DNA from: Arcicella sp.
GTDB lineage: Bacteria; Bacteroidota; Bacteroidia; Cytophagales; Spirosomataceae
Reading direction: 5' to 3'
Assembly (NCBI GenBank): GCA_025354645.1
Contig: JANXML010000239.1
Coordinates: 1 to 41,202 of the forward strand
Length of the DNA: 41,202 nucleotides
Shown here: one piece after another, positions 1 to 41,202 of the stretch
Numbering within the stretch: position 1 is the stretch's first letter
How the letters are laid out: every line of letters starts with the position of its first letter
Program-made: the position numbers and the translations under genes
The notes under the pieces: model-generated
The model's input: the letters and a program-made list of their open reading frames with translations, nothing else
What the model was told of the DNA's origin: nothing
Database searches by the model: none

Positions 1-2
1 TA

Positions 3-38
3 AAAAAGGGTTGCAAAATTAATTTTGCAACCCTTTTT
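3..38. terminator. Bidirectional rho-independent-type terminator
   Basis: An uninterrupted 18-bp inverted repeat (3-20 and 21-38) centred at 20/21 has a GGGTTGCAAAA core flanked by an A run on one side and a T run on the other. It can fold as a hairpin with a U tract on either strand. It lies directly after the stop codon of the minus-strand permease at 40, so it probably ends that transcript and one arriving from the left. Confidence 0.8.
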
Positions 39-39
39 C

Positions 40-1227
40 TTAATCAATTTTTTCTCGTTTCCCTCTTCTTCCTTTTCCACTAACAATTGATTTAACGTCC
101 TCAGTTGTTTCGGCTATACTATCCATTAATGAAGGTACAAAACCTTTTGCCATGCGTTTTTTCTCAAACTGTAGCCTATCATGGTCGGGTTCACCCAACA
201 CATAAGCGAATGGTTTAAGTGCTGGGACAGAGTCAAAAACTACTTTTAAAATGGCAATAGTGGGTAATGATAAAGCCATTCCTGCCAATCCCCAAAGGGC
301 AGAACCTAATAATAAAGCCACGATGGCAATTAAACCATTGATGCTTACTTTTGAGCCGACAATTTGAGGTGTAATAAAATTGCCTTCTAAGAATTGTACA
401 AAAATGAACACTCCCGCAACGCCTACTGCATACATGGGGGAATCCTTGGTAATGAGAGCGATAATGATGGGTAAAATTGAGCCAATCAATATACCAATAA
501 ATGGAATTACTAATAATGCAGCTGCTAAAAATCCGAAAAATACAGCGTAATCAATGCCCAAAGCCAATAATCCGATTGTATTGAGTGTTCCAACAATTAA
601 AGTTACTGTTACTAAACCTGTTAAATAACTATGAACAACTTCATAGATTTTTGTGAGCACTGCATCCACTCTTCTTCTACTGATATTATTGAAAAGTTTA
701 TAAAAAAACATTTTGAAAAAATCTCGGTAGTAAAGGAAAAAGAACATATAAATCGGAATCAATGAAAGATTTCCCAGCAAATTTCCCGTTGTTGCGAGTG
801 CCGTAGAAAAAAGCGTTCCTCCCGAACTCAACATTCCTGTTCCATATTTTCTCAACTGAGCAATTTGAGCTTTCCGCTCAACGTGAAAAGTACTTTCTCC
901 CCAACGCTGAATCTGATTAAACCAATTCATAATTTTGGCTTGTAATTGCGGAATCATTTCGCCAAAATTAGAAACTTGAGTGGAAGCCAACCAAATGATT
1001 CCAACTGCAACAGCGGTGAATAAAATCAAAGTTATGGTTACAGCCCAGACACGACCTAAACCTTTGTTCTCTAACCAGTTAGCAACAGGAAAAATTGCCA
1101 TTGAAAGTATAATGGCAATTAGTACTGGAACCAGAATGTCCTGCAGAACAACCAGCCAATATACCAAAATGGTAACTGAAATGAGAGCAAATGCAAACTT
1201 TGCAATAAAAGGAAGTTTATAGTCCAT
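40..1227 (-). CDS. AI-2E family transporter (PerM/YdiK-type permease)
   Basis: This 395-residue inner-membrane protein has the layout of the AI-2E/UPF0118 permease family. A pair of hydrophobic segments lies within residues 10-45, another at about 55-80, then an amphipathic soluble stretch (about 85-145), then a run of hydrophobic segments from about 150 to 335. The loop with PQIVGSKVSINGL near residue 290 is typical of the family. The tail after about 345 is hydrophilic and ends in a basic cluster (GKGRRGKREK). Members move small solutes, and some act as sodium/proton antiporters or export AI-2; the substrate here cannot be read from sequence. It stands alone, with a strong terminator just downstream. 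Confidence 0.88.
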   Translation of the reverse strand: MDYKLPFIAKFAFALISVTILVYWLVVLQDILVPVLIAIILSMAIFPVANWLENKGLGRVWAVTITLILFTAVAVGIIWLASTQVSNFGEMIPQLQAKIMNWFNQIQRWGESTFHVERKAQIAQLRKYGTGMLSSGGTLFSTALATTGNLLGNLSLIPIYMFFFLYYRDFFKMFFYKLFNNISRRRVDAVLTKIYEVVHSYLTGLVTVTLIVGTLNTIGLLALGIDYAVFFGFLAAALLVIPFIGILIGSILPIIIALITKDSPMYAVGVAGVFIFVQFLEGNFITPQIVGSKVSINGLIAIVALLLGSALWGLAGMALSLPTIAILKVVFDSVPALKPFAYVLGEPDHDRLQFEKKRMAKGFVPSLMDSIAETTEDVKSIVSGKGRRGKREKID

Positions 1228-1336
1228 AAAGAGTTAGGGTATGTTTAGATTAGAGAGGTAGCAAATTTCAATAAAATGGTTCCAAAATACCGATAATTTT
1301 TGTTCAAAATAATCATGCCATCGTTACTAAAAATTA

Positions 1337-2452
1337 TCAATTCCAACGACCTAATGGGTGAGAAATTGTACCATTTATTGTTATTAATGAAATCGTTTTA
1401 GAGGCTAAATCTCCAATCAATAACAAATCTGTATCTGACTGATAGCCAAGTTCTTTCGTTTTATTTTTTGCTTTTTCAATTAAAGCTGTTGGCACATTTG
1501 TAGTCAAATTTAAACAGGAACAAGGTTTATCTTTTTTGAATTTATTTAGTTCAATCAACAGTTCTTTTGTGTCGTTAGCTTTGTCTTCTTTCCCCCAATT
1601 AATCATTTTATTCATCCATGAATTATATTGATGACGATAGGGTTCAAATTCGAAAATTAAGTCAGGATATTTTCTTAACATTTCTGCCCCATTTTTGAAT
1701 TGTTGAATATGACCTGGATCCAAAAATCCTACAAAATTTCCTCCCCAAGTCATGCCATATTGTGCTGTGAGGTTATTAAGAGGATTATAATGGGATAAAT
1801 TATTGGATATTTTATTGTTTCTCATCACAGCAAAATCAGCGGCAAAACCAAAATTATGCATCGAAATTGGTGAAGCAGTTTTATTCGTACTTAAATATCT
1901 TTGTTGATTTGCCATTGATCGTAAATCAGAAATAATTCTGACTGAACCATTCAAATCTTTCATTACTTGATGAATTGAATCACGTTTTGAGAGAAAATTC
2001 GTTCGTTCATCATACAACAATTTCTCCCAACGATTGTATAAATATCGTGGTTGAGATGCTAATGCCCAAAGGTATTCTTGCTCTTGCCAAGACAATGAAA
2101 TTGCTTCATTAGGCAACTGAATATTCGGAAAAATCAACGCTTGTGGGCGTTCTTGATTTTGTGCTGTTACTCCTCCTATTTTCAAGTTTCCTTGTGAGTC
2201 GGAAATGACTACGAAAACCTTTTGTGGCAAAAGGTTTTGTTTTAGTAAAGTATCTTTCAAATAAAAACTTTGTGCAACCTCAATGACACTTAAATTACTG
2301 ATTTTCAGCGTAGTATCGCAAGAATAGTCTTGCCAATTAGACTCTTTACTTAATAATTTACCAGTCTTTTCAATAAAACTGCAAGCAAAAAGCGTGAGGC
2401 AAGTAAAGGTTATTTTAGCAAAATGTTTCAATAGTAAATTTGTTAAAAACAT
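1337..2452 (-). CDS. Exported M15-type peptidase (D-Ala-D-Ala / L-Ala-D-Glu family)
   Basis: The 371-residue product starts with a hydrophobic export signal (residues about 3-24) ending in LFAC, a weak lipobox. The central region carries the M15 zinc signature: SMHNFGFAAD at 197-206 (ligands H199 and D206), then WGGNF and DPGHIQ around 236-250 (ligand H248). The spacing resembles M15C endolysin-like peptidases that cut peptidoglycan stem peptides. The N-terminal 100 residues and the Lys/Cys-containing C-terminal 90 residues are not recognised. A role in cell-wall trimming is inferred from the motif. The gene is flanked by same-strand genes but separated by over 100 bases on both sides, so it is probably transcribed alone. 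Confidence 0.75.
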   Translation of the reverse strand: MFLTNLLLKHFAKITFTCLTLFACSFIEKTGKLLSKESNWQDYSCDTTLKISNLSVIEVAQSFYLKDTLLKQNLLPQKVFVVISDSQGNLKIGGVTAQNQERPQALIFPNIQLPNEAISLSWQEQEYLWALASQPRYLYNRWEKLLYDERTNFLSKRDSIHQVMKDLNGSVRIISDLRSMANQQRYLSTNKTASPISMHNFGFAADFAVMRNNKISNNLSHYNPLNNLTAQYGMTWGGNFVGFLDPGHIQQFKNGAEMLRKYPDLIFEFEPYRHQYNSWMNKMINWGKEDKANDTKELLIELNKFKKDKPCSCLNLTTNVPTALIEKAKNKTKELGYQSDTDLLLIGDLASKTISLITINGTISHPLGRWN

Positions 2453-2700
2453 TGATTTTTAGGGGTTAGTCGTGTTGGGTGTTAGCATTTAAAATTCTAA
2501 AAATAAATGATTAAAATATCACATTCATAAAATCTAAAATAACAAAAATTATTGAAATTTAAGACATGGTAATGAAAATAGATTTTTCTATGTTGGGATT
2601 ACTCAAAGTATTGCAGAAAAAAAGGAGAATCATAGCGTTTCAAAAGCAATTTTCTGTCTAACTCGATGTCATATAGTTTTGAAAATATAACCTCTAAAAA

Positions 2701-3564
2701 TCACTTGAACTTCTCTCGCTGTGCCAAATATAGCCCCACAATAACGAGCGATGTTCCAATATATGTATATAAAGTTATGGGTTCTTGGAGTAAAAATGAA
2801 GCATAAATAAATCCAAAAATTGGGCATAAAAACAGCCAAAGAGATGCTTTTATGGGGTCTTTTTTGAGTAAATATAGCCATAATTGAACGGCACCGATTG
2901 AGACTGGAATTACTAACCAAAAAATAGAACCCCAGAATCTTAAATCATACGTATTATTTGTCCAATCGGTGAAAAATAAGGTCATTGGTACTAATAATAT
3001 TCCACCTAAAAGCACTTGCCAACCGTTAATTACTAATAAAGGTAAATCCCATTTTTGTCCAGCATAATAAACCGTTCCAACTGAGTACGAAATCATGGAG
3101 ATGGATAGCATAATTAGTCCTTCTACGTCGGCAAAACTATTTTTCAATAATGGATAAGTGGCAATGCCAACGCCAGTAATCCCTAAAATTAGACCTAAAA
3201 TTTCTGTTTTTTTTACGGAACGACCTAACCAAAAAGCGGATAAAATACTGATTATCAAAGGATTAGTTGCCGAAGCAAGACTTCCAATACCAGCCGAAAC
3301 ATGTTTGATGGCAATGACAAAAAAACCTAAATAAATGGTAACGTTCAAGACTCCATAAATTACTAATTGTTTCCATTCAACTCCTTTTGGTAAACGATTT
3401 TTTTGAAATAAATAGGAATATCCTAACATCAAAAACCCAGCAATAAAGAAACGAAAATTACCAATTACCAAAGGTTGAGCCGATTGAATTCCAATTTTTG
3501 TTGCCGAGGAAGCTGATGCCCAAAGCATAGCGAAAAGTATTCCAGTAAGTAGATTTTTTATCAT
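2701..3564 (-). CDS. EamA/DMT-family transporter
   Basis: This 287-residue protein consists almost wholly of hydrophobic helices, consistent with the ten-helix, two-repeat EamA (RhaT/YdcZ-like drug/metabolite transporter) fold. The first repeat opens with LLTGILFAMLWASASSATK, and the conserved proline-containing segment ASLWLFLCPIFGFIYA lies in the second. The start codon overlaps the stop of the upstream nagB-like gene in an ATGA arrangement, so the two are translationally coupled and probably work together, perhaps in amino-sugar or metabolite exchange. The substrate is not predictable. The ORF of 83 codons in another frame over its 3' end is a shadow. Confidence 0.85.
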   Translation of the reverse strand: MIKNLLTGILFAMLWASASSATKIGIQSAQPLVIGNFRFFIAGFLMLGYSYLFQKNRLPKGVEWKQLVIYGVLNVTIYLGFFVIAIKHVSAGIGSLASATNPLIISILSAFWLGRSVKKTEILGLILGITGVGIATYPLLKNSFADVEGLIMLSISMISYSVGTVYYAGQKWDLPLLVINGWQVLLGGILLVPMTLFFTDWTNNTYDLRFWGSIFWLVIPVSIGAVQLWLYLLKKDPIKASLWLFLCPIFGFIYASFLLQEPITLYTYIGTSLVIVGLYLAQREKFK

Positions 3565-4274
3565 AATTTTTGAGCGGCTTCAAGATCTAACATCACTATG
3601 CTGTGTTCTAATTTTTGAAAAATGCTGGCTGGAAAACTTTCTGTAATTTTTTCTGTTAAAGCTACATTTATAACAGCAACTTTACGTAATCCATTAGCCA
3701 TTAAAATGGGTAATTTCGCTTCTTGTAAATGAGCTAAACCCAGCGTTATTCCTTGCGTTAAAACAGTGTCTTTCGTAAAATATTTTTGCCCAACAGATTT
3801 TGTAATTTCCTCTAAATCAGATACATGGGCGTAAATACCAAAAGGCGTATTGGGTTCATTCAAGGCAATGTGTCCGTTCATGCCAACGCCCACGAGCATA
3901 ACATCTAAGCCACCTTTTGAAGCAATAAATTCGTTGATTTCTTGACATTCTAATGCTAAATTTTGGGCTTTTGCATCGAAATATTTAATGCGTTCAGCGG
4001 GAATATTTAACGGAATAAGAAGATTTTGATAAATGCCATATTTACAAGAACCTTCATCGTTTTCATTCATTCCCACCCATTCATCAAGCCCAACGAAAGT
4101 ACATTTTTCAAACAATTTTTGGTCTGATTTAGCTAAGAACTGACATACACCCAAAGGGGTATCGCCTGATGCAATGCAAATTATAGCCTCTGGTTTTTGT
4201 TTTAAAACATCAATAATCAAATTAGCGGTTGCCTCGGAAAGCGTTTTGTAATCTGGAAAAGTATTTATTGTCAT
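3561..4274 (-). CDS. nagB: Glucosamine-6-phosphate deaminase-like protein (NagB family)
   Basis: The 238-residue product has the NagB/6-phosphogluconolactonase fold: a phosphate loop ASGDTPLG near residue 37, the catalytic LDEW near 62, and GVGMNGHIALNEP near 125. The N before GH replaces the Asp of E. coli NagB, but Asn is common in Gram-positive NagB proteins, so it is not a defect. The enzyme would convert glucosamine-6-phosphate to fructose-6-phosphate and ammonia in the cytoplasm; a galactosamine-6-phosphate deaminase cannot be excluded. I chose the internal ATG at 4274 because the 12 upstream codons overlap the terminator region and lack homology to the family. It overlaps the EamA transporter by 4 bases. 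Confidence 0.8.
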   Translation of the reverse strand: MTINTFPDYKTLSEATANLIIDVLKQKPEAIICIASGDTPLGVCQFLAKSDQKLFEKCTFVGLDEWVGMNENDEGSCKYGIYQNLLIPLNIPAERIKYFDAKAQNLALECQEINEFIASKGGLDVMLVGVGMNGHIALNEPNTPFGIYAHVSDLEEITKSVGQKYFTKDTVLTQGITLGLAHLQEAKLPILMANGLRKVAVINVALTEKITESFPASIFQKLEHSIVMLDLEAAQKL

Positions 4275-4295
4275 AATTGTATTTCTGGATTTGAC

Positions 4296-4325
4296 ATAAA
4301 AAAACCACAAGCCTAAACTCGTGGT
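4296..4325 (-). terminator. Terminator downstream of def
   Basis: Read on the minus strand, ACCACGAG pairs with CTTGTGGT (one G-T pair) around a 6-base loop and is followed by seven T. It separates def from the nagB-EamA pair, which implies a separate promoter for the latter. Confidence 0.8.
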
Positions 4326-4354
4326 ACAATATTAGGAATCAAAAATATCATTTA

Positions 4355-4933
4355 CTACAACTTAGGAAATTTCATTTTATAATCTACATCAACTCTTCCC
4401 TTCGTAATTTTTGCCAATTTATTTTTCAACATTCGCTTTTTCACGGGGTTCAAATGGTCGGTAAAAAGGATTCCATCCACGTGATCATACTCGTGCTGAA
4501 TAATGCGAGCAGCGAGACCTTCGTATTCTTCGGTATGTTCTTTCCAGTCTTCATCAAAATACCTAATCGTCACATACTCAGGACGATACACATCCTCACG
4601 CACATCAGGAATTGATAAACAGCCTTCTTCAAAACCCCAATCGTCGCCGTCTTCTTCCAAGATTTCAGCGTTGATAAACACCTTTTTGAAGTCGATTAAC
4701 GAAGGGTCAATCTCTCGTTCTTTCATGTCTTCGCCTTCATTAAAGGGACGACCGTCAACGACAAACATCCTTACATTTAGTCCAATTTGAGGGGCTGCCA
4801 AACCTACGCCTTTGGCATTATACATAGTCTCGAACATATCTTCCGAGAGCTTTTTTACGTCAAAAGATTTTTCAATATCAATGGTAACTTTTCTTAACAC
4901 GGGATCTCCGTAGGCAACTATTGGGTAAATCAT
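4355..4933 (-). CDS. def: Peptide deformylase
   Basis: This is a 192-residue peptide deformylase, which removes the N-formyl group from nascent proteins in the cytoplasm. All three family motifs are present: GVGLAAPQIG (residues 42-51), EGCLSIP (C105) and QHEYDH (H147, E148, H151), giving the Cys/His/His metal site and catalytic Glu. An acidic insertion between motifs 1 and 2 (about 60-80, rich in E and D) is longer than in E. coli Def and is common in Bacteroidota. A terminator follows the gene. The upstream neighbour, kdsA, is on the same strand about 100 bases away. Confidence 0.95.
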   Translation of the reverse strand: MIYPIVAYGDPVLRKVTIDIEKSFDVKKLSEDMFETMYNAKGVGLAAPQIGLNVRMFVVDGRPFNEGEDMKEREIDPSLIDFKKVFINAEILEEDGDDWGFEEGCLSIPDVREDVYRPEYVTIRYFDEDWKEHTEEYEGLAARIIQHEYDHVDGILFTDHLNPVKKRMLKNKLAKITKGRVDVDYKMKFPKL

Positions 4934-5039
4934 TCTAATTTGAAAATATATTAATTTGAAAATTGCTGGTTTCGAGGTGCAAAGTTAAGAAAAAGATTGA
5001 ATAGGGCTTTTCAAATTACCAAATACCTCAATTTCTAAA

Positions 5040-5849
5040 CTAAACAATTGATTGACGAACTCTCACCAATTTCTCTAAAAGACTCTCCAATTGATCAAGG
5101 GGTAACATATTTGCTCCGTCCGACTTGGCGATGGCGGGGTTTGGATGGGTTTCAATAAACAAACCTTCTGCCCCAACAACAATAGCAGCTTTGGCAATCG
5201 TTTCAATCATTTTTGGATTTCCGCCCGTCACGCCCGAACCCTGATTGGGGCGTTGCAACGAATGCGTACAGTCCATGACCACGGGAACGCCATGAGCTTG
5301 CATTTCTGGAATGTTTCTGTAATCAACTACTAAATCTCCGTAGCCAAACGAGTTTCCTCGATCCGTTAAAAATACTTGGGCGTTTGGGTTTTCGTGAAGG
5401 ACTTTTTCTACGGCAAATTTCATCGAAATGCCCGCCATAAATTGCCCTTTTTTGATATTTACCGCTTTACCAGTTTGAGCTGCTGCCGCCAATAAATCCG
5501 TCTGACGACACAGAAAAGCAGGAATTTGTAAGACATCCACATATTTTGCTGCCATTGCTGCCTCCGCTGATTCGTGAATATCCGTGACGGTTGGGAGGTC
5601 GTAATAATTACCAACTTCCTGCAAAATCTCCAAAGCTGTAATGTCGCCGATGCCCGTAAAGGAATCCAATTTAGTACGATTTGCCTTGCGATATGAGCCT
5701 TTGAAAATGAAAGGAATCCCGAATTGATCCGTGATATTTTTGATTTTTTCAGCAATTTCAAAAGCCAAATCACGGCTTTCAATCGCACAACTTCCTGCCA
5801 TGAGGAAGAAATTATTTTTGTCTGTGTTTTTTAGTTTTGGGATGTTCAT
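5040..5849 (-). CDS. kdsA: 3-deoxy-8-phosphooctulonate synthase (KDO-8-P synthase)
   Basis: The 269-residue enzyme condenses phosphoenolpyruvate with arabinose-5-phosphate to make KDO-8-phosphate for lipopolysaccharide inner core. Family motifs are visible: GSCAIES near residue 19, FKGSYRKANRT near 49, TDIHES near 90, KKGQFMAG near 133, and MDCTHSLQRPNQGSG near 190, followed by GLFIETHPNPA. Length matches the family. It confirms a Gram-negative, LPS-bearing cell. The region just upstream contains a long inverted repeat, which sets it apart from murB. Confidence 0.95.
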   Translation of the reverse strand: MNIPKLKNTDKNNFFLMAGSCAIESRDLAFEIAEKIKNITDQFGIPFIFKGSYRKANRTKLDSFTGIGDITALEILQEVGNYYDLPTVTDIHESAEAAMAAKYVDVLQIPAFLCRQTDLLAAAAQTGKAVNIKKGQFMAGISMKFAVEKVLHENPNAQVFLTDRGNSFGYGDLVVDYRNIPEMQAHGVPVVMDCTHSLQRPNQGSGVTGGNPKMIETIAKAAIVVGAEGLFIETHPNPAIAKSDGANMLPLDQLESLLEKLVRVRQSIV

Positions 5850-5858
5850 TGGTTGTTA

Positions 5859-6016
5859 GCACGCCGATGACGCAGATGCTTCGCACCGCAGATTTTCGCA
5901 GATTTATATTTGACAATTAAATGACTTTCAAAATCAATAATTTTTATCCAATTTTTGTAACTGATAAAAAAATCTGCGTAAATCTGCGTTGCGAAGCATC
6001 TGCGTCATCAGCGTGC
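5859..6016. repeat. 47-bp imperfect inverted repeat between kdsA and murB
   Basis: Arms at 5859-5905 and 5970-6016 pair over 47 bases with about three mismatches around a 64-base AT-rich spacer. The arms contain the repeated words CGCAGAT and GATGCTTCGCA. The spacer is non-coding in both directions. The element fills the gap between two same-strand genes and could form a long stem in mRNA, end the murB transcript or protect its 3' end. It resembles a dispersed intergenic palindrome rather than a simple terminator, because no T run follows. Confidence 0.85.
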
Positions 6017-6023
6017 CATAAGT

Positions 6024-7040
6024 TTATATAAAATTCACCTCCACACTTAAAGAAATACTAAATTTCTCCAAAACGGAAGCCTGTATTTTTTGTGATAACG
6101 CCTTGATTTGTTCGCCCGTTCCACCGCCGTAGTTTACTAAAACTAAGGCTTGACGAGCGTGAACGCCTATTTGTCCGTCTCTAAATCCTTTCCAACCTGC
6201 TTGTTCGATGAGCCAACCTGCGGGGACTTTTACGGTAGTTTCGTTGATGAGATAATTTGGAATATTCTCAAATTTTACTTTCAACTCATCATATTGAGTT
6301 TTCGGAATCTCTGGATTTTTGAAGAAACTGCCTGAATTGCCAATTTCGGCTGGGTCGGGGAGTTTGCTTTTTCTGATACTAATGACGGCATCACTGACGG
6401 CTTTTATTGATAAATCGGTAACGTTCATTTCTGCTAACGTTTTCTGAATATCTCCGTAAGAAACTTTATAATTAGGTACTTTATTCAATTTAAAAGTGAC
6501 CGAAGTAATCACATATTTTCCCTTGAATTGATGCTTAAAAACGCTTTCTCGATACCCAAAATGACAATCATTAAGTTTAAAAGTTTCGATTTCAAGAGTT
6601 TCAAGATTAAGAGCCTGTAATTCTTCAAAAATATCTTTTATTTCAACGCCATACGCTCCAATATTTTGCATGGGTGCTGCTCCAACTGTTCCAGGAATGA
6701 GTGAAAGATTTTCCATACCAGCGTATTGCTTTTCAACACAATACATCGCTAAATCATGCCAAACCTCGCCCGCTCCTGCTTGTATATACACATGAGAATC
6801 GCCTTCCGAAATCTTTTTAATGCCTTTCAAATTAATTTTTATGACTAATCCATCAAAATTTTTTGTGAGTAGAATATTACTTCCTCCACCTAAGAATAAT
6901 TTATCAACCGACTGGTAATCAGAATTTTGAAGAACCGATTTGAGTTCTTCGACAGATTGAATTTCTACGAAAAAACGAGCCGTAGCTTCTAATCCGAAAG
7001 TATTGTATGGTTTTAGTGAAACGTTTTGTTGTATTTGCAT
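6024..7040 (-). CDS. murB: UDP-N-acetylenolpyruvoylglucosamine reductase (MurB)
   Basis: The product reduces UDP-GlcNAc-enolpyruvate to UDP-MurNAc with NADPH and FAD, a committed step in peptidoglycan synthesis. Seen in the sequence: YNTFGLEA at the N-terminus, the FAD-binding LGGGSNIL near residue 50, IPGTVGAAPMQNIGAYG near 112, YRESVFK near 160, and GSFFKNPEIP near 225. The overall type matches the E. coli-like class I MurB of about 340 residues. The start at 7040 (MQIQQNVSLKPYNTF) gives 338 residues and the expected N-terminus; the open frame upstream to 7091 is non-homologous. The gene diverges from the SPOR lipoprotein. Confidence 0.95.
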   Translation of the reverse strand: MQIQQNVSLKPYNTFGLEATARFFVEIQSVEELKSVLQNSDYQSVDKLFLGGGSNILLTKNFDGLVIKINLKGIKKISEGDSHVYIQAGAGEVWHDLAMYCVEKQYAGMENLSLIPGTVGAAPMQNIGAYGVEIKDIFEELQALNLETLEIETFKLNDCHFGYRESVFKHQFKGKYVITSVTFKLNKVPNYKVSYGDIQKTLAEMNVTDLSIKAVSDAVISIRKSKLPDPAEIGNSGSFFKNPEIPKTQYDELKVKFENIPNYLINETTVKVPAGWLIEQAGWKGFRDGQIGVHARQALVLVNYGGGTGEQIKALSQKIQASVLEKFSISLSVEVNFI

Positions 7041-7108
7041 TTGTAATAAATAAAGCCTCAACAAAGTTACAATTAGCAAAGGGTATTTCAAGTATTTAAC
7101 AAAAATTG

Positions 7109-7116
7109 TATCTTTG
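7109..7116 (+). promoter_or_regulatory. Candidate -7 box for the SPOR lipoprotein gene
   Basis: TATCTTTG fits the Bacteroidota -7 consensus TAnnTTTG. A clear TTTG at -33 is not seen (only TTT near 7086), so this is a weak call. It would give a leader of roughly 95 bases. Confidence 0.3.
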
Positions 7117-7217
7117 GAAAAGTATCAGTGTAACCACATAGAAATCATAGGCTACATAGAAAAAATAGTTAAATCATTAATTTTTGAATGTTTGAAAAAT
7201 AAACACTACTGAATATT

Positions 7218-7823
7218 ATGCAAAAATATAATCCTTTTGTTTTGATGATTTTAGGGCTTTTTGCCAGTGCTTGTGCCACCACGACCGTTATAAAAGGTGG
7301 TGGAAATGGCTCGGGTACAACAACTACTTCGGGTGGTTCGACGACTACGCAATCTCCTTCAAAAAAGAATGAAAAGGTGTATGAAGAGGACTTGTCAATC
7401 TATCGCCCGAAGTTTAAATCTGCAAATGAGTCAAGCCCGCAACCTTCTGATTCACAGCCAGTTCAGGCATCTAAATTATCAATTTCAGATTCTCCATTGC
7501 ATGTCAATAAGAAACTTGATGCAATTCTTGATACGATTGCCATGCGGAATAAAGCGGTGAAATTCACTAATGGATTTCGTATTCAAATTTACGTGGGAAA
7601 CGACCGTAAAGCAGCTGATGATGCCAAGATTTATACGTATCAAAAATATCCAGAAATATTTCCTTATTTGAGTTATCAGCAACCCATTTATAAGGTAAAA
7701 ATTGGTGATTTTCTCAACCGAATGGATGCTGAAAGGTATTATTCGGATATTAAAGATTTGTATCCTTCCGCCATGATTCTGCCTGATAAAGTGGAGATTA
7801 AGAAGGGGATTATGGTGAAGTAA
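7218..7823 (+). CDS. Lipoprotein with C-terminal SPOR domain
   Basis: The 201-residue product has a lipoprotein signal (MQKYNPFVLMILGLFASAC, lipobox ASAC, acylated Cys at 19), then a low-complexity Gly/Ser/Thr linker (about 22-50), a Ser/Pro/Gln-rich middle, and a C-terminal region from about 118 to 195 with the look of a SPOR fold (FRIQIYVGNDRKAADDAK... YKVKIGDFLNRMDAERYY). SPOR domains bind denuded peptidoglycan at division sites, so an outer-membrane or periplasmic protein tethered to cell wall is likely. This fits its position beside murB. It is read away from murB and is followed by an independent promoter. Confidence 0.8.
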   Translation: MQKYNPFVLMILGLFASACATTTVIKGGGNGSGTTTTSGGSTTTQSPSKKNEKVYEEDLSIYRPKFKSANESSPQPSDSQPVQASKLSISDSPLHVNKKLDAILDTIAMRNKAVKFTNGFRIQIYVGNDRKAADDAKIYTYQKYPEIFPYLSYQQPIYKVKIGDFLNRMDAERYYSDIKDLYPSAMILPDKVEIKKGIMVK

Positions 7824-7831
7824 AAATTAAT

Positions 7832-7862
7832 TTGTAATGAAAAACTAAACGTTTATTTTTGA
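7832..7862 (+). promoter_or_regulatory. Bacteroidota-type promoter for the zeta-toxin operon
   Basis: TTTG (7832-7835), a 19-base spacer and TATTTTTG (7855-7862) match the TTTG-N19-TAnnTTTG consensus of the Bacteroidota primary sigma factor. The first start codon, at 7881, lies 18 bases after the box, so the leader would be very short. This is the clearest promoter in the window. Confidence 0.65.
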
Positions 7863-7880
7863 ACTAAAAAAGACATAAAC

Positions 7881-8255
7881 ATGGCAACGCTCACACATCC
7901 AGAGGTTGAAACAAACCAAAGAAAATCAATGGAATCATGGCAAATTGAAAGTCAATTGGCTGAAATTGGGGTGCCTTATATTGAGGTTTCTTGGACGGAT
8001 AGTTTTCTAATTTCTGAAAATTTACAGAATTATTTTGCGGAAATATTGGTAGGATATTCTTTGTTGGAATCGCAAGAAGAAAGCAAGGAAAAACCAAATT
8101 TAAAGAAGCTAAAATCCTGGCAAAATAGTAGTTTAGATATGATTCACGAACGTAGAAAATATCATCAATATAATTTTATGGAGACTCAGCAATTGTTGCT
8201 TTGGTTAATGAAAGAAAGTAAAAAAGTACAACAACTGCGAAATCATGAATTATAA
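7881..8255 (+). CDS. Small protein upstream of zeta toxin (putative antitoxin)
   Basis: The 124-residue product is not assigned to a named family. It has no signal peptide or membrane segment, is rich in charged residues, and is predicted to be mostly helical, with a segment ESWQIESQLAEIGVPYIEVSW near residue 18 and a Trp-rich C-terminus (LLLWLMKESKKVQQLR). It overlaps the following zeta-like gene by 11 bases and has its own promoter. That arrangement is typical of antitoxin-toxin pairs, so an antitoxin role is inferred from context. If so, it is now an antitoxin without a working toxin. Confidence 0.5.
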   Translation: MATLTHPEVETNQRKSMESWQIESQLAEIGVPYIEVSWTDSFLISENLQNYFAEILVGYSLLESQEESKEKPNLKKLKSWQNSSLDMIHERRKYHQYNFMETQQLLLWLMKESKKVQQLRNHEL

Positions 8256-8591
8256 TATTGAATTACCTAACTCACTCAACGAAAGAATTTTTGATAAAAT
8301 AAAAAGTAAATATCTTTTGGATATACGCTCGTCTGTAAATCCACAGGGTATAATTTTAGGTGGGCAGCCTGGTTCTGGAAAGTCTTTTCTGCAAAAAGAA
8401 ATAGCCAAAGAATTTACCGAGGATTTTATTTTTATCAGCACCGACGACCTCCGTTTATACCACCCCGCCTATCTTGAACTTCAACAAAACACTGAAACCA
8501 TACAAAATGCTACCAATTTGTAAATCCTTACGCCTCAGCTTGGACGGAGAGATTGATAAAATATTGTATTGAAAATAGATATAATCTTTAA
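8245..8591 (+). pseudogene. Zeta-toxin family kinase, frameshifted and truncated
   Basis: The reading frame from 8245 encodes the N-terminus of a zeta-toxin/AAA kinase: Walker A GGQPGSGKS at residues 39-47, then STDDLRLYHPAY near 73, the usual substrate-side motif. It stops at 8521-8523 after 92 codons. In another frame, from 8523, the sequence continues NPYASAWTERLIKYCIENRYNL, which is what zeta toxins carry next (NPDASxWTxKLI, NRYN). One lost base near 8520 would restore the join. The continuation stops at 8589-8591, where the family would proceed into the rest of the kinase domain (usual length about 190-280 residues). The gene therefore has a frameshift and a 3' deletion and should be inactive as a UDP-sugar kinase toxin. 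Confidence 0.75.
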
Positions 8592-8606
8592 ATAACCACT
8601 ATATAA

Positions 8607-9485
8607 ATGGCAAGAACAGATTCAAGAAGTCTTTTAGAGAAATTTACTGATATTGCAACAATTGTATCAGCGTTTGGTATTGTCGTTGCTTTCGTTCAAA
8701 TGTGTAGTCAAAATAAGCAGTTCAATGATTCTTTTGAACTTTCAAATAAACAGTTCCAATATCAATTAAAACAAGACTCACTACAAGAAAAAGCCGATTC
8801 CGTTAAAGATTATCGTGATTCTGTGAAGCTACAATTAACCATTAACGAATTTGAGAGAAATAAGCAGAATCAGGAAATAGAAGGCAAAAGAAATGAATCC
8901 CAGTTTGAAAAAAATATTACAACACTTCAAGAACTTGTAAAGGCTAACAGAGAGAGTAATGAGTATGTTGTGAAATCTCAAAGACCATATTTAGGGGTTG
9001 AGTTTAAGTCAATTTCAGTAGTTAATGATTCAATTATCCTTTTTGAAATCCATTTTACTAATCTCGGAATTAGAAGACCTTTTTTAAAAAGAATGACTCA
9101 TATTTTCATTAACGATAGAATAAACTCTTTTCATTCAATAACAAGCAATTATAAGGGAACTCCAATTGGAAATGATAACACGAATTTCACAATAGAGGAC
9201 TATAAGTACATTGGACTTTTGACAGAGAAAGAAAAAAATAAAGTCACCGTAAATTTTGTACTTGATATTGGTTATTTAGATGAATTGACAAATACTACTT
9301 TTGAGCAAAGATTTCATTATAAAATATCCAATTTGAAGCCTTTTTCTCTGGGAAATATAAATGAATCTACTTTAATAGAAAAACAAAACTTAGATCAATT
9401 TATTAAAAGCAAGAGAGATATAATTTTCAAAAAAAATACCAAAAATCTTACCCCAAATAACAAACCAAAAAATGCAAAAAATTAA
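8607..9485 (+). CDS. Hypothetical membrane-anchored coiled-coil protein
   Basis: I do not recognise this 292-residue protein. It has one hydrophobic segment near residues 16-34 (IATIVSAFGIVVAFVQM), then a long charged stretch rich in Q, K, E and S (about 38-120) that should form a coiled coil, and a globular C-terminal part starting at SQRPYLGVEF (about 124). The layout of an N-terminal anchor, a coil and an RPYLGV-type beta domain occurs in many bacterial proteins of unknown function. It starts 15 bases after the end of the zeta remnant and overlaps the next dehydrogenase gene by 14 bases. Its asparagine- and lysine-rich tail may be a degenerate end. Confidence 0.6.
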   Translation: MARTDSRSLLEKFTDIATIVSAFGIVVAFVQMCSQNKQFNDSFELSNKQFQYQLKQDSLQEKADSVKDYRDSVKLQLTINEFERNKQNQEIEGKRNESQFEKNITTLQELVKANRESNEYVVKSQRPYLGVEFKSISVVNDSIILFEIHFTNLGIRRPFLKRMTHIFINDRINSFHSITSNYKGTPIGNDNTNFTIEDYKYIGLLTEKEKNKVTVNFVLDIGYLDELTNTTFEQRFHYKISNLKPFSLGNINESTLIEKQNLDQFIKSKRDIIFKKNTKNLTPNNKPKNAKN

Positions 9486-10617
9486 AGTAGGTGTCGTAGG
9501 CACAGGGTTTATTGGACCCGCTCATATCGAAGCGTTGCGTCGTCTTCCTAATGTGGAAGTGGTGGCTCTTTGTGAAGTAAATATTGAATTGGCAACCGCC
9601 AAAGCCGCTCAGTTGGGCATCGAACGTCCTTGTACGTTTGAACAATTATTGGCGATGGAAGACGTTGTTTGTGTGCATATCTGTACGCCAAATTTTTTGC
9701 ATTATTCACAGTCAAAAGCGGCTCTGTTGGCTGGAAAGCACGTAGTTTGTGAAAAACCTCTTGCAAAAGATTTGCACGAAGCGGAGGAATTAGTACAAAT
9801 TGCCAAAGAAACGGGCTTGGTAAATGCTGTGCATTTCAACCTCAGATATTACCCATTGGTTCGCCAAATGAAAACCATGCGTGAGAAAGGTGATTTGGGA
9901 GAAGTTTACTCAATCATCGGCTCGTATTTGCAAGATTGGTTATTCTACAATACCGATTACAACTGGCGACTTGAACCCGACAAATCAGGCGATTCTCGTG
10001 CTATTGCCGACATTGGTTCGCATTTAATGGACGTAATCGAGTACATCACAGGTTTGAGAACTGTGGAAGTAATGGCTGATTTCAACACGATTCACAAGAC
10101 TCGTAAAAAGCCTTTGAAGCCCGTGGAGACGTATTCGGGCAAGATGTTGCAACCCGAAGATTATGCTGATGTACCCATCAATACGGAAGATACCGCCAAC
10201 GTTTTGTTACGTTTTGACAACGGAAACAAAGGTTTGGTAACGGTTTCACAAGTTTCGGCAGGACGTAAAAATCAGTTGAGATTAGAGATTTCGGGGTCAA
10301 ACAAAACCTTTGCTTTCAACTCAGAAGCTCCCAACGAAATCTGGATTGGAAATCGTGATGGCTACAACCAATCCCTCATGCGTGACCCATCATTGGCATA
10401 CCCAGAAGCGGGTGCATTAATGTCGTTCCCAGGTGGACATAATGAAGGTTTCCCTGATACATCAAAGCAGCTTTTCAGAGAGGTCTATGCAGCCGTAGCC
10501 GCAGGGAAAATGCCAGAAAACGCTCCATTCCCAACATTTGCAGACGGTTATCGTGAATTATTGATTTGTGAGAGGATTTTGGATTCGCACAGAAGTCAGT
10601 CTTGGGTAAAGGTTTAA
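9472..10617 (+). CDS. Gfo/Idh/MocA family oxidoreductase
   Basis: The 381-residue cytoplasmic dehydrogenase carries the N-terminal Rossmann motif GVVGTGFIGPAHIEAL (residues about 7-22), the CEKPLAKD motif near 97 that positions the catalytic lysine, and DIGSHLMDVIEYI near 182 with the catalytic His. The C-terminal half is the typical alpha/beta domain. Such enzymes oxidise or reduce sugars, inositols or 3-keto glycosides with NAD(P). The next metabolic gene, a TIM-barrel isomerase at 11346, is a usual partner in sugar or cyclitol catabolism, and the two probably formed one operon before the S23 gene and its repeats came between them. The start at 9472 overlaps the upstream gene by 14 bases. 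Confidence 0.9.
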   Translation: MQKIKVGVVGTGFIGPAHIEALRRLPNVEVVALCEVNIELATAKAAQLGIERPCTFEQLLAMEDVVCVHICTPNFLHYSQSKAALLAGKHVVCEKPLAKDLHEAEELVQIAKETGLVNAVHFNLRYYPLVRQMKTMREKGDLGEVYSIIGSYLQDWLFYNTDYNWRLEPDKSGDSRAIADIGSHLMDVIEYITGLRTVEVMADFNTIHKTRKKPLKPVETYSGKMLQPEDYADVPINTEDTANVLLRFDNGNKGLVTVSQVSAGRKNQLRLEISGSNKTFAFNSEAPNEIWIGNRDGYNQSLMRDPSLAYPEAGALMSFPGGHNEGFPDTSKQLFREVYAAVAAGKMPENAPFPTFADGYRELLICERILDSHRSQSWVKV

Positions 10618-10620
10618 GTA

Positions 10621-10690
10621 GTTGTGATTTGTGATTGAGTGAGTTGTGATTTTTTCAGTTGTGAGTGTTTCAAGTTGTGATTTGTGATTG
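10621..10690. repeat. GTTGTGATTTGTGATT repeats, inverted relative to those before the S23 gene
   Basis: GTTGTGATTTGTGATTG occurs at 10621-10637 and 10674-10690, with shorter GTTGTGA words between. These are the reverse complement of the AATCACAAATCACAAC words at 10796-10871, so the 250-base gap can fold into alternative stems. The gap codes for nothing I can see. Confidence 0.8.
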
Positions 10691-10795
10691 GGTTAGTTGT
10701 GATTTATTACTCATAATTACCTTAATTCTTTGATAAGTTGAGTGAAATAGATACCCAAAAACTACAAATTACAACCAGAATAATCTACCAATAGA

Positions 10796-10882
10796 AAATC
10801 ACAAATCACAACTGATTACACTCACAATTCACTAAATCACAAATCACAACCGATTACACTCACAATTCACTAAATCACAACT
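10796..10882. repeat. Two 38-bp tandem repeats plus a partial third
   Basis: Units at 10796-10833 and 10834-10871 are identical except for one T/C difference; each begins AAATCACAAATCACAAC and ends CTCACAATTCACT. A partial third unit starts at 10872 and runs almost up to the S23 start codon at 10887. Related words recur just after the gene at 11304-11340. Confidence 0.85.
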
Positions 10883-10886
10883 AATT

Positions 10887-11273
10887 ATGGAGCGGCTTTC
10901 ACAAGAAGAATTTGCAGAGAAAATGTATCAGCGAATAAAGTCTTTTGGATTGAGGTGTATTCCAGTATGTGATATTTTATTTGAAAAAACTCCCTCTGCC
11001 AAAAACATTGGAGGACAACTTGTTCGTTCATCTGCATCAACAGTAGCGAATTATCGTGCTGTTAGAAGGGCAAGAAGTAATAAAGAGTTTTTTGCAAAAT
11101 TGAGTATTGTAGTAGAAGAATTAGACGAAAGTGTGTTTTGGTTAGAATATTCCATTGATGCTAATTTTATTCAAAAAGTAAAACTAAAAACTCTGATTGA
11201 AGAAGGGTATGAACTATTAAAGATTTTAGCAAAATCAAGAAAAACAGCAGGAGATGCACTCCAAAAGAAATAG
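10887..11273 (+). CDS. Four-helix bundle protein (S23 / 23S rRNA intervening-sequence family)
   Basis: The 128-residue basic, helical product matches the TIGR02436/S23 family: EKMYQRIKSFGLR at the N-terminus, GGQLVRSSASTVANYRAVRRARSNKEF in the middle and an ELDESVFWLEY helix. Members were first found inside 23S rRNA intervening sequences of Leptospira and Coxiella and resemble the Avd accessory protein of diversity-generating retroelements; five subunits form a barrel with a positive surface that may bind nucleic acid. Here the gene is free-standing, sits between two sugar-metabolism genes and is bracketed by short repeats. No reverse transcriptase or variable-repeat pair is visible nearby, so it is not a retroelement part in this window. 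Its job is unknown. Confidence 0.85.
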   Translation: MERLSQEEFAEKMYQRIKSFGLRCIPVCDILFEKTPSAKNIGGQLVRSSASTVANYRAVRRARSNKEFFAKLSIVVEELDESVFWLEYSIDANFIQKVKLKTLIEEGYELLKILAKSRKTAGDALQKK

Positions 11274-11303
11274 TAAAATTTAGGATATTATCATTGTTGA
11301 GAA

Positions 11304-11340
11304 AAATCACAAATCACTAAATCACAACTCACAAATAAAC
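11304..11340. repeat. Downstream copies of ATCACAA words after the S23 gene
   Basis: AAATCACAAATCACTAAATC followed by ACAACTCACAAAT repeats the vocabulary of the 38-bp units upstream of the S23 gene in the same orientation, so the gene is flanked by direct copies. The block ends 6 bases before the next start codon at 11346. Confidence 0.75.
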
Positions 11341-11345
11341 AAGAC

Positions 11346-12398
11346 ATGAAAACAATAAAAGGACCCGCTATATTTTTAGCCCAATTTATGGATGACCACG
11401 CCCCCTACAATTCCCTTGATTCTATCACGGATTGGGTGGCGGGCTTAGGTTACAAAGGTGTTCAAATCCCAACGTGGGATGCTCGTGCCATCGACCTTGA
11501 AAAAGCGGCAACTTCCAAAACTTATTGTGATGAACTCACGGGAAAATTGGCAGATAAAGGCTTGCAAATCACCGAGTTATCTACGCACCTTCAAGGGCAA
11601 TTAGTAGCGGTAAATCCTGCCTACGATGCGGGTTTTGATGGTTTTGCTCCTGATTCGGTAAAAGGAAATCCAAAGGCACGTACTGAATGGGCAGTTCAAC
11701 AATTGAAGTGGGCTGCACAGGCTTCTAAGAATTTGGGTTTGAAATCTCACGCTACTTTTTCGGGTTCGTTGCTTTGGCACACCATGTATCCTTGGCCCCA
11801 ACGTCCTGCTGGATTGGTGGACATGGGCTTCACGGAATTAGCTAATCGCTGGTTGCCAATCTTGAATCATTTTGACGAATGTGGCGTGGATGTATGTTAT
11901 GAAATCCATCCAGGCGAAGACCTGCACGATGGCGTTACGTATGAGATGTTTTTGGAGAAAGTAAACAATCACGCCCGTGCTTGTTTATTGTATGACCCAT
12001 CCCATTTTGTATTGCAATGCCTTGATTATCTGCAATATATAGATTTTTATCACGAAAGAATTAGAGCTTTCCACGTAAAAGATGCCGAGTTTAATCCTAC
12101 TGGAAAACAAGGGGTTTATGGTGGTTATCAATCGTGGGTAAACCGTGCGGGACGCTTCCGTTCTTTGGGTGATGGTCAGGTAGATTTTGCTTCAATTTTC
12201 TCTAAATTAACGCAATACGGTTTCGATGGTTGGGCAGTTTTAGAATGGGAATGTGCCTTGAAAGATCCCGTTCAAGGAGCCGAGGAAGGAGCACCATTTA
12301 TTGATTCGCACATTATTCAGGCAACGTCAAAAATATTTGATGATTTTGCGGGTGGTGGAGCTGATTTGGAATTGAATAAGCGGATTTTGGGAATTTAG
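11346..12398 (+). CDS. Sugar phosphate isomerase/epimerase (xylose isomerase-like TIM barrel)
   Basis: The 350-residue product is an AP-endonuclease-2 type TIM barrel as in IolE/IolI and hydroxypyruvate isomerases. The N-terminal strand reads GPAIFLAQFM, and putative metal ligands appear in order: E in CYEIHPGE (near residue 189), D and H in YDPSHF (near 217), H in AFHVKDAEF (near 240) and E in VLEWECAL (near 301). It would isomerise or epimerise a keto-sugar or inositol derivative in the cytoplasm. It lies downstream of the Gfo/Idh dehydrogenase at 9472 and probably acts on its product. The stop is followed by a convergent inverted repeat. Confidence 0.85.
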   Translation: MKTIKGPAIFLAQFMDDHAPYNSLDSITDWVAGLGYKGVQIPTWDARAIDLEKAATSKTYCDELTGKLADKGLQITELSTHLQGQLVAVNPAYDAGFDGFAPDSVKGNPKARTEWAVQQLKWAAQASKNLGLKSHATFSGSLLWHTMYPWPQRPAGLVDMGFTELANRWLPILNHFDECGVDVCYEIHPGEDLHDGVTYEMFLEKVNNHARACLLYDPSHFVLQCLDYLQYIDFYHERIRAFHVKDAEFNPTGKQGVYGGYQSWVNRAGRFRSLGDGQVDFASIFSKLTQYGFDGWAVLEWECALKDPVQGAEEGAPFIDSHIIQATSKIFDDFAGGGADLELNKRILGI

Positions 12399-12464
12399 GG
12401 TAGAAATGGAGATGGGAGAAAGGCAGAAATGAAGACAGACTTTCCTCCGTTTATCCCGTCACTT

Positions 12465-12525
12465 GCCGTTGTCTGTGTCTTCGCAGACAACTATTTTGGT
12501 CGTCTGTGAAGACACAGACAACGGC
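12465..12525. repeat. 24-bp inverted repeat between convergent genes
   Basis: Arms at 12465-12488 and 12502-12525 (GCCGTTGTCTGTGTCTTCGC... and its complement) pair over 24 bases with a single mismatch around a 13-base loop. The GTCTGTG/GAAGACAC core is itself nearly palindromic. It lies between the plus-strand isomerase and the minus-strand glycosyltransferase, so it could act as a two-way terminator, though without a T run. Confidence 0.85.
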
Positions 12526-12569
12526 ATCAGAAACATTCCTCCATTTCTCTTGTCTTCTTTATCCTTTGA

Positions 12570-13325
12570 CTACCAATATTTTCCACGATTTTTAATAATC
12601 AAATTAACACCTCTTAATAGAATCTGCACATGAGCCGTAATTGCTCCCATTAATCCAAAATGTTTTTTCAAAACTTCATAACGGTCTGTTAGTGAGCGTT
12701 TTAATTGTTGATTTGATACGCCACCTGTTAAATATTTTGCTACTACAAAATCTAAATATTTCACTTCTTTTGCTCGTTTCAAACATTCAATTTCCCAATC
12801 AACATCGGCACTTAGATTATTTTCCATGTATAACGGAGCGATTGATTTTCGGACAATAAAGGCTTGATGACAAACCAACATTCCGAGTTTCATGTCTTGC
12901 CATTTTAGGTTTTTGGGTAAATGATGGGGAGTAATTTCTGAACGTAAACCTTGGATATTTCCTTCATTATTTACAAAAAAAGTATCTCCGTAAAGTACAT
13001 CCGTTTTTTCAGAAACGACTTTATAAATCTGCTTAACCGCTTGATTATCATTAATTTCATCCCCAGCATTCATAAACCAAACGAAATCGCCCGTAGCTTT
13101 TTTGAGTCCTTTATTCATGGCATCATAAAGCCCTTTGTCGGGTTCTGAAACTAAGATATTGACTCGATTTTTGTATTTTTCAGCAATCTGCAAAGTTCCA
13201 TCTTTTGATTTTCCATCAATGATGATATACTCAAAGTTTTGATCGGTTTGTGCCAAAATACTTTGGATGGTTCGCTCCAAGAATGGTTCGGCATTATAAG
13301 TTATGGTGATGATGGAGAGTTTCAT
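12570..13325 (-). CDS. Family 2 glycosyltransferase
   Basis: The 251-residue protein is a GT-A fold transferase: SIITITYNAEPFLERTI at the start, IIIDGKSKDGT near residue 34, SEPDKGLYDAMNKG near 60 and the metal-binding region WFMNAGDE near 83. This pattern is shared with WcaA/WcaE-like enzymes of exopolysaccharide synthesis, which add a hexose to a lipid-linked oligosaccharide on the inner face of the membrane. A weakly hydrophobic C-terminus (AHVQILLRGVNLI) may touch the membrane. It marks the left end of the polysaccharide locus and is read towards the isomerase. Confidence 0.88.
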   Translation of the reverse strand: MKLSIITITYNAEPFLERTIQSILAQTDQNFEYIIIDGKSKDGTLQIAEKYKNRVNILVSEPDKGLYDAMNKGLKKATGDFVWFMNAGDEINDNQAVKQIYKVVSEKTDVLYGDTFFVNNEGNIQGLRSEITPHHLPKNLKWQDMKLGMLVCHQAFIVRKSIAPLYMENNLSADVDWEIECLKRAKEVKYLDFVVAKYLTGGVSNQQLKRSLTDRYEVLKKHFGLMGAITAHVQILLRGVNLIIKNRGKYW

Positions 13326-13339
13326 TTTTCAAAATTAGG

Positions 13340-13375
13340 CAAAATAAAAAGAGTTACTACAATGAGCAACTCTTT
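13340..13375 (-). terminator. Terminator after the secreted protein gene
   Basis: On the minus strand AAAGAGTT pairs with AACTCTTT around a 12-base loop and is followed by TTATTTT. It lies just downstream of the stop codon of the gene at 13399 and separates it from the glycosyltransferase. Confidence 0.7.
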
Positions 13376-13398
13376 AAATTTTCCGTAAAAAGTAATTT

Positions 13399-13992
13399 TT
13401 ATGGACAGGTTATCATTGTTCTCACAAAGTTTCCATCATTACCGATGGTTACTCTCCAACAGGCTCCATCTGGGGATTTCAAGATAATTCCTTTGTTAGG
13501 GTTTTCAACATACACATCTCCATTGGTAATTTGCAGTTTGGTTTTCGGGTTATTCGTTCCGATTCCAACATTACCATTTTCGTCAATTCTCATTCGTTCA
13601 TAACTTGCTCCTATGCTTGTCCACCCTGTCTGAAATTTCAAGATTCCTCCACCCGTTGAAGGATTGCCAGCTCTTAGAATTAGTCCAGCCCCAGAACTCC
13701 AGAGTTGACCAAAATCGGCATACTCTGTTCCGTAAGTACTCAGACCGTAGATAGAAGAGGTATGAACAATATCCGTAAATGAACTACTTGTTCCAGTTTT
13801 AAGTCGACCGTAAACTACTGAAGAGTTTGACTGAGTTCTATTGTTTAGTAAAAAAAACATTCTGCTATCGGGAGTATTTCCAAAATCAGCATTTTTATCA
13901 ATGACTAATTTATCAACTCCTACTTGTGAGAAGGCATTAAAAGCTGAAATCAATAGTAAGATGAAAAACGTGTATGTAGTATTCTGTTTCAT
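13399..13992 (-). CDS. Secreted protein with tail-fibre-like repeats
   Basis: The 197-residue product has a Sec signal peptide (residues 1-22, cut probably after FNAFSQ or nearby). The mature part is rich in Gly, Ser, Thr and Asn. It contains NGNVGIGTNNPKTKLQI near residue 139, the 'GIGT..P..KL' motif common in phage tail fibres and in Bacteroidota cell-surface proteins that precede an S74 chaperone or similar domain. No S74 domain follows, so it is a short, stand-alone version. It ends in a Cys-Pro pair, with a second Cys in GACWRV that could form a disulfide. Its role is unknown; surface exposure is inferred from the signal peptide. Confidence 0.65.
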   Translation of the reverse strand: MKQNTTYTFFILLLISAFNAFSQVGVDKLVIDKNADFGNTPDSRMFFLLNNRTQSNSSVVYGRLKTGTSSSFTDIVHTSSIYGLSTYGTEYADFGQLWSSGAGLILRAGNPSTGGGILKFQTGWTSIGASYERMRIDENGNVGIGTNNPKTKLQITNGDVYVENPNKGIILKSPDGACWRVTIGNDGNFVRTMITCP

Positions 13993-14009
13993 TATTTTTT
14001 TGTTTTAAA

Positions 14010-14042
14010 TTGGTTACATCAGTAAATATAGCCGTAATTTTG
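14010..14042 (+). promoter_or_regulatory. Candidate promoter of the plus-strand polysaccharide operon
   Basis: TTGG at 14010-14013 and TAATTTTG at 14035-14042 resemble the Bacteroidota -33 and -7 boxes with a spacer of 21-22 bases. The start codon at 14061 follows 18 bases later. This also argues against the longer reading frame that would start at 14010. Confidence 0.4.
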
Positions 14043-14060
14043 AAATCTAAAACATTAAAA

Positions 14061-15197
14061 ATGCAGAAACTACTTTTTTATACTAAAATAAACTTTGGCA
14101 ATGTAGCAAACGTAGGAATCAAAAATAAAATAGTTTCACAGGTAAAAGCATTCAGAAATTTAGGGGTAGAGCCTCATCTTTTTTATTTTGAAAATGATGA
14201 TTTTTATCTGCAAGGCAATGAAACACAATTCAAAGAAACCATAAAATCAAAATTACATTTTTTATGGTTTTTATACTTTGGTTGCCTCAATAGGATTAAT
14301 TTTAAAGAATATTCTTATCTGTATATCAGGCATTTTCTGACCAACCCATTTTTCCTGATTATGCTGTGGCGAATAAAAAGACAAAATCCTAAACTAAAAA
14401 TTTTTCTTGAATTACCTACTTATCCGTATAAATTTGAAAATAATAATTTAGGATTTATCAGCAGAGTTAGCCAGATGATAGATTCTTTTTGTACAATTTT
14501 CTTTAAGTACTTTGTCACGCAAATCGTTACATTCTCTGCTGATGATTCAATTTTTGGAATTCCTACTATAAAAATTGATAACGGTGTTGAGGTAGAAAAA
14601 TACTCAGCCATTGAGCCAATTCATCAAAAAGGCAAGCAGATTCATCTATTAGGTTTAGCAAACGTACAATTTTGGCATGGATTTGACAGATTGATTGAAG
14701 GCATTAAAAATTATCAGGCTGAAAACCCTAAAGGTGTCGAATTCATATTTCATATCGTTGGTAAAAGTGATTTAATTGAAATATTGAAACTAAAAGTGAA
14801 AGCATTAAATCTTCAATCTTCTGTGATTTTTCATGGGTTTCTGAATGGAAAAGAGTTGGAAAAGATGTTTGCGAACTGTCATGTAGGTATCAGTACACTT
14901 GCATTGCATCGAATTCATTTAACGCACGCTTCTCCTTTAAAATCAAGGGAGTTTACTTCCAGAGGTTTGCCCTTTGTGTTAGGACATGAAGACGATGGTT
15001 TTCCCAAAGATTACCCCTTTATTCTGAAGGTTGCCAACGATGATACTCCTGTTAAAATGGAGCAGATAATAGCATTTATAGGAAAATTAGCAACATACCC
15101 TATCTATTGGATAACCATGAATAAGTACGCAAAAGATAATTTCACGTGGGAATGTAAACTGAAAAACGTGGTTGATAAATTCAAAATAATAACATGA
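14061..15197 (+). CDS. Glycosyltransferase (GT1/GT4-like, GT-B fold)
   Basis: The 378-residue product opens with QKLLFYTKINFGNVANVGIKN, a first Rossmann-like strand, and contains typical GT-B second-domain elements: IHLLGLANVQFWHGFDRLIEG near residue 198, VEFIFHIVGK, SSVIFHGFLNGKELEKMFANCHVGIST near 255 and SPLKSREFTSRGLPFVLG near 295. The donor and acceptor cannot be told. The ATG at 14061 fits the usual N-terminus and the promoter; 17 extra codons upstream are unlikely to be used. Its stop overlaps the next gene by 4 bases (ATGA), so it heads an operon of five tightly packed genes. Confidence 0.8.
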   Translation: MQKLLFYTKINFGNVANVGIKNKIVSQVKAFRNLGVEPHLFYFENDDFYLQGNETQFKETIKSKLHFLWFLYFGCLNRINFKEYSYLYIRHFLTNPFFLIMLWRIKRQNPKLKIFLELPTYPYKFENNNLGFISRVSQMIDSFCTIFFKYFVTQIVTFSADDSIFGIPTIKIDNGVEVEKYSAIEPIHQKGKQIHLLGLANVQFWHGFDRLIEGIKNYQAENPKGVEFIFHIVGKSDLIEILKLKVKALNLQSSVIFHGFLNGKELEKMFANCHVGISTLALHRIHLTHASPLKSREFTSRGLPFVLGHEDDGFPKDYPFILKVANDDTPVKMEQIIAFIGKLATYPIYWITMNKYAKDNFTWECKLKNVVDKFKIIT

Positions 15198-15904
15198 GTA
15201 TAGCAATCATAATTCCTGTTTATAAAAAAGAATTGTCACCTTCAGAAAGCATTTCAATTAGGCAAGCATTGGCAATATTTCCTGAACACGATCTTATTTT
15301 AGTTTCTCCAACAGGATTAAATCTTAACAATTATTATTCTTTTTCGGATAAATTCAGGGTTGAATCATTCGACAAAAAATATTTCAACAGTATTGCTGGC
15401 TATAGTAAACTGATGCTTTCTGCAAAGTTTTATGGACGATTTTTAAAGTATGAATACATTCTAATTTATCAATTAGATGCTTATGTATTTGATAATCAGT
15501 TAGATAAATGGACTGATAAGAATATTGATTATGTAGGTGCTCCGTGGTTAATAGCTCCACCTATTGCATCAAATAAAAAACCAAAAGTAAATATCCAACA
15601 TTTGTTTATCAATAAAGTTGGTAATGGTGGACTATCTTTACGAAAAGTAAAAACGCATTTTTGGACAGTCATTTTTTTTAGTCCATTAATACTTCTTTTC
15701 CCTTTGAATGAAGATATGTTTTTCGGATTATTGATGGATTATTTGAATCCATTTTATAAAAAACCAAAAGCAAAAGAAGCCTTGCAGTTTGCCTTCGAAA
15801 TGCAACCTTCTCAATCATTTGAACTCAACAACAATCAACTTCCCATGGGCGTTCATGCTTGGGAAAAGTACGAACCCGAGTTTTGGAAACCATACATTCA
15901 TTAG
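15194..15904 (+). CDS. DUF5672 family protein (putative glycosyltransferase)
   Basis: The 236-residue product fits DUF5672, a family found in polysaccharide loci. Seen are IAIIIPVYKK at the N-terminus, YILIYQLDAYVF near residue 88 with an Asp where a GT-A enzyme binds metal, DYVGAPW near 115, VGNGGLSLRKV near 147, NEDMFFG near 177 and PMGVHAWEKYEPEFW at the C-terminus. These conserved blocks are the reason it is thought to be a GT-A-like sugar transferase, but I know of no assigned substrate. It overlaps its upstream neighbour by 4 bases and the next gene starts 17 bases after its stop. Confidence 0.8.
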   Translation: MSIAIIIPVYKKELSPSESISIRQALAIFPEHDLILVSPTGLNLNNYYSFSDKFRVESFDKKYFNSIAGYSKLMLSAKFYGRFLKYEYILIYQLDAYVFDNQLDKWTDKNIDYVGAPWLIAPPIASNKKPKVNIQHLFINKVGNGGLSLRKVKTHFWTVIFFSPLILLFPLNEDMFFGLLMDYLNPFYKKPKAKEALQFAFEMQPSQSFELNNNQLPMGVHAWEKYEPEFWKPYIH

Positions 15905-15921
15905 ATTTCAAGAGATTTACC

Positions 15922-17058
15922 ATGACAGAAAACATCCAAATGGTTGATTTGCAAAGTCAATATCAACGATTGAAAGAGCAAATTGATGACGCCATTTTTT
16001 CAACCATCAATAGTAGCAAATTTATCAAAGGACCTAATAATAGTAGCTTACAGACGGAGTTGGCAGAATACCTAAATGTGAAAAAGGTAGTCAATTGTGC
16101 CAATGGTACGGATGCCCTACAATTGGCTTTGATGGCTCTGGATTTGAAAACAGGAGATGAAGTAATTGTACCTGCATTCACTTATGTGGCTACTGCCGAA
16201 GTCATTGGTCTTCTGGGACTTACCCCAGTTTTGGTTGATGTAGATTATCATTCTTTCAACACCACGGCTGACATCATTGAGGAGGCTATTTCAGAAAAAA
16301 CCAAACTCATTGTTCCCGTTCATTTATTTGGGCAATGTTCTGATATGGAGCCAATTATGAAATTGGCAACACAACATAACCTTTTTGTAGTTGAAGATAC
16401 AGCCCAAGCCATAGCTACAACTTATACATTTGCAGATGGGCGAAAAGTGAAGGCTGGGTGTATGGGAAATATTGGAACAACTTCATTTTTTCCTTCGAAA
16501 AATCTGGGTTGTTATGGTGACGGGGGAGCATTATTTTCTGATGATGAAACATTGGCAGAAAAGCTACGAATGATTGCCAATCACGGGCAATCCGTTCAGT
16601 ATGTGCATGACGCTATCGGTATAAATTCAAGATTAGATGATATTCAAGCTGCTATTTTGCGAGTAAAATTGCAAGAACTTGATGATTTTAATATCAGAAG
16701 AAATAAAGTGGCAGATTTTTATGATTCAGCCTTGAAAGATATTGACAAAGTAATCATTCCACATCGTCAATATAACTCTACTCACGTTTTCCACCAATAC
16801 ACTATAAAGGTAAAAGATGGACTAAGAGATGATTTGAAGTTATTTTTGCAACAAAAAGGCATTCCAAGTATGATATATTATCCTAAACCCTTGCATCATC
16901 AAAAAGCATACGCTTCAATCAGTAAAATAGGAAGTGATTTAACTATTTCAGAAAAACTTTGCGACGAAGTGCTTTCATTACCAATTCACACGGAAATGAA
17001 CGATTCGCAATTGGAATATATCATTGAAAATATTAACATTTTTTTTAATGGAAAATAA
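15922..17058 (+). CDS. wbpE: DegT/DnrJ/EryC1/StrS aminotransferase (WbpE-like)
   Basis: The 378-residue PLP enzyme has [17 protein letters not shown] (cofactor phosphate site, near residue 57), [11 protein letters not shown] near 84, VPVHLFGQC near 130, [13 protein letters not shown] near 155 and the Schiff-base lysine in [17 protein letters not shown] near 193. In this gene order it should convert UDP-3-keto-GlcNAcA to the 3-amino sugar, using glutamate, between WbpB and WbpD in UDP-2,3-diacetamido-uronic acid synthesis. The start at 15922 ([10 protein letters not shown]) fits the family; the longer frame overlaps DUF5672. Its last 11 bases overlap the acetyltransferase gene. Confidence 0.85.
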
Positions 17059-17626
17059 ATTTTACGTACATCCTTCCTCTTACATTGACGAAGGTTGTAA
17101 AATCGGAGAGGGTACTAAGATATGGCATTTTTCACACATTATGACAAATTGTGAAATTGGTGAAAACTGTAATATTGGTCAAAATGTTGTTATATCATCC
17201 GAAGTAATTTTGGGTCGTAATGTTAAAGTACAAAATAATGTTTCCATATATTCAGGAGTGGTTTGTGAAGATGATGTGTTTTTGGGACCTTCGATGGTCT
17301 TCACCAATGTTATTAATCCTCGAAGTGCTGTAAATCGAAAAAACCAATATCAAAAAACAGTAGTAAAAAGAGGAGCAAGTATCGGAGCAAATGCCACTAT
17401 AATTTGTGGCAATGATATTGGCGAATTTGCTCTAATTGGGGCGGGTGCCGTCATTACAAAAAAGGTGAAATCTTATGCTTTAATGGTGGGTAATCCTGCC
17501 AAACAAATTGGGTGGATTAGTGAGTTTGGGCATACCTTGAAATTCAATGAAAACGGAGAGGCTGAATGTCCAGAATCACAAGAAAAGTATAAATTAGTCA
17601 ATAAACAAGTCTTCAAGATACAATGA
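17048..17626 (+). CDS. wbpD: UDP-3-amino-sugar N-acetyltransferase (WbpD-like, left-handed beta helix)
   Basis: The 192-residue product is built of hexapeptide repeats forming a left-handed beta helix ([19 protein letters not shown], ...[16 protein letters not shown]..., continuing to about residue 150). The family's KIWHFSHI block near residue 20 carries the catalytic His, and [16 protein letters not shown] near 108 is typical of WbpD/WlbB. It acetylates the 3-amino group using acetyl-CoA and works as a trimer in the cytoplasm. The ATG at 17048 is preferred because [16 protein letters not shown] is the usual N-terminus. It overlaps wbpE by 11 bases and the dehydrogenase gene by 4 bases. Confidence 0.87.
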
Positions 17627-18513
17627 AAAAATTTGCCCTGATTGGTGCAGCGGGTTACATCGCCCCCAGACACATGAAAGCCATAAGAGACACTGGTAAC
17701 AATTTAGTGGCAGCATTTGATCCTTACGATGGTGTAGGTATTATGGATAGTCATTTTCCTGATGCCGATTTTTTTACTGAATTCGAGCGTTTTGATAGGC
17801 ATATCGATAAACTTAGAAGGCAAGGTAATGCCATTGATTTTGTGAGTATTTGTTCACCCAATTACCTTCATGATGCTCATATCCGCTTTGGATTGAGGGC
17901 AGGTTGTGATGTTATTTGTGAAAAACCATTGGTATTGAATCCTTGGAATATTGACGCTATTCAAGAAATAGAAAACGAAACGGGTAAAAAGGTTTATACG
18001 ATTTTACAGTTAAGACTACACCCCAGCATCATTGCACTCCGTGAACGAGTAAAACAAAGCAGTCCTGATAAAATTTTTGATATTGACCTAACTTACATTA
18101 CTTCAAGGGGTAAATGGTATGGTCGTAGCTGGAAGGGAGACGCTTCGAAGTCAGGAGGTATCGCCACCAACATAGGAGTTCATTTTTTTGATATGCTGAC
18201 ATGGGTATTTGGCAATGTAAAACAGAATGTGGCTACTCGAATGGATGCTGATAGTGCAGAAGGATACCTTCAATTAGAAAAAGCGAATGTAAAGTGGTTT
18301 TTGAGTATTGACTATAACGAGATCCCCGAGGAAGTAAGAAATCAAGGAAAGCGTACTTATCGAAAACTGAGTATGAATGAAGAGGAAATTGAATTTTCGG
18401 ACGGTTTTACGGAACTGCACACCCAAAGTTACGCAGGGATATTGCAAGGCAATGGTTATGGAATAGAAGAAACCCGAAAAGCGATTGAAATCGTGAGTAG
18501 TATCAGAGTTTGA
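17623..18513 (+). CDS. wbpB: UDP-GlcNAcA 3-dehydrogenase (WbpB/WlbA-like Gfo/Idh)
   Basis: The 296-residue Gfo/Idh enzyme reads [18 protein letters not shown] at the N-terminus, the signature by which WlbA/WbpB proteins differ from catabolic Gfo/Idh enzymes. It also shows [13 protein letters not shown] near residue 77, [12 protein letters not shown] near 98 and [14 protein letters not shown] near 184. It oxidises the 3-hydroxyl of UDP-GlcNAc uronic acid; in characterised homologs the NADH is recycled with 2-oxoglutarate. It is the last gene of the plus-strand operon, joined by an ATGA overlap to the acetyltransferase. Its stop is only 2 bases from the end of the convergent flippase gene, leaving no room for a terminator between them. 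Confidence 0.88.
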
Positions 18514-18515
18514 TT

Positions 18516-20003
18516 TCACTTTCTTAAACGCACAATTTTGCCCAAAAAATCTTCAATAGTTTTATTAATATCCTCCGAAACTTTGAAAAATATTACCAGT
18601 AAACCATAAATCAGTGAAATAAGTGTTGATTTAATCAAAATACTTAAATAAGGATTACTAATGACTGGTATGAGTGTGGTGAAACCAAATACCAAACCAG
18701 ATAATATCAAAAGTAGCCAAGTCTTGTTAGTAAATGGAGTGATTTTAAAGTGATATTTGATAAATATCCATTTGATTGAATTGAAAATAAAAGAAGCAAT
18801 TGCAGGTGCAATGGCAGCACCAAGAAGTCCAAATTTGGGAATTAAAATTAAGTTCCCAATAATGTTTAAAGCAGCCAAAACTGAAATTGAAATTAATGTA
18901 AATCTGTAGTGCTTAGAAAAATTGATAATAGCATCGTTAACTCCCGTTGCTAAATCAAATAATTTGGCAAGAATCAAACAAAAAATGACGTATTTCCCCA
19001 CGCTTATTTGCTTAGAATTGGGCATTAATTCAAATATTTTATCGACGTTACACCAGATTATTAGAAACATAAATATTCCCATAATCATCAAATTAATGGA
19101 TGATTTTTTATAAATATTTTCCACCTCCTTATTTCTGTTTTCGTGTAGTGCCTTCGTGATGATTGGGCTACTGATGCCATAAACTGCCGAAAGTGGAAAG
19201 GAGATAACTGTTGCTATCGTGGATGCTATTGCATATACGCCCGTACTCTTTAAATCAATCATGGTGCTAACCATAAATGTATCTATCCTGAGTGCCAAAA
19301 CTCCCCCTGTTGTTCCAAGTATGTTAAACAGAGCATAATTAACCATTTCTTTATTAACAGAACGATTACCAAGATCAAATGTGGGAGAAAGATTGAGCTT
19401 TGAGACTTTAATAACGTAATAGCCCGTTATTAAGCAAATAATAATGTAGTAGGATATAATGGCGTAAATAAATACATCAAGATTAATTTTTTTTAAAATG
19501 AATAAAATTAAGATTAATGGAAAGAAAATCTTTATGCCTTGTTCTAAAAGGTTGGGTATAGTAATAAGTCCCTCGTTTGCGGCAAATTGCTTAAAAAGAC
19601 TTACCAGCATAAAGCTAAAACTAAGGGGAAGAATAGCAAAAAGGTAACGAGTATATAAAATTGAATTTTTGGAGCCAAAGAAAGAAAAGATTTGAGACTC
19701 GAAGATAAAAACTATTGACAATAAAAGTAGAAAACCAAGTGTTGATACGATAATCATGACAAGATAAAATCCCGTCTTTCTCTCTTTTGTATCAGAAAAC
19801 AATACGAAAAACTTAGTGGAAAGGGCAGACGTTCCAAACATAAACAGAGGCACAAGAATGTAAGCAGTATCACTCAAAAATCGGTATAATCCTAAGGTTT
19901 CTTTATCATGGGGATAGATGTAGATAGTACTAAAAATCCCTACAATCATTCCCGCCATTTGCACAACACTGTATTTTATACTCTGTCTTTTTATTACTCC
20001 CAT
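18516..20003 (-). CDS. Polysaccharide flippase (Wzx / MVF-type)
   Basis: This 495-residue protein is almost entirely hydrophobic, with about 14 transmembrane segments spread from residue 10 to 480, the topology of Wzx/PST lipid-linked oligosaccharide flippases. The N-terminus (KRQSIKYSVVQMAGMIVGIFS) is usual for the family. It should carry the undecaprenyl-linked repeat unit to the periplasmic face. The gene lies only 7 bases from the glycosyltransferase gene upstream, so it is translated from the same mRNA. It converges on the wbpB-like gene with a 2-base gap. Confidence 0.85.
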   Translation of the reverse strand: MGVIKRQSIKYSVVQMAGMIVGIFSTIYIYPHDKETLGLYRFLSDTAYILVPLFMFGTSALSTKFFVLFSDTKERKTGFYLVMIIVSTLGFLLLLSIVFIFESQIFSFFGSKNSILYTRYLFAILPLSFSFMLVSLFKQFAANEGLITIPNLLEQGIKIFFPLILILFILKKINLDVFIYAIISYYIIICLITGYYVIKVSKLNLSPTFDLGNRSVNKEMVNYALFNILGTTGGVLALRIDTFMVSTMIDLKSTGVYAIASTIATVISFPLSAVYGISSPIITKALHENRNKEVENIYKKSSINLMIMGIFMFLIIWCNVDKIFELMPNSKQISVGKYVIFCLILAKLFDLATGVNDAIINFSKHYRFTLISISVLAALNIIGNLILIPKFGLLGAAIAPAIASFIFNSIKWIFIKYHFKITPFTNKTWLLLILSGLVFGFTTLIPVISNPYLSILIKSTLISLIYGLLVIFFKVSEDINKTIEDFLGKIVRLRK

Positions 20004-20010
20004 CTAAATT

Positions 20011-21261
20011 TTATATTACATTCAGTATATATTTTACCAGAATATGAGCATTGGTATTGGCATTACTCATGGACATATATTTTTCAAATGCTGATTTTTT
20101 AAGTGCTAATTTTTTAGAAATTGATAAATAATAAAATTTTTCAATCATCTGCCGTACGTCCGTTTCATCAATATCTTTTTCCATCAAAAACCCTACTTTA
20201 TCATCAACCAATTCTGCGATTCCTCCTACACTTGGAGCTAAAACAGGAATCCCTGCCGCCAAAGCCTCCATGATTGAAACGGGTACTCCTTCATATTCAC
20301 TGGCATTGATGAACAAATCAAAAGATTGATTGGCATACAGTTTGGGGATTTCATCGGCTGGAATTTTACCCAATAATTTTACTTTTACAAGTTCATTGTC
20401 GGCATAATTATCAATTATTATTTGAATAGCGTTTCTCTCCACGCCATCTCCTATATGAGTCCAATTTATCTCGAGAGTAGTAAATCTCAGAGCCTTAGCA
20501 ATTAGATGAACTCTTTTTAACGGTATCAAAGAAGAACAACTTACGATATGTAAAGCATTTCCTTGATGAACTGGTGAAAGTCCTTTGCTTAACGTCCCTA
20601 ATCTCGCCGTAAAATAATCAACTGATATAGCTGGAAAGAGCGACATTAACCTATTTTTCCCATCGTCCGAACAAGGAAATGCTCCTCTAATTCTCTCTAA
20701 AATTTTCCTTTGATAGGGCAAATAATTTGCTTTCTGTCTTTCAGGATATAGGTCATACCCGTGAAATCTGCTAAATATGGGAACTTTATCTATTATTTTT
20801 TCAAAAATTAAGGCTTCAATCAATTCACGTCCCCAATAAGAATAATAAACACAATCGCTGTGATGGTACTGTTTTAACAATTTTTTAAAAGAAGGATTGC
20901 TTGAAATTTTCTCTATTTTAAAAGATGATAAGAGCCAAATCTTAAACTTTTCAAGAGAAAGAAAAACCTTGTTTTGCCAACCTTCTTTCAGGAATATTAA
21001 TATTTTCTTAGAAAAAAATACGCCAAATATTTTCTCAAAAGGTGAACTATCCAACACAGATTTACTCAAAATAGGTTTCCAGTAATGTATTCCATCAATC
21101 TGAGGTACTGATACATTTAAATCGTGGGTGTAGTAGGGTACCACAATGATAGACTCAAAATACTGTTTGAAAACTTCAAGTTCATTCGTCTTCCAAGCTA
21201 ATCCCATTCCATAAGGATAAGAATGGGTAATATAAATAAGTGTTTTCTTCTTCACATTCAA
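20011..21261 (-). CDS. Family 4-type glycosyltransferase (WcaL/AmsK-like)
   Basis: The 416-residue GT-B enzyme begins TLIYITHSYPYGMGLAWKTNELE, has FSRFHGYDLYPER near residue 162 and the donor-site loop NASEYEGVPVSIMEALAAGIPVLA near 325, with the E-x7-E pair that defines GT4 enzymes, then PSVGGIAELVDD. These features resemble colanic acid and amylovoran transferases WcaL/AmsK, which add a hexose to a lipid-linked oligosaccharide. Its start codon overlaps the stop of the methyltransferase gene by 4 bases. No signal peptide is visible. Confidence 0.87.
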   Translation of the reverse strand: MNVKKKTLIYITHSYPYGMGLAWKTNELEVFKQYFESIIVVPYYTHDLNVSVPQIDGIHYWKPILSKSVLDSSPFEKIFGVFFSKKILIFLKEGWQNKVFLSLEKFKIWLLSSFKIEKISSNPSFKKLLKQYHHSDCVYYSYWGRELIEALIFEKIIDKVPIFSRFHGYDLYPERQKANYLPYQRKILERIRGAFPCSDDGKNRLMSLFPAISVDYFTARLGTLSKGLSPVHQGNALHIVSCSSLIPLKRVHLIAKALRFTTLEINWTHIGDGVERNAIQIIIDNYADNELVKVKLLGKIPADEIPKLYANQSFDLFINASEYEGVPVSIMEALAAGIPVLAPSVGGIAELVDDKVGFLMEKDIDETDVRQMIEKFYYLSISKKLALKKSAFEKYMSMSNANTNAHILVKYILNVI

Positions 21262-22160
21262 CGTTTTTCAAATACTGCAAAAATGTTGACACCCTCAAAA
21301 AATGGATGGAAAATACCAAGTTTTCTTAAATACCATTGAGGTGTTTTATTGAAAATTTTCTCTAAGGTTGTATAATTTTTGTGCTTAAGCCATACTTTTA
21401 GCTGATATACCACTCCATACAAAGGTTCTGTTTTGATAACAACTTTATTCATCGGGAAATACTCTACCAATTTTTCAAAACTCTCTTTGTCCCAAAGCCC
21501 AGCATGATGGGGAGGAAGATTTGAAGTATAATATTTTTCGTATCGATAAAAATATGGATTGTTGTTAGGCACGGCAATCATCAGTTTACCGTTAGGTTTT
21601 AGACACTTTAAAGCACTTTCTAAAAATGACTTAACGTCAGAAATATGCTCCAACACCTGAAAAAAACAAACCACATCATACGTGTTTTCATGTTTCTGAG
21701 CGTGTACTTCAACCAATTCGTTTATTACATTTAGTCCTTTAGCTTTTGCTCTTTCAATTGCCATATTGCTAAGTTCTAACCCTACTGGATTTTCAACTAC
21801 TTGACTTAGTTTCTCAAAAAAATTTCCTGAACCTGTTCCAATCTCTAAAACTTTGTCTTGCTTCTTTAGCATATTTAGGCACTGAGTATATTCCCATCGC
21901 CAGGGTTTATAATATTCACCCAATGCTTCTTGAAAATCTAAATAGAATTGTTCATCTCCTGACGCACTATCTGGAGCATAAAATCGTAATCCTGAATCAT
22001 TGCATTGGCACATTGAAATATTATTTAAACCTCTCAAAGACCGAGTAACATCTAAATTATAATCATCCTTGTACTGTTGAATAATTGTTTTACAATCTAT
22101 GTTTTCGAGAATTCTGATATTATTTTTTCCAGTAACTGGACTGACGATTGTGTTTGACAT
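21258..22160 (-). CDS. Class I SAM-dependent methyltransferase
   Basis: The 300-residue product has a SAM-binding core beginning at about residue 97: VLEIGTGSGNFFEKL (motif I), VGLELSNMAIERAK (acidic loop), YDVVCFFQVLEHISDV (motif II region) and LKPNGKLMIAVPN (motif III). The N-terminal 80 residues contain SPVTGKNNIRI, MCQCNDSGLRFYAP and FYLDFQ; this is a degraded zinc-ribbon-like pattern seen in sugar or polyketide methyltransferases. Its place in the locus suggests that it methylates a sugar of the repeat unit or the chain end. A 4-base overlap couples it to the glycosyltransferase gene. Confidence 0.83.
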   Translation of the reverse strand: MSNTIVSPVTGKNNIRILENIDCKTIIQQYKDDYNLDVTRSLRGLNNISMCQCNDSGLRFYAPDSASGDEQFYLDFQEALGEYYKPWRWEYTQCLNMLKKQDKVLEIGTGSGNFFEKLSQVVENPVGLELSNMAIERAKAKGLNVINELVEVHAQKHENTYDVVCFFQVLEHISDVKSFLESALKCLKPNGKLMIAVPNNNPYFYRYEKYYTSNLPPHHAGLWDKESFEKLVEYFPMNKVVIKTEPLYGVVYQLKVWLKHKNYTTLEKIFNKTPQWYLRKLGIFHPFFEGVNIFAVFEKR

Positions 22161-22214
22161 AATGTTTTATATTTCATTAACTTTCTGGCAAAAAAAATAA
22201 TTAGTGAAAGCTTA

Positions 22215-22258
22215 TTTTAGGAAATTGTTTTGTAATTTTTAGGAAATTGTTTTGTAAT
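22215..22258. repeat. Exact 22-bp tandem duplication
   Basis: The unit TTTTAGGAAATTGTTTTGTA plus AT occurs at 22215-22236 and again at 22237-22258 with no mismatch. It lies in the 102-base gap between the methyltransferase and epimerase genes, both minus strand, directly after the epimerase stop. It looks like recent replication slippage. Confidence 0.85.
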
Positions 22259-22262
22259 ATTT

Positions 22263-23309
22263 TTATAATCTATCAACCAATAATTGGATAATTTTTTGTC
22301 CTGTGTTTCCTTCAGAATATAGGCTTGTATAAGTCCCCAAGGGATTATGTAATTTTGTATTCAAAGTTTCCAAATCATCAAAGCATAGTTGATTCCATCC
22401 ATTTTGAAGGGTCTCTGTCCATTCAGTTTCGGAACGTATTGTCAAACATCTTGTTTTTAACCAGTAGGCTTCCTTTTGAATGCCTCCACTGTCTGTTATG
22501 ACTGCTTCTGAAAATTGGATGTATGATAAATTTGTTATGTAAGCCTGTGGTTTTATGAAAATGATATTAGAATATTGTTCTTTCAAAAATCCATAATCCT
22601 TCATTTTCTCCTTAGTGCGAGGGTGTATGGCAAACACTACTTTCAAATCTAAATTATTGAGTGTATGCAACAGTTTTTCGAGCTTTTCTTTTTCGTCAGT
22701 ATTATAAGGACGATGTATGGTGGCGTAATAATATGGTTCAGTAATTAATTCGCTTTTTTTTAGAAAATTACTTTCAACAACATAATCCAAAACGTCTTTC
22801 ATAATATCCCCGAAATTAAAGATATTTTCGGTAATCCCCTCTTTTGATAAATTCTGGATTGCATCGGCGGTTGGGATAAAAAAATAGCTACTCACGTGGT
22901 CAGTAAGGATTCTGTTAATCTCTTCGGGCATTTTTTTATTATTACTTCTGATACCTGCTTCTATGTGTGCTACGGGAATATGAAGTTTTGCCGCCGCCAA
23001 AGCCCCTGCCAAAGTAGAATTGGTATCGCCATAGACGACTACTGCCTCGGGTTTCTCATTCAAAAAAATCTTTTCAATATCAATTAGCATTTTCCCTGTT
23101 TGTTCACCGTGCTGTCCTCCGCCATTATTTAACTGATAATCTGGTTTTGACATTCCAAGTTCATCAAAAAATATTTGACTCATATTTTGATCATAATGCT
23201 GACCCGTGTGAATCGTTTTCAAGATAATTTTTCCTTTTGCTTCTTTATCAAGCGAAAAGTGTTTTATAAATTGTGGTCTTGCTCCTATGATAGCAATAAT
23301 TTTCTTCAT
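22263..23309 (-). CDS. wbpI: UDP-N-acetylglucosamine 2-epimerase family (WbpI-like)
   Basis: The 348-residue product fits the WecB/WbpI non-hydrolysing epimerase family: IIAIIGARPQFIKH at the start, HTGQHYDQNMSQIFFDELG near residue 36, VVVYGDTNSTLAGALAA near 91, HIEAGIRSNNKKMPEEINRI near 115 and TDSGGIQKEAYW near 271. HGEQTGKML and the Q-F-I-K N-terminus favour the WbpI branch that acts on UDP-2,3-diacetamido-glucuronic acid, giving the manno form. That would finish the pathway started by the WbpB, E and D homologs on the other strand. A plain WecB role (UDP-ManNAc) is the alternative. Confidence 0.83.
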   Translation of the reverse strand: MKKIIAIIGARPQFIKHFSLDKEAKGKIILKTIHTGQHYDQNMSQIFFDELGMSKPDYQLNNGGGQHGEQTGKMLIDIEKIFLNEKPEAVVVYGDTNSTLAGALAAAKLHIPVAHIEAGIRSNNKKMPEEINRILTDHVSSYFFIPTADAIQNLSKEGITENIFNFGDIMKDVLDYVVESNFLKKSELITEPYYYATIHRPYNTDEKEKLEKLLHTLNNLDLKVVFAIHPRTKEKMKDYGFLKEQYSNIIFIKPQAYITNLSYIQFSEAVITDSGGIQKEAYWLKTRCLTIRSETEWTETLQNGWNQLCFDDLETLNTKLHNPLGTYTSLYSEGNTGQKIIQLLVDRL

Positions 23310-23342
23310 TAAATTAAAAGTTGATAAAGTATTTTTCTACGT

Positions 23343-25829
23343 CTAATTGACTTTTGAATTTTCTTTTTTTGAGTTTCTCCAATACATAAATCCAAATACT
23401 CCTAACATCAAAATCCAAGCAAAATTGGCGTATTGGTCGTATTTACGTCCTTCGATGACCGATTTTGGTTCAAACGAAAATTCGATTTGATGCTTTCCTG
23501 CTGGCACAATCATTCCTCTGAAAATATAATTCGCTCTGAAATGTTCTTTTACGTTTCCGTCAATTTTTGAAATCCAGTCTTGATTTCCTTTGTAGAATAC
23601 TTCCGAGAATAGCACAGCTTGTTCCGTTGGGCTGTTAAACTCATAAATAAGTTTATTGGGATGATAGCTTGTCAATTTGATTGTTCCTTCAGGATTGGCA
23701 TTTCCTTTGAAACTTCCTACTTGTGTTTTGAATTTAACATCCACAAAAGCGGTTTCACGGGGTTTGATAGAATCTAAGGCTGTCATTTCTTCGTCCGCAT
23801 TATTTACGAACTTTAAACCTTTCACAAACCAAGCATTGCCCAAAGCATTTGGATTGGCTTGCACAACTTGCCCACCTTTGGCATCGGCAGTGATAAAATA
23901 TTTAGTGTTGAACATGTCCAAAACTGCCATGTTATTTTTAGCAATCTGGCGTTCAATAATATCCGCAAATCTTTTCAATTTAGCAGCTGAATATCCGCCC
24001 ATATTTTTATGAAAAGCACTCGCCATGGCATTGGTAAAAGGGCTAACGCTGAAATCTATCATTCTGTATGACAAATCTTTATCTTGCAAAATCTGAGCAT
24101 CGGCAGGGCTTTGCGTGAATAAATCCGAACGTTCTGCTGGTCTGGCGTCAAAATCTTCACTGTTTAAATAACGTTTATCCACTCCCCAAAGATCAATCAA
24201 AACCAATATTGCTAAGATGGTTCCAACCACTGCTACGTTCTTTAATTTATCTTTCACAAATAAGAAAATCGTGAGGGCTGCCAACAGGATAAAAATCAAA
24301 CTTCTGAAAGCATCTGCTCTCAGCAAAGAGGCTCTATCTTCTTTTAGGGCAATATATAAATTACTGACAGCCCCTTCGTTATTCTGAAAAGATTGTTTTA
24401 GTCCTTCTAATAACTGAGTATCGTTGACTGATTTATACCCAAAAATGGAAGACAATAAACCAAAAAGCAAACACAATCCTGCTGTAATGCCGAGGCTGAT
24501 AAAAAATGGCTTTTTGAATGCTTCCCAAGTTGGTTTTTGCGTAAAGATTTTTTGTAAACCCAAACCTGCCATAATCACTAAACAGAGCTGAACCAATGAC
24601 AAAATCATGCTGACGGCTCTGAATTTATTGAACAACGGAAAGTAGTCAAACAGTAAATAATTCAACGCTGAAAAATTTTTACCCCACGCAATTAACAAGC
24701 AAATTGAACCCGCCGTGATAAAAATTATTTTGTTCGTTTTGTCCACAAAAAACAAAGAAAGTACGAACAAGAAACAAACGATTGCTCCTGAATAGCTGGT
24801 GCCTCCCACAAACATTTGGTCGCCCCAATAAGTGGTGATATTTTTCGTAAAATTTGAGGCATCTTCTTCTCCAACTCCCAATGACGTTAAATTTTTATAG
24901 ACCGCTGATTTTTCAGTTAAATCACCGTGACTACCTCCCGAAAAATTAGGAATTAATAGCGTAAATGATTCCAAAACGCCATAACTCCACTCAAAAGCAT
25001 AGCCTTTATCGAGTCCTTCGCTTTCTTTTTTGGGTTCTCCGTTGGTGGCAGTTAATTCGCTTCCTCCACGAATGGTCTCTTTTTGATAATCAAAAGTTGT
25101 CCATAATCGAGAAGTATTTGTTCCAACGATGGTTATGCCTACTAAAATAAACAAGACAGAGGCAGTTATAAAATGCTTAATTCTGTTTGCTTTGATGGCA
25201 TTGTATAATTCAACAATCGTTAGAACTGCGATGACGAAAACGGAATAATAAGTAATTTGGTAATGATTGGCGTTTACTTCAAACCCTAAACCGATAGAAA
25301 AAACGATTGCTCCGAGCCAGATTGATTTACGGTAGCCTATTACTAAACCCGCCAACATCATTGGCACAAACGCCAACGCATAAACTTTTGCTAAATGTCC
25401 TGCTTCGATAATGAGAATATTTGTTGTAAAAAAACCAAAACCTATGGAGGAAATTAAACTGGGAAAAATGCCCATTCCTAAGGCTAAACATAGAATATAA
25501 CAGCCTAAAAGGTAAAGAAATATATACGTTCCTTGAATCGAAAGCAGGTAATAAACCACTCGTTGCATTTTCACAAAAACCCCTTCGGCATAATCCCCTC
25601 CGACCATATAGGTGGGCGTGCCGCCGAACATACTATTCGTCCAACCAATGTATTCGCCTGGTTTTTCTTTTTGGTATTTGTAAATTTCGGATTGACCTGC
25701 GTATGCCTGTACTTTATCGCTTTGTTGCATTTCTTTTCCTTGCAAAATGGGGAACATATATCCCACAGAAAGCACTGCAAACAATACGATAGCAATCAAA
25801 TGGTGGTAATTTCTCTTAATAAAATTCAT
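23343..25829 (-). CDS. YfhO family integral membrane protein
   Basis: The 828-residue protein has an N-terminal membrane segment (MNFIKRNYHHLIAIVLFAVLS), a periplasmic loop with NSMFGGTPTYM near residue 65, about a dozen hydrophobic helices from 85 to 545, then a large extracytoplasmic domain (about 560-790) and a final helix near 800-818. Such YfhO-family proteins have a GT-C-like layout and have been linked to glycosylation of surface polymers in Firmicutes; in Bacteroidota they are common near O-antigen loci, usually without a known substrate. The basic C-terminus (RNSKKENSK) should be cytoplasmic. It starts 33 in-frame codons after the stop of a truncated methyltransferase. Confidence 0.83.
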   Translation of the reverse strand: MNFIKRNYHHLIAIVLFAVLSVGYMFPILQGKEMQQSDKVQAYAGQSEIYKYQKEKPGEYIGWTNSMFGGTPTYMVGGDYAEGVFVKMQRVVYYLLSIQGTYIFLYLLGCYILCLALGMGIFPSLISSIGFGFFTTNILIIEAGHLAKVYALAFVPMMLAGLVIGYRKSIWLGAIVFSIGLGFEVNANHYQITYYSVFVIAVLTIVELYNAIKANRIKHFITASVLFILVGITIVGTNTSRLWTTFDYQKETIRGGSELTATNGEPKKESEGLDKGYAFEWSYGVLESFTLLIPNFSGGSHGDLTEKSAVYKNLTSLGVGEEDASNFTKNITTYWGDQMFVGGTSYSGAIVCFLFVLSLFFVDKTNKIIFITAGSICLLIAWGKNFSALNYLLFDYFPLFNKFRAVSMILSLVQLCLVIMAGLGLQKIFTQKPTWEAFKKPFFISLGITAGLCLLFGLLSSIFGYKSVNDTQLLEGLKQSFQNNEGAVSNLYIALKEDRASLLRADAFRSLIFILLAALTIFLFVKDKLKNVAVVGTILAILVLIDLWGVDKRYLNSEDFDARPAERSDLFTQSPADAQILQDKDLSYRMIDFSVSPFTNAMASAFHKNMGGYSAAKLKRFADIIERQIAKNNMAVLDMFNTKYFITADAKGGQVVQANPNALGNAWFVKGLKFVNNADEEMTALDSIKPRETAFVDVKFKTQVGSFKGNANPEGTIKLTSYHPNKLIYEFNSPTEQAVLFSEVFYKGNQDWISKIDGNVKEHFRANYIFRGMIVPAGKHQIEFSFEPKSVIEGRKYDQYANFAWILMLGVFGFMYWRNSKKENSKVN

Positions 25830-25928
25830 TTTAGAATAAGTTATAATGTGGCAATGATAATGACTTCCATCCTGAACAATAAGCGTCCGTTTATGCTGAT
25901 TTTCTTTAAAATAGTATTGAATATAGCA

Positions 25929-26255
25929 CTACGCTATAGAGAAACACCCACTTCCACAACCAACATCAATGATAGATTTTCCCGATAATTCCTTTTTAAA
26001 TAACGTAACTAATTGACTTTTAGCACTTACTTCATGTTTAAAGTGACCGACCTTATCAGTTTTAGGGAAAGGTAATTTATATAATTTTTGGTAGAACTCA
26101 TTATATAAATTTTGCCTTTTATCGAAAGAATCTTCTGTGATTATTTTAGCGTGAAAATCACTTTCGATTTCAAATATTTTTACCAATAAATCCGTCGAAA
26201 CATTCCTTTGTTTAGCCACTCTTTCCAAATCTGGATATAATGTTTTTTCCGTCAT
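25929..26255 (-). pseudogene. Truncated SAM-dependent methyltransferase
   Basis: The 108-residue frame has a helical N-terminus (TLYPDLERVAKQRNVSTDLL) and ends just inside motif I of a SAM methyltransferase, SIIDVGCGSGCFSIA, then a UAG stop. A working enzyme would need about 130 or more residues after that point. After the stop, the same frame stays open for 33 codons to the YfhO start and includes a plausible protein tail (TLIVQDGSHYHC), so this may be a gene with its middle deleted. A small palindrome (TATAGC/GCTATA, 25922-25938) marks the break. I call it a remnant; expression of the short form is possible because a promoter lies upstream. Confidence 0.65.
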
Positions 26256-26339
26256 AAATTTTACGCTGTTTCTTTCATTACAAAATTTAAACCATATTTC
26301 ATCTTTACGCTATTTTCTCCATTATGGCAATTCTTGTTG

Positions 26340-26371
26340 CAAAAATAGTGCATTTGTGGGCTTAAATCAAA
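26340..26371 (-). promoter_or_regulatory. Candidate promoter for the methyltransferase remnant and YfhO
   Basis: On the minus strand TTTG (26371-26368), a 20-base spacer and TATTTTTG (26347-26340) match the Bacteroidota consensus. The start codon at 26255 lies about 85 bases on. It would drive the truncated methyltransferase and probably YfhO. Confidence 0.5.
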
Positions 26372-26417
26372 TTATCAAAAATTCTTAAAATTTCTTAATT
26401 AATCCTTTCGTAACTTG

Positions 26418-26425
26418 TAGTTTTG
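26418..26425 (+). promoter_or_regulatory. Candidate -7 box for the prolyl oligopeptidase
   Basis: TAGTTTTG fits TAnnTTTG, 34 bases before the start codon at 26460. No good -33 TTTG is seen, so support is weak. Confidence 0.3.
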
Positions 26426-26459
26426 TAAATTACTCATTCATCTAAGAAACTTAATGTAA

Positions 26460-28574
26460 ATGAAAACGCTCCACAAAAATCTCCTCCTCGGCACATCTTT
26501 GCTGTTTGGAATTCACGTTTCTAATGCTCAAATGCAATACCCGCAAACTAAAAAAATTGAACACACTGATGAATATCACGGCGTGAAAGTTCAAGACCCC
26601 TACCATTGGTTGGAAGACGACCGTTCTGCTGAAACTGCTGAATGGGTAAAAGCTGAAAACAAAGTTACTTTCGATTATTTGGAGAAAATTCCGTATCGCA
26701 CCATGTTGAAAGAACGTATCGAAAAGGTTTTTAATTACCCAAAATATTCTGCTCCGTCTCGTAAAAATGAATGGTTTTATTTCTCGAAGAATGACGGATT
26801 GCAAAATCAGTCGGTTTTGTATCGTCAAAAAGGTTTAGAAGGCACGCCCGAAGTGGTGCTTGACCCGAACAAACTTTCAAGCGATGGAACCACTCGTTTG
26901 GGGGCATTCGCCATTTCAAAAGATGGTAAATATGCGGTCTATTATCTCTCAAAGGGTGGCTCAGATTGGCAGGAAGGATATGTAATGGATTTATCAACCA
27001 AACAAAATTTGCTTGACCATTTGGAATGGATTAAGGTTTCGGGAGCTTCGTGGCAAGGAAATGGTTTTTATTATAGTCGTTATCCAAAACCAGAAGGCAG
27101 TGCGTTGGCGGCAAAAAATGAGAATCATCAAGTATTTTATCACAAAGTTGGTACAATGCAAGATCAAGACGAATTGGTGTATGAAAACAAAGAAAATCCT
27201 CAACGTTTCAATTCAGTTTATGTATCAGAAGATGAAACATTTTCTTACTTAAATATCAGCGACCGAGGCAAAGGAAAGGAAGGAAACGCTTTGTATTTCA
27301 AGAAGATGGGACAAAAAGATTTCACGCCAATTATTCCAGAAGCGGGTGAATTTTCGTACAGTATTGTTGATAATATTGGCGATAACTTCTTGATTGAAAC
27401 CAACGAAAAAGCACAAAATTCAAAGGTTGAATTATACGACCCAGCCAATAAATCGTGGAAAAACGTAATTCCAGAAAAACCAGAACCTTTGCAGGGTGCA
27501 GGAACGGCTGGCGGTAAAATTTTTACGACTTATTTGAAAGATGTAACCACTCGAATCTATGTGTATGATTTTAATGGAAAATTAGAAAATGAAGTAAAAC
27601 TGCCAGGATTAGGCACGGCGGGCGGTTTTGGGGGTGAAGCGGATGATAAATTTGTGTTTTATACGTTCACATCGTTCACCTTCCCTCCTACTATCTACCG
27701 TTATGACATTGCGACCAAACAGACTTCTATCTTCCGCAAACCCGAAGTTCAGTTCAATCCAGATGCGTTTGAGACGAAGCAAATCTTTTATACCAGTAAA
27801 GACGGCACAAAAGTTCCCATGTTCATTACCCACAAAAAAGGAGTTGAATTAAACGGTAAAAATCCAACGCTTTTGTATGCTTATGGTGGATTTAATATTA
27901 GTTCTCAACCAGGGTTTTCAGCGACATTAATTCCGTTTTTGGAGCAAGGCGGAGTCTATGCGTTGGCGAATATCAGAGGCGGAGCGGAATACGGTGAAAA
28001 GTGGCATGAGGCAGGGATGAAGTTGAAAAAACAAAACGTGTATGACGATTTCATTGCGGCAGGGGAGTATTTGATTGCTCAAAAATATTGTACGAAAGAT
28101 TACTTGGCTCTTCGTGGCGGTTCAAACGGTGGATTATTGGTGGGTGCAGTCATCAATCAGCGTCCAGATTTGTGCAAGGTTGCCATTCCGCAAGTGGGCG
28201 TGATGGATATGTTGCGTTACCACAAATTCACGATTGGTTGGAACTGGTCACCCGAATATGGTAACTCAGACGATGCTACGGATTTCAAGAATCTATACGG
28301 TTATTCGCCTCTTCATAACATCAAAGAAGGCGTAGAATATCCTGCCACGATGATTACCACTGCCGACCACGACGACCGTGTTGTACCTGCCCATTCGTTC
28401 AAATACGCAGCAACATTACAAGAAAAAGCAGGGAAAAGTAAGAATCCATTATTGATTAGAATTGATGTAAATTCTGGTCACGGAGCGAGTAATACCAAGA
28501 AAAACATTGAATTAACGGCTGATTTATATGCGTTTATTTTTGCGAATATGGGGGTTGTGGTGAAGGGGATATAG
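26460..28574 (+). CDS. Prolyl oligopeptidase (S9A serine peptidase)
   Basis: The 704-residue product carries a Sec signal peptide (about residues 1-23, HKNLLLGTSLLFGIHVSNAQ) and so is periplasmic or secreted. The N-terminal propeller starts with the family motif VQDPYHWLEDDRS near residue 45. The C-terminal alpha/beta-hydrolase has the catalytic triad S555 (RGGSNGGLLVGA), D638 (ADHDDRVVP) and H674 (SGHGAS), with the family's GGAEYGEKWHEAG upstream. These match porcine POP residue for residue in context. It cleaves after proline in short peptides and probably helps peptide use. It is a single gene, ended by a strong palindrome. Confidence 0.95.
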   Translation: MKTLHKNLLLGTSLLFGIHVSNAQMQYPQTKKIEHTDEYHGVKVQDPYHWLEDDRSAETAEWVKAENKVTFDYLEKIPYRTMLKERIEKVFNYPKYSAPSRKNEWFYFSKNDGLQNQSVLYRQKGLEGTPEVVLDPNKLSSDGTTRLGAFAISKDGKYAVYYLSKGGSDWQEGYVMDLSTKQNLLDHLEWIKVSGASWQGNGFYYSRYPKPEGSALAAKNENHQVFYHKVGTMQDQDELVYENKENPQRFNSVYVSEDETFSYLNISDRGKGKEGNALYFKKMGQKDFTPIIPEAGEFSYSIVDNIGDNFLIETNEKAQNSKVELYDPANKSWKNVIPEKPEPLQGAGTAGGKIFTTYLKDVTTRIYVYDFNGKLENEVKLPGLGTAGGFGGEADDKFVFYTFTSFTFPPTIYRYDIATKQTSIFRKPEVQFNPDAFETKQIFYTSKDGTKVPMFITHKKGVELNGKNPTLLYAYGGFNISSQPGFSATLIPFLEQGGVYALANIRGGAEYGEKWHEAGMKLKKQNVYDDFIAAGEYLIAQKYCTKDYLALRGGSNGGLLVGAVINQRPDLCKVAIPQVGVMDMLRYHKFTIGWNWSPEYGNSDDATDFKNLYGYSPLHNIKEGVEYPATMITTADHDDRVVPAHSFKYAATLQEKAGKSKNPLLIRIDVNSGHGASNTKKNIELTADLYAFIFANMGVVVKGI

Positions 28575-28587
28575 AGGTTTTAATAAA

Positions 28588-28650
28588 ATCATAAATTCCA
28601 TCCCCCTATCTTACTTTTTATAAGCAAGATAGGGGGATGGAATTTATGAT
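28588..28650. terminator. Perfect 25-bp inverted repeat between convergent genes
   Basis: Arms at 28588-28612 and 28626-28650 are exact complements (core CCATCCCCCTATCTT) around a 13-base loop. It follows the oligopeptidase stop by 13 bases and lies 22 bases past the end of the convergent DUF1828 gene. It should terminate both transcripts or shield their 3' ends. The exactness suggests recent gain or selection. Confidence 0.8.
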
Positions 28651-28672
28651 AAATACGAAAAAACCAGAACGT

Positions 28673-29446
28673 TTAGTTTAACCTTTCTTTAAGATATGTA
28701 GTAATAAAATCTTCATTCTTAAAGAAAAATGAAAATTGTTTATCCATAAAATTAGTAACCTTTGAAGTCTTCTTTCCACTTATTTCTTCCATACTTTCAT
28801 ATATCACTATTAGGCTTGGATTAAATCCACTGAGCTTATAATGTTGCACTGTTATTGTTACTTGGTCACATTTATCGTTAGTAGCAATTGGAAAAAGGCA
28901 TATAGGAATATTGTTTAAAGTTCTCGTAATTGCATGAGGAGCTAAATAGTCCTCTGCAAAAGGCACCTTTTCAGGCAAATACTTACTTTCAAATCCGTAA
29001 TCAGCAAATTTTTCAAAAAGGAATTTTTCTACTATTTCATAAAATTGTTTTCTTGCAACTTTTTTATTGAGTAATGAGAGACCCGATATTTTTGAAATCG
29101 TATCTAAAAATAACATCAAATTTGGTAATAAAAAATGAATACTGGTCATTAAATAAATATTCCCTTCATCAAAATCAACTTGATTTTCTTTTAGTATTTT
29201 TCTAATCAGTTCTCTCTTGTAATCACTTTCAGTATCAGAATCGTATGATAATTTCATTAAACTAAGTCCGTAATCTTGGATTACTAATAAATCCCCTTCT
29301 GTTTCTACAAAAACCTCAAATATATCCCCATCAGAGTAATAATACGGCAATATAATTTGAAATATATTTGGTCTAATTTGTTTTAAATCAAACATATCCA
29401 TGAATTGCTTCTGTAAAATATTTTTTATGTCTATAAGATTATTCAT
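28673..29446 (-). CDS. DUF1828/DUF1829-type protein
   Basis: The 257-residue protein matches the pattern of DUF1828 at its N-terminus: YYYSDGDIFEVFVETEGDLLVIQDYG near residue 35, followed by SLMKLSY. The C-terminal half, from about 130, looks like the DUF1829 partner domain (DYGFESKYLPEKV, IPICLFPIATNDKC). No signal peptide or membrane segment is visible. DUF1828 proteins are often found in phage-, plasmid- or defence-associated neighbourhoods, but I know of no proven activity. The start codon lies 2 bases after the stop of the upstream gene, so the two are coupled. A role in defence or as an antitoxin partner is inference only. Confidence 0.7.
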   Translation of the reverse strand: MNNLIDIKNILQKQFMDMFDLKQIRPNIFQIILPYYYSDGDIFEVFVETEGDLLVIQDYGLSLMKLSYDSDTESDYKRELIRKILKENQVDFDEGNIYLMTSIHFLLPNLMLFLDTISKISGLSLLNKKVARKQFYEIVEKFLFEKFADYGFESKYLPEKVPFAEDYLAPHAITRTLNNIPICLFPIATNDKCDQVTITVQHYKLSGFNPSLIVIYESMEEISGKKTSKVTNFMDKQFSFFFKNEDFITTYLKERLN

Positions 29447-29447
29447 T

Positions 29448-29948
29448 TTAGAAATCAGGAAATAAATTTAAGGTTTCGTCCTGTTGAGAAATATCGAAAT
29501 GCTTTAAGAAAGGTTGATAATTTTCAAAATTTAACTCTTTAAAAAATTTGATTATTGCACCTTTAAAAGTGATATAATTTGCTGGTATAGCATTATGTTC
29601 AGCTTTAATCCCTTTCAATATAGCTAATTCAGTCGCAAAATGTTTATGAAAAGTGTCAAAGATACTACCGTCTGAATGCTTATTAGTGTGAGTATGTATT
29701 CCGTTATACCTTGCTAAATTTATATCTTCATCAGTATCATCTATGAGTAATTTCAATCCAACGGAAAATTTTTCTTCCAACTTTACACTTTGTCTAAAAA
29801 ATACTTTGAATTTTACTAACTTCCCATCAACGAAGGATTCCGCTTCCATGATACCATGAAAAGACCTATCCAGTATTCTTAGCGAAAAACGTTTTGATGT
29901 TATTATTTTGGGACAAATTATAAGTGAATCTATTTCAGATTGTTTCAT
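29448..29948 (-). CDS. Hypothetical protein, partner of the DUF1828 gene (DUF6978-like)
   Basis: The 166-residue cytoplasmic protein has no membrane segments. It has the beta-strand look of DUF6978-type proteins: MEAESFVDGKLVKFKVFFRQSV near residue 34, EKFSVGLKLL near 58, then LARYNGIHTHTNKH (about 77-90) and DTFHKHFATELA, a run of His residues that could hold a metal. I am unsure of the family name. The gene is first in a two-gene operon with the DUF1828 gene (1-base gap), flanked by a strong palindrome on one side and over 100 bases of AT-rich DNA on the other, as a transferred cassette would be. Confidence 0.55.
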   Translation of the reverse strand: MKQSEIDSLIICPKIITSKRFSLRILDRSFHGIMEAESFVDGKLVKFKVFFRQSVKLEEKFSVGLKLLIDDTDEDINLARYNGIHTHTNKHSDGSIFDTFHKHFATELAILKGIKAEHNAIPANYITFKGAIIKFFKELNFENYQPFLKHFDISQQDETLNLFPDF

Positions 29949-30062
29949 TTTATAATACTATTTTTTGCAATAACGAAAGAATAAGAAATAAAGGCAAGTT
30001 TATTTTTAATTAATATCAAATGGAGTACATTAGTTTCATCTGATGTTAATACTTTATAAATC

Positions 30063-31277
30063 CTACCGCACCTCAACCTTCGTCCAAACCGCCCCAGCTT
30101 CATTCGATTTTACCACGGTATCAATGAAAACCATGCCTCTAATGCCTTCTTCAATGCCTGGGAAATCGTGAATTTCTGGATTATAGCCGCCTGTCAAAAT
30201 TTCACTTTCTCCTGCCAATCCCCCTGCGGCATTTTCTTTGGAAACTTCGCCCCATCTTGCCCTTAAAGCATAAGCAAAATTTCTATAAATACTCGCAAAC
30301 GTTTCAATATAGCCTTCTGGATGTCCTGCGGGCTGTCTTGTATGTGCTTGTGCTTGCAGAGATAATTCTCCTACACCCGTACGGATAATGCGTGAACCTT
30401 TTTCTTGGTTGGTCAAAATCAGCGAGTTAGGTTCCATTTGTCGCCATTTTAGACCGCCAAATTCTCCGTAAATTCTGATGTTTAAGTCGTTTTCTTCACC
30501 ATTACAAATCTGTGAATTGTGCAAAATTCCTTTCGCTCCATTATCAAAACGCAATAACATATTGGCATCATCGTCTAATCTTCTACCTTCCACAAAAATG
30601 GTCAAATCAGCACAAATTTCGGTGATTTTTAAGCCCGTGATGTATTCTGCCAAATTCTCAGCGTGCGTTCCAATATCCCCAACACCACCCGCCGCACCAC
30701 AACGGGCGGGGTCGGTTCGCCAGTCGGCTTGTTTTTGTCCAGAGGCTTCCAATAATTGTGAAAGCCAACCTTGCGGATATTCAACAATTACTTTTCTGAC
30801 CTTGCCAATGATGCCATTTTTAATCATCTGTTTTGCCTCTTTCACCATCGGATAAGCCGTGTAATTATGCGTCAGGCAGTAAATCAGACCAGATTTTTCG
30901 ATAATATCTCTTAATTGATAAACCTCCTCAGCGTTCAAAGTTGCAGGTTTATCGGATACTACATGAAAGCCATTTTCCAATGCCATTTTAGCGGCTGAAA
31001 AGTGGACGTGATTAGGCGTTACGATGGTCACAAAATCCATTCGTTCACCTTCGGGAAGTTCTTTTTCTTTCAAAATCATCTCTTCAAAAGAACCGTAAAC
31101 TCGGTTTTCAGGTAAATAAAGAGACTCACCCGTAGCTTTTGATTTTGCTGGATTAGAGCTGAAAGCCCCGCAAACCAATTCCACTTCACCGTCCAAAGCC
31201 GCTCCACGACGATGAACTGCCCCGATGAAAGCCTCCAAGCTCCCACCAATCATTCCCATTCTAATTTTTCTTGCCAT
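30063..31277 (-). CDS. Gfo/Idh/MocA family oxidoreductase
   Basis: The 404-residue enzyme shows IRMGMIGGSLEAFIGAVHRRGA at its N-terminus, with a widened glycine loop, FVTIVTPNHVHFSAAKMAL near residue 94, HVVSDKPATLNAEE near 117 (Lys in the KP motif) and DIGTHAENLAEYITGL near 210 with the catalytic His. It is longer than the 9472 paralog and belongs to a sub-family common in Bacteroidota sugar modules. The ATG at 31277 is chosen because the 18 codons before it are encoded by the GC-rich palindrome upstream (LPFGGGGAIV). It diverges from the MFS transporter and probably acts on the sugar that it imports. Confidence 0.87.
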   Translation of the reverse strand: MARKIRMGMIGGSLEAFIGAVHRRGAALDGEVELVCGAFSSNPAKSKATGESLYLPENRVYGSFEEMILKEKELPEGERMDFVTIVTPNHVHFSAAKMALENGFHVVSDKPATLNAEEVYQLRDIIEKSGLIYCLTHNYTAYPMVKEAKQMIKNGIIGKVRKVIVEYPQGWLSQLLEASGQKQADWRTDPARCGAAGGVGDIGTHAENLAEYITGLKITEICADLTIFVEGRRLDDDANMLLRFDNGAKGILHNSQICNGEENDLNIRIYGEFGGLKWRQMEPNSLILTNQEKGSRIIRTGVGELSLQAQAHTRQPAGHPEGYIETFASIYRNFAYALRARWGEVSKENAAGGLAGESEILTGGYNPEIHDFPGIEEGIRGMVFIDTVVKSNEAGAVWTKVEVR

Positions 31278-31281
31278 GACA

Positions 31282-31357
31282 ATAGCCCCCCCGCCCCCAA
31301 AGGGGAGTTTTTTCGTTCGAAGATTGTTCATCCCCCCTCTGGGGGTTAGGGGGCTAT
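31282..31357. repeat. AGCCCCC palindromic element, copy 1
   Basis: A GC-rich imperfect inverted repeat: one arm ATAGCCCCC-CCGCCCCCAAAGGGG, the other CCCCTCTGGGGGTTAGGGGGCTAT, with an AT-rich spacer. It lies 5 bases before the Gfo/Idh start codon. A second copy is at 33798-33880. The contrast with the AT-rich surroundings is strong. Confidence 0.85.
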
Positions 31358-31498
31358 AAATTTTTTCATAAAAATACTGATAAATCGTTGTATGAAATAT
31401 GAAAAAGTTTTTGTTTTTTTGATAGATTTTTCAAAGATGAATTTTCATAATACCAAGAAACAAATTAAATTATTCACATTTTAAATCCCTAATCCATT

Positions 31499-32719
31499 AT
31501 GAGTCAAACTATTAACAAGGATCGACTTTTTTTAGGCAGTTGTTTTGCTCTCATTACAACGGCATTTTCATTTAGTATTCGTGCGGGAATTTTGGCACAA
31601 TTGGGTACTCAATTTCAATTAACGGGTGAGCAATTAGGTTGGATGAGTTCCATGTGGTTTTTTGGATTTCCGATTGCCATGATCATCGGAGGGTTAGTTT
31701 ATTACTCAGTTGGACCGAAAAAAATTATGCTTTTTGCCTTTGTTGCTCATGCTATCGGAATTTTGATGACTATTTATGCAACGGGATACAGCACTTTATT
31801 AATTTCTTCTCTTTTGATTGGTTTAGGAAATGGTTGTACGGAAGCGGCTTGCAATCCAATGATTGCAGACTCATATTCTGGGGCTAACATGAACAAAATG
31901 TTGAACCGTTTCCACATGTGGTTTCCAGGTGGTATTGTGGTAGGAAGTCTAATTTCAAAATTTATGACGGATGCAGGAATGCCTTGGGAAGCACAAATAG
32001 CAATCATTCTAATTCCAGCTATTACTTATTTCATTTTGTTCTGGGGTCAAGAATTTCCAAAACCTAAGGTGGAAGAAGCCGCATCGGTATCCAACAATTT
32101 GAAAGCGATGATTTCACCATTGTTCATTTTTATTTTCTGTTGCATGGCTTTAACAGCCATTTCAGAATTCGGACCGCAACAATGGACGGGTTTAATTATG
32201 AGTAAATCAGGAGCAAGCCCCATGTTGATTTTGGCTTTGGTAACGGGAACAATGGCAATATGCCGATATTTTGCGGGTTCAATTTATGCCGCATTAGGAC
32301 AAACGGGTGTACTTTTGATTTCGGCAGTTTTAGCCACAGCGGGTATTTTACTTTTCGCTACGCAAACTGGTGGAATGGTTTATGCAGCAGCTTTGTGTTT
32401 TGCTTTTGGTGTAGCTTTATTTTGGCCCACAATGTTGGGTTTTGTGGCTGAAAAGATGCCTCAAACTGGTGCTTTTGGTTTATCAATCGTGGGTGGCGTT
32501 GGTATGTTCTCAACCGCCATTTTCCAACCAATCATCGGTGGATGGCTTGATGGTGAAAAAGCAACGGCTACTGCAAACGGCTTAACGGGCGACTTAGCGG
32601 AACTTACGGCTGGACAAAATACGTTGGACAACATTGCTGTTTTCCCTGCCATTTTGATTGTAGCTTTCGCAGGATTGTATTTTTATATGCGTAAGAATCA
32701 AGCGGTTAAATTAGCGTAG
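31499..32719 (+). CDS. MFS sugar transporter (FucP/NupG-like)
   Basis: The 406-residue protein has about twelve transmembrane segments in two halves, with a hydrophilic loop near residues 185-205. The first loop, GPKKIMLF, is the MFS motif A position, and the segments GLGNGCTEAACNPMIADSY near 108 and WFPGGIVVGS near 137 are like those of FucP-type sugar/H+ symporters. FGPQQWTGL near 225 lines the central pore in such proteins. It should import a sugar in exchange for protons, feeding the divergent dehydrogenase. The gap to that gene holds the AGCCCCC element. Confidence 0.85.
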   Translation: MSQTINKDRLFLGSCFALITTAFSFSIRAGILAQLGTQFQLTGEQLGWMSSMWFFGFPIAMIIGGLVYYSVGPKKIMLFAFVAHAIGILMTIYATGYSTLLISSLLIGLGNGCTEAACNPMIADSYSGANMNKMLNRFHMWFPGGIVVGSLISKFMTDAGMPWEAQIAIILIPAITYFILFWGQEFPKPKVEEAASVSNNLKAMISPLFIFIFCCMALTAISEFGPQQWTGLIMSKSGASPMLILALVTGTMAICRYFAGSIYAALGQTGVLLISAVLATAGILLFATQTGGMVYAAALCFAFGVALFWPTMLGFVAEKMPQTGAFGLSIVGGVGMFSTAIFQPIIGGWLDGEKATATANGLTGDLAELTAGQNTLDNIAVFPAILIVAFAGLYFYMRKNQAVKLA

Positions 32720-32734
32720 TTTTGGGAAAATCTT

Positions 32735-32810
32735 AAAACAAAAATCCCCGTGAAATCAATTCTTGGAGATTTTTGTTTTGAAAATGTCATTTAACATACA
32801 TTTTCAAAAC
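32735..32810. repeat. Two overlapping alternative hairpins after the MFS gene
   Basis: AAAACAAAAATC (32735-32746) pairs with GATTTTTGTTTT (32768-32779). GTTTTGAAAATG (32775-32786) pairs with CATTTTCAAAAC (32799-32810). Because 32775-32779 belongs to both, only one can form at a time. Neither codes for anything visible. Confidence 0.6.
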
Positions 32811-32813
32811 AGA

Positions 32814-32849
32814 GCCTTACAGATATTTGTATCATTTGTGAGGCTTTTT
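32814..32849 (+). terminator. Rho-independent terminator of the MFS gene
   Basis: GCCTTACA pairs with TGTGAGGC (one T-G pair) around a 15-base loop and is followed by TTTTT. It lies about 95 bases past the stop at 32719. Confidence 0.7.
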
Positions 32850-32858
32850 AGTTTAGGG

Positions 32859-32920
32859 ACTTGGGATTAGGTAATTGGGGACTGGGTAGTTTCCTAATCC
32901 CTAATTACCTAATCCCAAGT
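32859..32920. repeat. 22-bp inverted repeat upstream of the hydrolase
   Basis: ACTTGGGATTAGGTAATTGGGG (22 bases, 32859-32880) pairs with CCCTAATTACCTAATCCCAAGT (32899-32920) with one mismatch; the word CTAATC recurs in the spacer and right after. The second arm ends 20 bases before the start codon at 32940. Confidence 0.85.
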
Positions 32921-32939
32921 TACCTAATCACCAAAACCA

Positions 32940-33836
32940 ATGCTCCTAAAACTCTCCAAACGTCTCCTAATCGCTTACGCAATCATATTCTTGATTGGGC
33001 AAATATTGTCTTCTTGTATGAGTTTCAAAACCTCTCAAAAAGATATTGATAAAGCCTTTTTGGGATATAAAATGAAGCCCATTCAACATCAAATAAAAGT
33101 CAATGACGTAATGATGAATTATGCTGAAATAGGCTCAGATACACTTCCCGTAGCCTTTTTTGTGCATGGCTCGCCAGGGTCGTGGAGTGGATTTATGGAT
33201 TTTATGAAAGATACTGTTCTTCTGAAAAAAGTAAAAATAGTATCGGTGGATAGAATTGGTTTTGGAGAATCAGACTATGGTTATGCCGAAGAATCTTTGG
33301 TTAGACAAGTAGCATATTTGAAACCCATTGTGGCAAAATATAAGAAATCGGGTAAAAAAATTATCCTCATCGGTCATTCTTTGGGCGGACCCATAATTGC
33401 CCGTATGGCAATGGATTATCCAGAACTGATTGATAATCTGATTATCGTGGCGGGGTCAATCGCCCCTGATTTAGAACCCAACGAAAAATGGTTCAGAATC
33501 CCGATGAATTTTACGCCCATCCGTGTGTTGATACCCGCCAGTTTTAGGGCTTCAAATCATGAAATACTTTATTTGAAACCCGAATTGGAAAAGATGTTAC
33601 CTTTGTGGAAAAATATTCGCCAACCCGTCATTGTGATTCAAGGCGGAAAGGATATGTTTGTGAGTCCAAAGAATGCAGATTTTGCGGAGAAAATGTTGGT
33701 AAATGCTAAAAGTTTAAACATTGTGCGGGTGGACACGATGAATCATTTTGTTCCATGGAGTCATCCGCAGTTGATAAAGAAAGCGATACTTGAAAGCATA
33801 GCCCCCTCCGCCCCCAGAGGGGGAACTTTCGAGTAA
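32940..33836 (+). CDS. Alpha/beta hydrolase lipoprotein
   Basis: The 298-residue product has a membrane-entry signal (residues 4-25) ending in LSSC, a lipobox with Cys at 26. The hydrolase core shows FFVHGSPGSWSGFMDF near residue 76 (oxyanion loop), VDRIGFGESDYG near 103, GHSLGGP near 144 (Ser nucleophile at the S of HSLG), VIVIQGGKDMFVSP near 225 (Asp) and MNHFVPW near 266 (His). Substrate unknown; esterase or haloperoxidase-like. The last dozen codons (APSAPRGGTFE) come from the AGCCCCC palindrome, so the natural end has probably been replaced. Confidence 0.83.
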   Translation: MLLKLSKRLLIAYAIIFLIGQILSSCMSFKTSQKDIDKAFLGYKMKPIQHQIKVNDVMMNYAEIGSDTLPVAFFVHGSPGSWSGFMDFMKDTVLLKKVKIVSVDRIGFGESDYGYAEESLVRQVAYLKPIVAKYKKSGKKIILIGHSLGGPIIARMAMDYPELIDNLIIVAGSIAPDLEPNEKWFRIPMNFTPIRVLIPASFRASNHEILYLKPELEKMLPLWKNIRQPVIVIQGGKDMFVSPKNADFAEKMLVNAKSLNIVRVDTMNHFVPWSHPQLIKKAILESIAPSAPRGGTFE

Positions 33837-33880
33837 GATTGGGAGTAAATTTTAGTTCCCCCTCTGGGGGTTAGGGGGCT
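33798..33880. repeat. AGCCCCC palindromic element, copy 2
   Basis: Arm ATAGCCCCCTCCGCCCCCAG then AGGGGGAAC pairs with GTTCCCCCTCTGGGGGTTAGG then GGGCT across an AT-rich spacer. It is related to copy 1 at 31282-31357. It overlaps the hydrolase 3' end and stops 9 bases before the ispF start codon. Confidence 0.87.
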
Positions 33881-33889
33881 TTTAATATT

Positions 33890-34372
33890 ATGAAACTAAG
33901 AATAGGACAAGGTTACGACGTACATCGCCTCGAAGAAGGCAGAGATTTTTGGTTGGGTGGCATCATCGTTCCGCATACGCACGGGGCAGTGGGACATTCA
34001 GATGCGGATATTGTGTGTCACGTGATATGTGATGCCCTTTTGGGAGCGGCAAATATGCGAAATATCGGCTATCATTTCTCAGATAAAGACTCACAATTCA
34101 AAGGCGTTGATTCAAAGGTTTTGGTCAGAAAAGTGCTTGAAATGGTGCGTGGAGCGGGTTGGGAAGTAAATAATCTGGATGTAACCATCATTTTGCAAGA
34201 ACCTAAATTGAATCCGCATATTCCCACGATGAAAGCTGTTTTGGCGAAAGTAATGAATATCTCAGAAGAAGATTTATCCATTAAAGCGACCACTTCCGAA
34301 CACATCGGTTTTGTGGGGCGTGGTGAAGGTGTGGCAGCTCAATGTGTGGCTTTGATTATTCGAGAGGATTAA
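33890..34372 (+). CDS. ispF: 2-C-methyl-D-erythritol 2,4-cyclodiphosphate synthase
   Basis: The 160-residue enzyme makes the cyclic diphosphate of the MEP isoprenoid pathway. Metal-binding DVHRL (D10, H12), the HSDADIVCHVICDALLGA block (near residue 44) and the C-terminal TTSEHIGFVGRGEGVAA motif are all present, and length matches the family. It works as a trimer in the cytoplasm. The start codon follows the palindrome by 9 bases, so its mRNA leader would include that stem. Its last 17 bases overlap the tail of the convergent ParE-type gene. Confidence 0.95.
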   Translation: MKLRIGQGYDVHRLEEGRDFWLGGIIVPHTHGAVGHSDADIVCHVICDALLGAANMRNIGYHFSDKDSQFKGVDSKVLVRKVLEMVRGAGWEVNNLDVTIILQEPKLNPHIPTMKAVLAKVMNISEEDLSIKATTSEHIGFVGRGEGVAAQCVALIIRED

Positions 34373-34649
34373 GATTTTGGCGAGTGTCAAAAAGAGATAA
34401 TAAAACAATTTGATTATCTCTGACCGAATAATAGAGCGTATTCTTGTCAGTTACTACAATACCTCTTACCATAGGATTTATCATAGATTTTTTACCCATG
34501 AAAGGCATTCTACTCAAAGCAAAAATCAAATCATCTAATTGATTAACAAACTGTTGTGCTACTTTTGCAGACCATTTATTACCAAGATAATCAATTAAAA
34601 TTTCGAAGTCATTTTCAAATTCAGGGGTATAAATTACTTCGTAAACCAT
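34356..34649 (-). CDS. ParE/RelE-family toxin
   Basis: The 97-residue protein has the compact ParE fold: YEVIYTPEFENDFEILIDYL at the start (strand 1 and helix 1), AQQFVNQLDDLIFALSRMP in helix 2, then the strands VRGIVVTDKNTLYYSV and IVLLSLFDTRQNL, with the basic and tyrosine residues of this family. ParE proteins poison gyrase; RelE ones cut mRNA on ribosomes. Sequence alone does not tell which, although the YYSV and FDTR patterns lean to ParE. The gene overlaps the antitoxin gene by 16 bases and ispF by 17 bases tail to tail. Confidence 0.78.
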   Translation of the reverse strand: MVYEVIYTPEFENDFEILIDYLGNKWSAKVAQQFVNQLDDLIFALSRMPFMGKKSMINPMVRGIVVTDKNTLYYSVRDNQIVLLSLFDTRQNLNPLE

Positions 34650-34873
34650 TGATTATATTTCTCTTTTAAATTTTGATAGGGATGAACATTTCCAGACTCA
34701 GCTTGTTGCAAAGACTTGTGTAATTTTAGTTTTTGAGAATCATTCAATACATCTAAAATATCCTCTGAATTCAAAAGAGAAGTTAAGGAATGATGAATAT
34801 CTAATAAATATTCTTCCTTGTCAATTTTCTCAATCATTTGATGAATATCATCTTTAATTTTTGTTGCTATCAT
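34634..34873 (-). CDS. Antitoxin of the ParE-like pair
   Basis: The 79-residue acidic-basic helical protein has no known DNA-binding motif that I can name. It has KIKDDIHQMIEKIDKEEYLLDIH at the N-terminus and a C-terminal tail (HPYQNLKEKYNQWFTK) typical of antitoxins that wrap around ParE. The small-then-toxin order, the 16-base overlap and the size argue that it neutralises the downstream toxin and is the first gene of the operon. Confidence 0.72.
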   Translation of the reverse strand: MIATKIKDDIHQMIEKIDKEEYLLDIHHSLTSLLNSEDILDVLNDSQKLKLHKSLQQAESGNVHPYQNLKEKYNQWFTK

Positions 34874-34893
34874 ATTACTTTCATTTTAATACT

Positions 34894-34901
34894 CAAATAT
34901 A
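34894..34901 (-). promoter_or_regulatory. Candidate -7 box of the toxin-antitoxin operon
   Basis: On the minus strand TATATTTG fits TAnnTTTG, 20 bases before the antitoxin start at 34873. No clean TTTG is found 19 bases further up. Confidence 0.4.
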
Positions 34902-34905
34902 CCCA

Positions 34906-35427
34906 TTATTCCCGAAACTTAACATAAATATACTTATCAATCACCATCCCATTTTTGACTGCTCCTTTCTTCCGAATTCCCTCAAATTTATACCCTGCTT
35001 TTTCCAAAACATTCATCGAAGATTTGTTATGTTCAAATACTCCTGCCCAAATCCTCACGAGATCGGGAAAGTTTTGAAAAACGTAATCCGTCATTTGTTT
35101 TAGGGCTTCGGTGGCAATGCCTTTACCCCAATAATTCTCTCCGAGCCAATAGCCAATTTCAGACGTAAGTCGCTGAATGTCAGAGCCTATGATAATTCCA
35201 ATTGCTCCAACTACTTCTCCATTTATGTCGATGGCAAAGCACATTCCAAGGTTTTCGGATAGCTTGTTGGCATTAATCCACCACAGGGCATCATCGAATG
35301 TGTAGGGATGCGGAAAGGTATCTTTTACATTGTTGAAAATCTTGATATTGTTGGCGTTTGCCACCAATGAGGCTTCGTCACCATCTTTGAAAGGGCGGAG
35401 GGTGAGATGATTTTGCTTATTTGACAT
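34906..35427 (-). CDS. GNAT family N-acetyltransferase (RimJ/RimL-like)
   Basis: The 173-residue protein has the GNAT signs of the RimJ/RimL/SpeG group: LTLRPFKDGDEASLVANANN at the start, FAIDINGEVVGAIGI near residue 64, IGYWLGENYWGKGIATEALKQM near 91 (acetyl-CoA site, Q/R-x-x-G-x-A pattern replaced by KGIA), and NKSSMNVLEKAGYKFEGIRKKG near 133. It acetylates an amino group, either a ribosomal or other protein N-terminus or a small molecule; the true target is not predictable. It stands alone upstream of the toxin-antitoxin pair and diverges from the membrane transferase gene. Confidence 0.87.
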   Translation of the reverse strand: MSNKQNHLTLRPFKDGDEASLVANANNIKIFNNVKDTFPHPYTFDDALWWINANKLSENLGMCFAIDINGEVVGAIGIIIGSDIQRLTSEIGYWLGENYWGKGIATEALKQMTDYVFQNFPDLVRIWAGVFEHNKSSMNVLEKAGYKFEGIRKKGAVKNGMVIDKYIYVKFRE

Positions 35428-35495
35428 AGTTTGGATATTTGATTTTCGTAAATATCTTAAAATTTTACGTATTTTTGGAATGATTGTTGAAGAAT

Positions 35496-35590
35496 TACTG
35501 TAGCTCGAAGTGGCACTTCGAAAAGCGGAGTACAGTTTTTATTCGAGTTCTCGAAGTGCCACTTCGAGCTACAGTATTCGAGCTACAGTA
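35496..35590. repeat. 26-bp perfect inverted repeat with nested palindromes (REP/BIME-like)
   Basis: Arms at 35496-35521 and 35551-35576 are exact complements (TACTGTAGCTCGAAGTGG... ) around a 29-base spacer. Each arm holds its own palindrome, TCGAAGTGGCACTTCGA. A partial third copy (TTCGAGCTACAGTA) follows at 35577-35590. It lies 19 bases before the start codon of the next gene. The nested structure is that of REP units handled by RAYT transposases, none of which is in this window. Confidence 0.88.
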
Positions 35591-35609
35591 TAAAAATATC
35601 CCTTACCCA

Positions 35610-37517
35610 ATGGCTAAAAATAATAAATATCAAAAGAAACCAAAAACACAACAACTATCTGTTAATCAAGTGGTTGAAAATAAAATTACTAAATTTGAAT
35701 CTACGCAAAACTACGGCAAATGGCTGGCAATGGGTGTTTTAATTATTACCCTTTTTGTGGCATTTTCGGGTGGATTTGATAATCAATTTGTCGATTGGGA
35801 CGACCATGTTTATATCGAAAATAATTACCTCGTCACGCAACCCAAAGGACATTACGGAGAAGCCTTCAAAAGTCATGTTGCCTTGAATTATCATCCTTTG
35901 ACGATAGTTTCATTGATGATAAATTCAGCCATGTCAAATGCCGAGAATCCGAAGGCGTTTATCGTTACCAATTTTATTATCCATTTACTGAACACGCTCA
36001 TGGTTTTTTGGCTAATTATGCTTTTGACCAAACGTCGTTTGATGGCTTCTTTTTTTGCTTCCCTCCTTTTTGCCATTCACCCCATGCGAGTTGAGTCCGT
36101 AACTTGGATTTCAGAACGAAAAGACGTTTTATATGGCTTCTTTTTTATTGCTGGATGTATCTCATATTTATATTATTTAGACTCTGAAAAACAACGTAAA
36201 TATTTAATAATCAGTCTGTTATTATTTATTTTATCATGTTTATCAAAAGCCCAAGCGGTTGTTTTGCCCATCGTTTTCTTCTTGTTTGATTATTGGCATG
36301 ACCGTAAAATTGATACCAAAGTAATCCTCGAAAAACTGCCTTTTTTCGCCATTTCGTTGCTCTTTGGATTAATTGCAACCAACGTCCAAAGTGGTGGAGA
36401 TTTTCACGGAATGATTCATATTATTGGTGAACAACGCTCTGCTTTGAGCATGAAAGTTTTTACGATGCTCGACAGAATTCAGTACGCTGGATATGGCTTC
36501 ATGATGTATTTTTATCACTTATTTTTACCAATAAATCTCTGCACTTTTTATCCTTACGAAGCCACTGGACCAAACGTAAAATTTTATTCATTCGGAGTAG
36601 TTTTTGCCTTAATGGTAGTTGGATTGACCGTTTTATCGGCTCGAAAAACTAAGTTATTTCTTTTCGGAATTGGCTTTTTTGCCGTTACGGTTGCCTTAGT
36701 TTTACAGTTTATTTCAGTCGGTGCTGCCATCATGGCAGACCGCTATACGTATATTCCATACATTGGATTATTTTTTGTGTTGGCAATGCTTTTGGACAAG
36801 CTGGCAGAACGAAATAAGAGCCTAAAACAAGTGGTTTGGGTGGGAGCTTTTGCCTTTGCAGGATTCTGTGTATTTCAAACCAAAAAGCAAGTTGAAACTT
36901 GGCAGAATACAGGTACATTATTTGGACAAATCATCAAACTTTATCCCAATGATTACCGTGCTTACTATACATACGGAAAATTTGTGGGTGAAAAAGAAGG
37001 CAAATTGGACGAATCCATTGCGGCGAATTTAAAAGCTATCCAGCTGGGCTACAAAGACGATTCTGGACCTTGGGAAAACTTAGGAACGGCTTACGGAATC
37101 AAAGGAGATACGCAAAAAGCCATTGAATATTTTTCGGAAGCCATCAAGCGTGGAGCGAGTACGGGCGAAACGTATATGAACCGTGGAATTGCTTTTTTCA
37201 ACCTCAATCAAGCGGCAAAAGCATTGCCCGATTTTGAAAAATCTTTAACGATGAAAAACGATAAACAAATCCAAGCAAGAGGCTTTTTGGCAACGGCATA
37301 TTTGGCGACTGGAAATGCCACAAAAGCCTTAGAAAATTTCAATCAAGTGATTGATAAAGAGGGCAGTATGGATGCTGTGCATTGGTATAACAGAGGATTA
37401 TCGAAGCAAACATTGGGCGACAAATTAGGAGCAATTGCCGATTTCAAAAAGACTTTGGCTTTGCAACCAAATTATGAAGCGGCGAAGAAAAATTTAGCGG
37501 GATTAGGCGTTGATTAG
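35610..37517 (+). CDS. TMTC-like GT-C glycosyltransferase with TPR repeats
   Basis: The 635-residue product has a charged N-terminus, a first transmembrane segment at about 36-55, then the periplasmic FVDWDDHVYIENN (acidic GT-C motif near residue 64) and several helices to about 420. In the first loops LNYHPLTIVSLMIN and FAIHPMRVESVTWISERKDVLYG are typical of the eukaryote-like TMTC/O-mannosyltransferase family. The C-terminal 200 residues form about five tetratricopeptide repeats (YYTYGKFVGEKEGKLDESIA, AYGIKGDTQKAIEYFSEAI). It probably transfers a lipid-linked sugar to exported protein, with the TPRs holding partners. The ATG at 35610 is chosen because the 42 upstream codons come from the palindrome. 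Confidence 0.8.
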   Translation: MAKNNKYQKKPKTQQLSVNQVVENKITKFESTQNYGKWLAMGVLIITLFVAFSGGFDNQFVDWDDHVYIENNYLVTQPKGHYGEAFKSHVALNYHPLTIVSLMINSAMSNAENPKAFIVTNFIIHLLNTLMVFWLIMLLTKRRLMASFFASLLFAIHPMRVESVTWISERKDVLYGFFFIAGCISYLYYLDSEKQRKYLIISLLLFILSCLSKAQAVVLPIVFFLFDYWHDRKIDTKVILEKLPFFAISLLFGLIATNVQSGGDFHGMIHIIGEQRSALSMKVFTMLDRIQYAGYGFMMYFYHLFLPINLCTFYPYEATGPNVKFYSFGVVFALMVVGLTVLSARKTKLFLFGIGFFAVTVALVLQFISVGAAIMADRYTYIPYIGLFFVLAMLLDKLAERNKSLKQVVWVGAFAFAGFCVFQTKKQVETWQNTGTLFGQIIKLYPNDYRAYYTYGKFVGEKEGKLDESIAANLKAIQLGYKDDSGPWENLGTAYGIKGDTQKAIEYFSEAIKRGASTGETYMNRGIAFFNLNQAAKALPDFEKSLTMKNDKQIQARGFLATAYLATGNATKALENFNQVIDKEGSMDAVHWYNRGLSKQTLGDKLGAIADFKKTLALQPNYEAAKKNLAGLGVD

Positions 37518-37631
37518 TGACCTTGAAAATTATAAAGAATACATAAAAGTAGGTAGTTATCAGTTGTCATAATCAATATACAAATCGTTATTTTTGTTTT
37601 AATTATGCTTACCGAAAACTACCTATTGAAT

Positions 37632-40211
37632 CTAAAAATCGATTTCAATCCTACTTACTCCTAAATTATCAATAGATAAAATCAAATAATCAGAACTCTC
37701 TATTTTGTTGATAATCAAAGGTTTAGCATTTCCATTTACTTGCAATATCTTCGGTTTTTTGTTTTGTGGCAATAAAATTTCCCAATCTGAAATTGTGCCT
37801 GTTCCAGTGAAATTGATAGTTAATTTATTTCCCGAAAATTTATATTGATACGTAATATATCCGCCCGAAGCCTCATATTTTACCGTTACCGCAACTTCTT
37901 TTTCACCCGTTGCTTCCCATCTGGGCGAGACTTTTACTTTCTCAAACATCGTTGCTGTATCTTTCACGCCCGCCAAACCTTCTATTAATGCGTAAGTTAC
38001 GGCAGCCGCACCCCAACGGTCGGGGATTCCGAAAGATAAATCTTCTTTTGAAGTATCTTTCGATTTCACTTCAATAACAGAATCGCCCAAAGTCAAACCC
38101 GCAATTAACCAACGAGATTTTGAATTTTTCATCCCGAATAATTCAACCGCCTCAATTTTTTTATCAGGATTTGGATTCACAATTTGCGTAATTCCCAAAC
38201 CCACAAAAGGCGATTTTTTGTTCTTGCCCGACCATGCTACTTTGAAATTTTCTTTGTCTTGCGGAAACCACCAATTATCAATTTTATCCCCGTGAATATA
38301 CTCCGTGAAAGTCGAACCGTCATCATATCGCATTGCCAACATTCCGATAATATCCCCCTTTGAACGAGCATGAAGTAGGTAAATCGTAGTGGTTTTTCTT
38401 CCTAAAATTACAGCCGTTGAGATTTGATAATCCTTCTCCAAATCGTCAGAAAGCACAATTGCACCTTTTCCTGCATTATCGAGTGAGTCGGTTATTTGGA
38501 AGGGAATATTCAGAAATAAATGCTGCCCCAATGGAATTTCAGAAGCATCATTACCTTCGCCATCACCATTCCATCCTGGAATTCCCTGACCACCTTTTCC
38601 TGAAAAATCAGCATTGGCGGCTTTCGCTAAACTAATGGTCGTAAAGTTGCCCGTTTTAGGTTCAGGTAATTTTCCTTTATACGTTCCGTGAAGATAATTA
38701 TCGTGTTTTCGGGCTAAATTCAAGATTCTGTTCAGAATATCGACTCCATAATTTTCGTAACCATTTTGAAAAGCTCCGTGGGCTAATTCGCCCGCCACGA
38801 TGGTACTCACGCCGCCGTTCATGTATTCCCAAAGCTCACCATCTTTCTGAAAACCTTTTTCAAAAGGTGGGTAAATATTATACCATTCTGCCGTGGAATT
38901 TTTGGGCATTTCACCCTTAATTTTCTGATATTCATTCAAAATTCCAAGGGCTTGCAAATGCGAAATGCCACGATTTAAAGCATAGGAATTTGATAAAGAA
39001 ATTTGATTTTCGGTTTTGGTTTTACCGATATTTCTTTTCTGAAAAAATTGAGGGTCTTCCGGAACAAAATGGACGTAATGACGACCATTCCAAGTCAATT
39101 TATCTAAACGCTCTTGCAGGGTTTTGGCTTCTTGATTATAGAAATTTCCATCCTCTTTTCTTCCACTTACCAACAACATTTCAGCTAACATTTTGTAAGC
39201 CGAAATTAACCCGTTATTATCCCCAAACATGATTCCGAAATCAGTTTTTTCGTTAATCATCATGTTTGCACCATCCGTTACAGCATTGTCTTGTTCGTGC
39301 TTAAAGTCCCACGTATCAATTGTGAAGGCTCTTTTTACTAATTGATATTTGTTCGACCAACGGTATTTATCAGTTGTTATATACTTAATTGCTTTAATGG
39401 CAGGTTCTAAATTCTTACGCATCCAAGCATTATCGCCCGTGGCTTTCCATGAATTATAGAGACATTCCACGAATAAATATTCCACGTCAGCCTCAACGGG
39501 TTGGCGTTTTAATTCATACGTTCCGCCTTCAACTTTTTTAATGAAATTATCTTTCTCTAATACCGAATCCCACCAGTTTGGTTCTTTTGTTCTGGCGTAA
39601 ATATTATCCCAAATCATCCCGTCTTCTCGTTGATAATCAGCGTATAAATCGAAGCCGTCTTTGAGGTTTGGATTAAAATATTTCATCGCCTTCAACGTAT
39701 GCGTATGGTCACGCAACCAACCCACGAAAACTTTATAAATTCTCCCGTTGATTCTATACGCCGAAGTCTCGCCAAACTCGCCAATCATCGACCAATAAAG
39801 CGTTTGCAAAAGTTCTTTGTAAGTACCTGTACTATCGTTGATTTCGGTCTGGCAGTTTACGGGAAAATAGATAGAATCAATCCTGTCGCCGTTATTATTT
39901 CGTAATTCGCAAAAATGATTTCCTAATGCACCACCAACCCTAAATGTAATGCTACTAACTTTTCCTTCGCCTTTGCGGTACATCCTAAAACGACCGTCAC
40001 GTATAAAAAAATAGCCAGGTTCTGTGGTAGTAATAGTTACAACATCAAGCGGTTTTACAACTTGTCCTTTTTCATGGGAAGTGATGGTGAGTTTTCCGTT
40101 TTGACTTTCAACGGGGAAGATAACCGTTGGCGATTGGGTAAATGCAGAAAAGCCCAAACCGCTAAGAATGGAGGTATTTTTAAGAAAATTGCGACGACTT
40201 TCGTGGTTCAT
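37632..40211 (-). CDS. Tat-exported six-hairpin glycoside hydrolase candidate
   Basis: The 859-residue product opens with a twin-arginine signal, NHESRRNFLKNTSILSGLGF, so it is exported folded. The region from about 130 to 560 has the repeating helix pattern of an (alpha/alpha)6 barrel: VGWLRDHTHTLKAM near residue 165, GMIWDNIYARTKEPNWWDSV near 200, NGRHYVHF near 380 and EWYNIYPPFEKGF near 440. Beta-rich parts lie before and after it. Bacteroidota homologs are often annotated only as Tat-signal proteins. It would hydrolyse a glycan in the periplasm or outside, but I cannot assign a GH family. The start at 40211 is set by the twin-arginine motif. Confidence 0.65.
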   Translation of the reverse strand: MNHESRRNFLKNTSILSGLGFSAFTQSPTVIFPVESQNGKLTITSHEKGQVVKPLDVVTITTTEPGYFFIRDGRFRMYRKGEGKVSSITFRVGGALGNHFCELRNNNGDRIDSIYFPVNCQTEINDSTGTYKELLQTLYWSMIGEFGETSAYRINGRIYKVFVGWLRDHTHTLKAMKYFNPNLKDGFDLYADYQREDGMIWDNIYARTKEPNWWDSVLEKDNFIKKVEGGTYELKRQPVEADVEYLFVECLYNSWKATGDNAWMRKNLEPAIKAIKYITTDKYRWSNKYQLVKRAFTIDTWDFKHEQDNAVTDGANMMINEKTDFGIMFGDNNGLISAYKMLAEMLLVSGRKEDGNFYNQEAKTLQERLDKLTWNGRHYVHFVPEDPQFFQKRNIGKTKTENQISLSNSYALNRGISHLQALGILNEYQKIKGEMPKNSTAEWYNIYPPFEKGFQKDGELWEYMNGGVSTIVAGELAHGAFQNGYENYGVDILNRILNLARKHDNYLHGTYKGKLPEPKTGNFTTISLAKAANADFSGKGGQGIPGWNGDGEGNDASEIPLGQHLFLNIPFQITDSLDNAGKGAIVLSDDLEKDYQISTAVILGRKTTTIYLLHARSKGDIIGMLAMRYDDGSTFTEYIHGDKIDNWWFPQDKENFKVAWSGKNKKSPFVGLGITQIVNPNPDKKIEAVELFGMKNSKSRWLIAGLTLGDSVIEVKSKDTSKEDLSFGIPDRWGAAAVTYALIEGLAGVKDTATMFEKVKVSPRWEATGEKEVAVTVKYEASGGYITYQYKFSGNKLTINFTGTGTISDWEILLPQNKKPKILQVNGNAKPLIINKIESSDYLILSIDNLGVSRIEIDF

Positions 40212-40395
40212 CAGTTTGAAGGCAGTTAAATTAGGGCTTATTAAAAGTGGTAAGTTTATTAGCAAATTACACAAGAAGTGGAATATTTCTAAGATTTTTC
40301 GGGCGGAAAAATTTGGAGCGGAATGGAATCACGAAATAACGAAATTTTAAGGTTTGAACAAAGCATATTGAGTGAAAAATTAAGGATTTATGTGG

Positions 40396-40471
40396 GATTG
40401 AAAGTAGAATAGGTTTCTAACCTGTTCATTGAGTCCGATGAACAGGTTGGAAACCTGTTCTACTTTCAATC
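40396..40471. repeat. 34-bp inverted repeat
   Basis: Arms at 40396-40429 and 40438-40471 pair over 34 bases with two mismatches, around an 8-base loop; the motif GAACAGGTTTCCAACCTGTTC lies inside. It stands in the gap to the left of the riboswitch and has no T run, so it is probably a dispersed palindrome rather than a terminator. Confidence 0.88.
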
Positions 40472-40583
40472 TTGTCTTTGCGATTCAACAAATAAAATTT
40501 GCATTTTAAATTTTCCACGTTTTACTTTGCAACATCAAATCAATTTTTCCTCCGAGGGATTTCACTCTCATTTGGTAATTTGA

Positions 40584-40670
40584 TTTATAAAGAAGAAGGG
40601 AGAGAATAGGCTCAATGAACTTCTGGCAACCTACCAAACCGTAAAGGCAAGGTGCTAATTCCTACCGTTT
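40584..40670 (+). ncRNA. SAM-I-type riboswitch aptamer, 3' side apparently lost
   Basis: The pieces in order match SAM-I: TTTATA-AAGA (P1 5' side), AGAAG (P2) ... GGCTCAATGAACTTCT (P2 3' side and bulge), GGCAACCTACC, then P3 (CC/GG), AAGGTGCTAATTCC and the start of P4 (CTACC). The expected P4 3' strand and P1 3' strand (about TATAAA) are missing; the sequence runs instead into CAGTGAACAG repeats from 40671. No methionine gene follows. I judge it an aptamer remnant or one whose expression platform was replaced. The call rests on motif order and was not tested by a covariance search. Confidence 0.6.
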
Positions 40671-40785
40671 CAGTGAACAGTAAACAGTGAGCAGTGAACA
40701 GTGAACAGTAATCAGTAATCAGATTTATTCTGACAACTGATAATTGATAACTCGTAACTGATAACTGATGACTGATAATTGATTT
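40671..40785. repeat. Short tandem words AGTGAACAGT and AACTGATAATTG
   Basis: 40671-40722 repeats CAGTGAACAG, CAGTAAACAG, CAGTAATCAG and similar; 40735-40784 repeats ACTGATAATTGATAACT-like words. The two families are low-complexity and non-coding. The first begins exactly where the riboswitch aptamer breaks off. Confidence 0.8.
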
Positions 40786-40864
40786 ACGGAAATATAAACC
40801 AATTACGATTCAATTCCAGTCTTTTTACTGTTAATTATTCGTCAGGTTTATGGTATGGAATATA

Positions 40865-40944
40865 CTTGAACATTGAAAATTGTTTATTGAACATTGAAAA
40901 TTCAGAAGCGATTAATTCTCAATGTTCAACACTCAATGTTCAAG
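40865..40944. repeat. Paired TTGAACATTGA direct and inverted repeats
   Basis: TTGAACATTGAAAATT occurs twice (from 40866 and 40887) and TCAATGTTCAA twice in opposite orientation (near 40919-40930 and 40933-40943). They form a stem 15 bases ahead of the BstA-like start codon and may affect its expression. Confidence 0.7.
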
Positions 40945-40958
40945 TAAAAAATAGCCAA

Positions 40959-41102
40959 ATGACAAACATCGAACAAATCCAGTATCCCATCGGGAAATGG
41001 GCTTCAAAAGACCATTATTCACCCGAAGAAATTGAGCAAAATAGGTCTGATTTATTGGCTTATAAGTACCCGTTTGAAAATAGTTTATGTTATTTTTATT
41101 AA
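40959..41102 (+). pseudogene. Truncated DinB/BstA-like gene (putative bacillithiol S-transferase)
   Basis: The frame from 40959 gives MTNIEQIQYPIGKWASKDHY then SPEEIEQNRSDLLAY. The YPIGK...YTPEEI pattern is the N-terminus of YfiT/BstA-type DinB proteins (about 170 residues), which transfer thiols with a metal ion. The frame breaks after about 41-45 codons with an unrelated tail (CYFY) and stop, and a transposase-like start begins at 41112. So the gene appears cut by an insertion. The longer frame starting at 40779 runs through the repeats and is unlikely to be translated. Confidence 0.55.
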
Positions 41103-41111
41103 CTTCGTTCC

Positions 41112-41202
41112 ATGGGACGAGTCAATACTCCAATATTAAGCGAATCGGCTAAATTAGCCTTAGAACATGACTTCAAAACAAGTCAGATTCATAGTTATCG
41201 AA
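41112..41202 (+). mobile_element. IS630-type transposase, 5' end (partial, runs off the window)
   Basis: From ATG at 41112 the frame stays open to the window edge: MGRVNTPILSESAKLALEHD then FKTSQIHSYR. This resembles the N-terminal helix-turn-helix part of Bacteroidota IS630 transposases (ALExGFRxGxSHxxR). IS630 elements insert at TA and carry short terminal repeats; the left end should lie between about 41080 and 41110, near TTTATGTTA. Only 30 codons are visible, so the family call is tentative. Confidence 0.5.

Follow-up and report, generated by a model that had tools for sequence, protein, structure and literature searches.

An S23 gene in the loop of inverted word arrays between protein-coding genes: a probable insertion unit resembling rRNA intervening sequences

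An S23 gene among inverted word arrays

What is a gene of the S23 (23S_rRNA_IVP) family doing in a nest of short repeats between two protein-coding genes of Arcicella sp.? The locus lies in a stretch of 41,202 nucleotides (the window; contig C362 of a draft genome of 5.36 Mb and 392 contigs), in which the two host genes and the S23 gene are all on one strand (Table 1). The Gfo/Idh and TIM-barrel families of the hosts point to a sugar operon. An earlier note on this DNA had proposed a repeat-associated mobile unit that moves without a visible transposase. The answer that we favor, with moderate confidence, is that the window holds a copy of a widespread insertion unit, similar to the intervening sequences (IVSs) of rRNA, which carries S23 in the loop of an inverted repeat and occupies protein-coding operons.

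TABLE 1 Features of the window (positions along the 41,202-nucleotide stretch)
Feature	Position	Strand	Basis or remark
Whole unit	10618..11345		All DNA from the Gfo/Idh stop codon to the TIM-barrel start codon
Upstream host gene, Gfo/Idh/MocA oxidoreductase	9472..10617	+	ORF list and family match
5' arm, G-rich and C-poor, TTGTGATT-type words	10620..10706		Word positions, inverted-repeat search
Internal C-rich array, 38-bp tandem unit, 2.2 copies, 97% match	10796..10880		Inverse complement of the 5' arm
S23 / 23S_rRNA_IVP gene, four-helix bundle, 128 aa	10887..11273	+	PF05635, TIGR02436, AlphaFold2, Foldseek
3' C-rich arm, inverse complement of the 5' arm	11304..11336		Repeat search, word positions
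Downstream host gene, AP_endonuc_2 / xylose-isomerase-like TIM barrel	11346..12398	+	ORF list and family match
S23-less word hairpin, GATTAGG-type then CCTAATC-type	32853..32935		Words like the S23 flanks of L003, same genome, by eye
S23-less word hairpin, CAGTGAA-type then CTGATAA-type	40671..40783		Words like the S23 flanks of L005, same genome, by eye

The repeats had been described as 38-bp units to the left of the gene, inverted words, and ATCACAA words to the right, and word positions together with a repeat search proved this description accurate. The words around the gene form TTGTGATT / AATCACAA arrays; on its left, GTTGTGATTTGTGATT occurs at 10621 and 10674 and its reverse complement at 10797 and 10835. 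The 38-bp units do run almost to the start codon, stopping 6 bases short of the ATG. On the right, ATCACAA words lie at 11306 and 11321; the note had called them direct, which is correct relative to the internal array, but relative to the 5' array they are inverted. The order is therefore G-rich arm, C-rich arm, S23, and C-rich arm, so that a full hairpin precedes the gene and one additional arm follows it. Each arm is an array of one C-poor word of 7 to 8 bases, and the tandem periods found by TRF in the window (7, 15, and 38) fit degenerate intergenic words of ca. 7 bases. The inverted arms at 10619-10654 and 11302-11337 comprise 36 nt with 89% complementarity. Predicted duplex energies were -76.3 kcal/mol for 10618-10710 with 10790-10886 and -37.5 kcal/mol for 10618-10710 with 11295-11345, and a terminal complementary stem of the IVS type is present as judged by sequence and prediction. 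Apart from S23, the unit contained no ORF of at least 90 aa; we found no transposase or recombinase between the repeats, no Y1 (RAYT) transposase between the arms, where the gene is S23, and no reverse transcriptase gene within the unit.

Fold of the S23 protein and resident enzymes

The window protein matched PF05635 with 39.1 bits (cut-off 33.8) and TIGR02436 with 62.3 bits (cut-off 24). Its AlphaFold2 model consists of four long helices (mean pLDDT, 97), and the top Foldseek matches, 2rld (TMq 0.74-0.79, E 1.8e-4 to 3.1e-3) and 2gsc, both belong to the S23 family. S23 had also been said to relate to Avd, and PF05635 has been noted for its resemblance to Avd (PMC10053308, excerpt). The four-helix fold is indeed shared, with TM-scores of about 0.55-0.70, but the relation goes no further in the model comparison: since the E-values of Avd chains are all >0.2 (4dwl_D, TMq 0.64, E 0.27; 8ub7_E, TMq 0.70, E 0.39) and these chains rank behind unrelated four-helix pectin methylesterase inhibitors (1x8z_A, E 0.055), the predicted likeness appears to be one of fold only.

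This likeness, with the E-values just given, is nonetheless one of the points in favor of an explanation in which the unit is mobilized in trans by a resident enzyme, either a Y1/RAYT transposase or a reverse transcriptase that has S23 as its partner, in the way that diversity-generating retroelements use Avd. The other is that Y1_Tnp was found in 15 of the 16 S23-rich genomes of the phylum. We consider this explanation quite unlikely. As RVT_1 is absent from 11 of the same 16 genomes, and a single-contig genome with nine S23 matches (G036) has neither RVT_1 nor Y1_Tnp, neither enzyme seems to be required; nor does the window unit itself contain either gene.

The same arrangement in the genome and the genus

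The earlier note had suggested looking for the S23-plus-repeat unit at other sites, and it recurs in the genome, in the genus, and in many phyla. There are six S23 genes in the window genome, two of them with an in-frame TAA, and all six are flanked by inverted arrays of degenerate words. By reading, the words are GATTAGG, CAGTTAT, AATTAAG, GTAATTGG, GATTTAGG, and, in the window, the TTGTGATT type. As an arm score we used the local alignment of the 250 bases on the left of a locus with the reverse-complemented 250 bases on its right. A cut-off of 18 was set after the six own-genome loci had been read by eye, and one of 16 was added later, the 95th percentile of controls being 15. The six loci scored 16, 18, 19, 20, 22, and 32, the window locus having 20, while among control ORFs, which were taken from the window plus four 20-kb stretches chosen at random, 1/98 reached at least 18 and 3/98 at least 16; none of 31 short control ORFs scored 18 or more.

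S23 was found in all eight genomes of the genus, with 1-13 matches each (two split genes counted twice) and 49 loci in total. Scores of at least 18 were obtained for 40 of these loci (Fisher p 4e-26 against control ORFs) and of at least 16 for 43, compared with at least 18 in 5 of 150 draws when flanks were mismatched across genus loci. The G-rich arm was the 5' arm in 40/41 loci (arms of at least 16, with 200-base flanks), a rule that applies to both strands because the arms are inverted repeats.

Two loci of this set had additional features. L048 (G007:C171:2460-8489) contains a tandem trio of S23 genes at intervals of 1.3-1.5 kb, and each of the three is flanked by arms of its own (scores 20, 21, and 20). 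At L003, the right arm (ca. 1897-1940) was seen by eye to continue beyond the ATG into the next gene as the peptide repeat NQSLI SQSLI, which suggests an in-frame N-terminal addition to a putative response regulator.

Inverted arms around S23 genes across bacteria

In the phylum, TIGR02436 matched 223 of 296 genomes, with 0 to 15 matches per genome and 73 genomes without any. Among 30 phylum S23 loci sampled, arms scored at least 18 in 12 and at least 16 in 15, the best lag was 7 or 8 in 23, and the G-rich arm came first in 14 of the 15 armed loci. Plasmids gave 33 matching records, 12 of which were scored; 10 of these reached at least 22 and the other two had 12 and 15, while the arms of three more loci (L199-L201) were read by eye only. 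S23 genes were sought in phages as well, and tblastn with one S23 query (E 1e-5) found none in 50,697 records.

A wider scan of contigs with a consensus S23 protein gave 507 confirmed matches, of which the best 80 were taken. Their titles cover Bacteroidetes, relatives of Planctomycetes, several proteobacterial classes, Omnitrophota, Atribacterota, CPR groups, Chloroflexota, Clostridia, Acidobacteria, Cyanobacteria, and others. In these best 80 loci, arms scored at least 18 in 59 and at least 16 in 63; the corresponding figures were 3/151 and 8/151 for neighboring ORFs, and 18/400 and 24/400 for mismatched flank pairs. In the 63 armed loci, the G-rich arm was first in 57 and the best lag was 7, 8, or 14 in 59. 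The predicted duplex of 150-nt flanks had z < -3 against shuffles at 23/49 genus loci and 32/78 wide-scan loci (from the best 80 of 507), compared with 3/60 mismatched flank pairs.

Taking all sets together, including the best 80 of 507, 131 of 171 S23 loci had an arm score of at least 16, a count of loci that are not independent (190 pairs among the scored loci are at orthologous sites). Arms are not universal: the other 40 scored below 16, some of them as low as 7-9 (L022, L025, L039, L081, and L112) or 6 (L179, whose right flank has only 24 bases). The words of the arms contain 9.5% C, and AG occurs at 1.45 times its expectation. We conclude that the arrangement of arms plus S23 is real and general.

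If each S23 protein recognized its own word, similar proteins should come with similar words. Word type and S23 type were hardly linked, with a rho of 0.046 that was reached by 36 of 300 permutations (10683 non-orthologous pairs from the 148 of 171 loci with a score of at least 14). Within the genus alone, rho was 0.11. The mean word similarity climbed only above 55% identity. Word-specific recognition by S23 is thus unsupported, and since the two types are nearly unlinked, S23, if it acts on the arms, probably reads their form instead of a single word. Strict concerted evolution of the arms in close orthologues was also considered, with mixed results; the same arm of an orthologue was often closer than the arm's own partner. 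The pattern was clearer in the wider family set treated below.

Filled, empty, and S23-less sites

In Nostoc edaphicum, the unit lies between nrdB and nrdA, genes that occur without it in Calothrix NIES-4105, and the alignment of the two breaks at the arms. Three Nostoc plasmid sites (C2, C1, and A) could be compared among the records fetched. At site C2, four records lacked the unit and two contained it, with an identical S23 protein accession; in these two, the unit is preceded by GGTTCTA and followed by GATTCTA or GATTCTG, and the empty records read GGTTCTAG in L102 and GATTCTAG or GATTTTAG in the others. Site C1 was filled in one record and empty in five. Here a TAATG stop/start overlap is kept in three of the empty records and stands at the left junction of the filled one, with ATG again at the right junction. 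Site A was filled in two records and empty in two, and one further derivative at this site (L195) has the arms without the S23 gene. Only one of the sites had a clear duplication of its flanks (GGTTCTA/GATTCTA); another had a repeated ATG. Arms and S23 together are one discrete insert, and mobility of the class is well supported, as judged from presence and absence and not from observed movement.

Some S23 units were located within CRISPR-cas operons, twice between cas6 and cas4 and once between cas10 and cmr3 (L101, L099, and L199). The two cas6-cas4 copies have arm scores of 37 and 28, and arms were recognized by eye in the cas10-cmr3 copy. Two candidate pairs of filled and empty sites in these operons were set aside. 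PCC 7002 has cas10-cmr3 without the S23 gene, but the flanks of this pair (L199 versus L202) are too divergent to locate a junction. In the cas6-cas4 pair (L101 versus L191; 98.9% identical in the aligned parts), L191 is not empty but holds another palindromic repeat, GTAGGTTGGGTTGACGC..., where L101 holds the S23 unit. These findings suggest that S23 genes inside operons (cas, nrd, suf, and tra) would more probably be passengers there than functional partners.

History of the window site

To follow the window site through its relatives, we used the TIM protein, which was matched in 57/61 genomes, and took the best 30 of 58 matches together with three congeneric loci (L060-L062). Gfo/Idh was upstream in 27 of these 33 loci and absent in 6. 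Two further congeners, G003 and G004, have other genes upstream of TIM. Within the 27 gaps examined, 14 contained S23 with arm scores from 15 to 29, 6 measured only 7-39 bp (four genera), 1 was 85 bp long with a hairpin, and 1 (L300) held other DNA. The remaining five (L060, L061, L062, L290, and L292) contained a DUF433/DUF5615 pair, Pfam-checked in four, the fifth (L062) being nearly the same sequence as L060. Three states occur in one genus, g142, in which three species have S23 (L291), a 25-bp gap (L288), and the DUF pair (L290).

Divergence of S23 tracked that of TIM over the family loci with S23 (rho 0.61). The two arms of a locus change together across this family: the match of own arms was 310, against 224 +- 17 after permutation, a value reached in 0/20000 permutations (relatedness ignored), and the own arm was best or tied in 8 of the 14 S23-filled loci. 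From the gap contents, this correlation, and the own-arm match, we conclude that the window copy is old and vertically inherited, and that it has been lost or replaced several times while its arms were kept complementary. The empty sites that the earlier note had proposed to look for between these genes do exist in relatives, as the six short gaps, but over half of the examined gaps are filled with S23. Its mobile-unit reading likewise stands for the class, given the recurrence at unrelated sites in many phyla, the filled and empty site versions, and S23 as sole ORF of at least 90 aa between the hosts; it does not stand as a recent arrival at the window site, where S23 fills 14/27 of the gaps examined and follows the TIM gene.

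The same observations lend weight to another view, that the unit has been domesticated as a regulatory cassette and is kept by vertical descent, its arm stem controlling or insulating the expression of an S23 with a cellular job and mobility being rare and incidental. Presence in 14 of the 27 examined loci (from the best 30 of 58 plus L060-L062), the correlation with TIM, and the co-changing arms all fit such a cassette, and many S23 sites are common to several species of the genus. We nevertheless find it rather unlikely, as copy numbers are sporadic (1-13 in 8 congeners, 0 to 15 in the 296 phylum genomes), related plasmids have filled and empty sites, and within a single genus (g142) the window site may contain S23, a different gene pair, or no more than a 25-bp gap.

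Side observations were made on two of the gap types. A hairpin was seen by eye before the DUF433/DUF5615 pair in the Gfo/Idh-TIM gap, and a pair of this type is annotated ca. 1.4 kb from S23 in Nostoc edaphicum pNe_5; the pair may be a second insertion unit favoring the same sites. The 25-bp gap of L288, TAATCGCTTAATCACTCAATAAGAC, resembles a remnant of the 3' arm and is perhaps the footprint of a loss.

Word arrays without S23

Random stretches of phylum genomes were searched with a strict scan for arrays of lag 7 or 8. Nine S23-bearing genomes yielded 32 regular arrays over 702 kb, whereas eight S23-free genomes, two of which are of one genus, yielded 2 over 720 kb (binomial p 2e-8, which takes the arrays as independent although some are close together, e.g., in L264). 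Four within-genus contrasts of similar lengths gave S23-bearing to S23-free ratios of 4:0, 6:2, 8:0, and 1:0. Arrays with the control lags 5/6 and 9/10 were also commoner in the S23-bearing set, but less so (20 versus 8).

Including those of the window and of four stretches from its genus, 41 of 42 arrays had no S23 within 500 bp. The strict scan misses many S23 arms, the window's own included, and found one array near any of the six S23 genes present, which indicates that the arms of S23 and free-standing arrays are not equally regular. Few free arrays had an inverted partner within 400 bp: the 15 arrays of the S23-rich stretches gave 3 such sites, and the 8 of the window and genus gave another 3. 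Besides the two S23-less hairpins of the window (Table 1), another inverted pair, of TTGAACATTGAAAATT-type words, adjoins the second of them at 40862-40945. The concern that the repeats might be found equally without S23 was therefore half justified, in that nearly all arrays lie away from the gene, but they are far rarer in genomes that lack it. Most free arrays would, we infer, derive from S23 units.

Slippage during replication, together with template switching at hairpins between genes, could instead give rise to the arrays, S23 simply surviving or collecting in such places. The 41 of 42 arrays without S23 fit this, as do the arms of a locus being more alike than those of its relatives in the family set and the attribution of bacterial heptamers to polymerase slippage (PMC4692102 and PMC4679880, excerpts). 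Yet arms of at least 16 surround 131/171 S23 loci (including the best 80 of 507) against 3/98 and 8/151 other ORFs, arrays are rare in S23-free genomes even within four genera, and arrays and gene are jointly missing at empty sites, though one site has arms without the gene. We regard this explanation as very unlikely.

A model for the unit

The insertion unit that we favor would enter at gene junctions, sometimes at a stop/start overlap. Once transcribed, its arms would base pair to form a long stem whose loop contains the S23 ORF, and the stem would be cut by RNase III, as in rRNA IVSs. The S23 RNA would thereby be excised, so that the host operon could tolerate the insert. S23 might act on the stem or on the excised RNA and so help the unit to spread, and loss of its gene would leave S23-less word arrays, which would be the heptamer repeats of many bacteria. 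Excision from mRNA, with RNase III acting outside rRNA by analogy, S23 as mobility factor, the mobility enzyme, and the way in which arms are homogenized are the presumptive parts of this scheme.

A more far-reaching version is possible, and we offer it tentatively: S23 may mark a very broad class of mobile units that have no transposase, and rRNA IVSs would be those few members that happened to enter rRNA genes. An S23 multimer, RNase III, and the stem would then make up a new RNA-based form of DNA movement, with heptamers as decayed or nonautonomous copies.

Such a class joins three puzzles, namely, the role of the S23/IVP protein, the spread of rRNA intervening sequences, and the origin of bacterial heptamer repeats, and makes all three testable. 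As the same gene-plus-arms unit recurs in very different bacteria, the results suggest that a little-understood rRNA insert is a widespread mobile element of ordinary genes and a source of unexplained bacterial heptamer repeats. In the open-licence literature, including excerpts of PMC8700078 and PMC5524665 and with subscription journals mostly outside, no link was found between S23 genes outside rRNA and inverted heptamer arms.

Comparison with known systems

Inverted repeats dispersed both with and without a gene are familiar from REPtrons/RAYTs and MITEs. The window unit differs from them in having no transposase gene and in arms that are word arrays with a different word in each copy. The Avd protein of diversity-generating retroelements shares the four-helix fold of S23, but those elements carry a reverse transcriptase partner and the window unit has none inside.

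Degenerate intergenic 7-mers like those described here are known in Nostoc (GGGGA(T/C)T), Xanthomonas (GGGAATC), and Beggiatoaceae (TAACTGA) and have been attributed to polymerase slippage (PMC4692102 and PMC4679880, excerpts); the term "four helix" has 0 occurrences in either paper, so that under this name neither of them connects the repeats with S23 genes. Another comparable structure is P6b of the Nostoc trnL group I intron, a stem of 7-base motifs (TDNGATT or NNTGAGT) of unknown origin (PMC4476775, excerpt). It has no S23 gene, and kinship to S23 units is only a suggestion.

ORFs of the 23S_rRNA_IVP family also occur at scattered sites in CPR rRNA insertions and cas loci and have been read as rRNA insertions or as having possible CRISPR-associated functions (PMC11270868 and PMC3936711, excerpts), with 18 genes of the S23 family in cas loci (PMC3936711, excerpt).

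The closest counterpart is the IVS of 23S rRNA, in which, as in the window unit, an ORF of the S23 family is looped out between terminal inverted repeats. In Coxiella, tandem heptamers (GACAGAT) precede S23p in an IVS with a 28-bp stem, RNase III cuts at the start of the first repeat, and the authors suggest that S23p is not made (PMC4990558, excerpt). Our own set contains one rRNA copy, in Azospirillum lipoferum, whose S23 (L104) lies within the 23S gene (Rfam LSU match at 1268-4466 of L104) between inverted arms with a score of 26. Heptamer repeats in the stem region are thus common to the Coxiella IVS, the Azospirillum rRNA copy, and the window class. The window copy lies between two protein genes, outside any rRNA gene, and an Rfam scan of 40 of the best 80 of 507 loci found no rRNA match around S23. 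What sets the window class apart from rRNA IVSs is its place between protein-coding genes, its many copies, each with a different word, and its S23-less forms.
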